Origin: Laccaria trichodermophora
Taxonomy: Eukaryota; Basidiomycota; Agaricomycetes; Agaricales; Hydnangiaceae
Length of the DNA: 64,000 nt
Assembly: GCA_018417955.1 (NCBI GenBank)
Contig: JACTVC010000004.1
Coordinates: 1,178,001 to 1,242,000, forward strand
Reading direction: 5' to 3'
Shown: one piece after another, positions 1-64,000 of the stretch
How the letters are laid out: the number at the start of each line of letters is the position of its first letter
Position numbering within the stretch: position 1 is the first letter of the stretch
Position numbers and translations under genes: made by a program
The notes under the pieces: generated by a model
The model's database searches: none
What the model was told of the DNA's origin: nothing
Seen by the model: the letters and a program-made list of their open reading frames with translations, nothing else

Positions 1-694
1 ATCTCGGGCCGACGCTCAGACATCTCGGGCATACGCTCAGATGAGTGTTCAGTGCGCAATCTGATTCAGCGCCAAATCTCCCCACCATCGATTTCATATT
101 TACGCAAACGCATCAATCACGTGCACAAGCAGCGACGCCAAACGTTAGAGTTCATTTAGAAGGTGGCGAGAGTTTTACGCTAAGAAACGTGCCTCTCTAA
201 GAGAAAAAAATTCCTACCCACTTGGACACATAACTTGATATGATTTGAACCCGGGACAGCCATGCGCAGTTTACCGCTGAGTAAAGTTCAACCGACTTTT
301 GTATTAAACGTAGGCCGAACAATTACAAGAAAAGGCAATAGCCCGAGAGCCCAAGAAGTAAGTACGTGAGACTACAAGTAAGTAAATCCCGCGAAACGTC
401 AACCCAAAAAAATATGTGAGAGCCCAAGATCTAACAGACTACAAATAAGTCAGTCTCACGAAACGTCAAACGAGTGCGTGAGGGTTCAAATACGCGAGAG
501 TCAAGGCCAACGAAGCCGAGCAGACGAAGTTTTAGAAAATATGATGTGCCGTAGGGAAGTTGTTGAGAGAGCGAAAGAGGGGGGGCTAGCATTTGCCTAG
601 CGTCGACGTAGCCTTGATGGCTTGGAAGATGGAGCTGGCGGCGTGCTACACAAAAGATGACATGAGCGAGAGATGGTAATGGTTGAGGTAGTAC
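1..694. other. Intergenic stretch with short repeats
   Basis: No coding region could be supported here. The first 42 bases are two imperfect 21-base direct copies beginning with atctcgggc. At 325-500 a loose repetition of agagcccaag/gtgag/acgtcaa motifs occurs. A tRNA-like segment at about 242-292 is listed separately. The region lies downstream of the minus-strand gene that ends at 695. Confidence 0.4.
242..292 (-). repeat. tRNA-like (SINE-type) promoter remnant
   Basis: On the minus strand the segment holds a box A-like stretch (TTACTCAGCGGT) followed after about 22 bases by a good box B (GGGTTCAAATC). In a normal tRNA the spacing is about 30 bases and the arms pair; here the spacing is short and I could not fold a complete cloverleaf. 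It is therefore better read as a decayed tRNA or the head of a tRNA-derived SINE than as a working tRNA gene. A covariance-model scan would decide. Confidence 0.25.
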
Positions 695-3211
695 TTACTT
701 GACACCCAATAGACCGTCAAACACCCACCTCACATCTTCAACGGCGGCCATCCACCCCGGGTCCTCGGTTGGTGGCTCCGAACATGCCGCACCCCACCAA
801 AAGAGAGTCGCCATAACGGTGAAGAACGCGTTGCGGCCGTGTTTGTTGACTGCCGACCAATCTTGGCCACCCGCTGAGACTCGGCGATGTGATCGGTCGA
901 GGGGGCCTTCCACCTCAGACACTGCGCGCCATGTTGGTTGCAGCCCCTTCCACCACTTCCACCAATTTTCTTGAAAGACCGCGACGTCTGAGACCTTTGG
1001 CTGTGTCGAGCGTCCTCGAGAAATCCAGTAATGGACCTCTGGCGGTCTGTTGTCCGACCTGAATCCTGCTGAGCGTGGGCCTGGTGCGAAGTCGGTGCGT
1101 TTCTCATGATCCGTGAAGTGATTGATGAGCGACGTAAACTCCCGGCCTAAATTCTGGCCAGAAAGTAATTTGTGGGCATCTCTGAACCAAGAAGGCCAAG
1201 CAGGATCTGCCTGTCCACCGGTAAGAGACGAGGCGCTCTCGTTAGATGATGGTGATGGGATAGTTTCCAATAGGGAGGTGCTGCACACGGAAGAAGCGCA
1301 AGGCGGGATAACGAGGGCATCCACTGGGGGGGATGGCAAGAGATGAGCGGCTGGCGGAGATGGCAACGCAGAAGCGTTCGATGGAGACGGCAAAGCAGTG
1401 CTGACGTTGATCTTGATGGTATCGACGTCAGCGTTGACAGGCGCCTTGGGATCCTTCCAACGCCTCGGATCCATACTGGTCTTCCTGGTGCTTTTTCCAG
1501 CCATTATCTGTGGCACCACTTCGTCGTCGTTGTCGTTGTCTTCGTCTTCGTCTTCCTCGTCCTCGTCCTCGTCCTCGTCCTCTCCCAAGTGCTCGTCTTG
1601 AGAATCCGAATCCGAATCCGAATCGTTTGCCGACGCCTCAGCATCGGACTGGACAGTTGCTTTGCGACGTTTATTTGGCTTCTTCTTTACTTCTTTACCC
1701 TTCTTGGTTTTGCGCTGACTTTTCTTCACCTTCTTTTCAGTGCTTCTCTTCCGCTTACGCCCGCCGTCTGCTAAACCCGAGGGATTAGAGGATTTGGTAG
1801 AGTTGGTGAAGGGGCCTGGTGGAGCAGTCGAGGAAGAAGGGCCAGCATGCGTATTGGTAGGGTTTTCCGTGGAGGGGCCGTGTGGAGGGGTCGAAGAGGA
1901 AGGACTGGAATGCATAGGGGCAGCGTCGGAGGGTAACGCGCGCGCGCGCTGCTCGTCAACAGCTAATGAAAAGAAACAATCCATGTACAATTAGTGATGG
2001 ACAAATAAACAAGAAGACAAAACATACTGTAACAAGTCGACAGAAAAGCTATGAAAGCATCCTTGACCACAGCGAACTTCTCTTTCTCCGCATGTGCCCA
2101 CACCTTTGGGATAGCGGCTTTGTTTTCACCATAATGAACGCTGAACATGTATCAGTACGCCGAAAATGGTATACAATGTCAAACCTACCCAACCATGTTC
2201 AACTGCCCCTTTCTTTTTGGTTCCGGACCGCCAATCAGGACGGTGATATGCATGCCGACCGCCTCGCCAAGAATGTTAATTAACTGACCCATAAGATTGG
2301 GGAGTCGGTCGAAAACACTGTAGGTTGAGGGATTAGACTGGGTCGGGCCTAGAAGACATGTCGCTTACTCTTGCGCTTCTGCTGGGTCCAGCCGCCCTGA
2401 ATTTTGCACCTGATCCTGCGTGGCTTTTTTGGTCGTGGCGTGCTTCGATTTGGCGGTCTCGTTCCAGAGTTCCTGCGTCTCTTCATCAAGCTCCTTCCAT
2501 CGCGCTAGCTTGAAGTCATTGCGTGCACTCGCACGCGCCGATTTGGGTCTACCACTCGCCGCGAATTCCGCCTCGAAGTCCGCCTTCAATGATGGAAAAT
2601 GCTCCTTTCCCCACACCTCCCAGCCCGCGCTACGCCTAGATGACGAGGTGCTACGCCCGAGAAACTTCTCCACGAGGAGGGATAAATGATCCTTCTTCCC
2701 TTTAGATGGACGAGGGAGCAACGAGGTCGTCCGTTTGCAGCGGTACTCGTACCAATGGTAGAGAGACTTTAGAAAGAAACTTTAGTATGCTATATTAGAT
2801 GATAATCACAGCCATGTACCGTGCGCGCCCGCTCAATTACTCGGCCCTTGAGAATTGAGTCGGCTGAACCCAGAATTTCATGGCCTTGGCCATCAAGAAC
2901 GAAAAGAGTGGCGGTCGCAGTGTCATCGGCAGAGAGGGGTATAGACCAATGGAAGCGGTCGAACCATTGGTTGATCACAGCATCAAGAACGGAGGAGGAC
3001 TTTTTGGCGAGTAAGCCCTCTGTATAGTCGGAGATGAAACCTTCAAGAAAAGCGAGACGCTGGCCTTTCGCCCAGTTGCGAAGAAGCGGACGGAGTAGTG
3101 GCTGTGTGTCAACCCTGAATATTCCCAGAATAACATTAGTCCCAACAAAAAACAAGGACAAGCCGACATTGCCACTTACACACCACCAGGATCGACGAGG
3201 TTATCACTCAT
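695..3211 (-). CDS. Uncharacterised 744-aa protein, HMG-box-like segment, agaric-specific type
   Basis: Six exons join in phase: 3211-3180, 3114-2820, 2766-2369, 2317-2189, 2140-2028 and 1962-695, giving 744 codons plus stop. The N-terminal third contains SLYHWYEYRCKR followed by a basic, tryptophan-containing segment (WEVWGKEHFPSLK ... ARWKELDEETQELWNETA) that resembles an HMG box. The exon at 2189-2317 encodes a glycine-rich GGPEP motif. The last exon is low-complexity: basic KKxxK runs, a long Asp/Glu tract (about residues 440-480 of the product) and Ser/Pro-rich parts, ending in a tryptophan-rich domain (WKWWKGLQPTW). The acidic and basic tracts suggest a nuclear protein. I recognise the architecture as one that recurs in agaric genomes near transposons, but I know of no function. 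The stop codon overlaps a possible donor (GTAAGT at 715-710), so a further small exon is possible. Confidence 0.7.
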
Positions 3212-3431
3212 TTAGCTTTTAGGTGGGGAGGCGGGAAAGGCAGAAGCGGATGGGTACGTACTCTCATCAGCCCACTTAAAGCTTTTTTTTTCACTGTGGG
3301 AATACCTTTCAGAAGCCTCGCTCTTTAAAAGCCGCCTCGACAAGAGATTCACCTGTTCACCCCAACTGCCAACTGCGCGTTTCGACACCAATTTTACGTT
3401 TTCCTACCCATCCTGCCAAAGTTCCTTTTCA

Positions 3432-4490
3432 ATGACCAACACCACCGATCATGAAGTGCAAGCAAGCACCTCATCGTCTGCGATGAGTGGTAAGTCTCAC
3501 CCTCACCTCATTCCTTCCAGGACGACCTCTGACGCTCTGTTCCAGGCATTGAAAACGCGCTTGAATCATTGAAGTTGACCCGCGCCGAAGCTCAGGATAT
3601 CGTGCACGCCTTGGTCACGATTTTGAACCGAACCAGTCCTGCGACCCCGGCTTCCAGCCCCTCCACGCTGCTGCCCTCCTCCTCTCTCTCAGAAACCTCC
3701 AACGACCTCAAGGATTCTGACGACAAGGACCAGGGCGACGTTCTCTCCCTTTCACCGATCAAATGTCCCACTTGTTCTCTCCCAATGGCGGCGACTCAGC
3801 CATCTTTCGCAAATGCTGGCTCTGCACCCTCTGTTGGCATCGCTCCCGCCACCGCAGTTGCTGAAACCCCAGCACCTGTCGTTTCGGCGGCCCCTTCTGC
3901 TGCTTCCTCCCCCGCGGCGCCAGCTGCCTCTCCCACGGTCATTTCCACTGCGCCTACCATCGTTGTCCCCTCTGCTCCTGCCGTAGCATCCGTCCTCGCC
4001 CCAGCTGCCCCCACTGCTGTCGTCACCACCCCCGTTGTTGACAGCGGCAGCACCAGCACCTCCACAGTTTCCGTCCCAGCTGCGGTTGTCGCTCCTGCTG
4101 CGGTTGTCACTCCTGCTGCAGTTGTCGCTCCTGCTGCAGCAGTAGTCCTTGGTCCTCTGTACAACCAACTCCCACCCAACGCACCCTCTAACGCCATTTT
4201 GCCCCCTGCCCACCTAGTCACCGTTGGCCACAGTTATCACGTTCCCGGGCCCAATGACAGTCCCCCCTTCTATGTCGTTACTCAAGGCCGCAACATTGGC
4301 GTGTTTAGTGGATGGTCTGTAAAATTGTCCATAATTTCTTTCTAACAGCTAATGCACTTTCAGGGAGAATGTCTCGCCCCTGGTTACTGGCGTTAGTCAC
4401 GCCGTCTATTCGCGTGTTTCGTGCATCGCTGAGGGGCACACTCGGATGGCCATGGCTCGTGCTTCAGCCTTCGCATTGTATCTCATGTAG
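3432..4490 (+). CDS. Ala/Pro/Ser-rich protein with C-terminal viroplasmin/RNase H1-N-like domain
   Basis: Three exons (3432-3489, 3546-4314, 4364-4490) give 317 codons in frame. Residues 1-80 are Ser/Thr-rich with a short helix (IENALESLKLTRAEAQDIV). The middle is a long Ala/Pro/Val/Thr-rich linker with a short repeat (PAAVV(A/T)), and one CPTC pair lies before it. The last 60 residues read YVVTQGRNIGVFSGW, then ENVSPLVTGV and a final helix. That pattern (YxVxxGRxxGIFxxW ... V.G..xA.Y) matches the small fold shared by the caulimovirus viroplasmin domain and the N-terminal hybrid-binding domain of RNase H1, which binds RNA/DNA hybrids or dsRNA. The W codon is split by the last intron, which supports the join. 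No RNase H catalytic domain follows. It is divergent from the preceding gene, 220 bp apart. The domain call is by eye. Confidence 0.7.
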
Positions 4491-5406
4491 TTTACCATAC
4501 CAGTCCACCTCCTTGTTCTCATGTCGCCGATCGTCCCATTCTGTATAAACATCTACCGCCGAATATATTTTTTGTTCATTACCGTGACTTTGTGTGTCGA
4601 GCTCGCGTGCGTAAGCATTCCGCAAGTTTAGAAAGTACAATAGAGTCTTAGAGATACGGAGACAGAAGATATACTACCACACAAGGCAATTTACAAGCAT
4701 CAGGAGATTGGATTGAGAATGAACGAGTGAAAACTTGATATAGGGAGAGAATGGCAGGAGTTAGCGACTCGACGCGATGTTGAAAGAGTGCTATACAGTG
4801 ATCTAAAAATAGATAGTGGTCAAAAACACAACTTAGAATACGCTCCACAGCTCTCAATATTCCGCCTTTTCCTTGTTCCTTGGAAAGAGTCACTCTTAAG
4901 ATAAGAACACACTCTACAACGAAGAGTTTTCGAGCTGAATGCTTGTTTTCAAAAAGTCGTAAGATCGAGCAATGGGCCACCTTCCAACTCGTGCGTTGTA
5001 GCGACCATCAACATCAATTGGACTATGGCCTCTGTAATCCCAAGTAACAAAATGTGATTTTAACCTTGTTCAAATCGTATTTTGCGTATCTTTCAGAATC
5101 TAAAATCCGTTTTTTTAAAGCTGTTGATTTGGCGGCACAAGATAGAAAAAGTCGTAAGAATTACATAGATTGGAACTTGTTTGTGTAAGTACGTTCAACT
5201 TCATACCGATCTGACCTCCCTACACCACCACGATAAATTTTGATATCTACCTTATTCGAATCAGGTTTTTAACAACTTTTTGAATCCCAAATCCGTTTCT
5301 CAAATGCTGATGATCTGCCCCGACCAGAGTAGAAAAGTTGCCAAAATCAGGAATTAATTTACTTAAGCAATCACGTACAACTTCTCACCTGCCTCGTACA
5401 ACCAAC
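4491..5406. other. Non-coding stretch with a degenerate tandem duplication
   Basis: No gene could be supported. Two diverged copies of a roughly 100-190-base segment precede the gene at 5407. Copy 1 is around 5094-5205 and copy 2 around 5283-5392. Shared landmarks are aaatccgttt, gtagaaaa/tagaaaaa and a final acgt.caactt. The duplication may have doubled a promoter segment. Confidence 0.4.
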
Positions 5407-6114
5407 ATGGGTCGTGCACGTCTTCACCGCACACGCGAGGAGAAGAAAGCCACTCGCCGCGCCAACTTGAAAAGGTATTATGAGAAGTAAGTACATCCAA
5501 TTTTTGGTCATCAGTCACTAATCATTCACGGGCAACAAGGAACCGGGTCCTCATTTGCACTCGCGCGCGTAGCCAATACGTGAAGGAGAATCAGGCTATC
5601 GAAAAGGGACGATCCAACGCCTCAGCTGATGAATCACACACCCCCGAGGGTATTCCCGATCCAAGGCACGTCTCCCTTTGTTACTATAAAGAGACGCCGT
5701 AGTAATATCCAATCACGGAATAGTGCCGATGACGCTCCCGCTGTCATTGCCAGTGCTCGTGAACACTTCAACAAAGTCACTGATGGCAAAATGTACTCCT
5801 ACGTTAACAGGCTCGTTACGCGATGCATCGAAAACCCGGAAAAAGCGGTGAGCCTCTGTGAGTTCAGGGAGGAGTGGTGGACAGAGCTCGTATTGGAAGT
5901 ACAAGAGGCGCTGGGTGTTATCCTACAGGAACACGGGTGCGGGGATGTATATCGAGAGGCTGATCTCATTGGCAAGGACATTCGGCTTGTCCTTACCCTT
6001 GTAGAGGAAGTCCACGCCCACACACTATCATTCCCCGACCAGATAGAGGATTGGCGGAACAGCGGGATCTTTTCATACCAGATCTGTGCCGAGGGTGATA
6101 AGGTTGCTATTTAG
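5407..6114 (+). CDS. Small unknown protein with basic N-terminus, agaric type
   Basis: The start MGRARLHRTREEKK is followed by a clear intron (5487-5539), then NRVLICTRARSQYVKEN. The downstream block (about 5692-6114) encodes a helical domain with EFREEWWTELVLEVQEALG and ends NSGIFSYQI. This is the layout of a short agaric protein family with a basic RTREEK-type head and a C-terminal helical domain closing in a FxYxL-like motif. The two blocks are in different frames. A possible 112-nt intron (5580-5691) would restore the frame, but its splice sites are weak, so a frameshift is equally possible. No function can be assigned. It sits between the viroplasmin-like gene and the KDZ transposase and may be an accessory gene of that element. 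Confidence 0.5.
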
Positions 6115-6324
6115 TTGCATGTAATCTACTACAGGCCAATCTTTACATCCTCGTTTACTTAGTGTACTCTGTTCGTTTTCATTTTGCTTTCGCAGTGGAA
6201 CAATCCACGCAAATTTGCCAAAGATTGTGCTATATAGTTCATCAAGCCACCCATTACTAAGTAAGGTTTCATCAATTTGGGGTGCAGGACGACAAGACAG
6301 TAAACAGCCCTCCAAACCGCCACA

Positions 6325-7040
6325 ATGGGCAAAATGCGCTCTCTCAAAAAAGTTGTCTGGACTCCTATCATCGTCGATGATACCGCTGAAAGATCTGAAC
6401 GATGCGCCAATCGACTTAAAAAGGTATGTGATCTGTTATTTCAAATATCCGAGTACGATCGATCGTGTTTACTATCTAGCTCGACCCTGACACGGAAGCA
6501 GTTTTGGAGGCCGAGAGGCTCAAGAAACGCAATCAGGACAACACCTTGCAGTTACTTCTCCCTAGCTACCGTCTTGCTGTCACTCAAAATCAAACCAACA
6601 TGTATTTTGACCGCGCGTCCCTCATTTGGTTCCTGCGCTTCCCTGATGCTGGGGGTGAAGTCCATGTCCACAAACCATTTGTTGGGGATTCCGAGTACGA
6701 TATACATATCCGCGACCAACGTGTCAAAGTAAGCATTTGCAGCGAAATTTACCAGGACTTTTTAACGAAGATCTTCTAGTGGCTCAAAACGAAGTTGAGG
6801 TGGCTCGCCTTTCGTGTTCCGGCGAAGGGTGGCCGTCCTGGGTCCAAGCAACCGAATTGGGACAAGGAGTTAAATTTGGCCATTCAGAAAATTGCGGAGG
6901 AGCTCCCGACCCCTTGGGATCCCGCAGATTGCGAGGGCTTCAAGAAGCTTGAGGAGATTGCCGCTGATTCCATGGCTCGTCTCGCCGAAATCAAACGTGG
7001 AAAAGGTCGTCTTGGGTCGGTCGAACTCTGCGCATCGTAG
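6325..7040 (+). CDS. Unknown 202-aa protein
   Basis: Three exons (6325-6423, 6480-6728, 6780-7040) join exactly in phase and give 202 codons plus stop; all introns are GT-AG and 51-56 nt long. The product has a charged helical start (LDPDTEAVLEAERLKKRNQ), a central block with FRFPDAGGEV-like composition and a C-terminal helical block (WLKTKLRWLAFRVPAK ... LEEIAADSMARLAEIKRGK). I do not recognise the family. Its place 200 bp before the transposase gene, on the same strand, suggests that it travels with that element. Confidence 0.55.
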
Positions 7041-7242
7041 GCATCGCATAATTTTTTTTAGTGAACCTCTATCATCGTTCCTCATAACATACGCGACTCG
7101 TTTGTAATGTGTCCGTAGGCCTTAGAGAGTTTGTAACTCCTTAGTCTAACATTCAAAGTTTGACTTGAAGCCTTTTTCGCTTAATTGGACCCTTAAGCCC
7201 ATGCATCACCCCTTTGTTGATCTCAAAAGTTTTCCCACCTTG

Positions 7243-10200
7243 ATGGCCAAGACCAAGAAAGGTTTCGTCGTCATTCGTGACGATGACAGCGAGGACGACA
7301 TAGCCATCCCTCAATCTCGCTCAGTTCGTCTATCTAATCACGGCCGCAATATAATTCAGACCGCTCGGTCCCCGCAAAAAGGGGCGGTGTCCCTCAATCG
7401 CTTTCCTTCGCCTGTCTACGAATGGAATGCGAGTCAAGATTACGATGCGATCAACCTTTTGCCAGGATGTGATGCTGAGGAGGAGGTTGAGGGAGAAGTG
7501 GAGGACATACCTGTAGCTGCCAAGGTTGCGGCGAAACGCTATCCCACATCCGTGAGTCTTATTCCATGGTTCTTGATTGTCCTATACCGACAGTTTACAG
7601 GATGCTCCTCTACGTCAGTGGGCAGGGGAAAGGAAATCGGATCCCGGCTTCCGGGAGGAGTATCTACTGGAGCTGTTGAGGCTGGAAGGACGAGGCGACG
7701 TCGGCGCAGATGTGGCATGCATGTCTTGCGCATCCAAGAGTCCGGGGATTTACCGATGTGAGGATTGCATGGGCCGCCTCCTCGAGTGTTCGAGCTGCTG
7801 CGTCTTGCGTCACAAACTCCTTCCCCTACATATCATCCAGGTGTGTAATTACAAGTTTTCTGTTTCTCTTTGCTGATCTATGTACAGAAGTGGAACGGGA
7901 CACACTTCGAGAAGACATCTCTGAAGACAATGGGCCTTCGTGTTCAGGTCGGTCACACCAACTCGTCCTGCGTCAACCCCCAACCTGGCCACAAAGACTT
8001 CACCGTACTCCACACCAACGGTCTGCATCACGTCGCGGTAGATTTCTGTGGTTGCGATCAACGGAAGATCTCGAACCGGCAACAGCTAATTCGAAGTGAA
8101 TGGTTTCCCGCAACAGTCCACTTCCCCCAAACGTGCGCGACGTTTCGATTGCTCGAACTGTTCCACGTTGTTACCCTGACAGGAAAGCTCTCTGCCCACG
8201 AGTTTTACAAGTCACTCGAGTTCCTGACAGACAATACGGAGCTGGACATCCCAAAGGTGAGTCGGATGCTTGCTCTTGTTCTTGAAGCTTGAAACTTATG
8301 ACCATCTTTGTGTTTCAGACTCGTTACAAGTCTTTCATGCGAATGATTCGCGAATTTCGCCACCTTAAGTTGATGAAGCGACATGGCCGAGGGAACATCA
8401 AGGACGGGCTCATATCGACCGGCCGAGGGGACCTCGCTACAATCTGTCCGGCATGTCCTATTCCTGGCGTTAATCTCCCAGAAAACTGGCGAGATGTTGC
8501 CCTGGAATATAAGTATGTCGTTTCCCCACAACTGTCACTATCCAGGCACTAACGTCAATTATTGCCTAGGTTCCTGTATGTCTTAATTGTCGCCCTGGAC
8601 GCAAATTTTCGGCTCAAGAACCTCATGCGTTCGAGCCTGAAGAGGGACCCTGGGCTTCACACCGGCTTCGCCTACTTTCCTGAAGATGCGGCTTATCAAA
8701 AACACATCCTCAAGTATGCAACGCAGAAGGATGTGAGTGACGAGCGCCTCATTCAGAGTGGGATTCGTCCGCTAATCTCAAAATGAAGATCAGTACCTGT
8801 AGCGGCTTCAAGACCCTTGCCAATGCCGAGACTCAGTTCTCAGCTGGCTTGCGTTCTACGGGTGTAGGAATGTGTGTGTGCGCACGGCATGAGGTTGTTC
8901 GTGCTGGCGGAGTTGGAGATCTTCAAAAAGGGGAACGGTAAGCAAACTCAAAAAGGAGATTCTTGCGGAAGCTAACGCCGCTCTAGGTACTGTAACATGG
9001 ACTTCATTTTGCTTTCAGCACTCGCCCCACTCCTCGTCGCCGCCGTTTTCATATCATATGACATCGCTTGCCAGTTCAAGCTGAAATTTGCATCTCGAAT
9101 GCCAAAACTACCTGCCGACCTACATCTACCATCATCTGCGAGTCTCGGTTGGGGGATACCAAAATGTCATTGTCCCATGCACAAGGTCCCCTGCCAGGCA
9201 CCCCATTCGTTGAACCTGAAACCTGGCGTTGGCCGAACGGACGGCGAAGGCATTGAGCGAAGCTGGGCTGAGATGAACCGTGTGGCCAATAGTACCAAGG
9301 AAATGGGTCCTGGTTCCAGGCACGACACACTTGATGATCACTTGGGTCATCACAATTTCCGTAAATATGTTGGCCTGGGTAAGTCTTTCCCATACTTCGT
9401 CTGAACCGTTCTGATGCCATTATCACATAGGACGCACTTTGCACTCGCGTCTCCTCCTCGCGATACCCGAACAAAAGCGCCAACAGAAGATTTTTGACGA
9501 TTTTACTGCATCCCTAACGGAGAAGGGCGAGTTGGAGAATGAGTGGACGCGGATGATACTCGATTGGGAGAAAGATCCAAAGAAAAAAAACCCTTACTTG
9601 TCTGTAGTGGCCCGTGAGTATATCATCCTTCCAAATTGCCAGTTCTAACTCCAGTTTCCAGATGCCTCTCAGGACGAGGTGAAGAAAAAATTGCTCGAGG
9701 AGGAGAAACAAGCGGTCACGACTGGCGCACCTCAGCTACATGAAACGGGACCGACGGCTTTCATTTCGATGGGGCTGATCATAGAAGAATCACAGTAAGT
9801 CTCGAATTTGTCTTGCATTGACTCCAGTGACCAACTACTTATTAGACAAAGGATTATATGGGATGCTAAGCGACCGAACGAGCTTACAACACATAGAGAA
9901 AATGAAATCCAACGCCGCCGTCTTCTCCTCCTCCGCGAACTGAAACGTTTCCGCAACCTCCAGGCTATTTACATGCCTGCGGCGACCGTTTTAGCTGGCG
10001 AGCGTGAAGCTTCTCAACGAGAGATGGCTGAGGCTCAGCGCGACAGCGTGGAACCCGAGCATCAACAGCTTTGGTTGCCATCGGCTCTTCCGTGTGCTCA
10101 GCGGACTCACAACTGCAACAAAATTCTGGTCGACATCGAGATCAAATTGCGGGAAGCCCAGTGCTACGATACCTTGGAGAAGATACGCAATGTCCAGCGC

Positions 10201-10998
10201 GGTCGCTTGTCATTCATCGGCTTTCGAAATCGGAATATCCGAGGCCAGAACCCCAACACCAGAGCCAAAGAAACTCTCGATCGTCTCGAAGACAAAACGA
10301 AAGCATTGGCTGTAAAATACCGATCCGCGCGGAAGGCCCTGGTGGAGCTATTGGGTCCAGGGGATTGGGAGGGGAGCCTTCGTAGACTAAGAAATGGCGA
10401 CCTCACCACGCCGGATGGGATGGAGATTAGTATCGACGATCCCGCTGATCCAATCAAACCGGATGGACGAGAGCGTTCCAAAAAGCAGCGCACAGCTGCT
10501 AGGTTGGGTTTGGGACAGGGGAAGAAAGCGGTGTCGTGGATTTGGACCACCCCTGATGTGATTGGGGATGGCAGTGATGCGGTGCTGCATGAGGGTAAGT
10601 GGCCGGCATTTTCTGTACGAATATGGTTTACTAACGGCGCTTCTTTTGTAGCGGTTCGAATTGAATGGGCAAAAGCGAGGGCGCGACATTTAAGGTGGAC
10701 AGAGGAGGTCCAATTACTGAAGGAGGAGATGCGGCGGGTCCGGAAGACATTGGAATGGAAGGTCGATTGGTGGAATCAACGTCGAGAGGGATGGTCAGGC
10801 CTAGACGAACCAACCCGCGAAGGGGTGAAGGCATACGCGAGCCGTCAGGCTCACATTCAGAGATCCCTTCACGAGCGCTTCACCCGATTGTGGGAGAAGC
10901 CGCTGGTCCCATTGGCTAGTCAGGAGGAGAGCAACGAAGGCCCTGCATCATCTGTCGATCCATTGTTGGAGGCCCTGATAGAGGAGGATGAGGAGTAG
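7243..10998 (+). CDS. KDZ-family transposase with CxC2-like cysteine cluster
   Basis: Eleven exons add up to exactly 651 codons: 7243-7551, 7601-7840, 7888-8256, 8319-8512, 8570-8732, 8789-8937, 8987-9378, 9431-9613, 9662-9794, 9846-10594 and 10652-10998. Exon 2 carries a cysteine cluster (ACMSC, YRCEDC, CSSCC) typical of the CxC2 domain fused to KDZ (Kyakuja-Dileera-Zisupton) transposases. It is followed by the family-typical KWNGTHFEKTSLKTMGL. The RNase H-fold core shows candidate acidic residues in VALDANFRLKN, SYDIACQFK and DGEGIERSWAEMN, with a CHCPMH cluster between. The C-terminus is helical and charged. Starts at 7165 or 7201 are also in frame; 7243 (MAKTKKG) was chosen for its basic start. 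No frameshift or stop is seen, so the gene may be functional. The product is somewhat shorter than many KDZ proteins (often 900-1000 aa). Confidence 0.85.
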
Positions 10999-11033
10999 CT
11001 GTTTTTCCATATAGATATATTCATTATTTACAT

Positions 11034-11420
11034 GTATTTACCAGAAGCCCTAAGACGCCAAATGACATCCGGATGCGGTTTGTCGCATCCAGCCATTCTG
11101 GGCACAGAGAAGCAGGGGAAACTATTCTAGGATGTATAAAAATATCCCAAGATATATATATTTGTGTTTTCCGGCCTTCCTTCGCAGAGGAACATGGTCC
11201 AAAAGGTGGAAAGCATCTGTTGAGGCCAACAAAGATGTTTGTTGACAAGTATTTATCAGAGGCCCCTACAAACCAAACGACATCCAGATGCGGTTTGTCG
11301 CATCCAGCTATTCTGGGCACAGAGAAGCAGGGGAAACTATTCTAGGATGTATAAAAATATCCCGAGATATATATATTTGCGTTTCCGGGCTTCTTTTGCA
11401 GAGGAACATGGTCAAGGGGC
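11034..11420. repeat. Tandem duplication, unit about 215 bp, two copies
   Basis: Copy 1 starts at 11034 (gtatttaccagaagccc) and copy 2 at 11249 (gtatttatcagaggccc). Both run through a shared gatgcggtttgtcgcatcc, a shared agcaggggaaactattc and a shared gaggaacatggtc (11187 and 11401). Identity is high over about 165 bases and falls off after that. The pair lies just 3' of the KDZ stop codon and may be subterminal repeats of that element. Confidence 0.75.
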
Positions 11421-11629
11421 AAAATACTCACATTAAAGCCAAAACAGATATTTGTTGTTTGCCAATGTTGACATACCACCTGAAAAACAAATATGGAAAA
11501 GTAATATATATCCTATGGGTGACCTGGACCAATCCACATCCCAAAGAGCCTGGATATTTCCATCCCCTACGCAATAGGCATGGGTGGATTAGTCCAATAC
11601 ATAAGGCATAGTCCTACAGCCATGGGTGA

Positions 11630-12178
11630 TTGTACGATCCTCGAGCAGTGAACAGCCCCGCAGTGTGGATCTGCCAAAACGACCAAAAGTTGGAGCGAGC
11701 AAGGCATCAAGCAGCTGACCGTCGTGGTACGGGAGACCATCTCTTCAGTGTACGAGGGCACTCTCAATCTCCCACTCGCCTGTCAGAACCCTATTACATT
11801 GAACACAAAAGGCCTGAAGTAATGTTCAGACGTATGCTACGGGACGAATCGGCAAAAATAACATACACAGAGAGCATCTGGTCAGCACCTGCATTCACTT
11901 GGAATCCAGACTATCTGGAGATAGCCCACATCTTTGTCCCGGACATCGAGAGTGAGGCTCGTCTTAGGTATTGGGCCAATTGTTGGAATACGCTGGGCAC
12001 CGTCAAACGTTTGCTTACGACAGCCATTGAACACGGCATCCGCTTCTTTCTGGCCATATCCCTGGACCGCGCCCGGCAATTCAGACCCATTATCATCGAC
12101 AACCTCGATCGCAGCTCAGCAGCTTCACTCTACGGAACGGGCTTTCATGAGACAGCTCAGCAAAAAAAAATTGTCTAA
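11630..12178 (+). pseudogene. Fragment of an unknown repeated agaric protein
   Basis: An open stretch of 182 codons encodes FTWNPDYLEIAHIFVPDIES and RLRYWANCWNTLG, with a helical block after it. This resembles C-terminal pieces of proteins scattered as repeats in agaric genomes, but I cannot name the family. The N-terminal 60 residues look like random translation, and the end runs into a poly-A tract (12161-12169). I read it as a decayed 3' fragment of a mobile element. Codon and base composition are like the neighbouring intergenic DNA. Confidence 0.3.
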
Positions 12179-12180
12179 AA

Positions 12181-12230
12181 TCCACCTGGACTCCAGGTGG
12201 ATCCATGGAGTCCATCTGGAGTCCACATGG
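12181..12230. repeat. Two tandem palindromes (hairpin-forming)
   Basis: 12181-12201 is a perfect palindrome with 10-base arms around one central base (tccacctgga / tccaggtgga). The next 30 bases hold a second, imperfect one (tccatctgga g tccacatgga). It follows directly on the end of the ORF fragment and a poly-A run. Confidence 0.7.
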
Positions 12231-13860
12231 AATCTGTGGGGGAGAGTAAAGTCCTCTCTTTCTCTGTGAACACTACAGATTTTGTAGTGTTGTGTCTTCT
12301 ATTTTCAAACACATCAGTGTTTGATGCGTACGTGGAGTTAGCCAACATAGCTATTCTTAGCTTGGCATGATCTCACATGTTTCTTTCTATGACCCAGTTA
12401 CCGGTTTGACAGGTGGCATCATATAATGATTAATGTTTCCTGATGCGTTGATGTGCATGCATACACATTACCAATAGTCTTCGGTCTTCCATTGTTTCCG
12501 AGTTTTTTATTAAAATGCCCTGTCTTGGCTCATCTTTTCATTACAGAGGTCGGGAGACACTCCAAAGGTGTTTTCAAATGTCTTTCTTAATTGTCAAGGG
12601 GTTTTTATTATATTTCATATAATAGAATGTGTCTTTTTCTCATGTTTGTACTTGTGACGTTCAGACACATCAGTCTTTGATGCATACGTGGGAATTGCTG
12701 TACATGACTTTCTGAATGGCCACAAGCCATGCTAAGTCTTCATATGTTTACTACCTAGGCGTAGTTTAGTCTTTCAATGTTTCAGACATGCCGTTTAAGC
12801 GTCTATGTCGTCTTTTCTGTATTTCTTGTATAAGCACAAGTTTTCACAATAAATCCATTATGTATTTCTAAACCCTTTGGTAGTAATGCAATTCTTCTCC
12901 CTGCATTGGGTGTTTACTCTAGAACCTCTTTGTGCTCTATTTCATGGTAGGTGAATTTTAGATAGGATCCAAGTATAATGTCACAACACGTACTGCTGCC
13001 AGTTCCAAAGCCTTTGTCCTATTTTCAGATTCCATGCATTTGCATTTTTAGTCAACTGCACCAGGTATGCACATTGACTCTTTGTATCATTGCAATTGTA
13101 TGGAGTGTATTTATTAGAGATGACATTTATTGGTAAATCGTTAGAATCGAATTTTATATGGGTGAAATGGTTTCATCCATATCAGCGCCATCTCCCAACT
13201 TATGTTCACAGATGTTTCTTACAAATTCCCACACCCACCCATTCCAACTCCCACTTCCCTTTGTTCCTGCGCCTCTCCCACCTCATCTGCCTCGTCTTCA
13301 GATCCAAGCCCATGTTTGTGGTTCGGCACATTGCCACCTACACCGTCAACATCAGAGGACGAGTTTGTGCTCCTGTCTTCGCGGTTAAATGTTCCATCCC
13401 TGCCGAGCAGGCAGCTAGCCACTTGTCATTGCCAAGCACAATGGTTCCCCTTCAATGTCTCCATTCAATGACAGTGAATGCCTTATATCCGCTTTCCTTT
13501 TGCAACCCTTCAAAAACTCAATGCAACGGCCCATACCACTTTCCCCATCTTCTTCATTGGAAAAGTTGTTTTACGAATCCAATGAAGGCCAATCCGATTC
13601 AGAGTGGTACAACAAAGAATTCTCTGAAATCCTCACACTCCCCACTTCACCCACCACATACCAAAAACCTTCACACCCTGAATTGATGTGGGTCCCTGGT
13701 TGGTGGAAATTGCACAACGACTCGGATTGACTTTGGATTGACTTCTCAGCAACATATACACGCATGCAGGAGGAACTCATAAACAACAGTCATTTGGAGA
13801 GTGCATGACATCTAGGTCTCAAATCATTGAACTATACATACAACTTTCAAATGACTACTA
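12231..13860. other. AT-rich stretch with diverged repeats and an uncertain coding remnant
   Basis: Two diverged copies of a segment containing cacatcagt.tttgatgc.tacgtgg occur at about 12306-12420 and 12661-12780. At 13202-13471 and 13455-13733 two overlapping plus-strand frames together read like one acidic, Ser/Pro-rich protein broken by a frameshift (for example LYxSNEGQSDSEWYNKEF, then PELMWVPGWWKLHND). No family is recognised and no start is convincing, so I do not call it a gene. Confidence 0.35.
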
Positions 13861-14862
13861 TCAGCCACAGGTACGATATAAGATGCTTCCAATCTCCATG
13901 AATGAATTCCCATTGTAAGGTCCCCTGCAGTACTTTTTAGCATCGGGCCCACTGGCTGCACAATTATACTCACCCATGAAAAAGTTCAACAGCTTTGATG
14001 GGATACCTGGTGGCCCATAATCCCGCTTCCCAATTGTCTGCCCAGTCTTCACATCCACAATAGTAAACGTAAGATACTTCCCCTGTTCCAAATACAGCTG
14101 GTACTCATAAAACCCTTGGCCAGCTGCGCCGTTGGTGGTGTTGGTGTACACCCCACCACCCTGGTGCTGGGGTTGCTTGCCAGGGATGTACGAGCCGGAG
14201 TTGGTGTAGAATGTGAATTCGGCTTGGTTGTTCCCACCACTGTAGATCTCTGCGATGTTGATCTCATCGCAGTCGTGGTAGTGGCTGCTGTTGGGATCGA
14301 GGGGACCGATGATGCAGAGCTCTTCACGGAGGACAACATTGGAGTTTTTACCACTGTCTGGGGCTCCGCACATGGTAATCCAGATGCTCCTATGGTAAGG
14401 TATTCACTCAAGTTTGATATGATATTTAGAGGGAGAAAAATAGAATGGACATGTAGGGAGCGCTACTGTCATTGAACACGAAATCATAGTGAAGCTGACT
14501 TTCAGTGTTGAGGTCATTGATGTCTGATGTTGAACTGAACATCCTGTACCCGTTCAGCCCAGGCTCACTGATTCCAATTGAGTTGTCATAGCCAGGGTAG
14601 GTTTGGAAGTTGAGGAAGTTGTGGGAGACATGACGACAGCTGTCAGGGTCGAGTCTTTGCAGGAAGCTTGTGTTGCTTGTGAGGGCTTTGGCTTTGAAGG
14701 CACACATGGCGACATCAGAGGCAGCTGCACACGCTCTCAATTGTCTTAGGCCATGTGCATGCCTGGTGGAAGTGAGTGACATGCTGTCATAGTTCAAGTT
14801 GGAGATGAGTGTGAAGTTGAATACAGTTGGGCAAATGCCCAAGCTGAGAGGAGAAACTGCAT
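13861..14862 (-). CDS. Secreted 292-aa protein of unknown function
   Basis: Three exons (14862-14825, 14762-14451, 14389-13861) join in phase to 292 codons plus stop; both introns are GT-AG, 62 and 61 nt. The first exon encodes MQFLLSAWAFAQL, a short hydrophobic leader that looks like a secretion signal. A TATAAAG box lies about 50 bp upstream (14914-14920, minus strand), which supports this start over the longer open frame beginning at 14938. The mature part is rich in Asn, Ser, Gly and Tyr, with paired cysteines (LRACAAAS, MCAFKAK, ELCIIGP, HDCDEIN, YNCAASG, KYCRGPY, YRTCG). The C-terminal half has a beta-rich look (YEYQLYLEQGKYLTFTIVD). I do not recognise a domain; a small secreted cysteine-containing protein is the safest description. 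Confidence 0.65.
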
Positions 14863-14913
14863 TGTTCAGTGGGAGTGCTGATTTTTGGTGATTATTCAAC
14901 AAAACAAGTGTAC

Positions 14914-14920
14914 CTTTATA
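14914..14920 (-). promoter_or_regulatory. TATA box of the secreted-protein gene
   Basis: On the minus strand the heptamer reads TATAAAG and lies about 52 bases before the ATG at 14862. It favours transcription starting just upstream of that ATG. Confidence 0.45.
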
Positions 14921-15506
14921 TCCTGACCACAGCTGCATACTATGGCCGACATCCTACCATGGGCACTAGAGTGCCAGCCCCTCGAGTCCTTAGAACCACC
15001 TTAGTGCAACCACTTTGAATGGCCCCCAGATGAGTTGGTCTATTTTTATATCTGACCACATGAACACGTGCCTGTTATTTATTCTGACCTTTTCCAACTC
15101 ATCCTCCTTGCTTTCATCTTTCTCATTCCTCGGCAACTTATCCTCTTCATTGGATTTGCTCAATGTTCTAGCCCATTGTTCTGGTCTCCACACCATTATC
15201 ATTTTGGCTTGCCATACAACTTTCATTGACAACTCCCCACATTTAACACACAGGAAGTGTGTTATAGCTGTAAAGTGTTATTCACAGGAATTAGTACTTT
15301 ATCTGCACCTCAAGATACAGAAACTGAACTGAGTAATTGAAGATTTTGTTTCTTCTCAGTGTATACATAACTCAATCATAGAGATGTTAGAGAAATCATA
15401 GGTACAGAGGATGTATCAACTACTAAGGGGAATGGAGATGAACAAGAAGAAATAGAGCAAATAACGACACATACAAAATTTGACATTTTGCAAAGAAACA
15501 GGATCA

Positions 15507-18500
15507 TTAAAATTTGGATAGCTCTGTATCTTTCTATACATTTTGGAGATGAATATTCAGTGAGCATTGACAGCAAGAAACAAAGCATACCCTCTAAAAA
15601 TTGGGAAATTTTATGACACCAAAGATTCCAAGATGATATAAAATAGAGTTGACTTGCCCACTATATATCTGAAATAAGTGACCAAGTTTAGTAATGTTAA
15701 GAAATACATACTTTCTAAAAGAAAGAATGGTTGAAAGGAGAGGGTGCTAGAATCTGGAAAACATACAAGCTACAACACATCAGCATTGTTGTGTAACAGG
15801 AAATCAAAACATACAATCTGAGTTTAAAAAAAGCACAGATCAGGGTGATGGAAATGAGAATAATGAGTAACCTACATCCTGAAGAAAGGAAACACAAAGA
15901 TGTCATAAAATTGGTCCACAGGGTGCTGAAATTTAACTAACATCCTGGAAGATATTGATTGGGGATTAATCATCTGATCAAAAATAATGTTTAAAAACAT
16001 GTAGATTGAAAAGTGAAAGCTACCAAATAACACTCACAAGATATAGAGTGCAGACATACTTTCTATAAATGAAAAGAATGAGTACAAGAACAAAGTGGGT
16101 AGAATAGATCAGGATAAGAATATAAGCAACTCACCAGCTAAAAAGGACATGTCAAAAATGGGTTGCTCAAAAAATATACAGTGAAGAACAAATAACTTAC
16201 ATACTAAAAAAGATGAAGACAGATATGTGTGATAAGAGTAATTCATGACCAAAAGCAAAGCAGCTTACCCCCTAAGAAAGATGAACCAAAATATATGTTA
16301 CCACAAGAGTGCACATTAAAACACAGGCCAACTCACTTCCTGAAAGAAAGACAGGCCACAGTCTGTGTCACCAGAAGAGTGCACATTAGAAACCAGGCCA
16401 ACTCACCCACTGAAACAAAACAGGCCACAATGTCACCAGAAGAGTGCACACTAAAAACCAGGCCAACTCACCCACTGAAACAAGACAAGCCACAGTGTGT
16501 CACCAGAAGAGTGCACATTAAAAACTAGGCCAACTCACCTGCTAGAACAAGGCAGGCCACAGTCTGTATCACCAGAAGAGTGCACATTAAAAACCAGGCC
16601 AACTCACTGGCTGAAACAAGACAGGCAACTGTATCACCAGAAGAGTGCACATTAAAACTAGGCCAACTCACCAACTGAAACAAGACAGACCACAGTCTGT
16701 GTCACCAGAAGAGTGCATCTTAAAAACCAGGCCAATTCACATACTAAAACAAGACAGGCCACAGTCTGTGTCACCAGAAAAGTGCACATTAAAAACCAGG
16801 CCAACTCACATGCTAAAACAAGGCAGGCCACAGTCTGTGTCACCAGAAGAGTGCACATTAAAAACCAGGCCAACTCACCCACTGAAACAAGACAAGCCAC
16901 AGTGTGTCACCAGAAGAGTGCACATTAAAAACCAGGCAAACTCACATTCTGAAACAAGGCAGGCCACAGTCTGTGTCACCAGAAGAGTGCACATTAAAAA
17001 CCAGGCCAACTCACAAGCTGAAACAAGACAGCCCACAGTGTCACCACAAGAGTGCACATTAAAAACCAGGTAAACTCACATTCTGAAAGAAAGATAGGCC
17101 ACAGTCTGTGTCAGCAGAAGAGTGCACATTAAATACCAGGCCAACTCACTCTCTGTAAAAGTATGATCAGAGCATGAATCTTCAGAAGAGTGCATAGTAA
17201 AAGGAATGCTCACTCACCCCCTAAAAAACACATGGCCAGATTATGTGTTTTAGAAGTGTGCAAAACAAAATGCCAGAAAGCATACTTTCTGAAATATGTC
17301 AAAGCACATTGTGATCACCAGAACAGTGCAAGAGAAAAGGAAAGCAAGAGAATGAGTCACCAGAAGAGGGAATATTCAATAGGGAAACATCTTACCACCT
17401 AAAAATGGTAGGTTTAGCACAGAATTGAGTTTAGAACAAAAGAAATCATAATCACTTACCCACTAAAAAAATCTGTTATAGGCATACAGAGACATTGTGA
17501 ATAGACGACATCTCACCCCCTGGATTTATAAACAAGCATATTAGCTGTATAAGTAGCATCATCAACAGTTATTACTTACTTCCTGGAATAAATAGACAGC
17601 TGATGATAAGATGTGATGTATCATGCAAAATAATTGCCCACAAACTAATAAGAACAATTAGAGTATATTCAAATTTGAAGAATTTGAAGACATACAGTCT
17701 GCAAGAAAAACCACATCAAGAATAAAACTCTGCTTTGCTGGGTAATTATTTTGTTCTTACTTTCTGTGCTTTATCAACAGCAATAAAATGTTATTATGTC
17801 TTGGCTTACATTCTGTAAAACAGGTTAATATTTTATTTTGATACCTTTTAGTTACTGTTTATCACCACATACCTCCTATTCACCTTACAGATTAATTTTT
17901 GAGCAGTATCATTCTCCTGTTACTTACTGTCTGTTGGAAGATCTTGATAAATCAGTGAATATATCCCAATTATAAACTCTTACTTCATAAAAATCAATCA
18001 CTTGTTGAGATAGCTCTGTCAAATCTCTTGTAACAATTGACCCCTGTGATGTCTTGTATATGTTAGAGTGTGATGACTGTTTAAAATTGTAATTACTAAC
18101 TTGGAACAAATGGTTTGCCTTAATCATGCACTGTAACATACTTTTTCTCCCATGAATGCTAAAAGTCAGCATGGTATTACACCATGTCTTGCCCTGAAAA
18201 GTCAATAAATTCTTGATGAGAGTTACCAGAGAGGTTGCAATTGTTTCATCCACATTTAATTCTTGCTCCTGAAATCCTAAGAGAAGATGGTGTGACCATT
18301 TAAAACAAGCATATTCAAGGACATCACCCTCAAAAAAGTCTTTTGAGGGGTATTCTCCCAGATGTTTCAGACAGTGTATGGCCAGATGAAGATGTTGCAG
18401 AGGAGGATCAATGTAATATTGCTCTGATCGTGATTTGATGGTGAGAAAATCCCGGAGAGAGGTGTGATAGAGCATAATGGGCTCATCATCATTTCCAGGA

Positions 18501-19794
18501 ATATTGATAATGGACTGTACTCCCAAGAGCTCACAAACAATATCTTCATTCTGAAGATGGAGGAGAGAGCCAAGGAATGTAATAGACTTGTTGTTGTCTA
18601 GAATGATAATTGTTCCAAGAATTTTATATAACTCCAGTGTCCCAGATGCAGAGGAGAGAACTTGTTCATAAAGTGGATCCAGACCATTGACTCCAGATTC
18701 CAGCAGTTTTTGCAAGGCTTTGTGAGGCATGGGATATCCTCCAACAAATTTAATCAATGTAGTGGCAAATGCAAATGAACTGCCAGCCTTGTTTAGGAGT
18801 ACAGCAAGATCTTTGGCAGATGGCCAGGGCTTTGGTATACTCTGCATCACTCGCAAATTCTGGTCATAGATGCAGTTAAACTGTTTTTCAAAATAAACTT
18901 GGATATCCAAATGAGCATTATAGTTGGCCAAGTCCAGATGGTACAAAAGTTGAGCCCCAGAATGATCAAATTTTTTCCGAATGTGCTCCTCCACCCTGCT
19001 AGTAAGGAGTATTCGGAAAGGGAGATAGTGCCCTCCTGGAAGTGCATTGAGCAAAACATCAATGAAGGCTGCCATTTCAGCCTTATCATTACATTCATCA
19101 AGAGCATCAATAACAAGGATCTTTTGCTTTGCAAGATGAGAGAAGACTTTGAAACTGGAGAGGACTTTGGAAGTGGTGGAATGGATTGGTTCTATGATTA
19201 GCTTCTGAAATTGGTAAGCCAAAGAGACAGATGGCCCAAGAATGGCTGGCTCATCTCGAAGAGCCTTCTCAAGCAAAGGCTTGACAGCAGGAAGAGAAAG
19301 GGACATCTGATGTGCAAGAGTGGGGATCAAGCGAGATATGTGACTCCGTTCACCAGCACCTCGAAGAAAGAAGAAGCACCCTAGAAGACGACCCTTTGCG
19401 GCGTAGCGCTCAGCAATGGTTTGAGCCACTGCTGACTTGCCATAGCCAGCTGGCCCACTGAGCCAGCAGATAGCAGCTCGCTTGTCAGAGCCGTTAAGCC
19501 ACTCCTTGATCTGAGCAATGAGCTCCAGGCGTGTTCCTGGATCACATCGAGCAACGTGACCCGCGCGAGTATGGGTAGCATTACTGACGGGCCTAAGCAA
19601 GCCCGGAAGACCTAGATGCCATGAACCATCTGATAGTATTGGAAAATTCATACTAAACCTGACATACCTGCAGGAGTATGGGCCGGAGAGCCATGAAGAA
19701 CGACGTCGCGGCCGGCGTTAATGACCTGTGCGCTTCCAGATATGGTGGTTCCGATAGCGTTTTGCAGGAGGGCGGTTGATGAAGAAGGTTCCAT
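15507..19794 (-). CDS. NACHT NLR with a tail encoded by a one-codon microexon array
   Basis: Exon 1 is 19794-19668; its product has VINAGRDVVLHG, like the short N-terminal segment of agaric NACHT proteins. Exon 2 is about 19629-17984 (an alternative acceptor at 19611 keeps the frame). It encodes the NACHT ATPase: Walker A GPAGYGKSA, Walker B KILVIDALDEC and the RILLTSR motif, then a helical region. Exon 2 ends GAA before GTAAGA. From there I see 35 units with exactly three bases between an AG acceptor and a GT donor, all phase 0, then a terminal exon 15533-15507 encoding KDTELSKF and TAA. Predicted length is 634 aa (591 + 35 + 8). Without the array the protein would read 12 residues past the donor at 17983 and stop at the TAA at 17924, which is itself part of another donor (GTAAGT). 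NLRs of this type are thought to act in non-self recognition; their C-terminal repeats are the sensor. Start could also be 19854. Confidence 0.75.
15591..17930 (-). repeat. Array of 35 intron / 3-nt exon units
   Basis: Low coordinate and minus-strand triplet of each unit: 17928 ACA, 17873 GAG, 17810 AAT, 17761 AAA, 17696 ACT, 17642 TTT, 17580 GAA, 17517 GGG, 17460 TGG, 17396 GTG, 17286 AAA, 17218 GGG, 17150 AGA, 17080 AAT, 17015 CTT, 16946 AAT, 16879 TGG, 16810 CAT, 16741 TAT, 16672 TTG, 16608 CCA, 16539 CAG, 16472 TGG, 16407 TGG, 16337 GAA, 16269 GGG, 16201 TAT, 16135 CTG, 16060 AAA, 15942 GAT, 15876 GAT, 15815 ATT, 15767 CTT, 15712 AAA, 15591 AGG. Spacers run 45-72 nt except three of 107, 115 and 118 nt. 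Each starts GTRAGT-like and ends YAG. Between about 16337 and 17150 they are near-identical copies of one sequence that includes a GTGAC branch-like site; outside this core they diverge. Confidence 0.8.
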
Positions 19795-19854
19795 GAGTGA
19801 AATGACGTGTCGTAATATGGAGACTAGAAAAGTTTGAAGGGCTGAAGACGTCAA

Positions 19855-20287
19855 TAGGTTGGGCGGTATCGTCGTGGTTGCGGTCAGATCAATCGGAGAT
19901 GAGTTGTGAGAATTCGTTGTCGGAATTCCAATCGGTGACGAAACTCACCGTTCCAAAAATGTGCTCTCACCAACGTCAACTCGCACTAAGTACTGAGCCA
20001 ACTCTTGCGACCAACCCCCGCAAGATTGCACTTTCACGCCAGCTCACTTGTCTTCGCACCTCTCGGCTGCGGCCAGCATTCTGGGTTGAAATCCAACATC
20101 GGTTCACAATTTCAGGGAACAGCCAGTTCGATCACAATTTTTGTAAGCCTCATCACTATAACCCTCTGAATCGTATCTAACAGTTTGAATAGAAGCCCAC
20201 CTCTCTGTCAGAAAACAATGACCATAACTCGCTGCCGACCCTCCCGCGACCAAAAACGAACCTTGCGAAGTGAAATGAAACGAAACG
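19855..20287. other. Upstream region of the NLR gene
   Basis: No coding region is supported. The stretch is of mixed composition and presumably contains the promoter of the minus-strand NLR gene. I saw no clear TATA box. Confidence 0.35.
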
Positions 20288-22330
20288 ATGGGTGAGAAGC
20301 CTAATCAAAATCGAGCACCAACAGAAAATCCCTGTTATCGACATCCACCCCACTCCCCATTAACAGCTGTCCAAACCCAGCCCCGTCTCACCTGCCTCCC
20401 TCTCCCTACTCCCCTCGTCGAGATCTTCCTCTTTCTCTGGCGCAAAACACGCGAGGAAGGCGAAGCACCATCCAGAACTACCCTCCACCCCCATCTCCGT
20501 CCTCATTCAATCCTAGACGTTCATCGTTCAACGTTCAGCGCCCACCTCTTCCTCCATCAACATTCCTCCAGCGATGGCTCAAGCGCTCAACCCTTCCCTT
20601 CCCTAACCCAATCTCGGCCCTAGCTCGCCTCTCGTGTACCCCAACATCCTCTGGAGACACCTGCCGTGCCCTGGCATCCGCGCGGCTTGCGTTTCTCAGG
20701 CACACACTAGATCCCTTTATTAGCCATCTTTTCACGGATTGGAACGTCGACGAGCCTCGGACTTGGATGGTTTTTGGTTGTACATGACGGGCTGGGAATG
20801 GAGAGTCACGATCGTGTAGCCGATGATATTACGCCCTCTCAGATCTTTTCGAGCTGGAGTGGATCCGCAATGCAAATGCACTGAAGAGGCACTGCGAGGC
20901 GACATCCGGCTTATCACCCTCCTCAAGCCCGAACTCGATGCCAGAGTCGAATTGGAGCTCCTTGAGACTTGTCACAATTTGTGAAGAACGTGAACGAAGA
21001 GGCGCGGCGAGGCTTGAATTTTTTTTTCTCTTGTTGGTGGGCAGGAGACGTAAGAAGGCAATCTCAATGGTCCCACGGACATCTACGTCCCCACGAATGG
21101 ATGTCGATCCCTCAAGCCCAGCAGATCGTAGCAGTAAAGTCTCGCCTACCACAATCCACGCCAACCCGTCTCCCCTTCTCCTCCCACCCACGCTGCCTCA
21201 TCCGCGATGTCCTACGAGTGCAGTCCGACAGTAGTTCTTGGAAATTGATCACCGTCTCTCCGGGTACCTCTGCCCTGGTCATACCAGCACCTTGTCAGTC
21301 GTTTTGCTGGGACGCACGCGTACGAGAACGTCGACCTCTAGCTCTACATACTCTCTTGTCCAATATTAGCCGTCCATCTGCTCTCTCGATATCCAAGGAA
21401 GCTTCTCCCGCCTATAGTCACGAGAAGGTGCGCACTCTCCGTACCCAACCTTTTAACTGCCTCTCATGACCCAATTGACGGTGTAGCAGCTCACTACGTA
21501 CACCTTGCAAAAGCTTTTCGCAAATTCAAACGACTCTTTCACCCGATTCCACCGCAACAATGGCCCATTTCGGCGGAGCTGGTTTCCTCTGTGCGGCTAA
21601 AGATGCCGATTGGGCTGAGGTTTTGACAATGAACTTTGCTGGGAGGCTGATCTTCGTCAAGGTCTTGCCGTCATCCCATAGGAGGGGAAAGTAATTTGAA
21701 GACACTTTCCTCACTTAGAGTCAAGAAAAGGTGTGAATATTTTCTATATCTTTTGACTCGCCTGGATGGCTCATACCGTTCTCCTTTTCTCATAGAATCC
21801 AGGCAACACCTTCGCTGATTTTTACCTGAAGGATGGGAAGGGTTACGGACGTTATCGAGCGGCTGCTCGCAAACGACTCCGTCTTTCCCTTCACAGGACA
21901 CCGCAACACTATCACCAACACCGTCATCCACCAAGTGTCTACAAACGACTCTCTCGCAGCACTTCGAATTCTGTTCAAAACAAACACACCTTCATGACCC
22001 CAGGCACCCATACAACACCCTGCCGATATGCCATACAGCGCTAATACCGTGGACGGCGGAGGAGAGGGATAATGCGGAGTATTTATGGGGTATGGAGGTC
22101 TTGAGTTAGGTGCATGTAAAGCTGCTCATCGCCGCCAAACATGGCACCTACCCTCGTGTCCCACTTTCGCCTTCTTTCCCGTTTGGAGAGCCATTCTACG
22201 AACCCGGAAATGACAAGGGCGAATTGGATTTAGATCAGGCCACAGACTCGCAAGCTCTCTCAGTCTGATCCTGTCCCCCATCGCCAACCCTTCTAGCCTG
22301 GAACCTCTCATCAGCCATACTCAAAACCAC
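20288..22330 (+). pseudogene. Decayed gene of unknown family
   Basis: Short open pieces in changing frames read as remnants of one or more proteins: VEIFLFLWRKTREEGEAPSR near 20398, RLAFLRHTLDPFISHLFTDW near 20685, SWKLITVSPGTSALV near 21235, FPFTGHRNTITNTVIHQV near 21885 and FPFGEPFYEPGNDKGELDLD near 22170. Frames shift every 100-300 bases and no continuous set of exons could be built. The beginning could be an F-box-like host protein, but I cannot support a family. The part around 20935-21190 has an inverted copy at 23410-23720. Confidence 0.35.
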
Positions 22331-24120
22331 TCCATCCTTGCTCGCCCTTGCGTTGTCAAGGTCTTGATGTTTCATGAGCGTTGATCATGGCGATGCTCGA
22401 AGGAGAGCTCACTGGCCACCGAACAGAGGGGTCGTGGCCGTTATTGAGGGTCCTTCACCTGTATTGTGGAGGCTTTTCAAGTAAGGCTACTTTTATTCTT
22501 ATCATGGCGGTAGCCAACGACTCTACAGCGCCCACACAGCTGGCTCTCATACGGTAATCCCTCTAGGTTTTGAACCAATTTTCCTCGGGAGGAGACTACG
22601 AGTCCTCATCCGACGCTTTCACAACGTTAAGCTTAAGTCGAGGCCTGCGAACGATAGCCTTCCACTTACTTCCCTCATGTCAACGACGGACGCCAACAAC
22701 ATAACTTCTTCAACACCCTCACGTAAGGCACCGTTTGCAGTGGTTCCTCTTCTGCAGCTTCTCTCTGTTGTGTTTCGTGCCACCATCAGGAACAGACGCC
22801 TCACTAGCTTAAACGCTACGCCGCTCCCTTTGCAACGCGGTGTTTGGACAACAACTAAAAAACGCTGCTGGGCCGGAAACCGTCCGTGATACATACAAGA
22901 TGATATCGAGCGGATATCGGAAGTGTTATAGGATTTCAAGGTTCGTTTTGTTCCCTCTTTTGTTATTATCACCTTCTTATGGTCGTCACTACTGCAGATC
23001 CATATGCGCTGCTTCTTCAATATACCTGATCCTCTGAACCCACTTCACCCACTTTACATCGAATCACAGGTACGGACAATTCGGCCGATTTTGAGAAGAA
23101 ACCGAATCTCTTTGGGGCGTCGAGAACTGCGTCCTCGCCCTGAGGAACGAATAGGCTTAGTTTGCGATTGGAATTCAGCAACGAACACAGGGAAGCAGGA
23201 AAAGGAGAAAACAAGAAACAGGAAAGGCAAAGGGGACCGACAATCAAGCCAACACCGACATTAAGAAAAAACAATGATCAAGTCGCTGGGAGAGGCTTCG
23301 TCCTCAGCCCATTGCTATTGCTACTCAACGCACTATAATCGCTCCCGCATCACTAATCTCCGTTCCCATGGCCGTAAGCCAATAATCATGACGTTCCGCT
23401 CGCGGCTCGAATGATGTCCCTGCCCACATCCGCGGAGGCAGGGCGAGTGGGGGTGGCATGGATTGTGGTAGAAGAGACTTTACGGGTACAGCCTGCTGAG
23501 CTTGAGGAAGCTCCATTTATGGGGCCATAGATTTCCACGGAATATTGAGATCGTCTTCTTCTTACTCCTGAAGTATCCAGACCAAGAAAAACCCTCAACA
23601 TCGCCACGCGTCTTTGTTCACGTCTCTCACGAATTGTGGCATCCGTCCGTTCACGCCCTGCAAGTACACGCTGAACTCTTGCTCGTCCAAAGAGAGGCGA
23701 AACACCGAAGACCAGTTGCCTTGGAGGACACGAGTGGGAGTAGGGGAACGAGGGGAAGATGGAGGAGACGGAAAAGAGATGGCGTGGGGAAGAGGAGGAA
23801 GCTATGACAGAGGAAGAGGTTGAGCTGACGAGGGTGCGCGAATGGGCGGTGCTGGGTAACTTTTGCAGCTCTACAACGACTCTCCCCCATAGACCACTCC
23901 CATCATAACTTCGTCAATGGTCATAACCGTTAGCATATATCATACCATCACTATCTGTCCGCGCGCTCCCTGGACATACACTCCCTTTATGCATACCTGC
24001 ATTGTAGCCATAGTATCCCCTCGCTGTCGATGACTTCGAATTGACCAATTATTATTGATGTTTTGTAGGTAGACACTCACGTGACTTCACTATAGTAGAT
24101 GACGGCTCGGGGAGGTTACC
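22331..24120. pseudogene. Decayed coding pieces, including an inverted partial copy
   Basis: Plus-strand pieces near 22560-22889 read FEPIFLGRRLRVLIRRFHNV and NNITSSTPSRKAPFAVVPL without a continuous frame. On the minus strand, 23720-23410 is homologous to plus 20935-21190: both contain CACAATT.GTGA near a GTGAACgAAGA motif, and both contain TCAAGC.CAGCAG followed by GTAAAGTCTC and TACCACAATCCA. Neither copy is open throughout. Confidence 0.4.
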
Positions 24121-25805
24121 GCTCGCGATGTGCATAATACTCGCCGTTTACATAATGGCAAGCATAGTAATGGGTGAACAGGTTGGTACATTGCATATGT
24201 ACAGTGTCGTAGAGGACAAGGTGAGCAGTCTTCCGCGCCTCGCCTCATCTTCATTCGTTTCTCCTACTACGCATCAGGAAATGTGTTTCTGCTCGATAGT
24301 AGCAGTCATGTCAGTAGAATTGGGTAGTTCCTTGATGTTTACAAAGCAATCAGTAGGAGTGCCCATCCTGTGTAGGACTACATAGTCACCTGTTCTCACT
24401 ATCAGTTTCAGCTGAAATAATGGTCACTACAGGACTTCTTTTCTCCTTTCCAGTACTACTGAGGCACCAATGTAGGACTACATAGTCACTTGTGCTCCCT
24501 ATCAACCTTGCTAAAAAAAAATAACTTATAGCAAATTATAGCCTATGGCCCAGGAACATTGGTTGTTACATGCCCAGGGTGTTATAACTTGTATCACCAT
24601 TTTGAATTAACTTTCTCATCATGGCTCAAGGAAACAAGTTCAAGTTCATAACTTGAGAAAGGTTGGAGAATGGAGTTCAAACTGTATGCCTGCTATAAAA
24701 AGCTAGAAGTGCTAATCATACATGTGCACATAGTGTAGTGGTAAATATATACATTGACAATCATCAATTTTACACCAATAGGTCCAGAGTTCAATTCTCA
24801 GTAGTAAAATTACAATTCTCAGAAAGAAAAAGACAGGGGCTGGCATGGTGGAAACTTGCTGGACAAGCTTGAAGAAGCTTGTCCAATATTTAATTTTGAT
24901 CTCAGTGATAATTTGTATCAAACTACATAGGACTTTTAGATCCTATAGCCTACACATCTATGGGACTATATAGATGCTGATAGTCAGACATCTTATTACC
25001 AACAACTATCATAGAGGGGTACCATGCTATGGCACTTTTACCCTACACAAGCCTATATAGATCCCCATAGCCACTGTGCATTTTCCAGATGCAGTCCTAA
25101 CTCCCAATTGCAAATTCCCATGAGGTCTTCACATTGCATCCATTGCCATCTATCCAAAACTGTGCTAAATGGCGAGGATTGGAATGTGGGAAGCAGTCAA
25201 TCTCTCCTATTGAAAGGATCTTGGGGCAGACACCTGTTTATGTGGACAGCTTTACAGGACTTCCCCTGCCTTGATAGAGTCATCTTCATGGTGTTTCATG
25301 GTGCTATAAGACCAGAACAGTACTCAACTAAATGCCTAGAGGTATGTGACTTTTGGTAAGTCGGAGTTTGCAGGCTGATGGTAAATTTTGTAGCCATGCA
25401 TACTTATGCATATATGATCCACTCAAGCCACTCCCACCCTCATCTCCCCATTGTCTGGCATGTCTGTGGATGACAACCAACATCTCATAACTGAATGCTG
25501 AATATCCTGCTCATTCCCCGCATTTGATGTGGCCTAACAAGTGGCCTAATCACAGAGTCTCTGCTCAATGCCAACCCTGTCTCACCCTTTCAATTTCACC
25601 TGTCACTTCCCTATCTCCTTCAGGCTTCAGTGCACTGCATCAGGGTCTTCAAGAAGCTTGATAGAGTTTCAATTGGGAAACTGGACAAGAGCATCACAGC
25701 CTGACTGGGTGGTGGCACCACCCAGAAGGGCATCATCCCAGTTGGAATCTGTTGGATGGTTGGGCCTGTGACTCAGAGTTCACATGTATGAAAGGAGTCA
25801 TTACA
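24121..25805. other. Repeat-bearing stretch without a supported gene
   Basis: A direct repeat of about 45 bases (tgtaggactacatagtcac core) occurs at about 24371 and 24472. A tRNA-like segment at about 24727-24806 shows box A-like agtgtagtggtaaat and box B-like gagttcaattctc. An open stretch at 25024-25359 (VLNGEDWNVGSSQSLLLKGS ... FMVFHGAIRPEQY) could be a protein fragment but resembles nothing I know. Confidence 0.35.
24727..24806 (+). repeat. tRNA-like (SINE head) segment
   Basis: The segment atagtgtagtggtaaat looks like the D-arm/box A of Asp-, Gln- or Val-type tRNAs, and gagttcaattctc is a good box B about 50 bases on. The anticodon arm does not pair, so a tRNA-derived SINE or tRNA relic is more likely than a gene. 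Confidence 0.3.
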
Positions 25806-25809
25806 GTGC

Positions 25810-25944
25810 TGGAACTGGCAAAGGTGCTTCCCCAGCATATAGCTAGCTGGGTAGATGGTGGTATTGCAGTGTCTATCTACTACATGTGATGCCTATACAT
25901 AGTGTGCACATGACTACACTCTAGATCCTCGAATCCCTATTCCA
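25810..25944 (-). mobile_element. 3' LTR of outer LTR element B
   Basis: The 135-bp segment has TG...CA ends (inverted TGGAA/TTCCA). It is flanked on the left by GTGC (25806-25809), which recurs after the partner LTR at 30041-30044 as a 4-bp target duplication. On the minus strand it is preceded by a purine-rich tract (gggaagggggcaga), as expected for a polypurine tract before a 3' LTR. Confidence 0.8.
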
Positions 25945-26305
25945 TCTGCCCCCTTCCCATAAGGCAACGTCCCCATTGCCAGCTGCTGAAAAAGAAAAAG
26001 GAAGCTAAGAGGACTAAGAAAATTGTTGAGTAGAAACCCAAAATTAAGCAAAGCAATGAAAAAAGATGTAATGGACAAAGCAGGAACATAAAGAAAGATC
26101 ACTGACGATTCCAACCAAGTGCCTTCAGAGCTCGACTCAAATCTGAGAGGCGTGGATCAGATTCCCAATCAAGAGCCATAGGAATCTTCAATGGGGTTGA
26201 TGGCAATGGTGGTGCAGTGGGGTTCAAAACTGGAATGAAGCATTGATGAGGAATAGTTTGGGAAACAGGCAAGAGTGGTGGAGTTTGACATGGCTGGAAT
26301 GGTGG

Positions 26306-28112
26306 TGGAAAGGCCTAAGGTGCTTCCCAGCGTATAGCGGACTGGGCAGGCAGTATGGTAGTGGTGAAGTCATGTCTACTACAGGTGATGCCTATGTATG
26401 GTACGCACGTGACCGCGCCCTGGAGTAGGGATTCCCTACTCCATTTGCCCCCCTCAAACAAGGTGACGTCCTCGTTGCCAGCTGCTGGGGGAAAAAAAAA
26501 CTGGTGGAGTGACTAAAAAGGTGTAAAGTAAAGATCCAAAACCAAGCAAGCAATGAAAAAGAAAATGTGATGGAGAAAGTGAGAAAAAGCAATGAGAAAT
26601 CAATGAGCCTCGAAACAGCGCAAACCTCCAAAAGCAATCTGAGGGGTGGATCACTAATCCACTCTCCTACCCCCCACAAAAATAGCGACGTCCTCGTCGC
26701 TGCACAAAAGTCAGCCACAGATCCAACCAAGTGCCTTCAGAGCTTGACCCAAATCTGAGAGACGTGGATCGGCATCCCAATCAAGCATAACAGGGGGCAT
26801 CAGCGGGGTTGGCAGTGTGGCAGGAGTTGTGATGTGGAGGTGATGTCGGTGAGTAGTGGTTTGTGAAGTGGGGAACCGTGGTGGGGCACAACATCACAAA
26901 ATTGGTGTAGGTGTGAAAACATTGTGTTGGTCTATAGAAAAATCAGAGCGTCGGTTCTGACGTGCTAAGGAGCCAAATGGGTTGGGATTGGTGGTGCAGA
27001 GAGCTGAGAAATCATGCTGAGCTTGCTTGTTCAGGAATATCGGGATAATCAGAATGGACACAGCATCTTCAGACCAATCAAACGTCGAGGGTGGCAGCCT
27101 AGCAGTAGTGGTGGTGATGGGCTTTGGCTCCATAGGCAGGGCTTGAGCTTCCGCATCAACAAAAAGAGGTGGTGGATCAGTCTGGGATGCAGAGCTGTGT
27201 AGGGAGTGGTTTGTTTCGACCTGAGTAGCAGCTTCAACAAAATGTGGTCGAGCCTCGACAAAATCAACTTGAACCATCGCGTCGACCTTGGCAGGCTGAT
27301 TGGTGCAGGTGTGTCCCTCGGGAAGTCCTACATCACAGGAGAAGCACATCACCTTCACATCGAAACACCAGGTGCTGTGGCCTGCTGACTCCCATTCCTT
27401 CCTCTCATTCAATATCCCCATTATCTGTCCCTCATCTGCTCCATCACAAAATGCCTGCTTCACATCCTTATCCTTAAAAAGCTCTGTCCCCCTTCAAAAT
27501 CCATCCCTCGACCCTTCCCAAAAGGCATGCGCCCAAATGAGGCCTAATGGCGAGTCCGGCAATGACGTGGCGAGAGTGATGAGCTTTGCAAGGCTCTCTT
27601 CGGATACTGGTGGTGGTGGCGATGATGCTGCTACTGGTTTTGATGCAGATGCAGATGCTGGCGCTGGCAGCGTTACTGCAGGCAGTGCCTGATTGACAGG
27701 CTTCTTCTTCGACGCGGTCTTCTTTTCTGGCATGGTGACATATGACGGATGACGGTGATGTCACAAGGCACAGTGTAGACGAGATAGGCATGGAGACGAA
27801 CGGCGAGACGGTAAGACGTAGGATGCAGGACAGACGATACAGGACACGACGAAGTTGATGATGTGGCAGCAGAGACAGGCTACAGCAACTGCAAGAACGA
27901 GACCAGGGCCGAGAAAGAAGGCAGAGAGTGAGAGGCAAGCATGTTAAAGCACGAAGAACACTCTCATCACCAAGTGGAAAGGCCTAAGGTGCTTCCCAGC
28001 ATATAGCGGACTGGGCAGGCAGTATGGTAGTGGTGAAGTCATGTCTACTACAGGTGATGCCTATGTATGGTACGAACGTGACTGCGCCCTGGAGTAGGGA
28101 TTCCCTACTCCA
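26306..28112 (-). mobile_element. Non-autonomous LTR retroelement A, nested in B
   Basis: The two 138-bp LTRs (26306-26443 and 27975-28112) are near-identical and flanked by a 4-bp GTGG duplication (26302-26305 and 28113-28116). Next to the 5' LTR on the minus strand a TGGTGATGAGAG sequence may be the primer-binding site. Next to the 3' LTR a gaggggggcaaa tract is the likely polypurine tract. The only coding content is a gag-like ORF. It is inserted into the 3' end of the gag-like ORF of element B. Confidence 0.8.
26894..27733 (-). pseudogene. gag-like ORF of element A, with one in-frame stop
   Basis: The product starts MPEKKTASKKK, has an Ala/Pro/Ser-rich linker, then LATSLPDSPLGLIWAHAF. 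A TGA at about 27494 interrupts it where the B copy has CGA (F-R-R in B). The frame then continues through KQAFCDGADEGQIMGILNER, a Cys/His segment (CFSCDVGLPEGHTC) and FDWSEDAVS, and ends NVFTPTPIL. The Cys/His segment could be a degenerate zinc knuckle. The same protein layout recurs in agaric genomes. Apart from the stop the frame is intact. Confidence 0.6.
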
Positions 28113-28116
28113 GTGG

Positions 28117-29521
28117 TCAGGGACGAGAAACCTCACAATTTTCCAAAGACAATTGAGAACAGCAGTTCCAATGAGCTAACAAGCTGAAGGGGTTGGGGTT
28201 GGTGGTGCAAAGAGCTGAAAGGTCACAGCAAGGTTGATTTTTTGGAAATATAGGGACAATAGGTATGGAGGCAGCATCATCAGACCAATCAAAGGCTGGG
28301 GGGTACAAGGTACAAGCAGTGGTAGTAGCAGGGGGCAAATCCACAAGTAGGGCTTGAGCTTCAGCATTGACATGAAGAGGTGGAGTGGTCTGGGATGAGG
28401 AAGTGTGGTGTGAGGGAGAAACCTGAACGGCAGCATCAAGAGAAGGTGGTTGAGCCTCAACAAAATCCACCTGAACCATAGCGTTGAGCTTGTTAGTGGT
28501 GCAGGTATGCCCATCAGGAAGTCCTACATTGCAGGAGAAGCAATCTGTTTTCGTGTCGAAACACCAGAAGCCATGGCCTGCTGTAGTGTTTGAAAGTCCG
28601 GTTCGGTCCGGTTTTTTGATGCCCAGGGGCATTAACCGTAACCGTAACCGGTCTGCATTTTCCCCAGAAGTCAAAAGACCAGACCAGACCGCAAAAAGAC
28701 CACAGACCGCAGTTTTTTGCAGTCTATAGACCGGTTTCGGTCTGCATCAGTTTTAACTGGTTTATGACCGGTCTTTAGGCCAATATTTTAAAATTATTAA
28801 TCGGTAAATTTATTAACATTTTTAATAGCTTCAAAACGAGCCCAAGAACGTTAAATTCCGATAGGAATTGGTGCTTCTATAAAATAAGTCTGGTACATCT
28901 ATTATTCCCCAAAGTAATTTACATGTTAATTCATATCTCTCTCGTTTTTTTACCAAATCGTACGTTCTTGGGTGCGTTTTAAAGGGTATTTAAGGGGCTA
29001 CAAAAGACCGGTCCAAACCGGTCAAAACTGGTTCACTTTAACCGGTTTTTTTGTGGTCTTTACATTTCAAAAATAAAAGACCGTAACCGCAGGTCCGGTC
29101 TTTTGCAGTCTTGGTCCAGTCTGGTTACGGTCTTTTTCCAGTCACGAGACCGGACTTCCAAACACTAGCCTGCTGCCTCCTATTCCTTCCTCTCATTCAA
29201 TATCCCCATTATCTGTCCTTCATCTGCTCCATCATGAAATGCCTGCTTCACATCCTTACTCTTGAAAAGCTCTGTCCCCCTTCGAAATCCATTGATTGAC
29301 CCTTCCCGAAAGGTGTGTGCCCAAATAAGGCCTAATGGTGAGTCTGGCGATGATGTGGTGAGAGCAATGAGTTTCGTGAGGCTCTCTTCAGATACTGGTG
29401 GTGGTGGTGATGATGCTGCTACTGGTTTTGATGCAGGTGCGGATGCTGGTGCTGGCGGTGTTACTGCAGGTGGTGCCTGATTGACAGACTTCTTCTTTGA
29501 TGTGGTCTTCTTTTCCAGCAT
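28117..29521 (-). pseudogene. gag-like ORF of element B, split by a hAT-type MITE
   Basis: The N-terminal part (29521-29180) matches the A copy closely (MLEKKTTSKKK ... GILNERKE). It is broken by the 584-bp insert at 28584-29167, and the C-terminal part (CFDTKTDCFSCNVGLPDGHTC ... LSALCTTNPNPF) resumes after it. The end is cut by the insertion of element A at 28113. Confidence 0.65.
28584..29167. mobile_element. hAT-type miniature transposon (584 bp)
   Basis: The ends are inverted repeats (TAGTGTTTGAAAGTCCGG against CCGGACTTCCAAACACTA). They are flanked by an exact 8-bp duplication GCCTGCTG (28576-28583 and 29168-29175). An 8-bp duplication with TAGTG ends is the hAT hallmark. The interior has no transposase but many ACCGG/CCGGT copies near both ends and a short accgtaaccgtaacc run, likely subterminal transposase-binding motifs. 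Confidence 0.88.
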
Positions 29522-29754
29522 GGTGATGTATGACAGATGATGGTGATGTCACGGCATGGATGAAATAGACATGAAGACGAATGGCAAGACAGTAGGACGT
29601 AGGACAGTGGATGGTGGACAATACAGGACACAACGAGACTGCTGATATGGCAGCTGAGAGTCTGAGAACAGCTGGAATGAGACCAGAGTTGAGAAACAAA
29701 GCAGAGAGTAAGAGGCAAGCATGTTAAAGCACGAAGAGCACTCTCATCACCAGG

Positions 29755-30040
29755 TGGAACAGGCAGAGGTGCTTCCCCAGCATATAGCTAGCTGGGTAGA
29801 TGGTGGTACTGTACTAATACAACCGAGTCTTCATGTCATGCATCACATCAGAGAAAAAAGCATTTTTTTTATTTGCATTAAATCAAAAGAAAAAATTTCA
29901 GCTATCTCGGGGAGAAAAAAAAACCAAATCGATGAAGAGTTGGTCGTATTTGTACAGTATTGCGGTGTCTATCTACTACATGTGATGCCTATACGTAGTG
30001 TGCACGTGACTACGCCCTGGATCCTCGATTCCCTATTCCA
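29755..30040 (-). mobile_element. 5' LTR of element B, interrupted
   Basis: It is the same 135-bp LTR as at 25810-25944 once the 149-bp miniature element and its TA duplication are removed. The possible primer-binding site TGGTGATGAGAG follows on the minus strand. Confidence 0.8.
29809..29957. mobile_element. Tc1/mariner-type miniature transposon (149 bp)
   Basis: Inverted ends CTGTACTAATACAACC and (reverse complement) CTGTACAAATACGACC are flanked by TA on both sides (29807-29808 and 29958-29959). Removing the insert restores the LTR sequence seen at 25810-25944, which proves the boundaries. It has no coding capacity. Confidence 0.85.
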
Positions 30041-30044
30041 GTGC

Positions 30045-30375
30045 GGATCATCCTCGGACTCCGTTTGAATCGATATTCCTCAGCTCATATTAAATTCGCA
30101 GTCAACTGCTGAATATACTTGATAGACAATGCGCTCAACCCCATTTACTCCAATGAAAGATTTATCACTGATCAGCCAGCCACATTCCATTTACATTTTT
30201 TTTGAATATTTTGCGCCCTTAGGTCCTCATCATATTTTCGTCTTCTAATTAGGCAAGTTTGAGGAGAAATTCGCGAATGAAGTTTACTAATTTTCGTCAG
30301 AGTTGAGTTATTCATATGCACGTCGTTCCCTCAGAGAATCTCCTCATTTTCGTTTATGCAAACGTTGCAATTCTC
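30045..30375. other. Intergenic, 3' of the F-box gene
   Basis: AT-rich sequence without a recognisable feature between the LTR element and the F-box gene. Confidence 0.4.
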
Positions 30376-32041
30376 CTAGATATATAAAATGAATGTTGAA
30401 CATTGAAAAGCCAGGAGATGATGGAGCGTACTCTTCATGCTTTCATTGCACACCTTTATAGTCTCCCCCCTGACAGCCTGATACGAGAGCAGAATACTCT
30501 CAATATGTGTCCATCTGGACTCAGAATCATGTTGCAAGCCTTCCACTGCATAGCCTCGTAATTGTTCAAGACGAGGGAAAAGCCTATCGATGAATCGAGC
30601 TATGCTTATCATATCTCCAACCGTCCACTTCCCCATGCGGCTGCCAATGATGAGGCGTTGAAGGGGGTGGTTTGGTTTACAATCAGGAGGGGATGGAACT
30701 TCGGATAGGTTTACAAAAAATTTCAACTCCTCGAGTACGGGGCAGATCGTCACAAAACATGACAACTCATTGAGTGTTATCTTTCCACCGAAATCGTCCT
30801 CTCCACCATCAACGGGAAGGTGCAGACAAGTTAAGTTGCTCCAAGTAGAGTTGACCCAAACCGTCAATCTGTTGAGATCGATGCGGGAGGCCTTTAAGTG
30901 AAAGCCTGTGACTTTGAGGACCTGAAGCTTCAAATGCCCAACATCTCGAAGGGGTACAAGTACTTTCACGGGGGTATCAAAATTACCTCCTGTGCTACTC
31001 ATGATCCGGATGATTTTCAAGGATTTCAGAGCCGCCACGGCCTCGATGCAAGCGGTCATATCCGCTTCCCAATGAGGAGTTTTACAAATGCTGAAGTCTA
31101 CAATGCGGAGAGGAGCTTCCACCATGAATTGTAAGGTGATCGAGAGGGGATGGGCAGATCCCGTGCATCGAAAAATTTGAAGGCTCTGGAATGGGTAACC
31201 TTGTCCTTTGACAATTTTGGCATCAGACTTATGATCCAGGGTAATGCGTGGACACCCTTGAAAGTTCATGACAAGTTCCGCTAGGCGTGGAAGATTCGAC
31301 AAGGTCCTCACGATGTAAGGATCAAAGGAGACGTCTCGCAAAACGAGCGTCAGGGACGTCAGGTTATGACTGTAAACGATCGCTGCCAATGAAGAGCTTG
31401 TACAACACCCCTCGAGATGGAGATCCTGTAAATGAGTCGACGTTCCCGCTGCAGAGGAGATGAAGGATTCAATAAAGGTCGCATCCACGACATTGCTGAT
31501 GAAAAGACGCTGGAGTGTCGGTACCTGAAGGAAGAAGAGGGAAGACCAATTCAAAGTGTTGCTCTCGAAGGAAAGAATGTAGACATTGCGTAAAGCAGGA
31601 AAAAATGGACGCAGTCGGAGGTTTGAAATTTGAGCGTATGTGTATCCCGCGATATTCGGCCAACCAGGATCAAGCCTCAGAACAAACGATCTAACCCTCT
31701 GAGAGTAGTAGTCAAAGCGCCGCCAGTCTACCCGTCCCCTAATAGCCTGCAAAGATTAATTAGGGGTTATCGAACGGGTAAAATCGGCGGACAAGGCTTA
31801 CATATAATCCACCGATTTCCTTGAAAGAGGGAATAAGGTTCAAAAGAGGCATAAATGAGTCTATGATGCGCCACAGGCAGTCTGATGCTGGTTCAAAGAA
31901 TGCGCTACAGGTGAGTGCGGCAAATCTCAGGTTTTTCCTGATCTGACGACCATCGTTCATTTCACCGTTGATACCTAGCTCTAAGCCAAAGGCCTCGAAG
32001 ATCGCACTAAGGACATCCCTGTTCTTCAAGATTCTAGACAT
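30376..32041 (-). CDS. F-box / LRR-like protein, 536 aa
   Basis: Two exons (32041-31802 and 31746-30376) join in phase across a 55-nt GT-AG intron. The first exon encodes LSAIFEAFGLE, then LRFAALTCSAFFEPASDCLW, the usual look of basidiomycete F-box domains (about residues 8-62). The second exon has irregular leucine-rich repeats (LTSLTLVLRDVSF, LPRLAELVMNFQG, LKSLKIIRIMSS, CPVLEELKFFV, FPRLEQLRGYAV). Such proteins probably serve as substrate receptors of SCF ubiquitin ligases; the family is greatly expanded in agarics. No substrate can be inferred. The gene appears intact. Confidence 0.85.
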
Positions 32042-33342
32042 CGGGGTGCGTTGGTTATCTTCAATGACATTCCCGTCGGTACTGATGGGTCCTATCGATA
32101 ACGATGCACTGAATTGAGTTGGAAATGAGACTTCCCGAATCTTGTCGGCTGAACAAGCGTCCGAGTCTTACCTCTCCGCCTCACTTGGTAGAGGTTTGAC
32201 AGATTCGAGAGGCGTAGCGACTGACATTGGCAAAGTGAGTCGTAAGTCCTGGGTGTTGAGAATCAGCACTAATTTTTAGGCGCTTGACTTGCTCAGTTGA
32301 GGTGATGGAGTGGTGATAAGTGGTCAGCGGTATTCGGATCCCTACTCCGGTGGACCGAGAGACTCCCACCTAGAGCAGTACCTAGAAGATTATCAGCGGA
32401 GCTTCCGGCTGCCAGTAAAAAACAGGAAGTTTTCGCCGTAAATTGTCTTTTAGATGGTAGCTTCTTGCCGAGTTCTACTTCGGAGAATGCTCGTTGGCAA
32501 GACTGAAATAACGTGTGAGACCGATGTCAGATGTGCGATGGCTGTCTCAGGGAGAGAGAGGGTTCGAATTTTTGCAAGATCTCATCTCGTACCACGGTAT
32601 TGGTCTTTGCTCGTCGCGGCAAATATGCCATTCGGAATAAGAGAGAAGCCTTAAGAGCAACCGCAATCCTGGATCCAATAGAGCAAGTTAGTGGATTTCA
32701 ATTATCTGGCCAAATGCGATGAAGATTTTAGGACCGGATGAATCTCTGAGTAACAGGGGAAAACTCCGACATCGAGGGACCTCGGATTTTAGCATGGAGG
32801 ACCGTGATTGGAATCGCGGGAAACAAAACGTTTGGCGATCCGGATCGTAGGTTCTGTCAAGGATTGAGACTTCTGTCAAGGCAAAATAAGCCTCTGTACA
32901 CGCCATGAGGTGATGGGTATAAAAAAAGATAAGCATGTCAGCGCCAGTGTTTTTTTTAACTATGTGCTTGTGTTTCCTATCAGTGATTTGAGTGGAAAAC
33001 GAGACAATGTAGATCATATTTCTTACATAGTCCTTCTGAACAACTGAACCAACGATTGCGGCGGTTTGATGAGTGGAACTCACGTACCGTAGTGTGGAGC
33101 TATGGGGGGCGCCTAAGATAAGTTAGCCCTCGTTTCAGGCACGACTTCAGTGTCCAATCCTTCTCAAGATTCATGTCCGATTTCAAAAGATCATTTAGAC
33201 GCTAGGTGCACATTGAGAATAGAGGTTTCAAAGAAGTCTGTAGATGTTCAAAAACCAAGAGCCAGAAATTCAACGCCCTGCTCGAAAAAAAACCTGGGGT
33301 CAACGATCAAGAAAAGGCAATTATGAACACCCACGACCAATG
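32042..33342. other. Intergenic stretch between F-box and RUS genes
   Basis: No coding region is supported. A 131-codon open stretch on the minus strand (33083-32688) has no recognisable motif, unusual composition and no flanking splice signals, so I regard it as chance. Confidence 0.35.
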
Positions 33343-35167
33343 CTATTGCGTTTTCTTCCTTTCTGTGACTTCACCGGCTCCATTCTCGACAGAAAGAATA
33401 ACGGCGACAGGAGATCCCCACAGAAGAGCGCAATCATGGGTATTCCATCCAAGAGCCCGCATTTTGTTGACAAAATCCGGGATAAGTTCCACAACTTTCT
33501 GATGGGTCTTCTCAAGGATCTCCAGTGCACCAATAACACCTGAGACTTCCCTTCGCGCAGAAATAACCCGACACAATTCCGCAGCGTGAATCCACGCTTT
33601 CAGTTGATCCTTAGTATTATACCCGTCTTTGAGGCAAATATGTAGGCGGAGGAAGCCTTCAACGGAAGGGGATTCCGGTCGGAGCAGGCAGCGACGATCA
33701 AACCAGAGTAGATATCGTTCGTCCTTGAACAACTCAAGTAACCGCGGGGGTATAGGTCCGCTAAGTATCTCCGAAAACGAAGAGCCGATAGTACAGCGGC
33801 CCAGAAGGACACCGCTTCCAGGATCCCTAAACGCACCTGGACGTTCAAATATACGTTCCAAACTCGCCACTTCATCAGGTGTTGGGGCACGAAATGGTTG
33901 TGTGCGCATATAGGCAGACCAAGCAATCCAAGTCCTTTGTCCATTCAGTGTGCGCAGGACCAAACCCCGCACACCAATATAATTGATGGTGAGATGGAGT
34001 CCGACAAGAACAAGGAGAGTTGTGTAAATTGTCCAGGGCGTCGTCAAATGGGGCACAATGAGCGTACCCAGCTATGAAAAGAATAATAAAACAAGCAGTA
34101 AATTTCTATCAATGTATAAACGTACCAGCATACCGAGCAAAGCGAGGACAGTCTCTTTGCTGGCGTCTTTTGCGTTCAGATCGCCTACGTCGCCCGTACC
34201 TTTGAGCGGTGTAGCGAAGTGCAAGCTGATAGACGCCTTGGAGCCGCCCGCTGAGATGGCGCAAAGAGATCTGAACAATGCGCTGAGGCATAATGCTGCA
34301 ACTCGCAGACCGGGAAAGAAAAGCGTGTCGAGACGAGGTGAAATTGTGTCCAGAATAACGGCAGCGTCGTTGAGCATGTCGGCAAGGAGTCGATATTTCT
34401 TCGCGTCGGGTGCTAGTGAAGAACCCAATATGTGGGCGGCGACAATGGCTACGTGCAAAAATGAGTGAAGATGTAGAAGAGCATGGCGAAACTGACTTGT
34501 CAAACGGCTGAAAACGTCTTGCAGGACAGTGAGGAGTAGGGCATTTGTTGCTGTCGCAGATGGATCTCCAACTCCGAATCCTTATTGGAGTTAACTTCGG
34601 GAACGCGAATCTGAGATTGACGACATACCTTCAAGGATCGCCCTAGATGATAGAAGTCCCGCCAAAGAATTGCAGAACGCTTGCAAGGCATTCAGTATTT
34701 GATATCTAGAGCGGACTTTTCGTAAGCAAAACGGCGTTCTCTTCAACGAAAATCAGACCGAAGGTAGTCTGGCAACAGGCCGTCAGATAATAGGTTGTGT
34801 GACGCTTATTGCTTACCTGGGGACACGGAGTCGGGGTAACCAGCGGGAAGAAAAACTTTCGATATGAGATCAAGGACGCGTCTATGGCCCCTCAACCGAT
34901 TGGAATGCGCGTCAAGAACCTCTCCTCGTGTTGCCTACGTATCGTCAGTCAAGATTCTGTTGAATGCTTGGACGTGTGAAACTGAACCTTGCCGTTCTTG
35001 ATCCTCGTTTCTATCTTCCTGTTTGTATCGTCCCTTTCTACGATGAGGCTGGAGAATTCCATCTTTGAGGCTTCGATATTAGGTCCAATGATGGTTAACC
35101 ACGTAGACGGTAGCATTATCTGGCGAACATACTTTGAAACTCCGTCAAGCTCCGCAGTAAACCACAT
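33343..35167 (-). CDS. RUS (DUF647) family membrane protein
   Basis: Exons 35167-34988, 34934-34817, 34768-34759, 34705-34629, 34580-34497, 34448-34126 and 34071-33343 add up to exactly 507 codons. Family motifs are clear: FLPAGYPDSVSP, NALQAFCNSLAGLLSSRAIL, GVGDPSATATNALLLTVLQD, KYRLLADMLNDAA, HFATPL...DLNAKDASKETV and PHLTTPWTIYTTLL. Plant members are Root UVB Sensitive proteins acting in vitamin B6-related light responses; fungal members are uncharacterised. Several hydrophobic segments suggest a membrane protein. The third exon is only 10 nt, encoding DYLR with its neighbours. The start is uncertain: an in-frame ATG at 35362 is also open, but would lie 12 bp from the start of the divergent peptidase gene. 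Confidence 0.85.
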
Positions 35168-35373
35168 TGAACGGCAGGTGGTCTTACAACCGAACAACCG
35201 CCATGTCAGGTAGGAAAGAACGCCATTAGTGCAGCGCGCTAACAAAATTAGCTGGATTCTAGCAGAAAGCCTGCGGCTCCTATTTTCCCCCCAACCCGGA
35301 AGTCGGCACGGTCCAAATCCGGTTGTTCCGGACTTGGAACTGGCTTGACGATCGATTGCCACTCACCATACCC

Positions 35374-36758
35374 ATGTCATACGAGAAAACACCCTTACTT
35401 CCCGCTCAGACACCGACGAAATCTTATATCCTAGTAATTCATGGAGGAGCAGGGACGATGTCGAAGGCTGGCTCCACAAAAGAGCAGCAGATGCTCTATA
35501 AAGCTGGCCTCGCGAAAGCTTTGCACGCAGTCAGTATCCTGTATAAGCTCAGTAACTTCTTTTCTTAAATAATTTGAAGGGATACGATGTTCTAAGTCAA
35601 GACGGAGAGGCTATGGACGCCGTGGTCGCCGCCGTGACAGCGCTAGAAGGTCTGCCCACTTTCTGAAATGGACCTAATTTCTCCCTCTGACCTTCCGTTC
35701 ACAACGAAAGACAACCCACTATTCAACGCTGGTAAAGGCGCCGTTTTTAACGTTGCCGGAAAGGTAAGCCTCTTCAATGTGACCAATCCGAAGCGTGTTC
35801 ATGTCTTGAAGAACGAACTAGAAGCCTCCCTCATGCTTTCAAAACCCCCGGCATCTCACCCTGAAATACTCTCATCCCGACGCGGTCTTGGGGTAACTCT
35901 GTTGACCAGGACAAAGAACCCATCTCATCTTGTCCGTCCACTGCACCTATCCCCATCCCGCGCTCCACATGCTTTCCTTTCTGGAGAAACCGCTGAGGAA
36001 ATTGGAGAATCTCTCGGCGAAATTCTCGTTGACCCTTCATACTTCTACACTGACCATAGATGGAGAGAACATCGGCGCGGGCTTGGGCTCCCCGAAGACC
36101 CCCCGCCTGACATACCAGAGCCAGGACAAGCTTTTTCAGGTTCACTCGATCAGTTACCAACTGGAACAGTTGGTGCTGTAGCTCTTGATATCCGTGGGTG
36201 CATCGCATCCTTAACCTCTACCGGCGGGCGCACCAACAAATTGGTTGGTCGTATCGGTGATACACCCTTGATGGGTGCAGGCTTTTGGGCTGAAGAATGG
36301 AACGACGACTCGGGTTGGGTCCGACGATGCTGGAATAAGTTCAGACGATACCAGAGTAAGCGCGCTGTTGGTGTATCGGGCACCGGAGATGGAGATGTAG
36401 GCATCTAAATCTTCTCCGAACTTTTTTCTTTCCTCATATAGTAAACAGTATTTCATCAGGCAGGCTACAGCATCAACCATCGCACACCGCGTGCGCTTTC
36501 TCAAGCAGTCGCTTGCGGATGCTTCTGCTAGCGCTGTGAAGGACCTTGCCAAAGACGGCGGGATTGGAGGCGTTATCGCGCTTGATGATAGAGGCAATGG
36601 TGAGTTTTTTTTGTGGGTTGTGTTGTAAATTGTTGCTTAACATTTTGACCTCAGTCGCAATGCCATTGAATTGCCCTGGAATGTACCGAGGCATAATCAG
36701 AGAGGATGGTGTCTCAAAAACCGCTATTTTTGATGACGATGTCCTTGAAGAATCTTGA
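35374..36758 (+). CDS. Threonine peptidase / isoaspartyl peptidase (asparaginase type 2 family)
   Basis: Six exons (35374-35529, 35580-35649, 35711-35763, 35812-36396, 36449-36599, 36655-36758) give 372 codons in frame. ILVIHGGAGTMS near residue 20, AMDAVVAAVTALED, NPLFNAGKGAVF and LEASLM are the N-terminal hallmarks. The autocleavage site is GTVGAVALD, whose Thr becomes the nucleophile of the beta subunit. It is followed by ASLTSTGGRTNK and GDTPLMGAGFWA. This is the plant-type asparaginase / isoaspartyl dipeptidase / taspase superfamily (Ntn hydrolases). An insertion between the halves (PEDPPPDIPEP) and C-terminal divergence leave the exact substrate open. It is divergent from the RUS gene and could share its promoter. 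Confidence 0.87.
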
Positions 36759-37191
36759 TTTACAGGGATTAGAGCATCAGACTTGAATTCATATATTTCG
36801 GAGTGCCAACCACCGAACTTTGACCGAACTCATCACATTTGCATAGACTGTCTACATATGTACAGTAGGAGAGTCAAGAAATAATTTCAGCGGGTACCTC
36901 CCACATTTTCATTTTACATTGCGAATAATTGTACAGGATAAAATATCATACATTCAGAATTTCCTGAAAAGACAAAGACGGTGGCAATACTTGGGCAATA
37001 CAGCAGATTTAGAAGGAGATGATGACAAATAAAGCGTGTCACCAACCTGCACAACCACATCAAACGCGCACCTCTCGTGCAACGCCTCTCCTCATCTCTC
37101 CGGGACGCGTAGAACTCGTTATAGAGTCTACTTACATCTTACTTTTCATTACCTGTCCGGGCCCATCCATTAAGGCTACATTGACGAAAAA
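36759..37191. other. Intergenic
   Basis: AT-rich 3' region of the peptidase gene and 5' region of the next gene; no feature seen. Confidence 0.4.
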
Positions 37192-37707
37192 ATGGCACCC
37201 ATTCCAGGCGGTATGTTCTTTCCTAAGATGACACGACGAGCTCTTGACGCGAGCTGTATGAAATGTAATAGAACCAAAGGAATCGCCTAAACCTCAGCCA
37301 ATAGGCAACATGCCTATCATATTCCTGTTCACGGCCTGCACCCTCTGTGCACTTTTCATCCTGTGGCGAAGAGCTGACGCGCTGCGGAGAGTGGTCTCTC
37401 ACAGGTACGTCGTCCTTTGTCATTCGCACTTCCGATGTTCTATTCCAAATGCTCACTATCCACCCGCAGCTTAAAGACAATCACAAACCGAAACGACGGC
37501 CGAATCAGGCTAAGCGAAGACGACGGTCCGCCAGCACACGAGTTCCTGGAGGACGACTACGACGAGGACCATGCGCACTTGAACGATTCGGATGACGAGC
37601 CGCTGTCGGAGCATGTGAGGAAGGCGACGCAGGCGTGGAGAGAGCCGAATGAACCGGAGGAGATTAGGGTGCTGGACGCAACACGGACGCCACGTTGGGG
37701 TGCTTGA
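37192..37707 (+). CDS. Small single-pass membrane protein, 118 aa
   Basis: Three exons (37192-37210, 37305-37404, 37470-37707) join in phase. The N-terminus is a hydrophobic segment (MPIIFLFTACTLCALFILW) followed by RRADALRRVVSH, a signal-anchor with a positive flank. The rest is acidic and soluble: GRIRLSEDDGPPAHEFLEDD, then SDDEPLSEHVRKATQAW. The motif RIRLSEDDGPP is shared by a small basidiomycete membrane-protein family of unknown role, which I recall but cannot name. Translation could also start at 37310, within exon 2. Confidence 0.65.
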
Positions 37708-39604
37708 TGGGGTGCGTTTTTTGTGTGGCTTTCTTTTCGATGTTGATGATGAAGCTCATGAAAAATTAGTGATAGGGTTTTCCTGGTTCTCGGGGTGCTA
37801 TTTTATTGGGCTTTTATCTAATGGCTTATTACCAGACCTATTTGGCTGGGGTTGTAAACTATGCTTGCAATTTGAATGCGGTCGCATCTGCTGCGGAATA
37901 TATACGCATAGGAGCATGCATGTTTATGAAAGGTTGCAGTGGTGCGTGGGTCAAGATCTGCAGGCATTCCTCACTCAGGGAATGCCACGACTACCGGGTT
38001 GTCGTACTAGCAATCCTAGGCAAGTTATCGCAGGACATGGTGTGGAAGACCACTAGGAATCGTCAAGGGCGTTCCCCAAACTGTTAGCCTCAGGGATACC
38101 CTTCCAGATCGCATCATCTGACGGATGAGAAAAAAGGTATGCCGGGTCATCTTTCCGACTCCTTGCTCAACCTGATATTCTAGCTTTTCCAGAATCCTTC
38201 TGAGACTTAGTGCGTAGTGAAGGCCCGCATGACGGGGTTGAAGCCCCCAACCTAACGACGGCCTCTGTTGCTGTTGTTTGAAGATGGATGCTATGGCTCG
38301 CAAGGTTGTTCTCAACTTCCGTCTAAGGTCAATAATAGTGCGGAGTGCAGCTTTGAGGACGGATACTGCACGGCGCGTTCGGCGCCATGGAAAACGACGG
38401 AAGCGCTTCAGAGTGAATTACTTCTCGATCTCCACTCTCAACACAAGCAACGCTCGAGGTCTAGGAAGGATGCCCATTCTGGATCTCGGTGGATGGGTAC
38501 GGTGATAACTGGTGATGTGGCAGTCACAAAAAACTTCGACCCTTTAAGGCTGAAGGGACTGAGAGTTGCAGAAAGATCGTCCTCGACCCAGTACGGTTGT
38601 TTGTGGCCTGATGCTGGGGCGACCCAGAATATGTGAAGGCGTCGGCGGAGAAGTTGCTCAAGATGGTTGAGGGTGAGTTTGTTCTTCATTGGACTTCGAA
38701 GCCAGTTCTGATTTCTTCCTCGCTTCTACCAGAGGGCCAACATATCTGCCTGTCCATTCAAAGTCATCTATCAAATGTTCTTTTGCAGCTCTTGTCGAGT
38801 AAGGTACAATGACTTCTCAATTAATTTGTACCCTAAAGACGTGCGGCTTCTAGGAAAGAGGGCAAATTGGTACCTGGGCTTATCTGAAGCATCTCAAATC
38901 TTCCGAGAACATCTTTAATCCAAGTGCGTAACTTTGCGACACATGCGCTCAATCGATGCTCACATACGAGTACATCCAAATCAGTCCTAAGGGAGGTTCA
39001 GACATGCGCAAGATGGCAAAGAAAGCTGACGCCGTTAGGGCCGCTACCAAGTCACCTACGCAGTCGGCGGAGCTATGTATACGCCAGGGCTGCAAATGTT
39101 CAAAACTATATTCTATGTTACTCATATAACTTCATGTCATGGCAATTCAAAGGCAAGTTCTACCCTTCAACGTTCAACGATTGAAAGATAAGCAGCACAG
39201 GTGACAGGTTTGACCGGGCCGCTGGACTACAACGAAGAAACAGAACGAATATCAGTGATAAAGTGCCCGAGTGGTCCCTGCCCGCCAGTGACCATGGTTT
39301 GTATTGGGTTCTCCGAAAGACCAAGACCAACCCTCCAAATTCTCCTCCGTCTTGATGAGATAGGGCTTTTCGGAGAGGATTTCGAGAGGACGCGTGTCTC
39401 TTCGGCGTCTTTCTTCCTCTGAGCGTACACGTCACCTGGCAGGCATGATTAGAAGGCCAACTTTTTACTAAAATTCTATGACTATGAGCACCGGACGTGA
39501 TATCTCCTGGAAGCTTGGGCGCCTACGCGTCACCACGTGCCGGGGCTCTAATCCTATTTAAATAGCCTGTCTCACTCCAGCTTTAGCGCATTGTACATCT
39601 CATC
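37708..39604. other. Long stretch without a supported gene
   Basis: Open stretches at 38268-38636 (plus), 38025-38315 and 38438-38689 (minus) and 39201-39422 (plus) conflict with one another and show no recognisable domain. Splice-like signals occur near 38670. It could hide a decayed gene, but I cannot build one. The last 60 bases hold the promoter of the reductase gene. Confidence 0.35.
39555..39564 (+). promoter_or_regulatory. TATA-like box of the aldo/keto reductase gene
   Basis: TATTTAAATA lies 41 bases before the ATG at 39605. A CACGTG E-box-like hexamer lies just upstream (39534-39539). Confidence 0.45.
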
Positions 39605-41037
39605 ATGGCAGTTCACACCAGAAAAATTGGCAAGGACGTCGTCTCACCTATTGGCTTTGGCCTTATGGCCCTCTCTGCGTTCTATGGTGCCACCGAGAAA
39701 GACGAAGACAGGTTCAAGGTCGGTCATCTTGAACGCACACGCACGAATTCTTTGAAGCTAATAAAGACTCAGGTTCTGGACGCGGCGCTTGAAGAGGGCT
39801 GCACCTTCTGGGATACGGCCGACGTGTATGGCGATAGCGAGGAATTGTTGGGGAAATGGTAAGTGATCACGAAGGCAATCACTTCAGTTGGAATTGACTA
39901 AAATTCGACAGGTTCAAAGCGACTGGGAATCGCCAGAAGATCTTCCTCGCTACCAAGTTTGGTACAGTAGGAACACCCGAGAGGATGATCAACGGCGAAC
40001 CCGAATACGTCAAGGTTGCTGTGGAAAGGTCCCTCAAGAAGCTCGGGATCGACACCATTGATTTGTACTACCTTCATGTGCGTTTTCACTTTATAATGCA
40101 AGGCTATTCTGATTGTTCGACTTTTTAGAGGGCAGACCGCATTGTTCCGATTGAGGTATGCATTCCGTATGCTCAACCTCCACAATTATCTGACCTTTTC
40201 CAGATCACGGTCGGAGCAATGGCGAAGCTCGTAAAGTATGCCATGAATGCTTAGGTTCTCATCTTCAAGACTAACACCGACACATCAGGGAAGGAAAGGT
40301 CAAATCTTTAGGATTATCGGAAATTTCTTCGGAGACTCTTCGCCGTGCTCATGCTGTTCACCCCATCGCCGCTGTCCAAGTCGAATACTCGCCTTTCACT
40401 CTCGACATCGAAGATGACAAGATTGCGTTGCTGAAAACGTGCCGGGAGCTTGGAGTGACTGTGGTTGCTTATTCGCCTTTGGGGCGCGGAATGCTGACTG
40501 GTCGCTTCGTATGCTTGTCTTACTTCGACAATTTTTATCTTTCAGCTAATGTTTAATCCTAGAAATCCGTTGATGAGTTGGATGACGACGATTTCAGGAA
40601 GGCTATTCCCAGGTACAGCATCTGTCATACCATGTCATGATTTTAGACTTATGTCTTGTTAATAGATATCGGGATAACTTCCCAAATATTTTGAAGCTTG
40701 TTGACGGTCTGCGAGAAATAGGGAAGAAGTATGGCGCGACGGCGGGACAAATTTCGCTCGCATGGCTTCTCGCCCAGGGAGACGACATCATTCCCATTCC
40801 AGGAACCAAGGGAATTAAGGTACGCCGCCTTCTGTGAATCTGAATAAAGTATTCACGGGATGGTCACCAATTCCAAAGTATCTCAAAGAAAACATCGCTG
40901 CTAGTAAGGTGAACCTGAGCCCCGAGGACGTTGCGGAGGTCAGGGCAATCGCGAAGAAGGCCGATGTGTTCAAGGGAGATCGCTTCCCACCTGGCATGAT
41001 GGAAACATTGTTTGTGGATACCCCGAAGCTAAGCTGA
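39605..41037 (+). CDS. Aldo/keto reductase, 335 aa
   Basis: Nine exons (39605-39718, 39773-39858, 39912-40077, 40129-40155, 40204-40235, 40289-40508, 40563-40612, 40666-40819, 40879-41037) give 335 codons in frame. The (beta/alpha)8 reductase hallmarks are visible: [29 protein letters not shown] with catalytic Asp and Tyr, FLATKFG with Lys, DLYYLHRAD with His, VEYSPF and [15 protein letters not shown]. The cofactor-binding end has [18 protein letters not shown]. This resembles the yeast/plant AKR13-type oxidoreductases (pyridoxal reductase or auxin-induced type), NADPH-dependent and cytosolic. The substrate is not deducible. The gene looks intact and host-like. Confidence 0.92.
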
Positions 41038-41963
41038 GCCTGGGAGGTTGATAGTTTGAATGTCATTGACGAATAAGGGAACAAATAATTATCGCGCCGA
41101 GAGTACCTTTTTTCCTGCCCAATCATCAACTTAAATAAGAGTTATCAAAATCCGACATATAAACGTTGAAGATGTTGAAGGGTCATGGTGTTATGATACA
41201 GACAACCAGACCACTGATACCGCGAGTGACAGGCTTGTGCCTCCAAAAAGTAGTTGAGTGCTCCAGCCCACCAAAACTTTACAACATTTGCAAAACACCC
41301 GTTTTTGGTTTTCAGAGTCATGTTGGCGGAACTTGAGCTTAGACAGCCAAGCAAGACTAAACAAGCTTGCTTCGGAGATCACGACTCTCTTGCAACGCCT
41401 GAAAGCGCTGCGGCACCTGTCAAACCACAGCCTTCCCCAACCAACACTGAAAGCCGAGCGTCATGCTACATATATTGGGTCTTGTTAGCCCCCTGAGCTG
41501 AACACCAAAGCTATTCATGTCACCCATGACCAAGTTGCTGTTAACTTGTGCGTTGATATCTTCAGCTAGGGCTGTTCTCAAAGTAAGCGCGCCTTTATAT
41601 GTTGCACGATGATGACCCTGATAAGACAGAATATCTTCAATTCCGCTCTATCCCATACTATCCCTCGAAAGCCATGTTAATCCCACTCTTCAGCACGAAT
41701 CAACTCCCAGGGTCCACGGTGAAGAAAAAACTTCGTCGAAGGAGCAGGAGATCGCAGTTGACGGCCATCGGCTCCGATAGAAAGCATCTCGGTCGTGATC
41801 TTGACAGACAATCAGGTAGCGTAATAGGTAAATTGGCCCTGAGACTCGGACTCAAACATCACCAGGATCATCCTCAAACTATGAGTCGCGTGAATGGGTT
41901 GGCGCACCAAATTTCAGCAATGTGTCTTGGATGAGCGTTTCCATAACGGCGTATGGACGACAG
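41038..41963. other. Intergenic
   Basis: No gene is supported. A short open stretch around 41320-41480 (NLSLDSQARLNKLASEITTL) could be a relic of a coiled-coil protein. The missing 5' exon(s) of the following gene, if they exist, should lie here. Confidence 0.3.
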
Positions 41964-42786
41964 ATGGAGGCCATACCCTTTGGATACGGTGGTGGGCCTG
42001 TGACTGTTATCCCTGCAGATCAGCCGTTCTCCGGGCGTGAAAGCGGCGGCGGAACTCGGGCTGAAGTCTATGGTAATTCGTAAGACAAATCGCTGAACTC
42101 GCTTTGATTGTAGACTGATCCCGATTCTCTGCAGATACTACGGAAGTGGGTATCCGGGCCAACAACAATGTGGCGTTGATGGACGTGGTTTCCCGTTCGT
42201 CTTTTGGCCTGTCGTGTTCACGGCGCCTGTGGTAGGAGGCGGCGCTTCGTATTTATATCGTGAGGCCGAGGTGATTCTTTTCCGTTCTCCCCGCCAAGTC
42301 AATATCTAACAATTCCATCAGTACGGCGGACCGGATAATTCTACGCGACCTGGATCAGCGCTCCTGCAATCAACATTTTACACAAGCAATTCTACATTCC
42401 GCCTCATCTCAGATACAACAACATCCACGTACCTCTACTACGCCATCACAAGGGGCTGCGCGTTGAGCGTCAACGGTCTATTGTCAACTTTCCCCACAAC
42501 GTATAATTCGTCTATATACGGACGGCCGGAGCAAGCGGTGCAATATTATCGCGCCAGTAGCGTAGTCCTCACTCTCGATGGATACAACAACACAGCTGCT
42601 TTAAACGATACCGAACCGGTTGGCCCTCCGGCGCCTTTGCCCTCTGCCATCGACGTTGACCTTTTGAGATGCGTTAATGCAACTATTGGCGCGTCTGTCC
42701 CTCTGGTGGGAAGCTCTGGACACACCCACGGCCAACCAAGTCTTCTTCTCCTTATGTGGCTGATATTTTTCTTCTGTTTAATGTAG
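41964..42786 (+). CDS. GPI-anchored-type surface protein, 5' end unresolved
   Basis: Three exons (41964-42079, 42135-42270, 42322-42786) join in phase to 238 codons. GGGTRAEVYG, YYGSGYPGQQQCGVDGRG and FPFVFWPVVF are conserved in a basidiomycete family of presumed GPI-anchored proteins; later come YGGPDNSTRPGS and VLTLDGYNNTA. The C-terminus (GSSGHTHG, then LLLLMWLIFFFCLM) is a typical GPI-attachment signal: small residues followed by a hydrophobic tail. Several N-x-S/T sites fit a secreted glycoprotein. I do not see a signal peptide upstream of MEAIPFGYG, although relatives have one. Either a distant first exon was missed or the gene has lost its 5' end and is no longer exported. Confidence 0.65.
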
Positions 42787-43763
42787 CAATACCCCTCCGC
42801 AAGGGGGGAGCACAATTTTAATTTAATATATCATGTTGATTTTTTTCGTAAGGCCAGTATGGCTGGACTAACTAACCAGGCGTGTGAACAACCTTCCATA
42901 TATAGGTAAAATCTATAAATAGGTAACATGTTTTGGGCGTCATTTGGGCATGTCAGCCTTGTCAGCTGCCATCTTATCCTTCGTTTGCTGCCCCTTCCTC
43001 TGCTTTTCTCCATGCTCTTATTACATGGGTCACAAACCTACTCATTGATACCACAATCCAGTCCAATGCACGAAAGGTACTGCATGCCCATGATGTCTCA
43101 CAGCTTTTTCGCCCACAGGTAATTACTGAGTACTCTGCTTTTGTCCTCCACCTCAACTGCATCTATACTCTTACCACAATCACAATGCAGATGTTTGAAT
43201 ATTGTCTGCAATCCTTATCATATACTAGGTTTTTTGAAAGGGATTATCATCCTAAGTGTAAATGGCACATACTTACTGATTCTGGCAGGGTCATTCTGAG
43301 AAATATCCCACTTGTAAGTGAGGACAGCTTGCAACCCTGGGAAATATTCCCCTTGTAAGTGAGGACAGCTTGCGAAACACCTCAGAGATGCACCAGAGCT
43401 CATCTGGCCCATGAATTACCTGAAATTGGTACTTCAAATAAAAAAAATTTAACGGCCAGCTGGCCGGACTAACTAACCAACCCCATATGGCAGATTCAAA
43501 TCCCGCTCCCCCCTTGCCCCTCCGTTCTATATTTATTCAAATAGTGTAGTGATGTGTAACTAGTCGTAGCTCAGTCCGTTGTACTTTACCCGCATTGTAC
43601 GATTGATTCGGAATAATAGATCACCCAACGTCTGTCGCCGGAATATCATCTTACAGCCGTTCCCAAAACTCCAACAAGTCTGATACGTTCATCATAAGAA
43701 CGAATTTCCAATGTTGTTGCCAGAACGCGAGTTTATCCATGGACAGCAGCTCGCCTTGATCAA
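42787..43763. other. Repeat-bearing stretch without a gene
   Basis: A direct repeat of about 28 bases (ggccagtatggctggactaa at 42853; ggccagctggccggactaac at 43454) spans 600 bp. The second copy is followed by a box B-like gattcaaatccc. A 33-base segment (gaaatat.cc.cttgtaagtg...) is tandemly duplicated at 43300-43332 and 43341-43373. At 43566 gtagctcagtccgtt resembles a tRNA D-arm, without a partner box B. Confidence 0.4.
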
Positions 43764-44147
43764 TTATAATATCTTTGACGTCTGATAGCAATCCGTCGGA
43801 GTCGATGGTGTCATGAACTTCATTTCTCTCATCAAGTCAATCGAGCGTGTGTTGTGATTGATTTTGAGACCTGCTGGCGCTTGTGCATAGAATGAGTAGT
43901 TGCATGATGAGAGAAAACCAGTGTAACACTGCGGCCCAAGGAAATTATCATTCTCCATCAAAACGGACAGAAAAGTTAAGAAAGGAAGCTGAAAACCGAA
44001 TGGATGGCGGAGCATTTTCGCCTCGCGTGACTTGATCGACCACTGGGGATATTTGGAACGGAGAAAATAATTGCCCGCTTCCATATTAAAGTACTGCTTT
44101 TTTATGAGCCTACGCCTCGTTTGACAGCGAGCTTCAGACAATGTCAT
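43764..44147 (-). CDS. Unknown short ORF
   Basis: A 127-codon open frame beginning MTLSEARCQTRRRLIKKQ and containing YFLRSKYPQWSIKSREAKML and FLTFLSVLMENDNFLG. The composition is protein-like, but I recognise no family and see no introns. It may be a fragment of a larger gene. The Ty3 element at 44343 is inserted 190 bp upstream of its start. Confidence 0.3.
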   Translation of the reverse strand: MTLSEARCQTRRRLIKKQYFNMEAGNYFLRSKYPQWSIKSREAKMLRHPFGFQLPFLTFLSVLMENDNFLGPQCYTGFLSSCNYSFYAQAPAGLKINHNTRSIDLMREMKFMTPSTPTDCYQTSKIL

Positions 44148-44342
44148 TCTGAGTCACCACTGACGTCGGCTGTAAAATGAGTTCTAGGGATGTGAATCAG
44201 CTTAATTCCAGAGGTCGACACGTAACTTGGGTGTATCTCGGTCAACTGCAGTTTTTAAACCCATCTAAGGGCGTTTCTTGGGCGCTTCGAGAAAGAGCAG
44301 GAGGACATGAATGTTCTGTTTACGTAATCCCGAAGGTATTTG

Positions 44343-44696
44343 TGTGACAGATCTGTGACTACGGTGACGGGAGGTGACTGTAGTTTGGAGCTGGCACACT
44401 GAGAGCAAGAGCGAACACGAAAGACTGTTTAAGACTCTGGTATTCACTGGGGTAACTACGAGATACAGTCTGTTCTTTTATACTGCAGTAGGTAGGGCAA
44501 GGGGTAGGACAAGGATGGGGATAATAGGCAGGGATAACAAATGAGATAGGCAGGTGATAGGCAATGGGAGTAGGGAGCAGTAAGTGTCCATAGAGATATC
44601 AAACCGTAGGCGTTGAGAATGGGCCGACGGAGGCCGAGCGCGTAAGCGCGAAGACGAGAGGATTGGAACCGTGATAATGAGGTCACGTCTGTTACA
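44343..44696 (-). mobile_element. 3' LTR of Ty3/gypsy element (354 bp)
   Basis: The segment runs from tgtgacag to gttaca on the plus strand (TG...CA ends in element orientation). I found no difference from the partner at 53603-53956. A 5-bp duplication ATTTG flanks the pair (44338-44342 and 53957-53961). A purine-rich ctggagggcg lies just inside it as polypurine tract. Confidence 0.95.
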
Positions 44697-44830
44697 TACG
44701 CCCTCCAGGTATTCCACAGGAATGCCTTCTTGACAATAAAATAAAAGGTGTCGGGGGTGAACGTTGAGAGGGGAAATCGGATTGAATAAATTTGGTGTGC
44801 CGTGGAGACGTAGTTGGGGAAAGAGATGAT

Positions 44831-47800
44831 TTAGGAAGTGGAGGAGCGGGCACGAGCTGCTGCGAGAAGGAGGCGATCGTTCTTCCTTTGGAGGCGGGCA
44901 GCCTTGGCAGTGTCAGTGCGTTGATGCTGCTTCTGGAGAGTCTCGGCGGCGTGCCATAAGAGGTTCTCGACGACCTTGGCGCGTTTGGCTGTAAGGCGCT
45001 CGGGTTCGGGTTCAACGACGAGGGGAGTGAAGGCGTTGGAGGAAGAAGAGGAAGGGGTAGGCTCGTTAGATTCTGGAGCGGGACGCTTCTTGCCTCTGGG
45101 TTTGGTTTCAGGTTCACGCGTGGGCTGGTTGGTGCGAGGTTTCGCGCCAATGTCGTTATCCGTGATATAAAAATCTGCGGTAGTAACTGGGTCGCCGTTT
45201 AAGTCGAATTCTTTGGTTTTGGCATCGTAGGTGGCGAAGCGGATGGGGTTGTCTTCAATGTGAGTGTTGAAGACTTCGGCGAAGTCGCGGTATCCGGCAG
45301 GAAAGGCGTCGGGCACTTGGCGACGACGAAGTTCTGCGTCGGTGGAGCAGAAGCTGGCAATCTGACCAGCATGGAAGAAATACTTCTCCTCTTTGATGGG
45401 GTCAGTCGCAAGAAAGTTCGTGCGAGAGAGACGCTTGATTTGAGCGTGAACGATAGAGCGAGGGAGAATTCGAGGGAGCTTCTTCTCAACGGAGATGATG
45501 GGACTCGGAGCAGGGTCAACCTGATCAAGGGATGTGATCGGAGGAGCGTCAGGAAGGATGACGTCGGTGTCGAGCATGATGGTGCAGAGAGATAAAGTGT
45601 GAGACGAAGTGTGTTTGTCGCAAAACGGAAGGGTGATGAGCGGGGATGGGTGTCGGAATTTGGTGCGACGTTTGGAAGGGGATTTATGGTGTTGAGGAAT
45701 TGGAATTACATCCAGCTGACCACTGAAAATTTGTGGGTCATCAGCAGGTGGTTTACCATGTCCCTTGGGCAGCTCCGAAATACCGGAGATACCAAGCAAG
45801 TCGAGGTACACAGGGAGGGCATTTAAATGAGAGATTTGATGGTAAGGCAGCCAGGTGACGTCGCCAGCCAACCACAATATCTCGAAAATCGCATTTTCCT
45901 TTGATCCGGAGTGGGACAAGATTTTATCCACAGCCCACTCGCCCTCCGAGCTATCGCCGAGAGAGAACTGCGCATCAAGACGACCGGGGAAAAGTCGGTC
46001 ATCGTTTGGAATATGAATTCTAAGTAACGATGCGTGAAAAACATTGTGGACTCCCCTTTGTTTCAAATACGAGGGTAAATCCATTTGGAAAGACTGGTTT
46101 TTGAAGTCTTTCACAATCTTGTATGGTCCAATATATTTAGGAACCAGTTTACGAGCGAGGCCCTTAGGAAACGAAATGTTCTTGGTGGAAATATAAACCA
46201 AGTCGTTTTCCTTGAAGGGTGCGAGTTGACGCTTTCTATTCGCGTTCCTAGTCTGCTTTACTCGGGCAGCTAGGATACTGTCGTGTGTGGATATCAGGGC
46301 TAATTTTCTCTGTATCGCGAACGTGCGGACAGTGGGGTATTCGTCAGATTTGGCTGAAGTCCAAATCATGGATCTCGGCATTCGTCCGGTGTTCAAAAAG
46401 AACGGTGCGTAACCTGTACTTTCCGATCTGGCCGAATTTATTGCGAACTCGATTGCAGGCAACTTGGAGACCCAATCTGTTTGTTTCTCGTTAATGCATT
46501 GCCTCAGCATTTGAGTTACTGTTCGGTTGGCTCGTTCCGTGGAACCGTCCGTTTCTGGATGATAAGCGCTCGATATTTTGAGCTTAGAGCCTATCAGTTT
46601 GTGGAGATGACCCCAGAACACGCTGGTAAATAAAACATCTCTATCACTAATTATATGTTTGGGTAATCCATGAAGTTTGTAAACCTCTTCAAACATAAGT
46701 TCAGCAATCTGACGAGCATTATAATTAATTCTGCTCGGAATCAAGTGGACCATGGCTGTCAATAAACAAATGATGACAGTGATGCAATCAAAGAACCCAT
46801 CACGGTTCTTAGATTCCGGTAAGGGTCCAACAAAGTCTATTCCAATGGATTCCCATGGGTGACTTGGCACTGGAAGTGGATTCAGCAACCCGTAGGGTTT
46901 CTGATTACTTGGTTTGCTGCGCTTACACGTTGAGCAGGTTTCACAAAACGCTTTGGTGTCAGAGACCAAGTCTTTCCACCAAACGTGATCCCTAAGGTAG
47001 TCTAAGGTTTTGCTAGCGCCTAAGTGCGCGAGAAGCGAGTGCGCTTCAGAGATAACGATTTCACGGGCGCTGCGCCCATCAATCAGAACCTTGGGAATAC
47101 ACAGCACTTTTGACTTTTCTGATTTCAAAAAGATAAGGTCATTCTCAACTACAAAATTTCTGAAGTTGTTAGGCTTGTCCAGTATTGCCTTGAACATAGA
47201 GTCCTCGGCATATCTTCCTTTGAGCTTTTGCAGAAGGTCAATTCCATCTTGACTTTCCGATACAACGTTTACTAACGATGGGAACTCTGATGGGATCGAG
47301 GGCTCGGGGCGTATCTCCGTGTTTTCGATATCATCAGATCTAGGTGCCACGCTATTTTTAGCTTGCGGCGGCACTCGGATCGTGAGTTTCTCGCTTGTGG
47401 GCGTCGTTTTGGGCGTTGTTTTGTCAACGTTCACTTTTGCGTTCCCATTCCCGCCCTCCTTTCGTTGTCGAGGGCCTCGTACAACGAAATGGTCTTTTAC
47501 TCTCGCGGCGAATTCCTTCGACGTCTCAGGACGACCGGTCTCCGCACCAGGCGCTGGTTCCCTTGGGCGTCTCTGAACAGCAACGCGCGCTTCGATACCA
47601 GCTAAAACCGGCAACGTCGTTTCCACAAGGTCAAGGTGGTCGTCATCGACGACATCAAAGTAAGTGTATTCGCTTGCAGCTCGCACAGTTCCAGGACTAT
47701 CCGCTGAATATATCCTAGACAGCGCGTCTGCTACGACATTCTCAGATCCGGCAACGTAAATGACTTCAAAATCAAATTCGCTTATCGTTTCGATCCACCG

Positions 47801-50800
47801 AGCTTGCCTGCCGGATAGATTTCGTTGATTTAGTAAGTATTCCAGACCTTTATGGTCTGTAACCCACTTAAATTTGACACCTTGCAGGATATCACGGTGT
47901 CTTAGCATTGTTTCCACACCAGCAAGCATCTCAATCTCATGGACCGGGTAATTCTGCTGTGCAGAATTGAGTTTAGCTGAGTAAAAGGCCGCGATTTTCG
48001 CGTCTTTCCAGTTCTTTCCTTGGCTGACAAGACCGGCAACGCCTGTAGCGCACCCATCCGTTACCATCCAGATTTGGGGCGCGCTAGGCGCGCATTCAAG
48101 GGGAACGCGATTATGGTCCCTAGCCGCTTGAACAAGCGCTTTAACGTCCTCGAACGCTCGCTGCTCCGTGAATCCCCAACGAAAAGGTACGGTATCTCCA
48201 GTGAGTCCATGGAGAACACCCATCGGAATTCTAACATTTGGGATGTCTTCCGCTAGATATCCCACTGAACCCAGGAATCCGCGAAGAAGATCGCGATTCG
48301 TCGGTGTCTTCCAATTCAAGACTGAGTCGACTTTGTAGGGATCCATACGGATGCCGTTGTCACTGACAATCCGTCCGAGGATTTTCATTTCTGGGCAAAG
48401 GAAGTACAACTTCTTCTTGCTCAGGTAAAGTTTTTCTCTGGTAAGAATATCAATCACAATTTTAACATGTTTGATGTGATCTTCAACAGAATCTGAATAA
48501 ATTATTATATCATCCAGATATACGTCCATGAACTGGCCTATGTAAGGCGAGAATAATTGGTTCATTAATGCCTGGTAAGTTGCAGGGGCGTTGCAATCCC
48601 CCTGTTGGATTACATGGCTAATCATGTTTCCATCAGGAGTAGTTGTTGCAGTCCGGTGAACGTGCTCGGGCGTGATACGAATTTGTTCGTATGCGTCCTT
48701 GCCGTCCATCATGGACCGAAAACGATGTCTAGCCGCCCTCCGCAAAATCCCTTCTGGGTCTGGGAGCGGGGACGTCATTTTGTGCGTATTTTCATTTCGA
48801 GCACGCAAATCGTATACCGTTCTGAGCAACGGGGGGTCTCCAGGTTTCCTGGGTTTAACTACTAACAACATAGGAATCGTGTTAGAGGCGTTCGTTATTT
48901 CCCAACGGCCCGTCTTCAGGTATGCGTTCTTTTTCTCAACCCACTGAGATCTTAAAGCTTCAGGGCATCGCGAAGGACGCCATGGATACAACTTGTTTTC
49001 ATCAATCAAAGGTATGGTATGATTGATTATTCTCAAAGGTGGGAGTTCAGTCTCACTCGCATCTTTGCACAGAGGGTCCGCATATTCCAATAGGAATTTT
49101 CGCGCCCTATCTATGTCCAGATTTTCGAGTGCAACAGCTCGTGACGCGATGGACGTTACTGAAATTCCGTCGAGAGGCAACGCCACGTCGCTTCCAACAA
49201 GAACTCGAGCAGGATTAAATCCCACTGATACCTGGTGCTGATACAGCCAGGGCGTGCCCAGGATCAGGTCGTAGTTTGATAGGTTGATTATATCGAAGTA
49301 CCGATCTTCCGTTATTTTTTGGTATTCAAATTTAACGCTTGCCCCAGAGTTGATCTTGGAGCGTGATCCCTGCACCGCTAGCTGCAGGCCAAGGGGTAAG
49401 GCTAGCTTATCCTTTTTTACTTTCAACTGATCAGCCACTGTAGAAGACATAAAGTCCCCCAGTGAGCCTGAATCAAGAAGGGCTCGTGCAGGATGCCCAT
49501 TGATTTTAGCAGTAATTACTACAGGTCGAGGGACCTTCCTACTGGCATCCTTCGTTACTGCAGCATTCCGCTGGACGGCAGGATACGTGCCGCGAGGGAC
49601 CTGAAGCCCATTCAACTCAAGGTGCATGTCGTCCCTGTATTGATCGGACTCCGTTCCGTTAGATCGTTGATCCGAGTTCCAAGCGGAACTATCATCGTCA
49701 TCAGGGTCTCGGAACCTTTTGTTAGGCATCAGGTCCGTTTCCCTTTGACGCCTTGCGTTTTCGAGCCTGTCAACTAACTGGTCTTCATACCAACTAGCCA
49801 GGTCAAAGGCCGGGTTCTCAATCATCATAGAAGACAGGTGAGTTATTACCTCCCACTGACGATCTTCTATCATGAAGGTGTCGTTGTTCTGGGTATCTAG
49901 GGATACGGAGAACCGACGATGCAAAGGGACCGCAGGAAACAGATCGTCAAAAGCGTATGGTGCCCCTCGTCTCAATACGCGGGCGATTTCGCTTTCGAGG
50001 AGGTTTCCCATAGTTAGTGGGACATGGCTGATGTCCCACTGGTGCGTGGATATGCCTGTGCGAATTGAGCACTGATTGGCGTACCATTCTCCAGGTGTAA
50101 AACGTGGTTGCATTATCAAGTCCGTGGACAGGTAGCTATTGGTCTGTAGGACTCGATCATGCACTCGGTACTGATCTTCCCCAATACGCACGACCCCAAA
50201 ACGTCTGAAGAAGCTCACCCTTGAGCTTGGCATGTCCCCAGGGTATGGGGCACAAATCTCCAGATTTTGGGCCACCAACTCGCCATGGATTTCGCCTATG
50301 GGAGTGTAAGTGCGTTCATCCCAATCAGACTGGGTTGCGGCGATTTCTTCGTCCCAATCCGAGTCGGTTATGGATTGTAGGTCGGGCATGTCCGAATAAT
50401 CAAAATCGTCGTCAGCTTGTAACTCAGGTGAGTTATTATTGCTGTCGGCGGTTACAATCGACCCTCTAAATATTTCAGAAGTAGGTTCTGGGCTTTCGTC
50501 GAATAGCGTGGATAAATCCACGTCAACACTTTCTGCATCAAAACGAGCCTTGGGGTAGCGTCGAGCTTGATACCACTTGGCCAAGTCAAAGTGAGCATTC
50601 ATTATAATTGACTTGTCAACTTTCAATGGCTGACTGAAATCTTCGTCATGAATTACAAATTCATCAGGCTCGCCACGCGTTACAAAAAAACGACCTTCAG
50701 GATCCGCGTCGGGATCACTGGATGGGTAGAGTGTTGGGATGCCGCTACACAGCATGTGTGTCGCGTTGATACTGTAAGCATCCGCCATAGTCCAAAGGCG

Positions 50801-53443
50801 CTTCATTTTTTCTAATTTATGAAGTCGACGTGATAGCCGGCGTGCATACCACTCTCCTAGTCGGAAGTGAGAGTTTTCCAGATTTGAGGTGCGTATTACA
50901 CAACCGTTTAGATTCAGGTAATCATTAATACGATACCAATCAGGATTGCTAGTCTGATAAACGCTAAATCGTTGGCGGACACCGCCGTTACCCATCGCGT
51001 TACTATCACCAGGGTATGGCTGCATGATGTCCAGTACGTATTCAGCCATCAAAGCCAGAGCGTCCCCAAGCGAGGTACGTCTTGGCATATCGGGATCATA
51101 TACCATCCATGACAGCTCATTCCCAATCCATTCAATGTTTTCAGAATTTGGCCAGGTTATGGCGCCGAGTTCTAGTGAATCAATGGCCTCAGCTTCGTCG
51201 GATTCAAGAAGCTCGGGCCCGATCTCAATATTATAATTGGTAAGTCCAGGCGGTTTGCTGTTGTTACCACCAGACTTAACGGTATTTCCCTGAGGGCAGT
51301 TTCGTGAAAGATGGCCGGGCTTCTTGCAACGGAAGCAAGACCCAGACGCCAACAATTCAGCTTTTTCCTTGTCACTCAGCTTAGGAGCTGTGCTTTCACG
51401 TTGGAAGTTATTTGGTTTGGAATTCTTCCAGTCAGTTCGTCTGAAAGAATTATTCTGATTGTAGTTCCCTTTAGGCTGTTGGGACTGAGGCCGGCTGGAC
51501 CCCCTGGAGAAATTATTATTTCTCTGTCCAGACGGCGCTTGAGAACTTCCTCTCTGGAAGTTATTAGAAGAACCAGGATTTCGATTTCCTGAGTTCTTCT
51601 TGTCTCGAGAATTTCCATTATTCTGGTGAACATGGTGAGTTCCCGAATTATTATTCTTCCGCTGTTGATCAGGGACTGACTCCGAAATTTCGATGGTTTC
51701 TGCTCCGTCGCAGACGTCATCCCATTCAGATATCTCGGGATTGTATCCATCACGCCAGAGAGCCCTTTGAATCGAGCTGCGGAGACCATTCCAAAGCTTG
51801 ATTACTTTTTCACGATCGTCAACAACGCCGATCATATTGAAAAGTTCCTCGAGTTCGTGTACGTATTCCGAAACCGTTTTTTCATTTTGGAAACACTTTT
51901 TAAGCTTTTTCCTTTGTGCCATCCTATAGTTTATTGGGAAGCAGTAATTGAACATTTGTTCAAAGAATTGCCGGAGCGTCCAGTCTCGGTAATTCATTGA
52001 TACTTTCTGAGTATAATAATCGTAAGCCTTTCCTTTCAAATAATATGATAGGACAAAGACTTGTTTATTTCTACGGACTTTTCCAGCCGTAACGTACTCA
52101 GTTCCCTCAGTAACAAAGCGGTGATAGGAGCGAGCATCTGCTGCTCCATCATATTCTTTGGGGGGAATGGGTTTCAGTCCAGATTTACGTGACCTGGACT
52201 TAGAACGCCGGTGCCTGCGGCGCGACTTTCGCTTGGAACGTTTCCTCGCACGTGGGCTGTCCTGAGAGCTAACCGAGCTCTCAGAGTCACTTGGCGACTC
52301 GCTCGAGGATGAGTCTGAGCTGGAATAAGAAGAATCTGAAGATTCAGGGTCTGGATCCGTTCGACGAGAGCGAGAGCGTCTGTCGACATTGTCAAGTGCA
52401 CGCCCGAGGTAGCTGTCAGGTGCGATTTGATTAATGGGTCTGCTTTCCGCGCTTCGAGTAACCTTTTCCCGGCGCGCGGATCGACGATCATTAACCTTGG
52501 AGACATGTCGCCCAGTCAGGTCTGACATGGGAGTCTGTGCCTTGGGGTTCTTGGTAACCTTTAAGGTTTTCTTCTTCTTTCTGTGAGTGCGTTTCTTCCG
52601 CGCCGATTTTTCATTCTCTGAATTTTCATTCTCGGAATCTGATCGCGCAGATGTTTCCTTGTGATGATCCTTAAAGGACTCAAGAGCGGCGCGCTGGGCG
52701 TCGACATCCAGGTCTTCATCACTTAATTGGGCCGCACCCCAATTCCTCGGGTCAACATTTTTGCCTTTGGAATGGGATGGCCCTTCACCACGTGAGGCCG
52801 GAGATTCTGCCCTCTTCCGAGGTAATTCCTTAAGTTTCTCATAACGACGAGAAATTTGTTTCTTCTGAGCTGGGGTCAATTGTTCTTCAGCTTGGCTGAG
52901 GACAGATTCTTTTTCTGTTCTCAATTTCTTATTGTTTTTGTCAATAGCAATAGAATTTTTAATCATTCTAACTTTACTAAGAGATTCCAGGCTACGTGTA
53001 CGCCTAGGAACTACTCTGATCCAAGGATTGGGGTTATCATCCTGGTCACTGGGTTCACTTGACTCTGATAAGTCAGATTCACGATCAGGAACGACGTCGT
53101 CGTTCCCAAAGGTGACGCCAGCCGTAGCTGGGATACGCTCCGTAGACGTCGTGCTCTGCACTTGTTCTTTGGGAGGAAGACGCCGAAGCGTCCCTTCCCC
53201 GCTGGCGGTAACCGGCGAGGAAGGCCTGGAGGCCGCCACATCGCTATAAGAGCGAGGGGTTTTCTCCGATGAAATTGCCGTGAGCCTGGCAGGGCTGGTG
53301 GGGGCCGCATCAGGCGAGCCCTCACGGGATATCTGTGAACCGAGGTTGTTAGTAACAAAGTTAGTAGAGGCGGGCGCACCATTCTGGGTAGCTAATCCGG
53401 AACGCGAGACGCGCGCACGAGTCTGATAACGAGTAGAAGACAT
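44831..53443 (-). CDS. Gag-Pol polyprotein of Ty3/gypsy element, 2870 aa
   Basis: Order by approximate residue: basic, Ser-rich Gag (1-690); CCHC zinc knuckle CFRCKKPGHLSRNC (about 700-714); a region with four copies of a unit ending in F.xxxWYxxx (WY at about 861, 956, 1121, 1216); aspartic protease ALLDSGSLGDFM (about 1320); reverse transcriptase with YLDDIIIYSD (about 1640); RNase H (MVTDGCATGVAG, about 1793); integrase zinc-binding HHCC (about 2141-2175) and core Asp/Asp/Glu (IGIDFVGPL, IISDRDVLF, ETDGSTERAN; about 2204-2300); a chromodomain-like segment (AVDKILSHSG, about 2504). A further 250-residue tail begins near MLDTDVILPD (about 2622) and ends in a basic helix. All enzymes keep their catalytic residues. 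Gag and Pol share one frame, so expression must rely on processing. The C-terminal tail is unusual and may be a fused third protein. Confidence 0.95.
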   Translation of the reverse strand: MSSTRYQTRARVSRSGLATQNGAPASTNFVTNNLGSQISREGSPDAAPTSPARLTAISSEKTPRSYSDVAASRPSSPVTASGEGTLRRLPPKEQVQSTTSTERIPATAGVTFGNDDVVPDRESDLSESSEPSDQDDNPNPWIRVVPRRTRSLESLSKVRMIKNSIAIDKNNKKLRTEKESVLSQAEEQLTPAQKKQISRRYEKLKELPRKRAESPASRGEGPSHSKGKNVDPRNWGAAQLSDEDLDVDAQRAALESFKDHHKETSARSDSENENSENEKSARKKRTHRKKKKTLKVTKNPKAQTPMSDLTGRHVSKVNDRRSARREKVTRSAESRPINQIAPDSYLGRALDNVDRRSRSRRTDPDPESSDSSYSSSDSSSSESPSDSESSVSSQDSPRARKRSKRKSRRRHRRSKSRSRKSGLKPIPPKEYDGAADARSYHRFVTEGTEYVTAGKVRRNKQVFVLSYYLKGKAYDYYTQKVSMNYRDWTLRQFFEQMFNYCFPINYRMAQRKKLKKCFQNEKTVSEYVHELEELFNMIGVVDDREKVIKLWNGLRSSIQRALWRDGYNPEISEWDDVCDGAETIEISESVPDQQRKNNNSGTHHVHQNNGNSRDKKNSGNRNPGSSNNFQRGSSQAPSGQRNNNFSRGSSRPQSQQPKGNYNQNNSFRRTDWKNSKPNNFQRESTAPKLSDKEKAELLASGSCFRCKKPGHLSRNCPQGNTVKSGGNNSKPPGLTNYNIEIGPELLESDEAEAIDSLELGAITWPNSENIEWIGNELSWMVYDPDMPRRTSLGDALALMAEYVLDIMQPYPGDSNAMGNGGVRQRFSVYQTSNPDWYRINDYLNLNGCVIRTSNLENSHFRLGEWYARRLSRRLHKLEKMKRLWTMADAYSINATHMLCSGIPTLYPSSDPDADPEGRFFVTRGEPDEFVIHDEDFSQPLKVDKSIIMNAHFDLAKWYQARRYPKARFDAESVDVDLSTLFDESPEPTSEIFRGSIVTADSNNNSPELQADDDFDYSDMPDLQSITDSDWDEEIAATQSDWDERTYTPIGEIHGELVAQNLEICAPYPGDMPSSRVSFFRRFGVVRIGEDQYRVHDRVLQTNSYLSTDLIMQPRFTPGEWYANQCSIRTGISTHQWDISHVPLTMGNLLESEIARVLRRGAPYAFDDLFPAVPLHRRFSVSLDTQNNDTFMIEDRQWEVITHLSSMMIENPAFDLASWYEDQLVDRLENARRQRETDLMPNKRFRDPDDDDSSAWNSDQRSNGTESDQYRDDMHLELNGLQVPRGTYPAVQRNAAVTKDASRKVPRPVVITAKINGHPARALLDSGSLGDFMSSTVADQLKVKKDKLALPLGLQLAVQGSRSKINSGASVKFEYQKITEDRYFDIINLSNYDLILGTPWLYQHQVSVGFNPARVLVGSDVALPLDGISVTSIASRAVALENLDIDRARKFLLEYADPLCKDASETELPPLRIINHTIPLIDENKLYPWRPSRCPEALRSQWVEKKNAYLKTGRWEITNASNTIPMLLVVKPRKPGDPPLLRTVYDLRARNENTHKMTSPLPDPEGILRRAARHRFRSMMDGKDAYEQIRITPEHVHRTATTTPDGNMISHVIQQGDCNAPATYQALMNQLFSPYIGQFMDVYLDDIIIYSDSVEDHIKHVKIVIDILTREKLYLSKKKLYFLCPEMKILGRIVSDNGIRMDPYKVDSVLNWKTPTNRDLLRGFLGSVGYLAEDIPNVRIPMGVLHGLTGDTVPFRWGFTEQRAFEDVKALVQAARDHNRVPLECAPSAPQIWMVTDGCATGVAGLVSQGKNWKDAKIAAFYSAKLNSAQQNYPVHEIEMLAGVETMLRHRDILQGVKFKWVTDHKGLEYLLNQRNLSGRQARWIETISEFDFEVIYVAGSENVVADALSRIYSADSPGTVRAASEYTYFDVVDDDHLDLVETTLPVLAGIEARVAVQRRPREPAPGAETGRPETSKEFAARVKDHFVVRGPRQRKEGGNGNAKVNVDKTTPKTTPTSEKLTIRVPPQAKNSVAPRSDDIENTEIRPEPSIPSEFPSLVNVVSESQDGIDLLQKLKGRYAEDSMFKAILDKPNNFRNFVVENDLIFLKSEKSKVLCIPKVLIDGRSAREIVISEAHSLLAHLGASKTLDYLRDHVWWKDLVSDTKAFCETCSTCKRSKPSNQKPYGLLNPLPVPSHPWESIGIDFVGPLPESKNRDGFFDCITVIICLLTAMVHLIPSRINYNARQIAELMFEEVYKLHGLPKHIISDRDVLFTSVFWGHLHKLIGSKLKISSAYHPETDGSTERANRTVTQMLRQCINEKQTDWVSKLPAIEFAINSARSESTGYAPFFLNTGRMPRSMIWTSAKSDEYPTVRTFAIQRKLALISTHDSILAARVKQTRNANRKRQLAPFKENDLVYISTKNISFPKGLARKLVPKYIGPYKIVKDFKNQSFQMDLPSYLKQRGVHNVFHASLLRIHIPNDDRLFPGRLDAQFSLGDSSEGEWAVDKILSHSGSKENAIFEILWLAGDVTWLPYHQISHLNALPVYLDLLGISGISELPKGHGKPPADDPQIFSGQLDVIPIPQHHKSPSKRRTKFRHPSPLITLPFCDKHTSSHTLSLCTIMLDTDVILPDAPPITSLDQVDPAPSPIISVEKKLPRILPRSIVHAQIKRLSRTNFLATDPIKEEKYFFHAGQIASFCSTDAELRRRQVPDAFPAGYRDFAEVFNTHIEDNPIRFATYDAKTKEFDLNGDPVTTADFYITDNDIGAKPRTNQPTREPETKPRGKKRPAPESNEPTPSSSSSNAFTPLVVEPEPERLTAKRAKVVENLLWHAAETLQKQHQRTDTAKAARLQRKNDRLLLAAARARSSTS

Positions 53444-53602
53444 AGAGACGAGATAAAGAGATAAATGAGACGAGGGGGGTATGGTCGCCAGAAGTCGGGG
53501 GTCCGGGTGATCAAACCGAAGGAGTCCAGAAAACGGGCGATGTCGAGAAGAGAGAGAGAGAGTAGAGACGAGTTTTGTCGAGTCGGGTTAAGTCAAAAAA
53601 TA

Positions 53603-53956
53603 TGTGACAGATCTGTGACTACGGTGACGGGAGGTGACTGTAGTTTGGAGCTGGCACACTGAGAGCAAGAGCGAACACGAAAGACTGTTTAAGACTCTGG
53701 TATTCACTGGGGTAACTACGAGATACAGTCTGTTCTTTTATACTGCAGTAGGTAGGGCAAGGGGTAGGACAAGGATGGGGATAATAGGCAGGGATAACAA
53801 ATGAGATAGGCAGGTGATAGGCAATGGGAGTAGGGAGCAGTAAGTGTCCATAGAGATATCAAACCGTAGGCGTTGAGAATGGGCCGACGGAGGCCGAGCG
53901 CGTAAGCGCGAAGACGAGAGGATTGGAACCGTGATAATGAGGTCACGTCTGTTACA
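53603..53956 (-). mobile_element. 5' LTR of Ty3/gypsy element (354 bp)
   Basis: Partner of 44343-44696, with no difference found by eye. It carries the element promoter and, after the insertion, is the nearest upstream sequence of the gene at 54103, in divergent orientation to it. Confidence 0.95.
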
Positions 53957-54102
53957 ATTTGGCAAGAGCACCAACTTCAGTTCGAACTCCGCTTTCCCTC
54001 CTTCAAGTTCAGGGGCTTTGACCATTTCCCGTCTTGAATGTCCTGCCTTGTCTCTACCCGTGGCTAAGCACAAATCGAGTCTGCTCGCTAGAAAGTCGCT
54101 TT

Positions 54103-55515
54103 ATGTCTTGCAAAACCTTCGATGGCGTGTTCACTAAAACACGACGAACGCTGGCACTTGGAGCGGCACTCTCAGCCTTGTTATTTATGGTCCTCTACGC
54201 CAATTTGCCGCGAATACCCTACCTCTACGGTCTTGTATCGAAACCTGCTATAGTTTTGCCGAAATACCGGGATCCAACGTACGGAAATTGGATACCTTCG
54301 CCGCAAGGCGTTGTGGATGCGGATCTGTGGAATATGTTTCGTTCATGCCACCCGAACTTCTCTCCGGCTGCTGGTGGATCCGACGGTCGCGATAAAGAGG
54401 AGGAACAAAGGATACGAGGGAGGGAGGTGGCTTCTTGGGAGTGGATTCTCGAGGATGGTAATCCACCTAGAGAATGGGATACTGAGGCTTTCATTGAGCG
54501 CGCGCTCAAAAGTAGGGGAGGTTTTGTGGTTATTGGAGGTGGGTGCCGAGTCTCAACTTTGGCTCTTGAATAAATTGAAATTGCTTTATAGACTCCGTGG
54601 CGGGCCAGATGATGGGCGATTTGCAGACATTGCTTGGACAGCACCGCGGAGATCATCCGCGTCAAGTGACGGAGCGGATCCATTTGGAAGACAACAATAT
54701 CTTTATCTCCATTTCATGGCTCACTTTGTCTCCGAAAAACCCGCTGTTTGAACGACTTTTAGCCAAGCCCTCTCTCGCTGAGGTTCCTCGCACACGGTTC
54801 TCCGAACCGATACTGACGATGTACCGCTCCGACAATCTGTTAACAGAAGGCGAACTCGACAATATCCTGAAATCGGTCGGAATGGTCGAGCCCTTGAACC
54901 GCAAAGTACATAGAGCAAAAGGTGACTGGCGTCAAGGTCTCCGAAACATCAGCATGAGGGCTTCTTGGCCGGGAGAACTGGATACGATAGTCATCGTCAA
55001 CACGGGACCTCACTATAGCCCGCTCCACATGACGCCTGCCAACGACGATCAGCTCATCAAGTCCTACGAAATAGTAATTAAAACAATCTACAATTTCTTG
55101 TCCGCCCCGCCCGTCCCGACCCTCACTTTTTTTCGTGCCACTTCGCCGGCGCACCAGAACTGTGGTGCATACTCCCAGCCCGTCTTGAGCAACTCAAGCA
55201 CGGCGGAAAACCCCGCACCGGAATGGCATAATTACGGATGGCATATGTTTCCTGAATTCAATCGGATCGCAAAGAAGTTTTTTGCGGACCAGGACTCGAC
55301 GACGACACGATACCTCGATATTTGGCCATTGTCGGTTCAGAGACCTGACGCTCACACGGGTTGGAATGTTGATCAGTTTGATTGTCTTCATGTGGGTCCT
55401 TTTGTTTTGTGGTTGTAACCAATTTTTGATTCAAAAAGAATAGTGGTGTCAACCCTCTGTTACGGCGTGGTGGGTACGGAATTTATGGCATACGATCCAA
55501 GAAGAGGGCTTGTGA
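54103..55515 (+). CDS. PC-esterase / SGNH-type acyl-esterase-like type II membrane protein, 435 aa
   Basis: Three exons (54103-54538, 54592-55391, 55444-55515) give 435 codons in frame. After a short basic N-terminus comes one membrane anchor (LALGAALSALLFMVLYANL, about residues 17-35), then the lumenal domain. The first intron splits the catalytic GDS block (VVIGDSVAGQMMGDL). The C-terminal DxxH block (DQFDCLHWCQPSVTAWW) is completed by the last exon, which supports that short exon. This is the layout of plant TBL and fungal capsule-type O-acetyltransferase/esterase proteins (PC-Esterase family), Golgi type II enzymes acting on polysaccharides. An upstream in-frame ATG (54034) exists, but the anchor argues for 54103. 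A Ty3 element sits 142 bp upstream, so the native promoter may be displaced. Confidence 0.85.
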
Positions 55516-55849
55516 TTTATTCGTTGTGCGCAGTGATCCCTTCGCTGTGATGTTGCTTCTCACCAGAGGGCTTTAGACGTTTGCGTTTATGTAAGGCCCA
55601 CTTTTTTCAGTTGTTTTACTCTTCTCTGCCAATGCACAAAACAAAATCCAAACGCCCTTTAGAAAGTTGTATTTTTGTTCAAGTTCTCCGTCTCCTCATT
55701 TTGTGTTGCGTTTACTGTATCGTCCCGACAGTTCTTGTATTCCAGTCCCAGATCAGTAGAAATTCTTTTCAAATTGTAGCAATTACCCCCCCAGTAGCGT
55801 TGGCGGGAACTATATGGTAATCTCGGCTCCAGATGTGTAGAGAGGTCTC
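55516..55849. other. Intergenic
   Basis: 3' region of the esterase-like gene; no feature recognised. Confidence 0.4.
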
Positions 55850-56740
55850 GCGGTCCGACGGCCCGCGGAGTTTAAAGTCGGAGGCAAAAAAAGCGAAGAA
55901 AACACAAGCACACGACCTCTCTAGTACATCTGGTGCAGTTTGATGGGTAGGGGTAGGCTCGCGTGACATTAGTCACCATCTGTAACAATTAAGTAACCTA
56001 GATAGTCAATCGCCTCGCGTACCCCACAATTGCCATGGACAAGATTTTCAACGGCAACACCTTCGATGACGAAAATGAACCCTTTTACGACGACAATTGT
56101 CATTCTGAACGAGATCCTGCAGCTGATGAGGCCGATAATGCTGCAGAGGAACTGTCTGATGACGAGGAGCAGCAAACACAACCTCCGGTTGCTGTTCTAA
56201 ATACACGATTTTTGAAACAAGGATTAGAGGGAGAGAATGTAGCTGAAATCATCTGGGAAGTCCTCGATTTCATGAGCTCAAAACACATTAATTTGCCACT
56301 GTTTCTCGATGCACTGAGCTGGGGTAATCCTGGGTGCCATTCAGACGCCAAAATTCAGTACGCGCGGACGTCGTTGATGGTCAGTGATGAACTTCCTGGC
56401 ATTTTGGAATGATGGTACCACCCCCCTCAAGGCTCAAGAAAGGGGAAGGGGAAGAGACCGGCTGGTGCCCAGCAAGTACTACGCAACTTTGCGAGAAAAT
56501 GTGTTGTCGACTGCATAGACAGGGAGATTAAAACATCTGCACCATTATTCCTTTCACCACCCGAATGAAACTCTCACAAGCATTGACTTTCAATCTTTGA
56601 AGGAGGTAAAGGCATATGTCACACTGTCACTCGAGCCTACCCCTACCCATCAAAGTGCACCAGACGTTATAGGGCAGGATGTTGCGCGTGAATTTTATCT
56701 TTTTTTTTGCCTCCGACTTTAGAGTCCGCTGATGGGATCT
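55850..56740. mobile_element. DNA element with about 110-bp inverted repeats around a DUF6589-like fragment
   Basis: Left arm 55862-55976 and right arm 56612-56731 are inverted copies. Both contain AAAGTCGGAGGCAAAAAAA, TCTGGTGCA.TTTGATGGG and TAGGGGTAGGCTCG. The DUF6589-like fragment lies between them. The exact termini and target duplication are not clear. Confidence 0.65.
56035..56640 (+). pseudogene. DUF6589-like protein, truncated and frameshifted
   Basis: A 125-codon opening frame has an acidic start (ENEPFYDDN ... EEQQTQ) then INLPLFLDALSWGNPGCHSD, KIQYARTSLM and SDELPGILE. That is the N-terminal signature of a large transposon-associated agaric protein family (DUF6589). A TGA follows at 56410; the homology seems to go on in other frames (WYHPPLKAQERGRGR) and then runs into the right inverted repeat. 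Relatives are many hundreds of residues long, so this is a remnant. Confidence 0.6.
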
Positions 56741-57930
56741 TATCTCCCCTCCTGCAAAGCGCTTCATCCTGCCCTATAACGTCGGGAACGAGACTAACTA
56801 TATGGCAGAATTTTGATTTTTGACGCACGCATTCCATCCATGAGATTTCAATTTCCGCTAATGGGATCTGCCGAATCTTATTTCTCTTGCTCAATATTTC
56901 AACTATCAAGTAAATATTGTTTTTAGGAAGGCTAAACTTGCAGCTGAGCCTCCGAGTCTGAGCTAATAAATAATATTTGGACAGCGATTGGCCTGCAAGC
57001 TGCAAGTCTTATAGCATGAGAGTTGCGACATGACGGAGAAGCGAGGCAGACTCGATCATATGAATTTAAGTATCACTTTTGGTAAGTAATAATTTTCAAA
57101 GCTTTGCTCAGCGACAAAGCAACGACTTCGGCATAAAATACTCAAAACAAGTCAATGAATATTTCTTCAGTAGTCGTTGCTCAAGGTGGATGCTATGAAT
57201 GGCAGACAGTCCATATAAAACATAAAAATCCAGAAAACACTTGAGAAAACAATAATCTCTTAGTAGGCCACCGAGGGACAGATCTTGGGACAGATAGACT
57301 TAGGTTGGACTTAGGTTACTAAGTATCATTGTTAAACCCCCTAAAATGGAGAAATCATAAGTATTCTGGTACTGTTCTGTGCTGGATATACCAGGTCCTC
57401 AACCATGCGAGCTTCGCCAAATTTTTTGATCTCCACATCAGGAAAACTACAAATTACTTATGGGGCTTAGGTAGCTTGAAATGACTCGAGAACTGACTTG
57501 AATCACTTCGGCACTTTGATGTATAGCCACATTTTCATTTGAAAATATAAGTGATTCAAGTTGGATTCAAGCCAAACATCAAGTCAGCCAAGTTCATAAG
57601 TTGTAAGTGCGAGAACGCGTCAATCTGCTTGAATTAGTATAGTAGGTTATGCACAATTCACACAATCAAGGAAGTTGTGCACAGCTCATTTGTGTTTACC
57701 ATACATAATTGTGTTCCACCCCCACCTAATGAAGATATGTAAGCGTGAATAAAATTGGGCAACATGGCAGTGCATGACGTCTTTGCGCCCTCAGGGCCTT
57801 AAATTTGGGACTTGTTGCAGTGTATGACATCATACACGCCCAGCAAGTTACTGAAACGATGATTCAAACTTTATAGTCTGAAGTTTGGTTTTATTTATCC
57901 GTGTAATATTTCTTCGCAGCAGTCATATCG
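56741..57930. other. AT-rich intergenic stretch with a 12-bp inverted repeat
   Basis: CTTGAATCACTT at 57497-57508 and AAGTGATTCAAG at 57549-57560 are a perfect inverted pair around a 40-base loop. No gene is supported. Confidence 0.4.
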
Positions 57931-58682
57931 ATGCACCAGCCGACCTCGAGTGCATGCCCCTCCCTCCGTGATACTACTCAGAGTTTGAACATTTCACCAC
58001 CGGCCCCTTCCAAACGAGGCAGATCGTCCAAAAAGCTGACATTGCGAGCCACGACAAAGGCGATCCATGTGGCTGAGAAACAAGCTGAGGTCTTCCTAAG
58101 TCCACAGCGCAAGCGTGCGGCTCGGAAGAGTGCTCTGAAGGCTTCCTTGAAGACAACCTCATGAGTATACTACACTATAGTGCCTGTTCATTATCTGATC
58201 CTCTCTTGTTGTCCAGTGACTTTTGCGCAAACAGCATCCTTGACTCTCAAATTAATTCCCAACAGTGGTGCGACCTCATACAGGATGGGGTATCCCAAGC
58301 TATCCCATCCAACCCAGCCATTGAAGTTGAAGCCGAAGAAACCATCAAAGCCAATGAAACCGACAACATGTGCGCCAACTGTGCCTACCTACGTGCTGAG
58401 CTTGAGTGCTTGCATGCGGCTCATCAGGAGACATGCAACGATCTACGCGATGAGCTCGAGAGCTCGCATGTGGCTCATCAGGCTGAGCTCGAGCACTCGC
58501 ATGCAGCTCATCGGGAGTCATGCAACGATGGCATCAAGCTTGCTCGAGACTATGACAGCCTGGTGGTGGAGGCAAAGTTCTTAAGGGAGTCTATGATTTT
58601 TGCTGGGGCCAAGATGACAGAGATGGCAGGGGGCATGTCTGGGACACTTAGCGCACTGCTTCAGGTTAATACAGATTTCTAG
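57931..58682 (+). CDS. Coiled-coil accessory protein next to Plavaka transposase
   Basis: Two abutting frames are open. The first (57931-58164) gives a basic Ser/Pro-rich 77-residue piece (SKRGRSSKKLTLRA ... RKRAARKSALKASLKTTS). The second (58161-58682, overlapping its stop by ATGA) gives an acidic piece with a coiled coil made of a repeated unit (ELECLHAAHQE, ELESSHVAHQA, ELEHSHAAHRE). A GT...AG span (58166-58217) follows the first stop but does not remove it. It is either one gene with an unrecognised splice or two. The gene converges with the Plavaka transposase; such basic-then-coiled-coil proteins often accompany these elements. No enzymatic motif is seen. Confidence 0.5.
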
Positions 58683-58759
58683 TAATTAGCAGCTCAAATT
58701 CATCTTGCTTCCTGTTCCATTTATGAGATGATCATTTCATGTAACTAACCACAGTTAAA

Positions 58760-61700
58760 TTAAAATGCGATTTCATGAGAATGATGGTCTGCAAATTTAT
58801 TTACATAGTATGCAGCGTAGTAATCTAAAGAGTTGGAAAAATTGATATGACGAGGAACAAACTCCTCTCTGTAAACAGGAATGAGATGAGCCCCACGGAG
58901 GATGCTGTCAACATGAATGATGCCCATACTTTGTGTTCCATCTTCCTCCCAGTCACGCTCAACCATCCACATCCCTGTCTCCTTGCATGGTTCCTCGCCC
59001 ACAAGCGAAAACCACTGGACGAGTGCACATGGATAAAGAACATGGTTGAACTTGAAGGAGAAGAACAGAATGGCGCGAGCTGCGTGGAGCCCAAGCATCC
59101 CTTTGACGTTGGGATCGTTTGTTGCGAAAAGGCAGTCGTGACGTGGCCCTTCACCTCGCCAGGAGGGTGTGGCTTGTATCCGTTCACGATGCATACTGCC
59201 GACACCAGCTGGATCACTAGGTGCGAAGAATTCGGCAACAGCAGAGTGGAAGACCTTGATGCGGCTGTCGAATGTAGGAAGTAGATTAAGCGGCTGTTCT
59301 GAGCCAGGGATGGGATTATCAGGATAGAGTTGGTCAAAAAGAAAGGTTTGGATAAGGTGTTGGAAAGTTGGTGACTGCGGAAGGCCGAGATGCTGTGATA
59401 TTTCATGAGCCCGACTGGGATAACCGCAGGCTAAGGCAGATAGATTATTCAGTATGAAATTGATAACAGAATGGAAAGGAGCGTACCTGGGGTGCGAGCA
59501 AGAAAAACCTCTGCCATTACTCGTGGTCCAGCAACCACATCATCCTCGTCACCATTTTCATCTTCGACAGCCTCCAACACCACGCCGAGCCCGACAACAT
59601 TCCATGAGCGATGAAGTCAACCTTGGAGGCGGCGAGTTTGTCAAGGCGTTGATTGGTAAGGAGCATCTGTCTGAGTGCCTTGTAATGACTGGAGCGCCGC
59701 CATGGTTCTTTGACGGCCTTGATGTGTTTGGATTCCGTGATCGATGAGCAGAGACCATTTGGAGATCCGAAGAGCTGAATGACTGTCTTGTAGTGAATGA
59801 GCGAGTGCTGGCATGGCAGCAACAAGCCTTCTGGACGAACCCCTACCTTCTCAAAGATCTGGTGATGTTCATGGAATCGTGCTAGAGCTTCGTCGATGTC
59901 GTGCAGGGTGGTCTCTGTATGAACGGATCGGCGGACGAGATAACAAAAGTCCAGGAAGGTGGCAAGAGCCTGCACCATTTGTGGTGGAACATGCCCAACA
60001 ATGGCTGGCAGGTAAACCTATGCATGAAAAGCTGTGTTAAACAGGGGGTCACCTGAGACAAGATGAAACATACCTTCATAAGGGCTTTTGAATCATCGCC
60101 TGTCCATTGCTTGAAGCCTCGCCCTTTGGGAAAACGACGAAGGCCAGGAAATGAAGGAACGGCTGCAATCCTGCAAGAAATATTAACAAGTATCAAATGT
60201 ATTAAGCAAATTAACATACCGACGATCAATATCAGCCATTATTGCTGCCGCTCCTGACTTTCCATGGACAATGACCAGATATTCACTGACCCATGTAATG
60301 AGATGGTCTTTGAATGTCCCTTTGATGACCTGATGAAGGAGGTCCAATGTGAGGAGTTCATGGATGTCGGCTCTTGGAAAGTCAGCAGTGAACAGCTAGT
60401 AGTAAATGTTGGTTAAAGGTGGTTCAAACTGAGGGATCTTGAGTACACACCGTAACATCTCCGACATAGCCATAATCAGACCAAAGTGTCTTCGAGGATA
60501 GGAGATCACACAAGGCATCTCGATGTTCATTGGATCGCAGCCCCGCCTTTCCATCGAGATCTTGTGGTAGAGCAGTACATCTATGTCAGAGTCTTATCAG
60601 TTAAGTCGGCGCAATGAGTCATAAAGTAAGAATTACGGTGGACACCAGTCTTGGACAACACAGGCAAGAAGAACTTGTTCTGGATAATCAGCTATGTAGG
60701 GTCCGATAGAGTATATTGCACGGCGGTAATGCCCATCGGGACAAAGCACAATCTCAGGCTTTGACATTCCTGGTTTGAGCGGCTGGAGGATGGCAGCGAG
60801 AGATGAATGGAAAAGTTGACGACGAAATTTTCGAAAGCCATTGTTGTCTGCATATTCATGGTCGGCTATCAGAGAAAGAAATTCAAGTTAACAAAGCTAC
60901 TTCAATGATACAATGCTAATTCGATAGTATGAAAGGGTTTCAAAGCCTAGACTTACTTTTGGGTATAGCAAGAAAACCAATCACCGTGAGGGCATTTTTG
61001 TGTGTGCGGCGAACACTGTTGTGAACATTTTTGTTAGAGGCAGAAAGAGGGTAGTATTCTGTTTGCCCCGTTGCGACGGACACCGTGGTTTTATCGCTTC
61101 CAAGGATGACAGGAACGAGCATGGCTCCATGCGTCTCTGGGTCCTCAGCTATAATATCCTAATCGAACAGATGTCAACATGTCAGTGTCAATAAAATGAT
61201 TGGCTGATAACGTACTGCTTGTTTCCATGCCCAATTAGCTGACATGAGGTCTGACCAACGCCTCTTTCCATTTGCATCTGTCTCTTGGAAAGGCGCATAG
61301 TGAATTCCGCCGTCGAAATCCGTATTCACAAGCTGTTGGTGGAGTACAGTATGGGGATCGCGATGCCAGACTTCATATTTGGCGAGCATCCAGGGAGGCA
61401 CTTCTTTGCCTTCTTCCAGTCGTGGACCTGAGTATGTCACAGAGAAAGAACTCCATGGAGCATCACCGACAGCTGTCGAATCGATTGTGTGGTAGAGGTC
61501 TTTATGGTCTGCAAAGGGAGGATCCTCCGACTTCGCAGCCCAGATGTCGAGGAGTTTGTCGATTTGGGATCCAGGCATCTGGTTTTTGGTGAAGAGAAAG
61601 TTGGCGAGTTTGAAATCGGTGCGATCCTTGTACAGTGAGTAGTTGGTTGTGTCAGTAGGGTGCTTGACAGGCAGAGTGCCTGGTGGCAGGTCGACACCAT

Positions 61701-62035
61701 CCTTATTACATGGCGTCCCTGGATCAATTGTGTTAATATTATGATGAGTTCCAAGCAAAAATATTTGACATACCATCTAAGATTGGATGTTTGATGATCT
61801 TGGCTTCATGTTGTGGACCATCTTCATCAAGATCACCAATGTTGGGTGTGTCTGCATTGAAGTCATTGATTGGCGGTGGTAGGTCTGGGTCCAGTGGGGG
61901 AGCAGGTGCGAATTTGTGGTGGTTAGACTGGATATGCTGAGTGAGACCTGATCGATTGTGAAACCCATGGTTGCAAACCACCCCTGTGGGTGCCTTTGTG
62001 ATGCAGATGAATCGTAAGGGGCAGTGGGAAGCCAT
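58760..62035 (-). CDS. Plavaka-type transposase, multi-exon
   Basis: Starting at MASHCPLRFICIT (62035), the N-terminus has a degenerate C2H2-like finger (CNHGFHNRSGLTQHIQSNHH). It is followed by the family-typical KYEVWHRDPHTV and GKRRWSDLMSANWAW, then SVATGQTEYYPL, NVHNSVRRTHKNALTVIGFL, ADHEYADNNGFRKFRRQLFH, GPYIADYPEQVLLACVVQDW, FTADFPRADIHELLTLDLLH, RIAAVPSFPGLRRFPKGRGF, SPNGLCSSITESKHIKAVKE and, at the C-terminus, RHINFSNSLDYYAAYYVNKF. Exons I can place roughly: 62035-61785, 61730-61220, 61160-60960, 60860-60600, 60560-60410, 60390-60220, 60170-60075, 60015-59500 and 59440-58760. Motif order is complete and I found no stop inside these blocks, so it may be functional. Flanking accessory genes are the coiled-coil gene and the divergent gene at 62220. 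Confidence 0.85.
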
Positions 62036-62219
62036 AATTGGTAGGACAGATACACTTTGGAGGACTTGTAGGAAATTATTCTGTGCAGTGTGAGAACATA
62101 ACACGTTTTTCATTGATGAACTGTACAGTAGCAGACCCTAAAAAGAAACAGAGAGAGTAAAGAGACCACTCGAATTTAGGTCATGGTCAAAAAAATACAC
62201 AAAGTCCACTCAGCGCTCA

Positions 62220-64000
62220 ATGGTTCAGACCAAAAGGAAGGGTGCACCGGCGCCTATTGCAGTGAGTTCTGATTCACAAACCTTGATCTTGACATTGATG
62301 ATGTTTAGATGGCAGGTGATGCACCCACGCCTGTTGTTCCACCAAAAAAAAAGATGCCTAAGGGTTGGGTTGAGGTAGAGGTGAATAAAACCGATTTACT
62401 TACCTGAGGATTTATCGCCAAACTGATTTGTTTGCTAGCCAGAGGAATTCGACAAATTGGTCATAGATCCTCGGCTACGCGATCCAGGGCATGAAGACCT
62501 TCCCTGTACTCGGCCAGGGAATGCAAACAAACAGCCTGGGATGGTTGATGTCAGTCCGACTAGACCTCGGAAAAGTTCTGCCGAAGTTGGCAAAGATAAG
62601 TCAGATCGCACTGAACAATCTAGAAAGGATCACAAGGAGCTTCAGAAAAAGCAGAAGGCTGTTGCAGGTCTTGAAGATGCGATGGTCGTCAAAGAAGCTG
62701 CTAGACAGGCCAGTGCCGCCAAACCAGTCCGTGGGCCTGTTAGTGCCAAAGTACCTCGCCCGGTTGCTCAAACTCAGAAGGACAAAGACGGTGCGAGTAC
62801 TTAGAGTGACACTGTACCCACAACTCACTTACGTTGACAGAACCGGATTCAGAAGTTGGTGTTGGATCTGATGAAGATGTGGAAATCAATGACGATTTGC
62901 AAGAGGTTTGTGGAATTTGGTTGTATGATGATAACACTTACTGGTTTCTGGGAAGCACGGCAATAGTGAAGATTACAATGGTGTCGCAAGTTCACCCCCC
63001 AAGGCAAAGAAACCAGACAAGCCTAAGAAGAAGCGAGGAGATCAATGTGCATTGATTGAACAGAGTCGGCTCACTGAGAACAAGATGGGGGACTTGTTTG
63101 CGTTAGCTTTGGACACAAGCAAGTGTAAACTTGTCAACGAGGAACAGCCTGCAAATCAGTTCATGTTTCATTGTCTCACATCTCCCATCTTCTTCATATC
63201 TATCTATACAGGCCAGCCTCGAAGAAGATCAAGTCTGCCCTCCCTTCTGGTCTCCTGCCTGCTGCCTCTGCTAGCCGAGTCAACCTTTCCCATATCTCCA
63301 AACCCAGTAACACACCAAAAACTCCCAGCATGAAGAATCCCATTGCCGTCCAGGACCCTGATTTCTCATCGCGATATGGTGGAATATTCAATAGCGAACT
63401 AGCAGACGCAGCTCTGCCGGCAGTCATGGAAAAGGCTTGGGGGAAAAGACAAGTAAGTCAGATATTCTTCTTGCGAGTAGATTCTAACATTTTCTCAGAA
63501 CATTGCCCAGATAAATCATAATGCACCAGCTATGAAAATTGAGGTGATGGAGGCCACCATGGGAGGACACCCTCGCACTAACGGGAAGAAGGAAGTATAC
63601 AACCAAGGGCACCTTCCAGATGGCACCCTCCTGGCATGGAAGACCCACGTCATACCCGCGTGGCGAGACTTTGCCGGCACTCAAGAAAACCCATGGCATA
63701 CAACCATGCCAGCGTTGTGCGAGGATTTGAAGGAGATATGGGACATTGTGTATCCCACTCGAGCTCATCAGGTCATCGACATGGAGGGCCCAATCTTCAC
63801 TGTGGTACGTCTTTATCTTCTGTTTGCAGACATCATGTATCGATGAACTAATTGAATGAGTGTTATCTAGGCAATCCAGCATTGGTACGAGTGGTGTTCC
63901 AACATTGCCCATGCCGTTCTTTTTTTTGTCAATGCGCATATGGAGAACTTTTCAGACGATATCGACGCCCGTGCCGCCCACGCCAAATGGATGAAAGGGG
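62220..64000 (+). CDS. Plavaka-associated accessory protein, partial (runs off the window)
   Basis: The start MVQTKRKGAPAPIA is followed by a short intron, then MAGDAPTPVVPPKKKMPKGW and PEEFDKLVIDPRLRD. A charged helical segment (SDRTEQSRKDHKELQKKQKA) leads to a Ser/Lys-rich part. After several introns comes a more conserved region: QINHNAPAMKIEVMEATMGG, LPALCEDLKEIWDIVYP-like text near 63715 and HWYEWCSNIAHAVLFFV at the end. Divergent from the transposase by 185 bp, it recalls the second gene often found beside Plavaka transposases, whose product ends in an (I/V)W..V(F/Y)P ... W(R/C) region. The role is unknown; exon joins are approximate, and the 3' end lies outside the window. Confidence 0.55.

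Follow-up and report, generated by a model that had tools for sequence, protein, structure and literature searches.

Codon-sized exons have been reported before in fungal NLR genes. In Tuber melanosporum, 3-bp microexons were described for the NACHT-ANK (nank) genes (Iotti et al., 2012, as cited in passages of PMC4986451, PMC3689799, PMC10197012 and PMC9815663). According to these passages, the nank genes encode fungal NACHT receptors in which dozens of codon-sized exons are thought to diversify the C-terminal recognition part. Another group, the NLRs of the HNWD/HET-E type, carries highly alike WD, ANK or TPR repeats in C-terminal position. In the part of PMC4986451 that deals with them, these repeats are described as concerted, with positive selection on few codons per repeat and with variation of the repeat number. 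Very small symmetrical exons, which allow frame-safe variation, make up most of the coding region in the schistosome micro-exon genes. These genes are not NLRs, are apparently restricted to flatworms and come with signal peptides (PMC4350168, in the part that describes them).

The window, which is the whole stretch of 64,000 nucleotides that was analysed, contains a NACHT receptor gene; by prediction, the tail of this gene is spliced from 36 consecutive one-codon exons, and it is likely a fast-changing sensor. We put the probability of this reading at about 0.87. Like the nank genes, it is an NLR gene whose 3' part holds many codon-sized exons, here seen in the sequence and in one matching protein. 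However, the Tuber genes are termed NACHT-ANK, whereas no ankyrin match was found here, and Tuber is an ascomycete, whereas the named relatives of the window gene, Laccaria and Piloderma, are basidiomycetes. For the predicted protein of 629 aa, the database protein P0121 and the 100-residue tail of locus L042, Pfam gave no match to WD, ANK or TPR repeat domains up to an E-value of 1, so that the WD-repeat modules of the HNWD type are not seen. The HNWD/HET-E combination of high internal repeat identity and diversified codons appears at the level of the introns and not of the protein. In HNWD/HET-E the repeat is a protein module, whereas here it is the intron, and one codon per unit is kept in the predicted message. 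In contrast to the schistosome genes, very small exons are confined to the tail and the NACHT exon is long. The original prediction had known of no described gene with such a run of exons; in view of the Tuber reports, NLRs of this kind are already known and this statement does not hold. No basidiomycete case was found in the literature searched on codon-sized exon arrays. As far as this literature goes, what is new is a case related to basidiomycetes, its conserved head and end of one-codon exons, and an anatomy in which repeated introns alternate with scrambled codons; Iotti et al. (2012) may already hold parts of this for Tuber. We regard the locus as a second, anatomically distinct case beside Tuber.

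Table 1. Features of the NACHT gene in the window (positions count from the first letter of the window)
Feature	Position	Strand	Remarks
Exon 1 (predicted)	19668..19794	-	ATG at 19794; reads MEPSSSTALLQNAIGTTISGSAQVINAGRDVVLHGSPAHTPA(G); from sequence
Intron 1 (predicted)	19667-19612	-	GTATGT...TAG
Exon 2, NPHP3_N/NACHT STAND NTPase and C-terminal part	17984..19611	-	ends ...VIDFYE, then GTAAGA donor, phase 0
Likely further in-frame intron, 48 nt	18100-18053	-	within exon 2; weak AAG acceptor; homology to P0010 and P0121
Head, 11 one-codon exons in non-repetitive introns	17286..17930	-	chain search; paralogs
Head exons 1-6	T17930-28, E17875-73, N17812-10, K17763-61, T17698-96, F17644-42	-	
Head exons 7-11	E17582-80, G17519-17, W17462-60, V17398-96, K17288-86	-	
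Hypervariable part, 15 one-codon exons	16269..17220	-	mostly in ~69-nt tandem units
Hypervariable exons 1-8	G17220-18, R17152-50, N17082-80, L17017-15, N16948-46, W16881-79, H16812-10, Y16743-41	-	
Hypervariable exons 9-15	L16674-72, P16610-08, Q16541-39, W16474-72, W16409-07, E16339-37, G16271-69	-	
Tandem repeat, ~69 nt, 12.6 copies	16296..17149	-	85% matches; unit is one intron and one codon
End part, 10 one-codon exons	15591..16203	-	chain search; paralogs
End exons 1-5	Y16203-01, L16137-35, K16062-60, D15944-42, D15878-76	-	junction at K ambiguous
End exons 6-10	I15817-15, L15769-67, K15714-12, W15660-58, R15593-91	-	W with GC donor (TGG, then GCAAGT)
Terminal exon	15507..15533	-	KDTELSKF and TAA

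The predicted product of exon 1 is similar to the N-termini of the Laccaria amethystina proteins P0046 and P0053. Its N-terminus, TTISGSAQVINAGRDVVLHG (19794-19668), we take to resemble the short amyloid-like signalling motifs of fungal NLRs. Exon 2 matches PF24883 (E 1.8e-23) and PF05729 (E 4.8e-9) above the curated cut-offs and thus carries the NACHT/NPHP3_N domain of a fungal NACHT NLR (STAND). The stretch within exon 2 that is likely a further intron is absent from the L. amethystina protein P0010, and its counterpart is absent from P0121. In four other loci (L043, L044, L045 and L053), the frame read back from the donor of the array is open for 35-57 codons only, which would fit an intron of this kind.

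The 36 candidate one-codon exons lie between 17984 and 15507 on the minus strand, all in phase 0, with 35 GT donors and one GC donor. They translate to TENKTFEGWVKGRNLNWHYLPQWWEGYLKDDILKWR, followed by the terminal KDTELSKF*; the predicted tail starts with TENKTFEGWV and closes with DILKWRKDTELSKF. Joining of the exons in silico gives an open CDS of 1890 nt, which encodes 629 aa and has a single final stop. The sequence and the chain search agree with the original prediction in the coordinates and triplets of the array, in its phase and in the terminal exon, but the count of 35 exons has to be raised by one. The additional exon is probably the TGG at 15660-15658, which is followed by a GC-AG intron. 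Across all arrays of the chain search, 20 one-codon exons have a GC donor, and 16 of these are TGG. The first G of the hypervariable part (17220-18) sits at the border of the tandem repeat.

The 59-Mb genome contains at least 79 NACHT matches. The repeat DNA of the window matched 16 loci, its own included, and in all of them a same-strand NACHT match precedes the repeat; very common words were skipped in this search and the number is therefore a lower bound. An exact 30-base scan of viral_contigs gave no matches. Twenty further loci were fetched, 15 of them picked for their repeat match and five others from the list of NACHT matches. Arrays were found in 17 of the 20, namely in all repeat-picked loci and in two of the five others (L054 and L055), and none was present in L056-L058. 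Likewise, L003, L005 and L008 have no array within 1.5 kb beyond the NACHT match. L060 (C13:635400-638400) appears as a remnant of the family, with DNA similarity to the head and about three recognisable one-codon units, followed by unrelated sequence. In 14 of the 18 array loci, the chain search gave 26 to 100 triplets per locus, the 100 of L042 being counted without its first three. Only part of the chain was recovered in L045, L047, L051 and L054; when longer introns were allowed, L045 reached 46, L047 30 and L051 29 triplets. The longest open NACHT-exon frames of L045, L047, L048 and L050-L055 are short (260-421 aa, in L054 in two pieces), so these genes look interrupted, though most of their arrays look whole. 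An inverted repeat that pairs DNA beyond the array with sequence around the end of the NACHT exon and the first intron was seen in six of eight loci checked (L039, L040, L041, L048, L049 and L052). It measures 149 nt with 74-83% complementarity, in L041 100 nt at 78%, and the pre-mRNA could thus fold back around the array. It was not found in L046 and L047, and no inverted repeat of 30 nt or more lies within 14000-20000 of the window.

L055 is a diverged copy with 30 one-codon exons and 29 dissimilar introns. The mean alignment score of these introns is 0.065 among themselves and 0.053-0.067 against those of the family, on a scale on which shuffled introns score about -0.05 and two closer pairs of copies 0.51 and 0.58. 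Between 5 and 8 of 19 aligned head and end residues of L055 are identical to those of each of 11 copies (permutation P 0.0072 to <0.0002).

For the analysis of exon length, a chain search with a generic splice model was used, which is blind to the meaning of the codons. In the window gene it found 36 units at an exon length of 3, compared with chains of at most 7 units at 16 other lengths (1, 2, 4-12, 15, 18, 21, 27 and 30) and at most 4 units in 300 dinucleotide shuffles. The original prediction had called the fixed size of 3 nt, taken together with the shared phase, the regular spacing and the terminal exon, hard to explain otherwise. The non-repetitive 5' part alone gave a chain of 11 (shuffles at most 3) and the non-repetitive 3' part a chain of 10 (shuffles at most 2), so the effect is independent of the tandem repeat. 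In a second, length-free test with a flat prior on exon lengths of 1-400 nt, exons of exactly 3 nt numbered 512 in the window gene and the 20 fetched loci; the second most frequent length, 28 nt, occurred 13 times, and one block shuffle per locus gave no exon of 3 nt. Within the chains, 485 of 538 exons measure 3 nt. At a K codon near the end of the array (AAA 16062-16060 in the window), the length-free model takes a donor 22-25 nt further on, which leaves the junction there ambiguous. This longer reading (25-28 nt) occurs in 14 loci and accounts for 12 of the 13 exons of 28 nt; it gives a stop or a frameshift in 13 of the 14, all except L044, and the one-codon reading was kept for this reason. 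The remaining 28-nt exon stems from L055, where the model extends a P codon; P0121 does not follow this extension. Missed GC donors were also considered as a source of the 28-nt exons and were ruled out by these longer K and P readings. Exons of 60 nt form another class (eight cases); they span a head intron whose donor is weak and thereby unite the K and W codons.

The one-codon spacing in the window is real and not due to chance. Both chance and a plain minisatellite were dropped on the chain-length and length-free tests. A 69-nt tandem repeat does exist, and one could think of a non-coding minisatellite in which splice-like motifs arose accidentally, but the non-repetitive parts and L055 share the one-codon spacing. 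The avoidance of stop codons and the protein P0121, both described below, contradict this explanation as well, and it retains practically no probability.

The triplets themselves behave as coding sequence. Over 18 loci, none of 662 triplets is a stop, compared with about 47 expected from base frequencies (27.5 among the 348 variable triplets and 19.7 among the 314 of the flanks, each set with its own base composition); as related units are not independent, nominal probabilities for this avoidance would be too small. The original prediction had rated the freedom from stops as weak evidence, which is fair for the one gene but no longer applies to the 18 loci, where the evidence is strong. A looser chain contains one stop in 709 triplets, located ahead of the head in L053. 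With a naive regular-expression parse, an overlapping AG-TAA-GT four bases from the first exon is added in many loci, and L042 and L055 each gain a further stop. Other sites are favoured by the scored chain, with which P0121 agrees for L055. In the paralogs, the head mostly follows the consensus T-E-N-E-N-F-x-x-W-x-K and the end mostly K-x-x-I-L-x-W-R. A short terminal exon of the same type and in the same frame was found in 11 of 15 loci, with the sequences KDTELSKF, RETQLSRLQ, RDTQLSRLQ, KETTLSNF, KETTLSIS, KDTTEL and RDTEL. The terminal exons of L052 and L053 start like this type but run past the usual stop. In L045 and L047, where the chains are incomplete, such an exon is present in the DNA as read by eye, and in L051 the end of the array is lost. 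Only one of the 662 triplets ends in C. Among NACHT-exon codons that stand before a G, 7 of 149 end in C, so avoidance of CpG may explain part of this scarcity.

The central part of the arrays combines near-identical introns with scrambled codons, a feature absent from the original prediction. Identical 66-nt introns occur in 154 pairs of units from the same locus (148 of them from L039, L040 and L041), and the codon differs in 116 of these pairs. Between loci, 361 pairs share identical introns and 333 of them differ in the codon. In 223 units of the 66-nt class, each codon site has an entropy of 1.4-1.9 bits, compared with an average of 0.35 bits (at most 1.24) for intron sites. Six copies with 93-98% identical flank introns have between 6 and 26 central codons, and the longest common subsequence of their codon order ranges from 1 to 8. 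In 22 pairs of copies with an intron divergence below 0.1, the head shows 73 amino-acid-changing and no silent differences in 236 codon comparisons; for the end part, 22 pairs show 21 changing and 6 silent differences in 176 (the pairs overlap with each other). Codons are weakly linked to the variants of the flanking introns (mismatch ratio 0.73 compared with 0.87 when permuted; none of 300 permutations as low). Heptad order of the central codons was tested 54 times in nine arrays; no period stood out (the lowest p, 0.0185, was that of L042 at 3.5), and a higher-order repeat of 7 units was not found either. The pattern fits homogenised introns with a strong diversification of the codons. This diversification would be due to selection or to local hypermutation, between which the pattern makes no distinction.

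Introner-like elements of fungi are near-identical introns that are present in many copies. Had such elements entered an ordinary coding sequence between all of its codons, this would explain why identical introns stand next to unrelated codons. However, introner copies are dispersed in unrelated genes, whereas the repeat DNA, within the lower bound of the search, was seen only at the 16 loci beside NACHT exons, in tandem and one codon apart. The number of central codons varies widely even in the six closely similar copies, an insertion every 3 nt in one phase is left unexplained, and L055 follows the same one-codon plan with dissimilar introns. An origin from introners is thus unlikely.

The protein P0121 is 97% identical to the NACHT piece of L055 over 99% of this piece. 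For L055, the residues KEMQNWNNWIGPITPSWHNGIPKEIIIQWQ had been predicted by the chain search before P0121 was seen. P0121 reads ...ITK-KEMQNWNNWIGPITPSWHNGIP-WASHCYT, and KEMQNWNNWIGPITPSWHNGIP corresponds to the first 22 of the 30 predicted residues, in order and gapless. In unspliced L055 DNA, not more than five consecutive residues of the 22 are readable on the same strand. In L055, a GC donor follows two of the 22 matched residues and three of the four W codons. P0121 also lacks the intron ahead of the first one-codon exon and the intron after ...CFQ, which is present in the DNA of L055 and read through in P0122 and P0123. The frame of P0121 is uninterrupted; the L055 copy in this genome (G000) has an in-frame stop in the NACHT part. 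For the origin of P0121, the database record is limited to the source code lgn and a contig of 2256 nt, with no statement of RNA. We infer that P0121 reflects a spliced message, and a genomic copy made from a message would carry the same implication for splicing. As its 22 residues match the predicted order, we regard it as almost certain that splicing of this kind takes place. The proposal of an NLR tail made of consecutive one-codon exons is therefore supported by the paralogs, by the conserved residues and by a database protein that fits a spliced relative. In an AlphaFold2 model of P0121 (32 sequences), the mean pLDDT is 67.7 and falls below 50 for residues 564-584, which leaves the tail undefined in the model.

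Among 140 listed homologues (the best 120 of 391 and the best 120 of 562 matches), P0121 is the only one with the tail motif, and P0002 ends with QVIDFYEV. A database search with the spliced tail of the paralog L049 (three candidates) gave no match. The single occurrence of the motif and endings such as that of P0002 would suit an array that is mostly regulatory, being ratchet-spliced or retained, with a working protein that stops soon after the NACHT exon (TAA at 17924). The absence of stops from the triplets, the conserved residues, the terminal exons and P0121 itself argue against such a role, and we consider it very improbable. Homologues such as P0002 may have been called as open reading frames without removal of introns. 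That the motif is seen in P0121 alone among the 140 also suggests that database homologues are truncated.

After residue 22, P0121 continues with WASHCYT instead of the predicted KEIIIQWQ. A TGG codon whose GCAAGT intron is retained would read WAS; WASHCYT could not be placed in the DNA of L055. The departure from the predicted order could also be a trace of combinatorial splicing, in which triplets are skipped in many combinations and one gene yields a population of tails. Skipping would be easy and frame-safe, as all exons are in phase 0 between near-identical introns with near-identical splice sites, and alternative splicing of codon-sized microexons is reported for Tuber in the passages cited above (PMC4986451, PMC3689799, PMC10197012 and PMC9815663). 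On the other hand, 22 consecutive codons are present in P0121 with none skipped, and the conserved head and end codons argue for regular inclusion. That such skipping is the main point of the array is conceivable, but we find it doubtful.

For the preferred reading, a tail spliced from all one-codon exons, the following mechanism can be proposed. By intron definition, the short introns would be recognised one by one as units and spliced out successively, and the window gene would presumably be spliced like its sister L055. The intron repeats likely provide the homology for unequal crossing-over and gene conversion, and such exchange would alter the number of units and keep the introns alike, while selection (or local hypermutation) would diversify the codons. 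Because every exon is one codon in phase 0, the gain, loss or skipping of a unit would change one residue and would never break the frame. The variable tail would be the ligand sensor, by analogy with the WD, ANK and TPR tails of other fungal NLRs, for which concerted repeat exchange and positive selection are described in the relevant part of PMC4986451. A further-reaching and still tentative idea is that of a codon-cassette receptor. Here, each residue of the sensor would have its own DNA unit, consisting of a codon and a homogenised intron, and would be rewritten one amino acid at a time by recombination and selection, always in frame; splicing may add combinatorial isoforms, and the principle would be used in two fungal phyla.

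These genes would show that dozens of consecutive 3-nt exons can be joined by a spliceosome as part of the normal structure of a gene, apparently in a second phylum of fungi, and that receptors can be diversified on a substrate of intron repeats. They open to testing how one-codon exons are recognised, with intron definition and stepwise removal as the proposed mode, and how the immune receptors of fungi keep up with what they target. With its codons scrambled between near-identical introns, the receptor would be able to change rapidly. If the idea of the codon-cassette receptor is true, it would represent a genetically evolvable peptide library inside an immune receptor.
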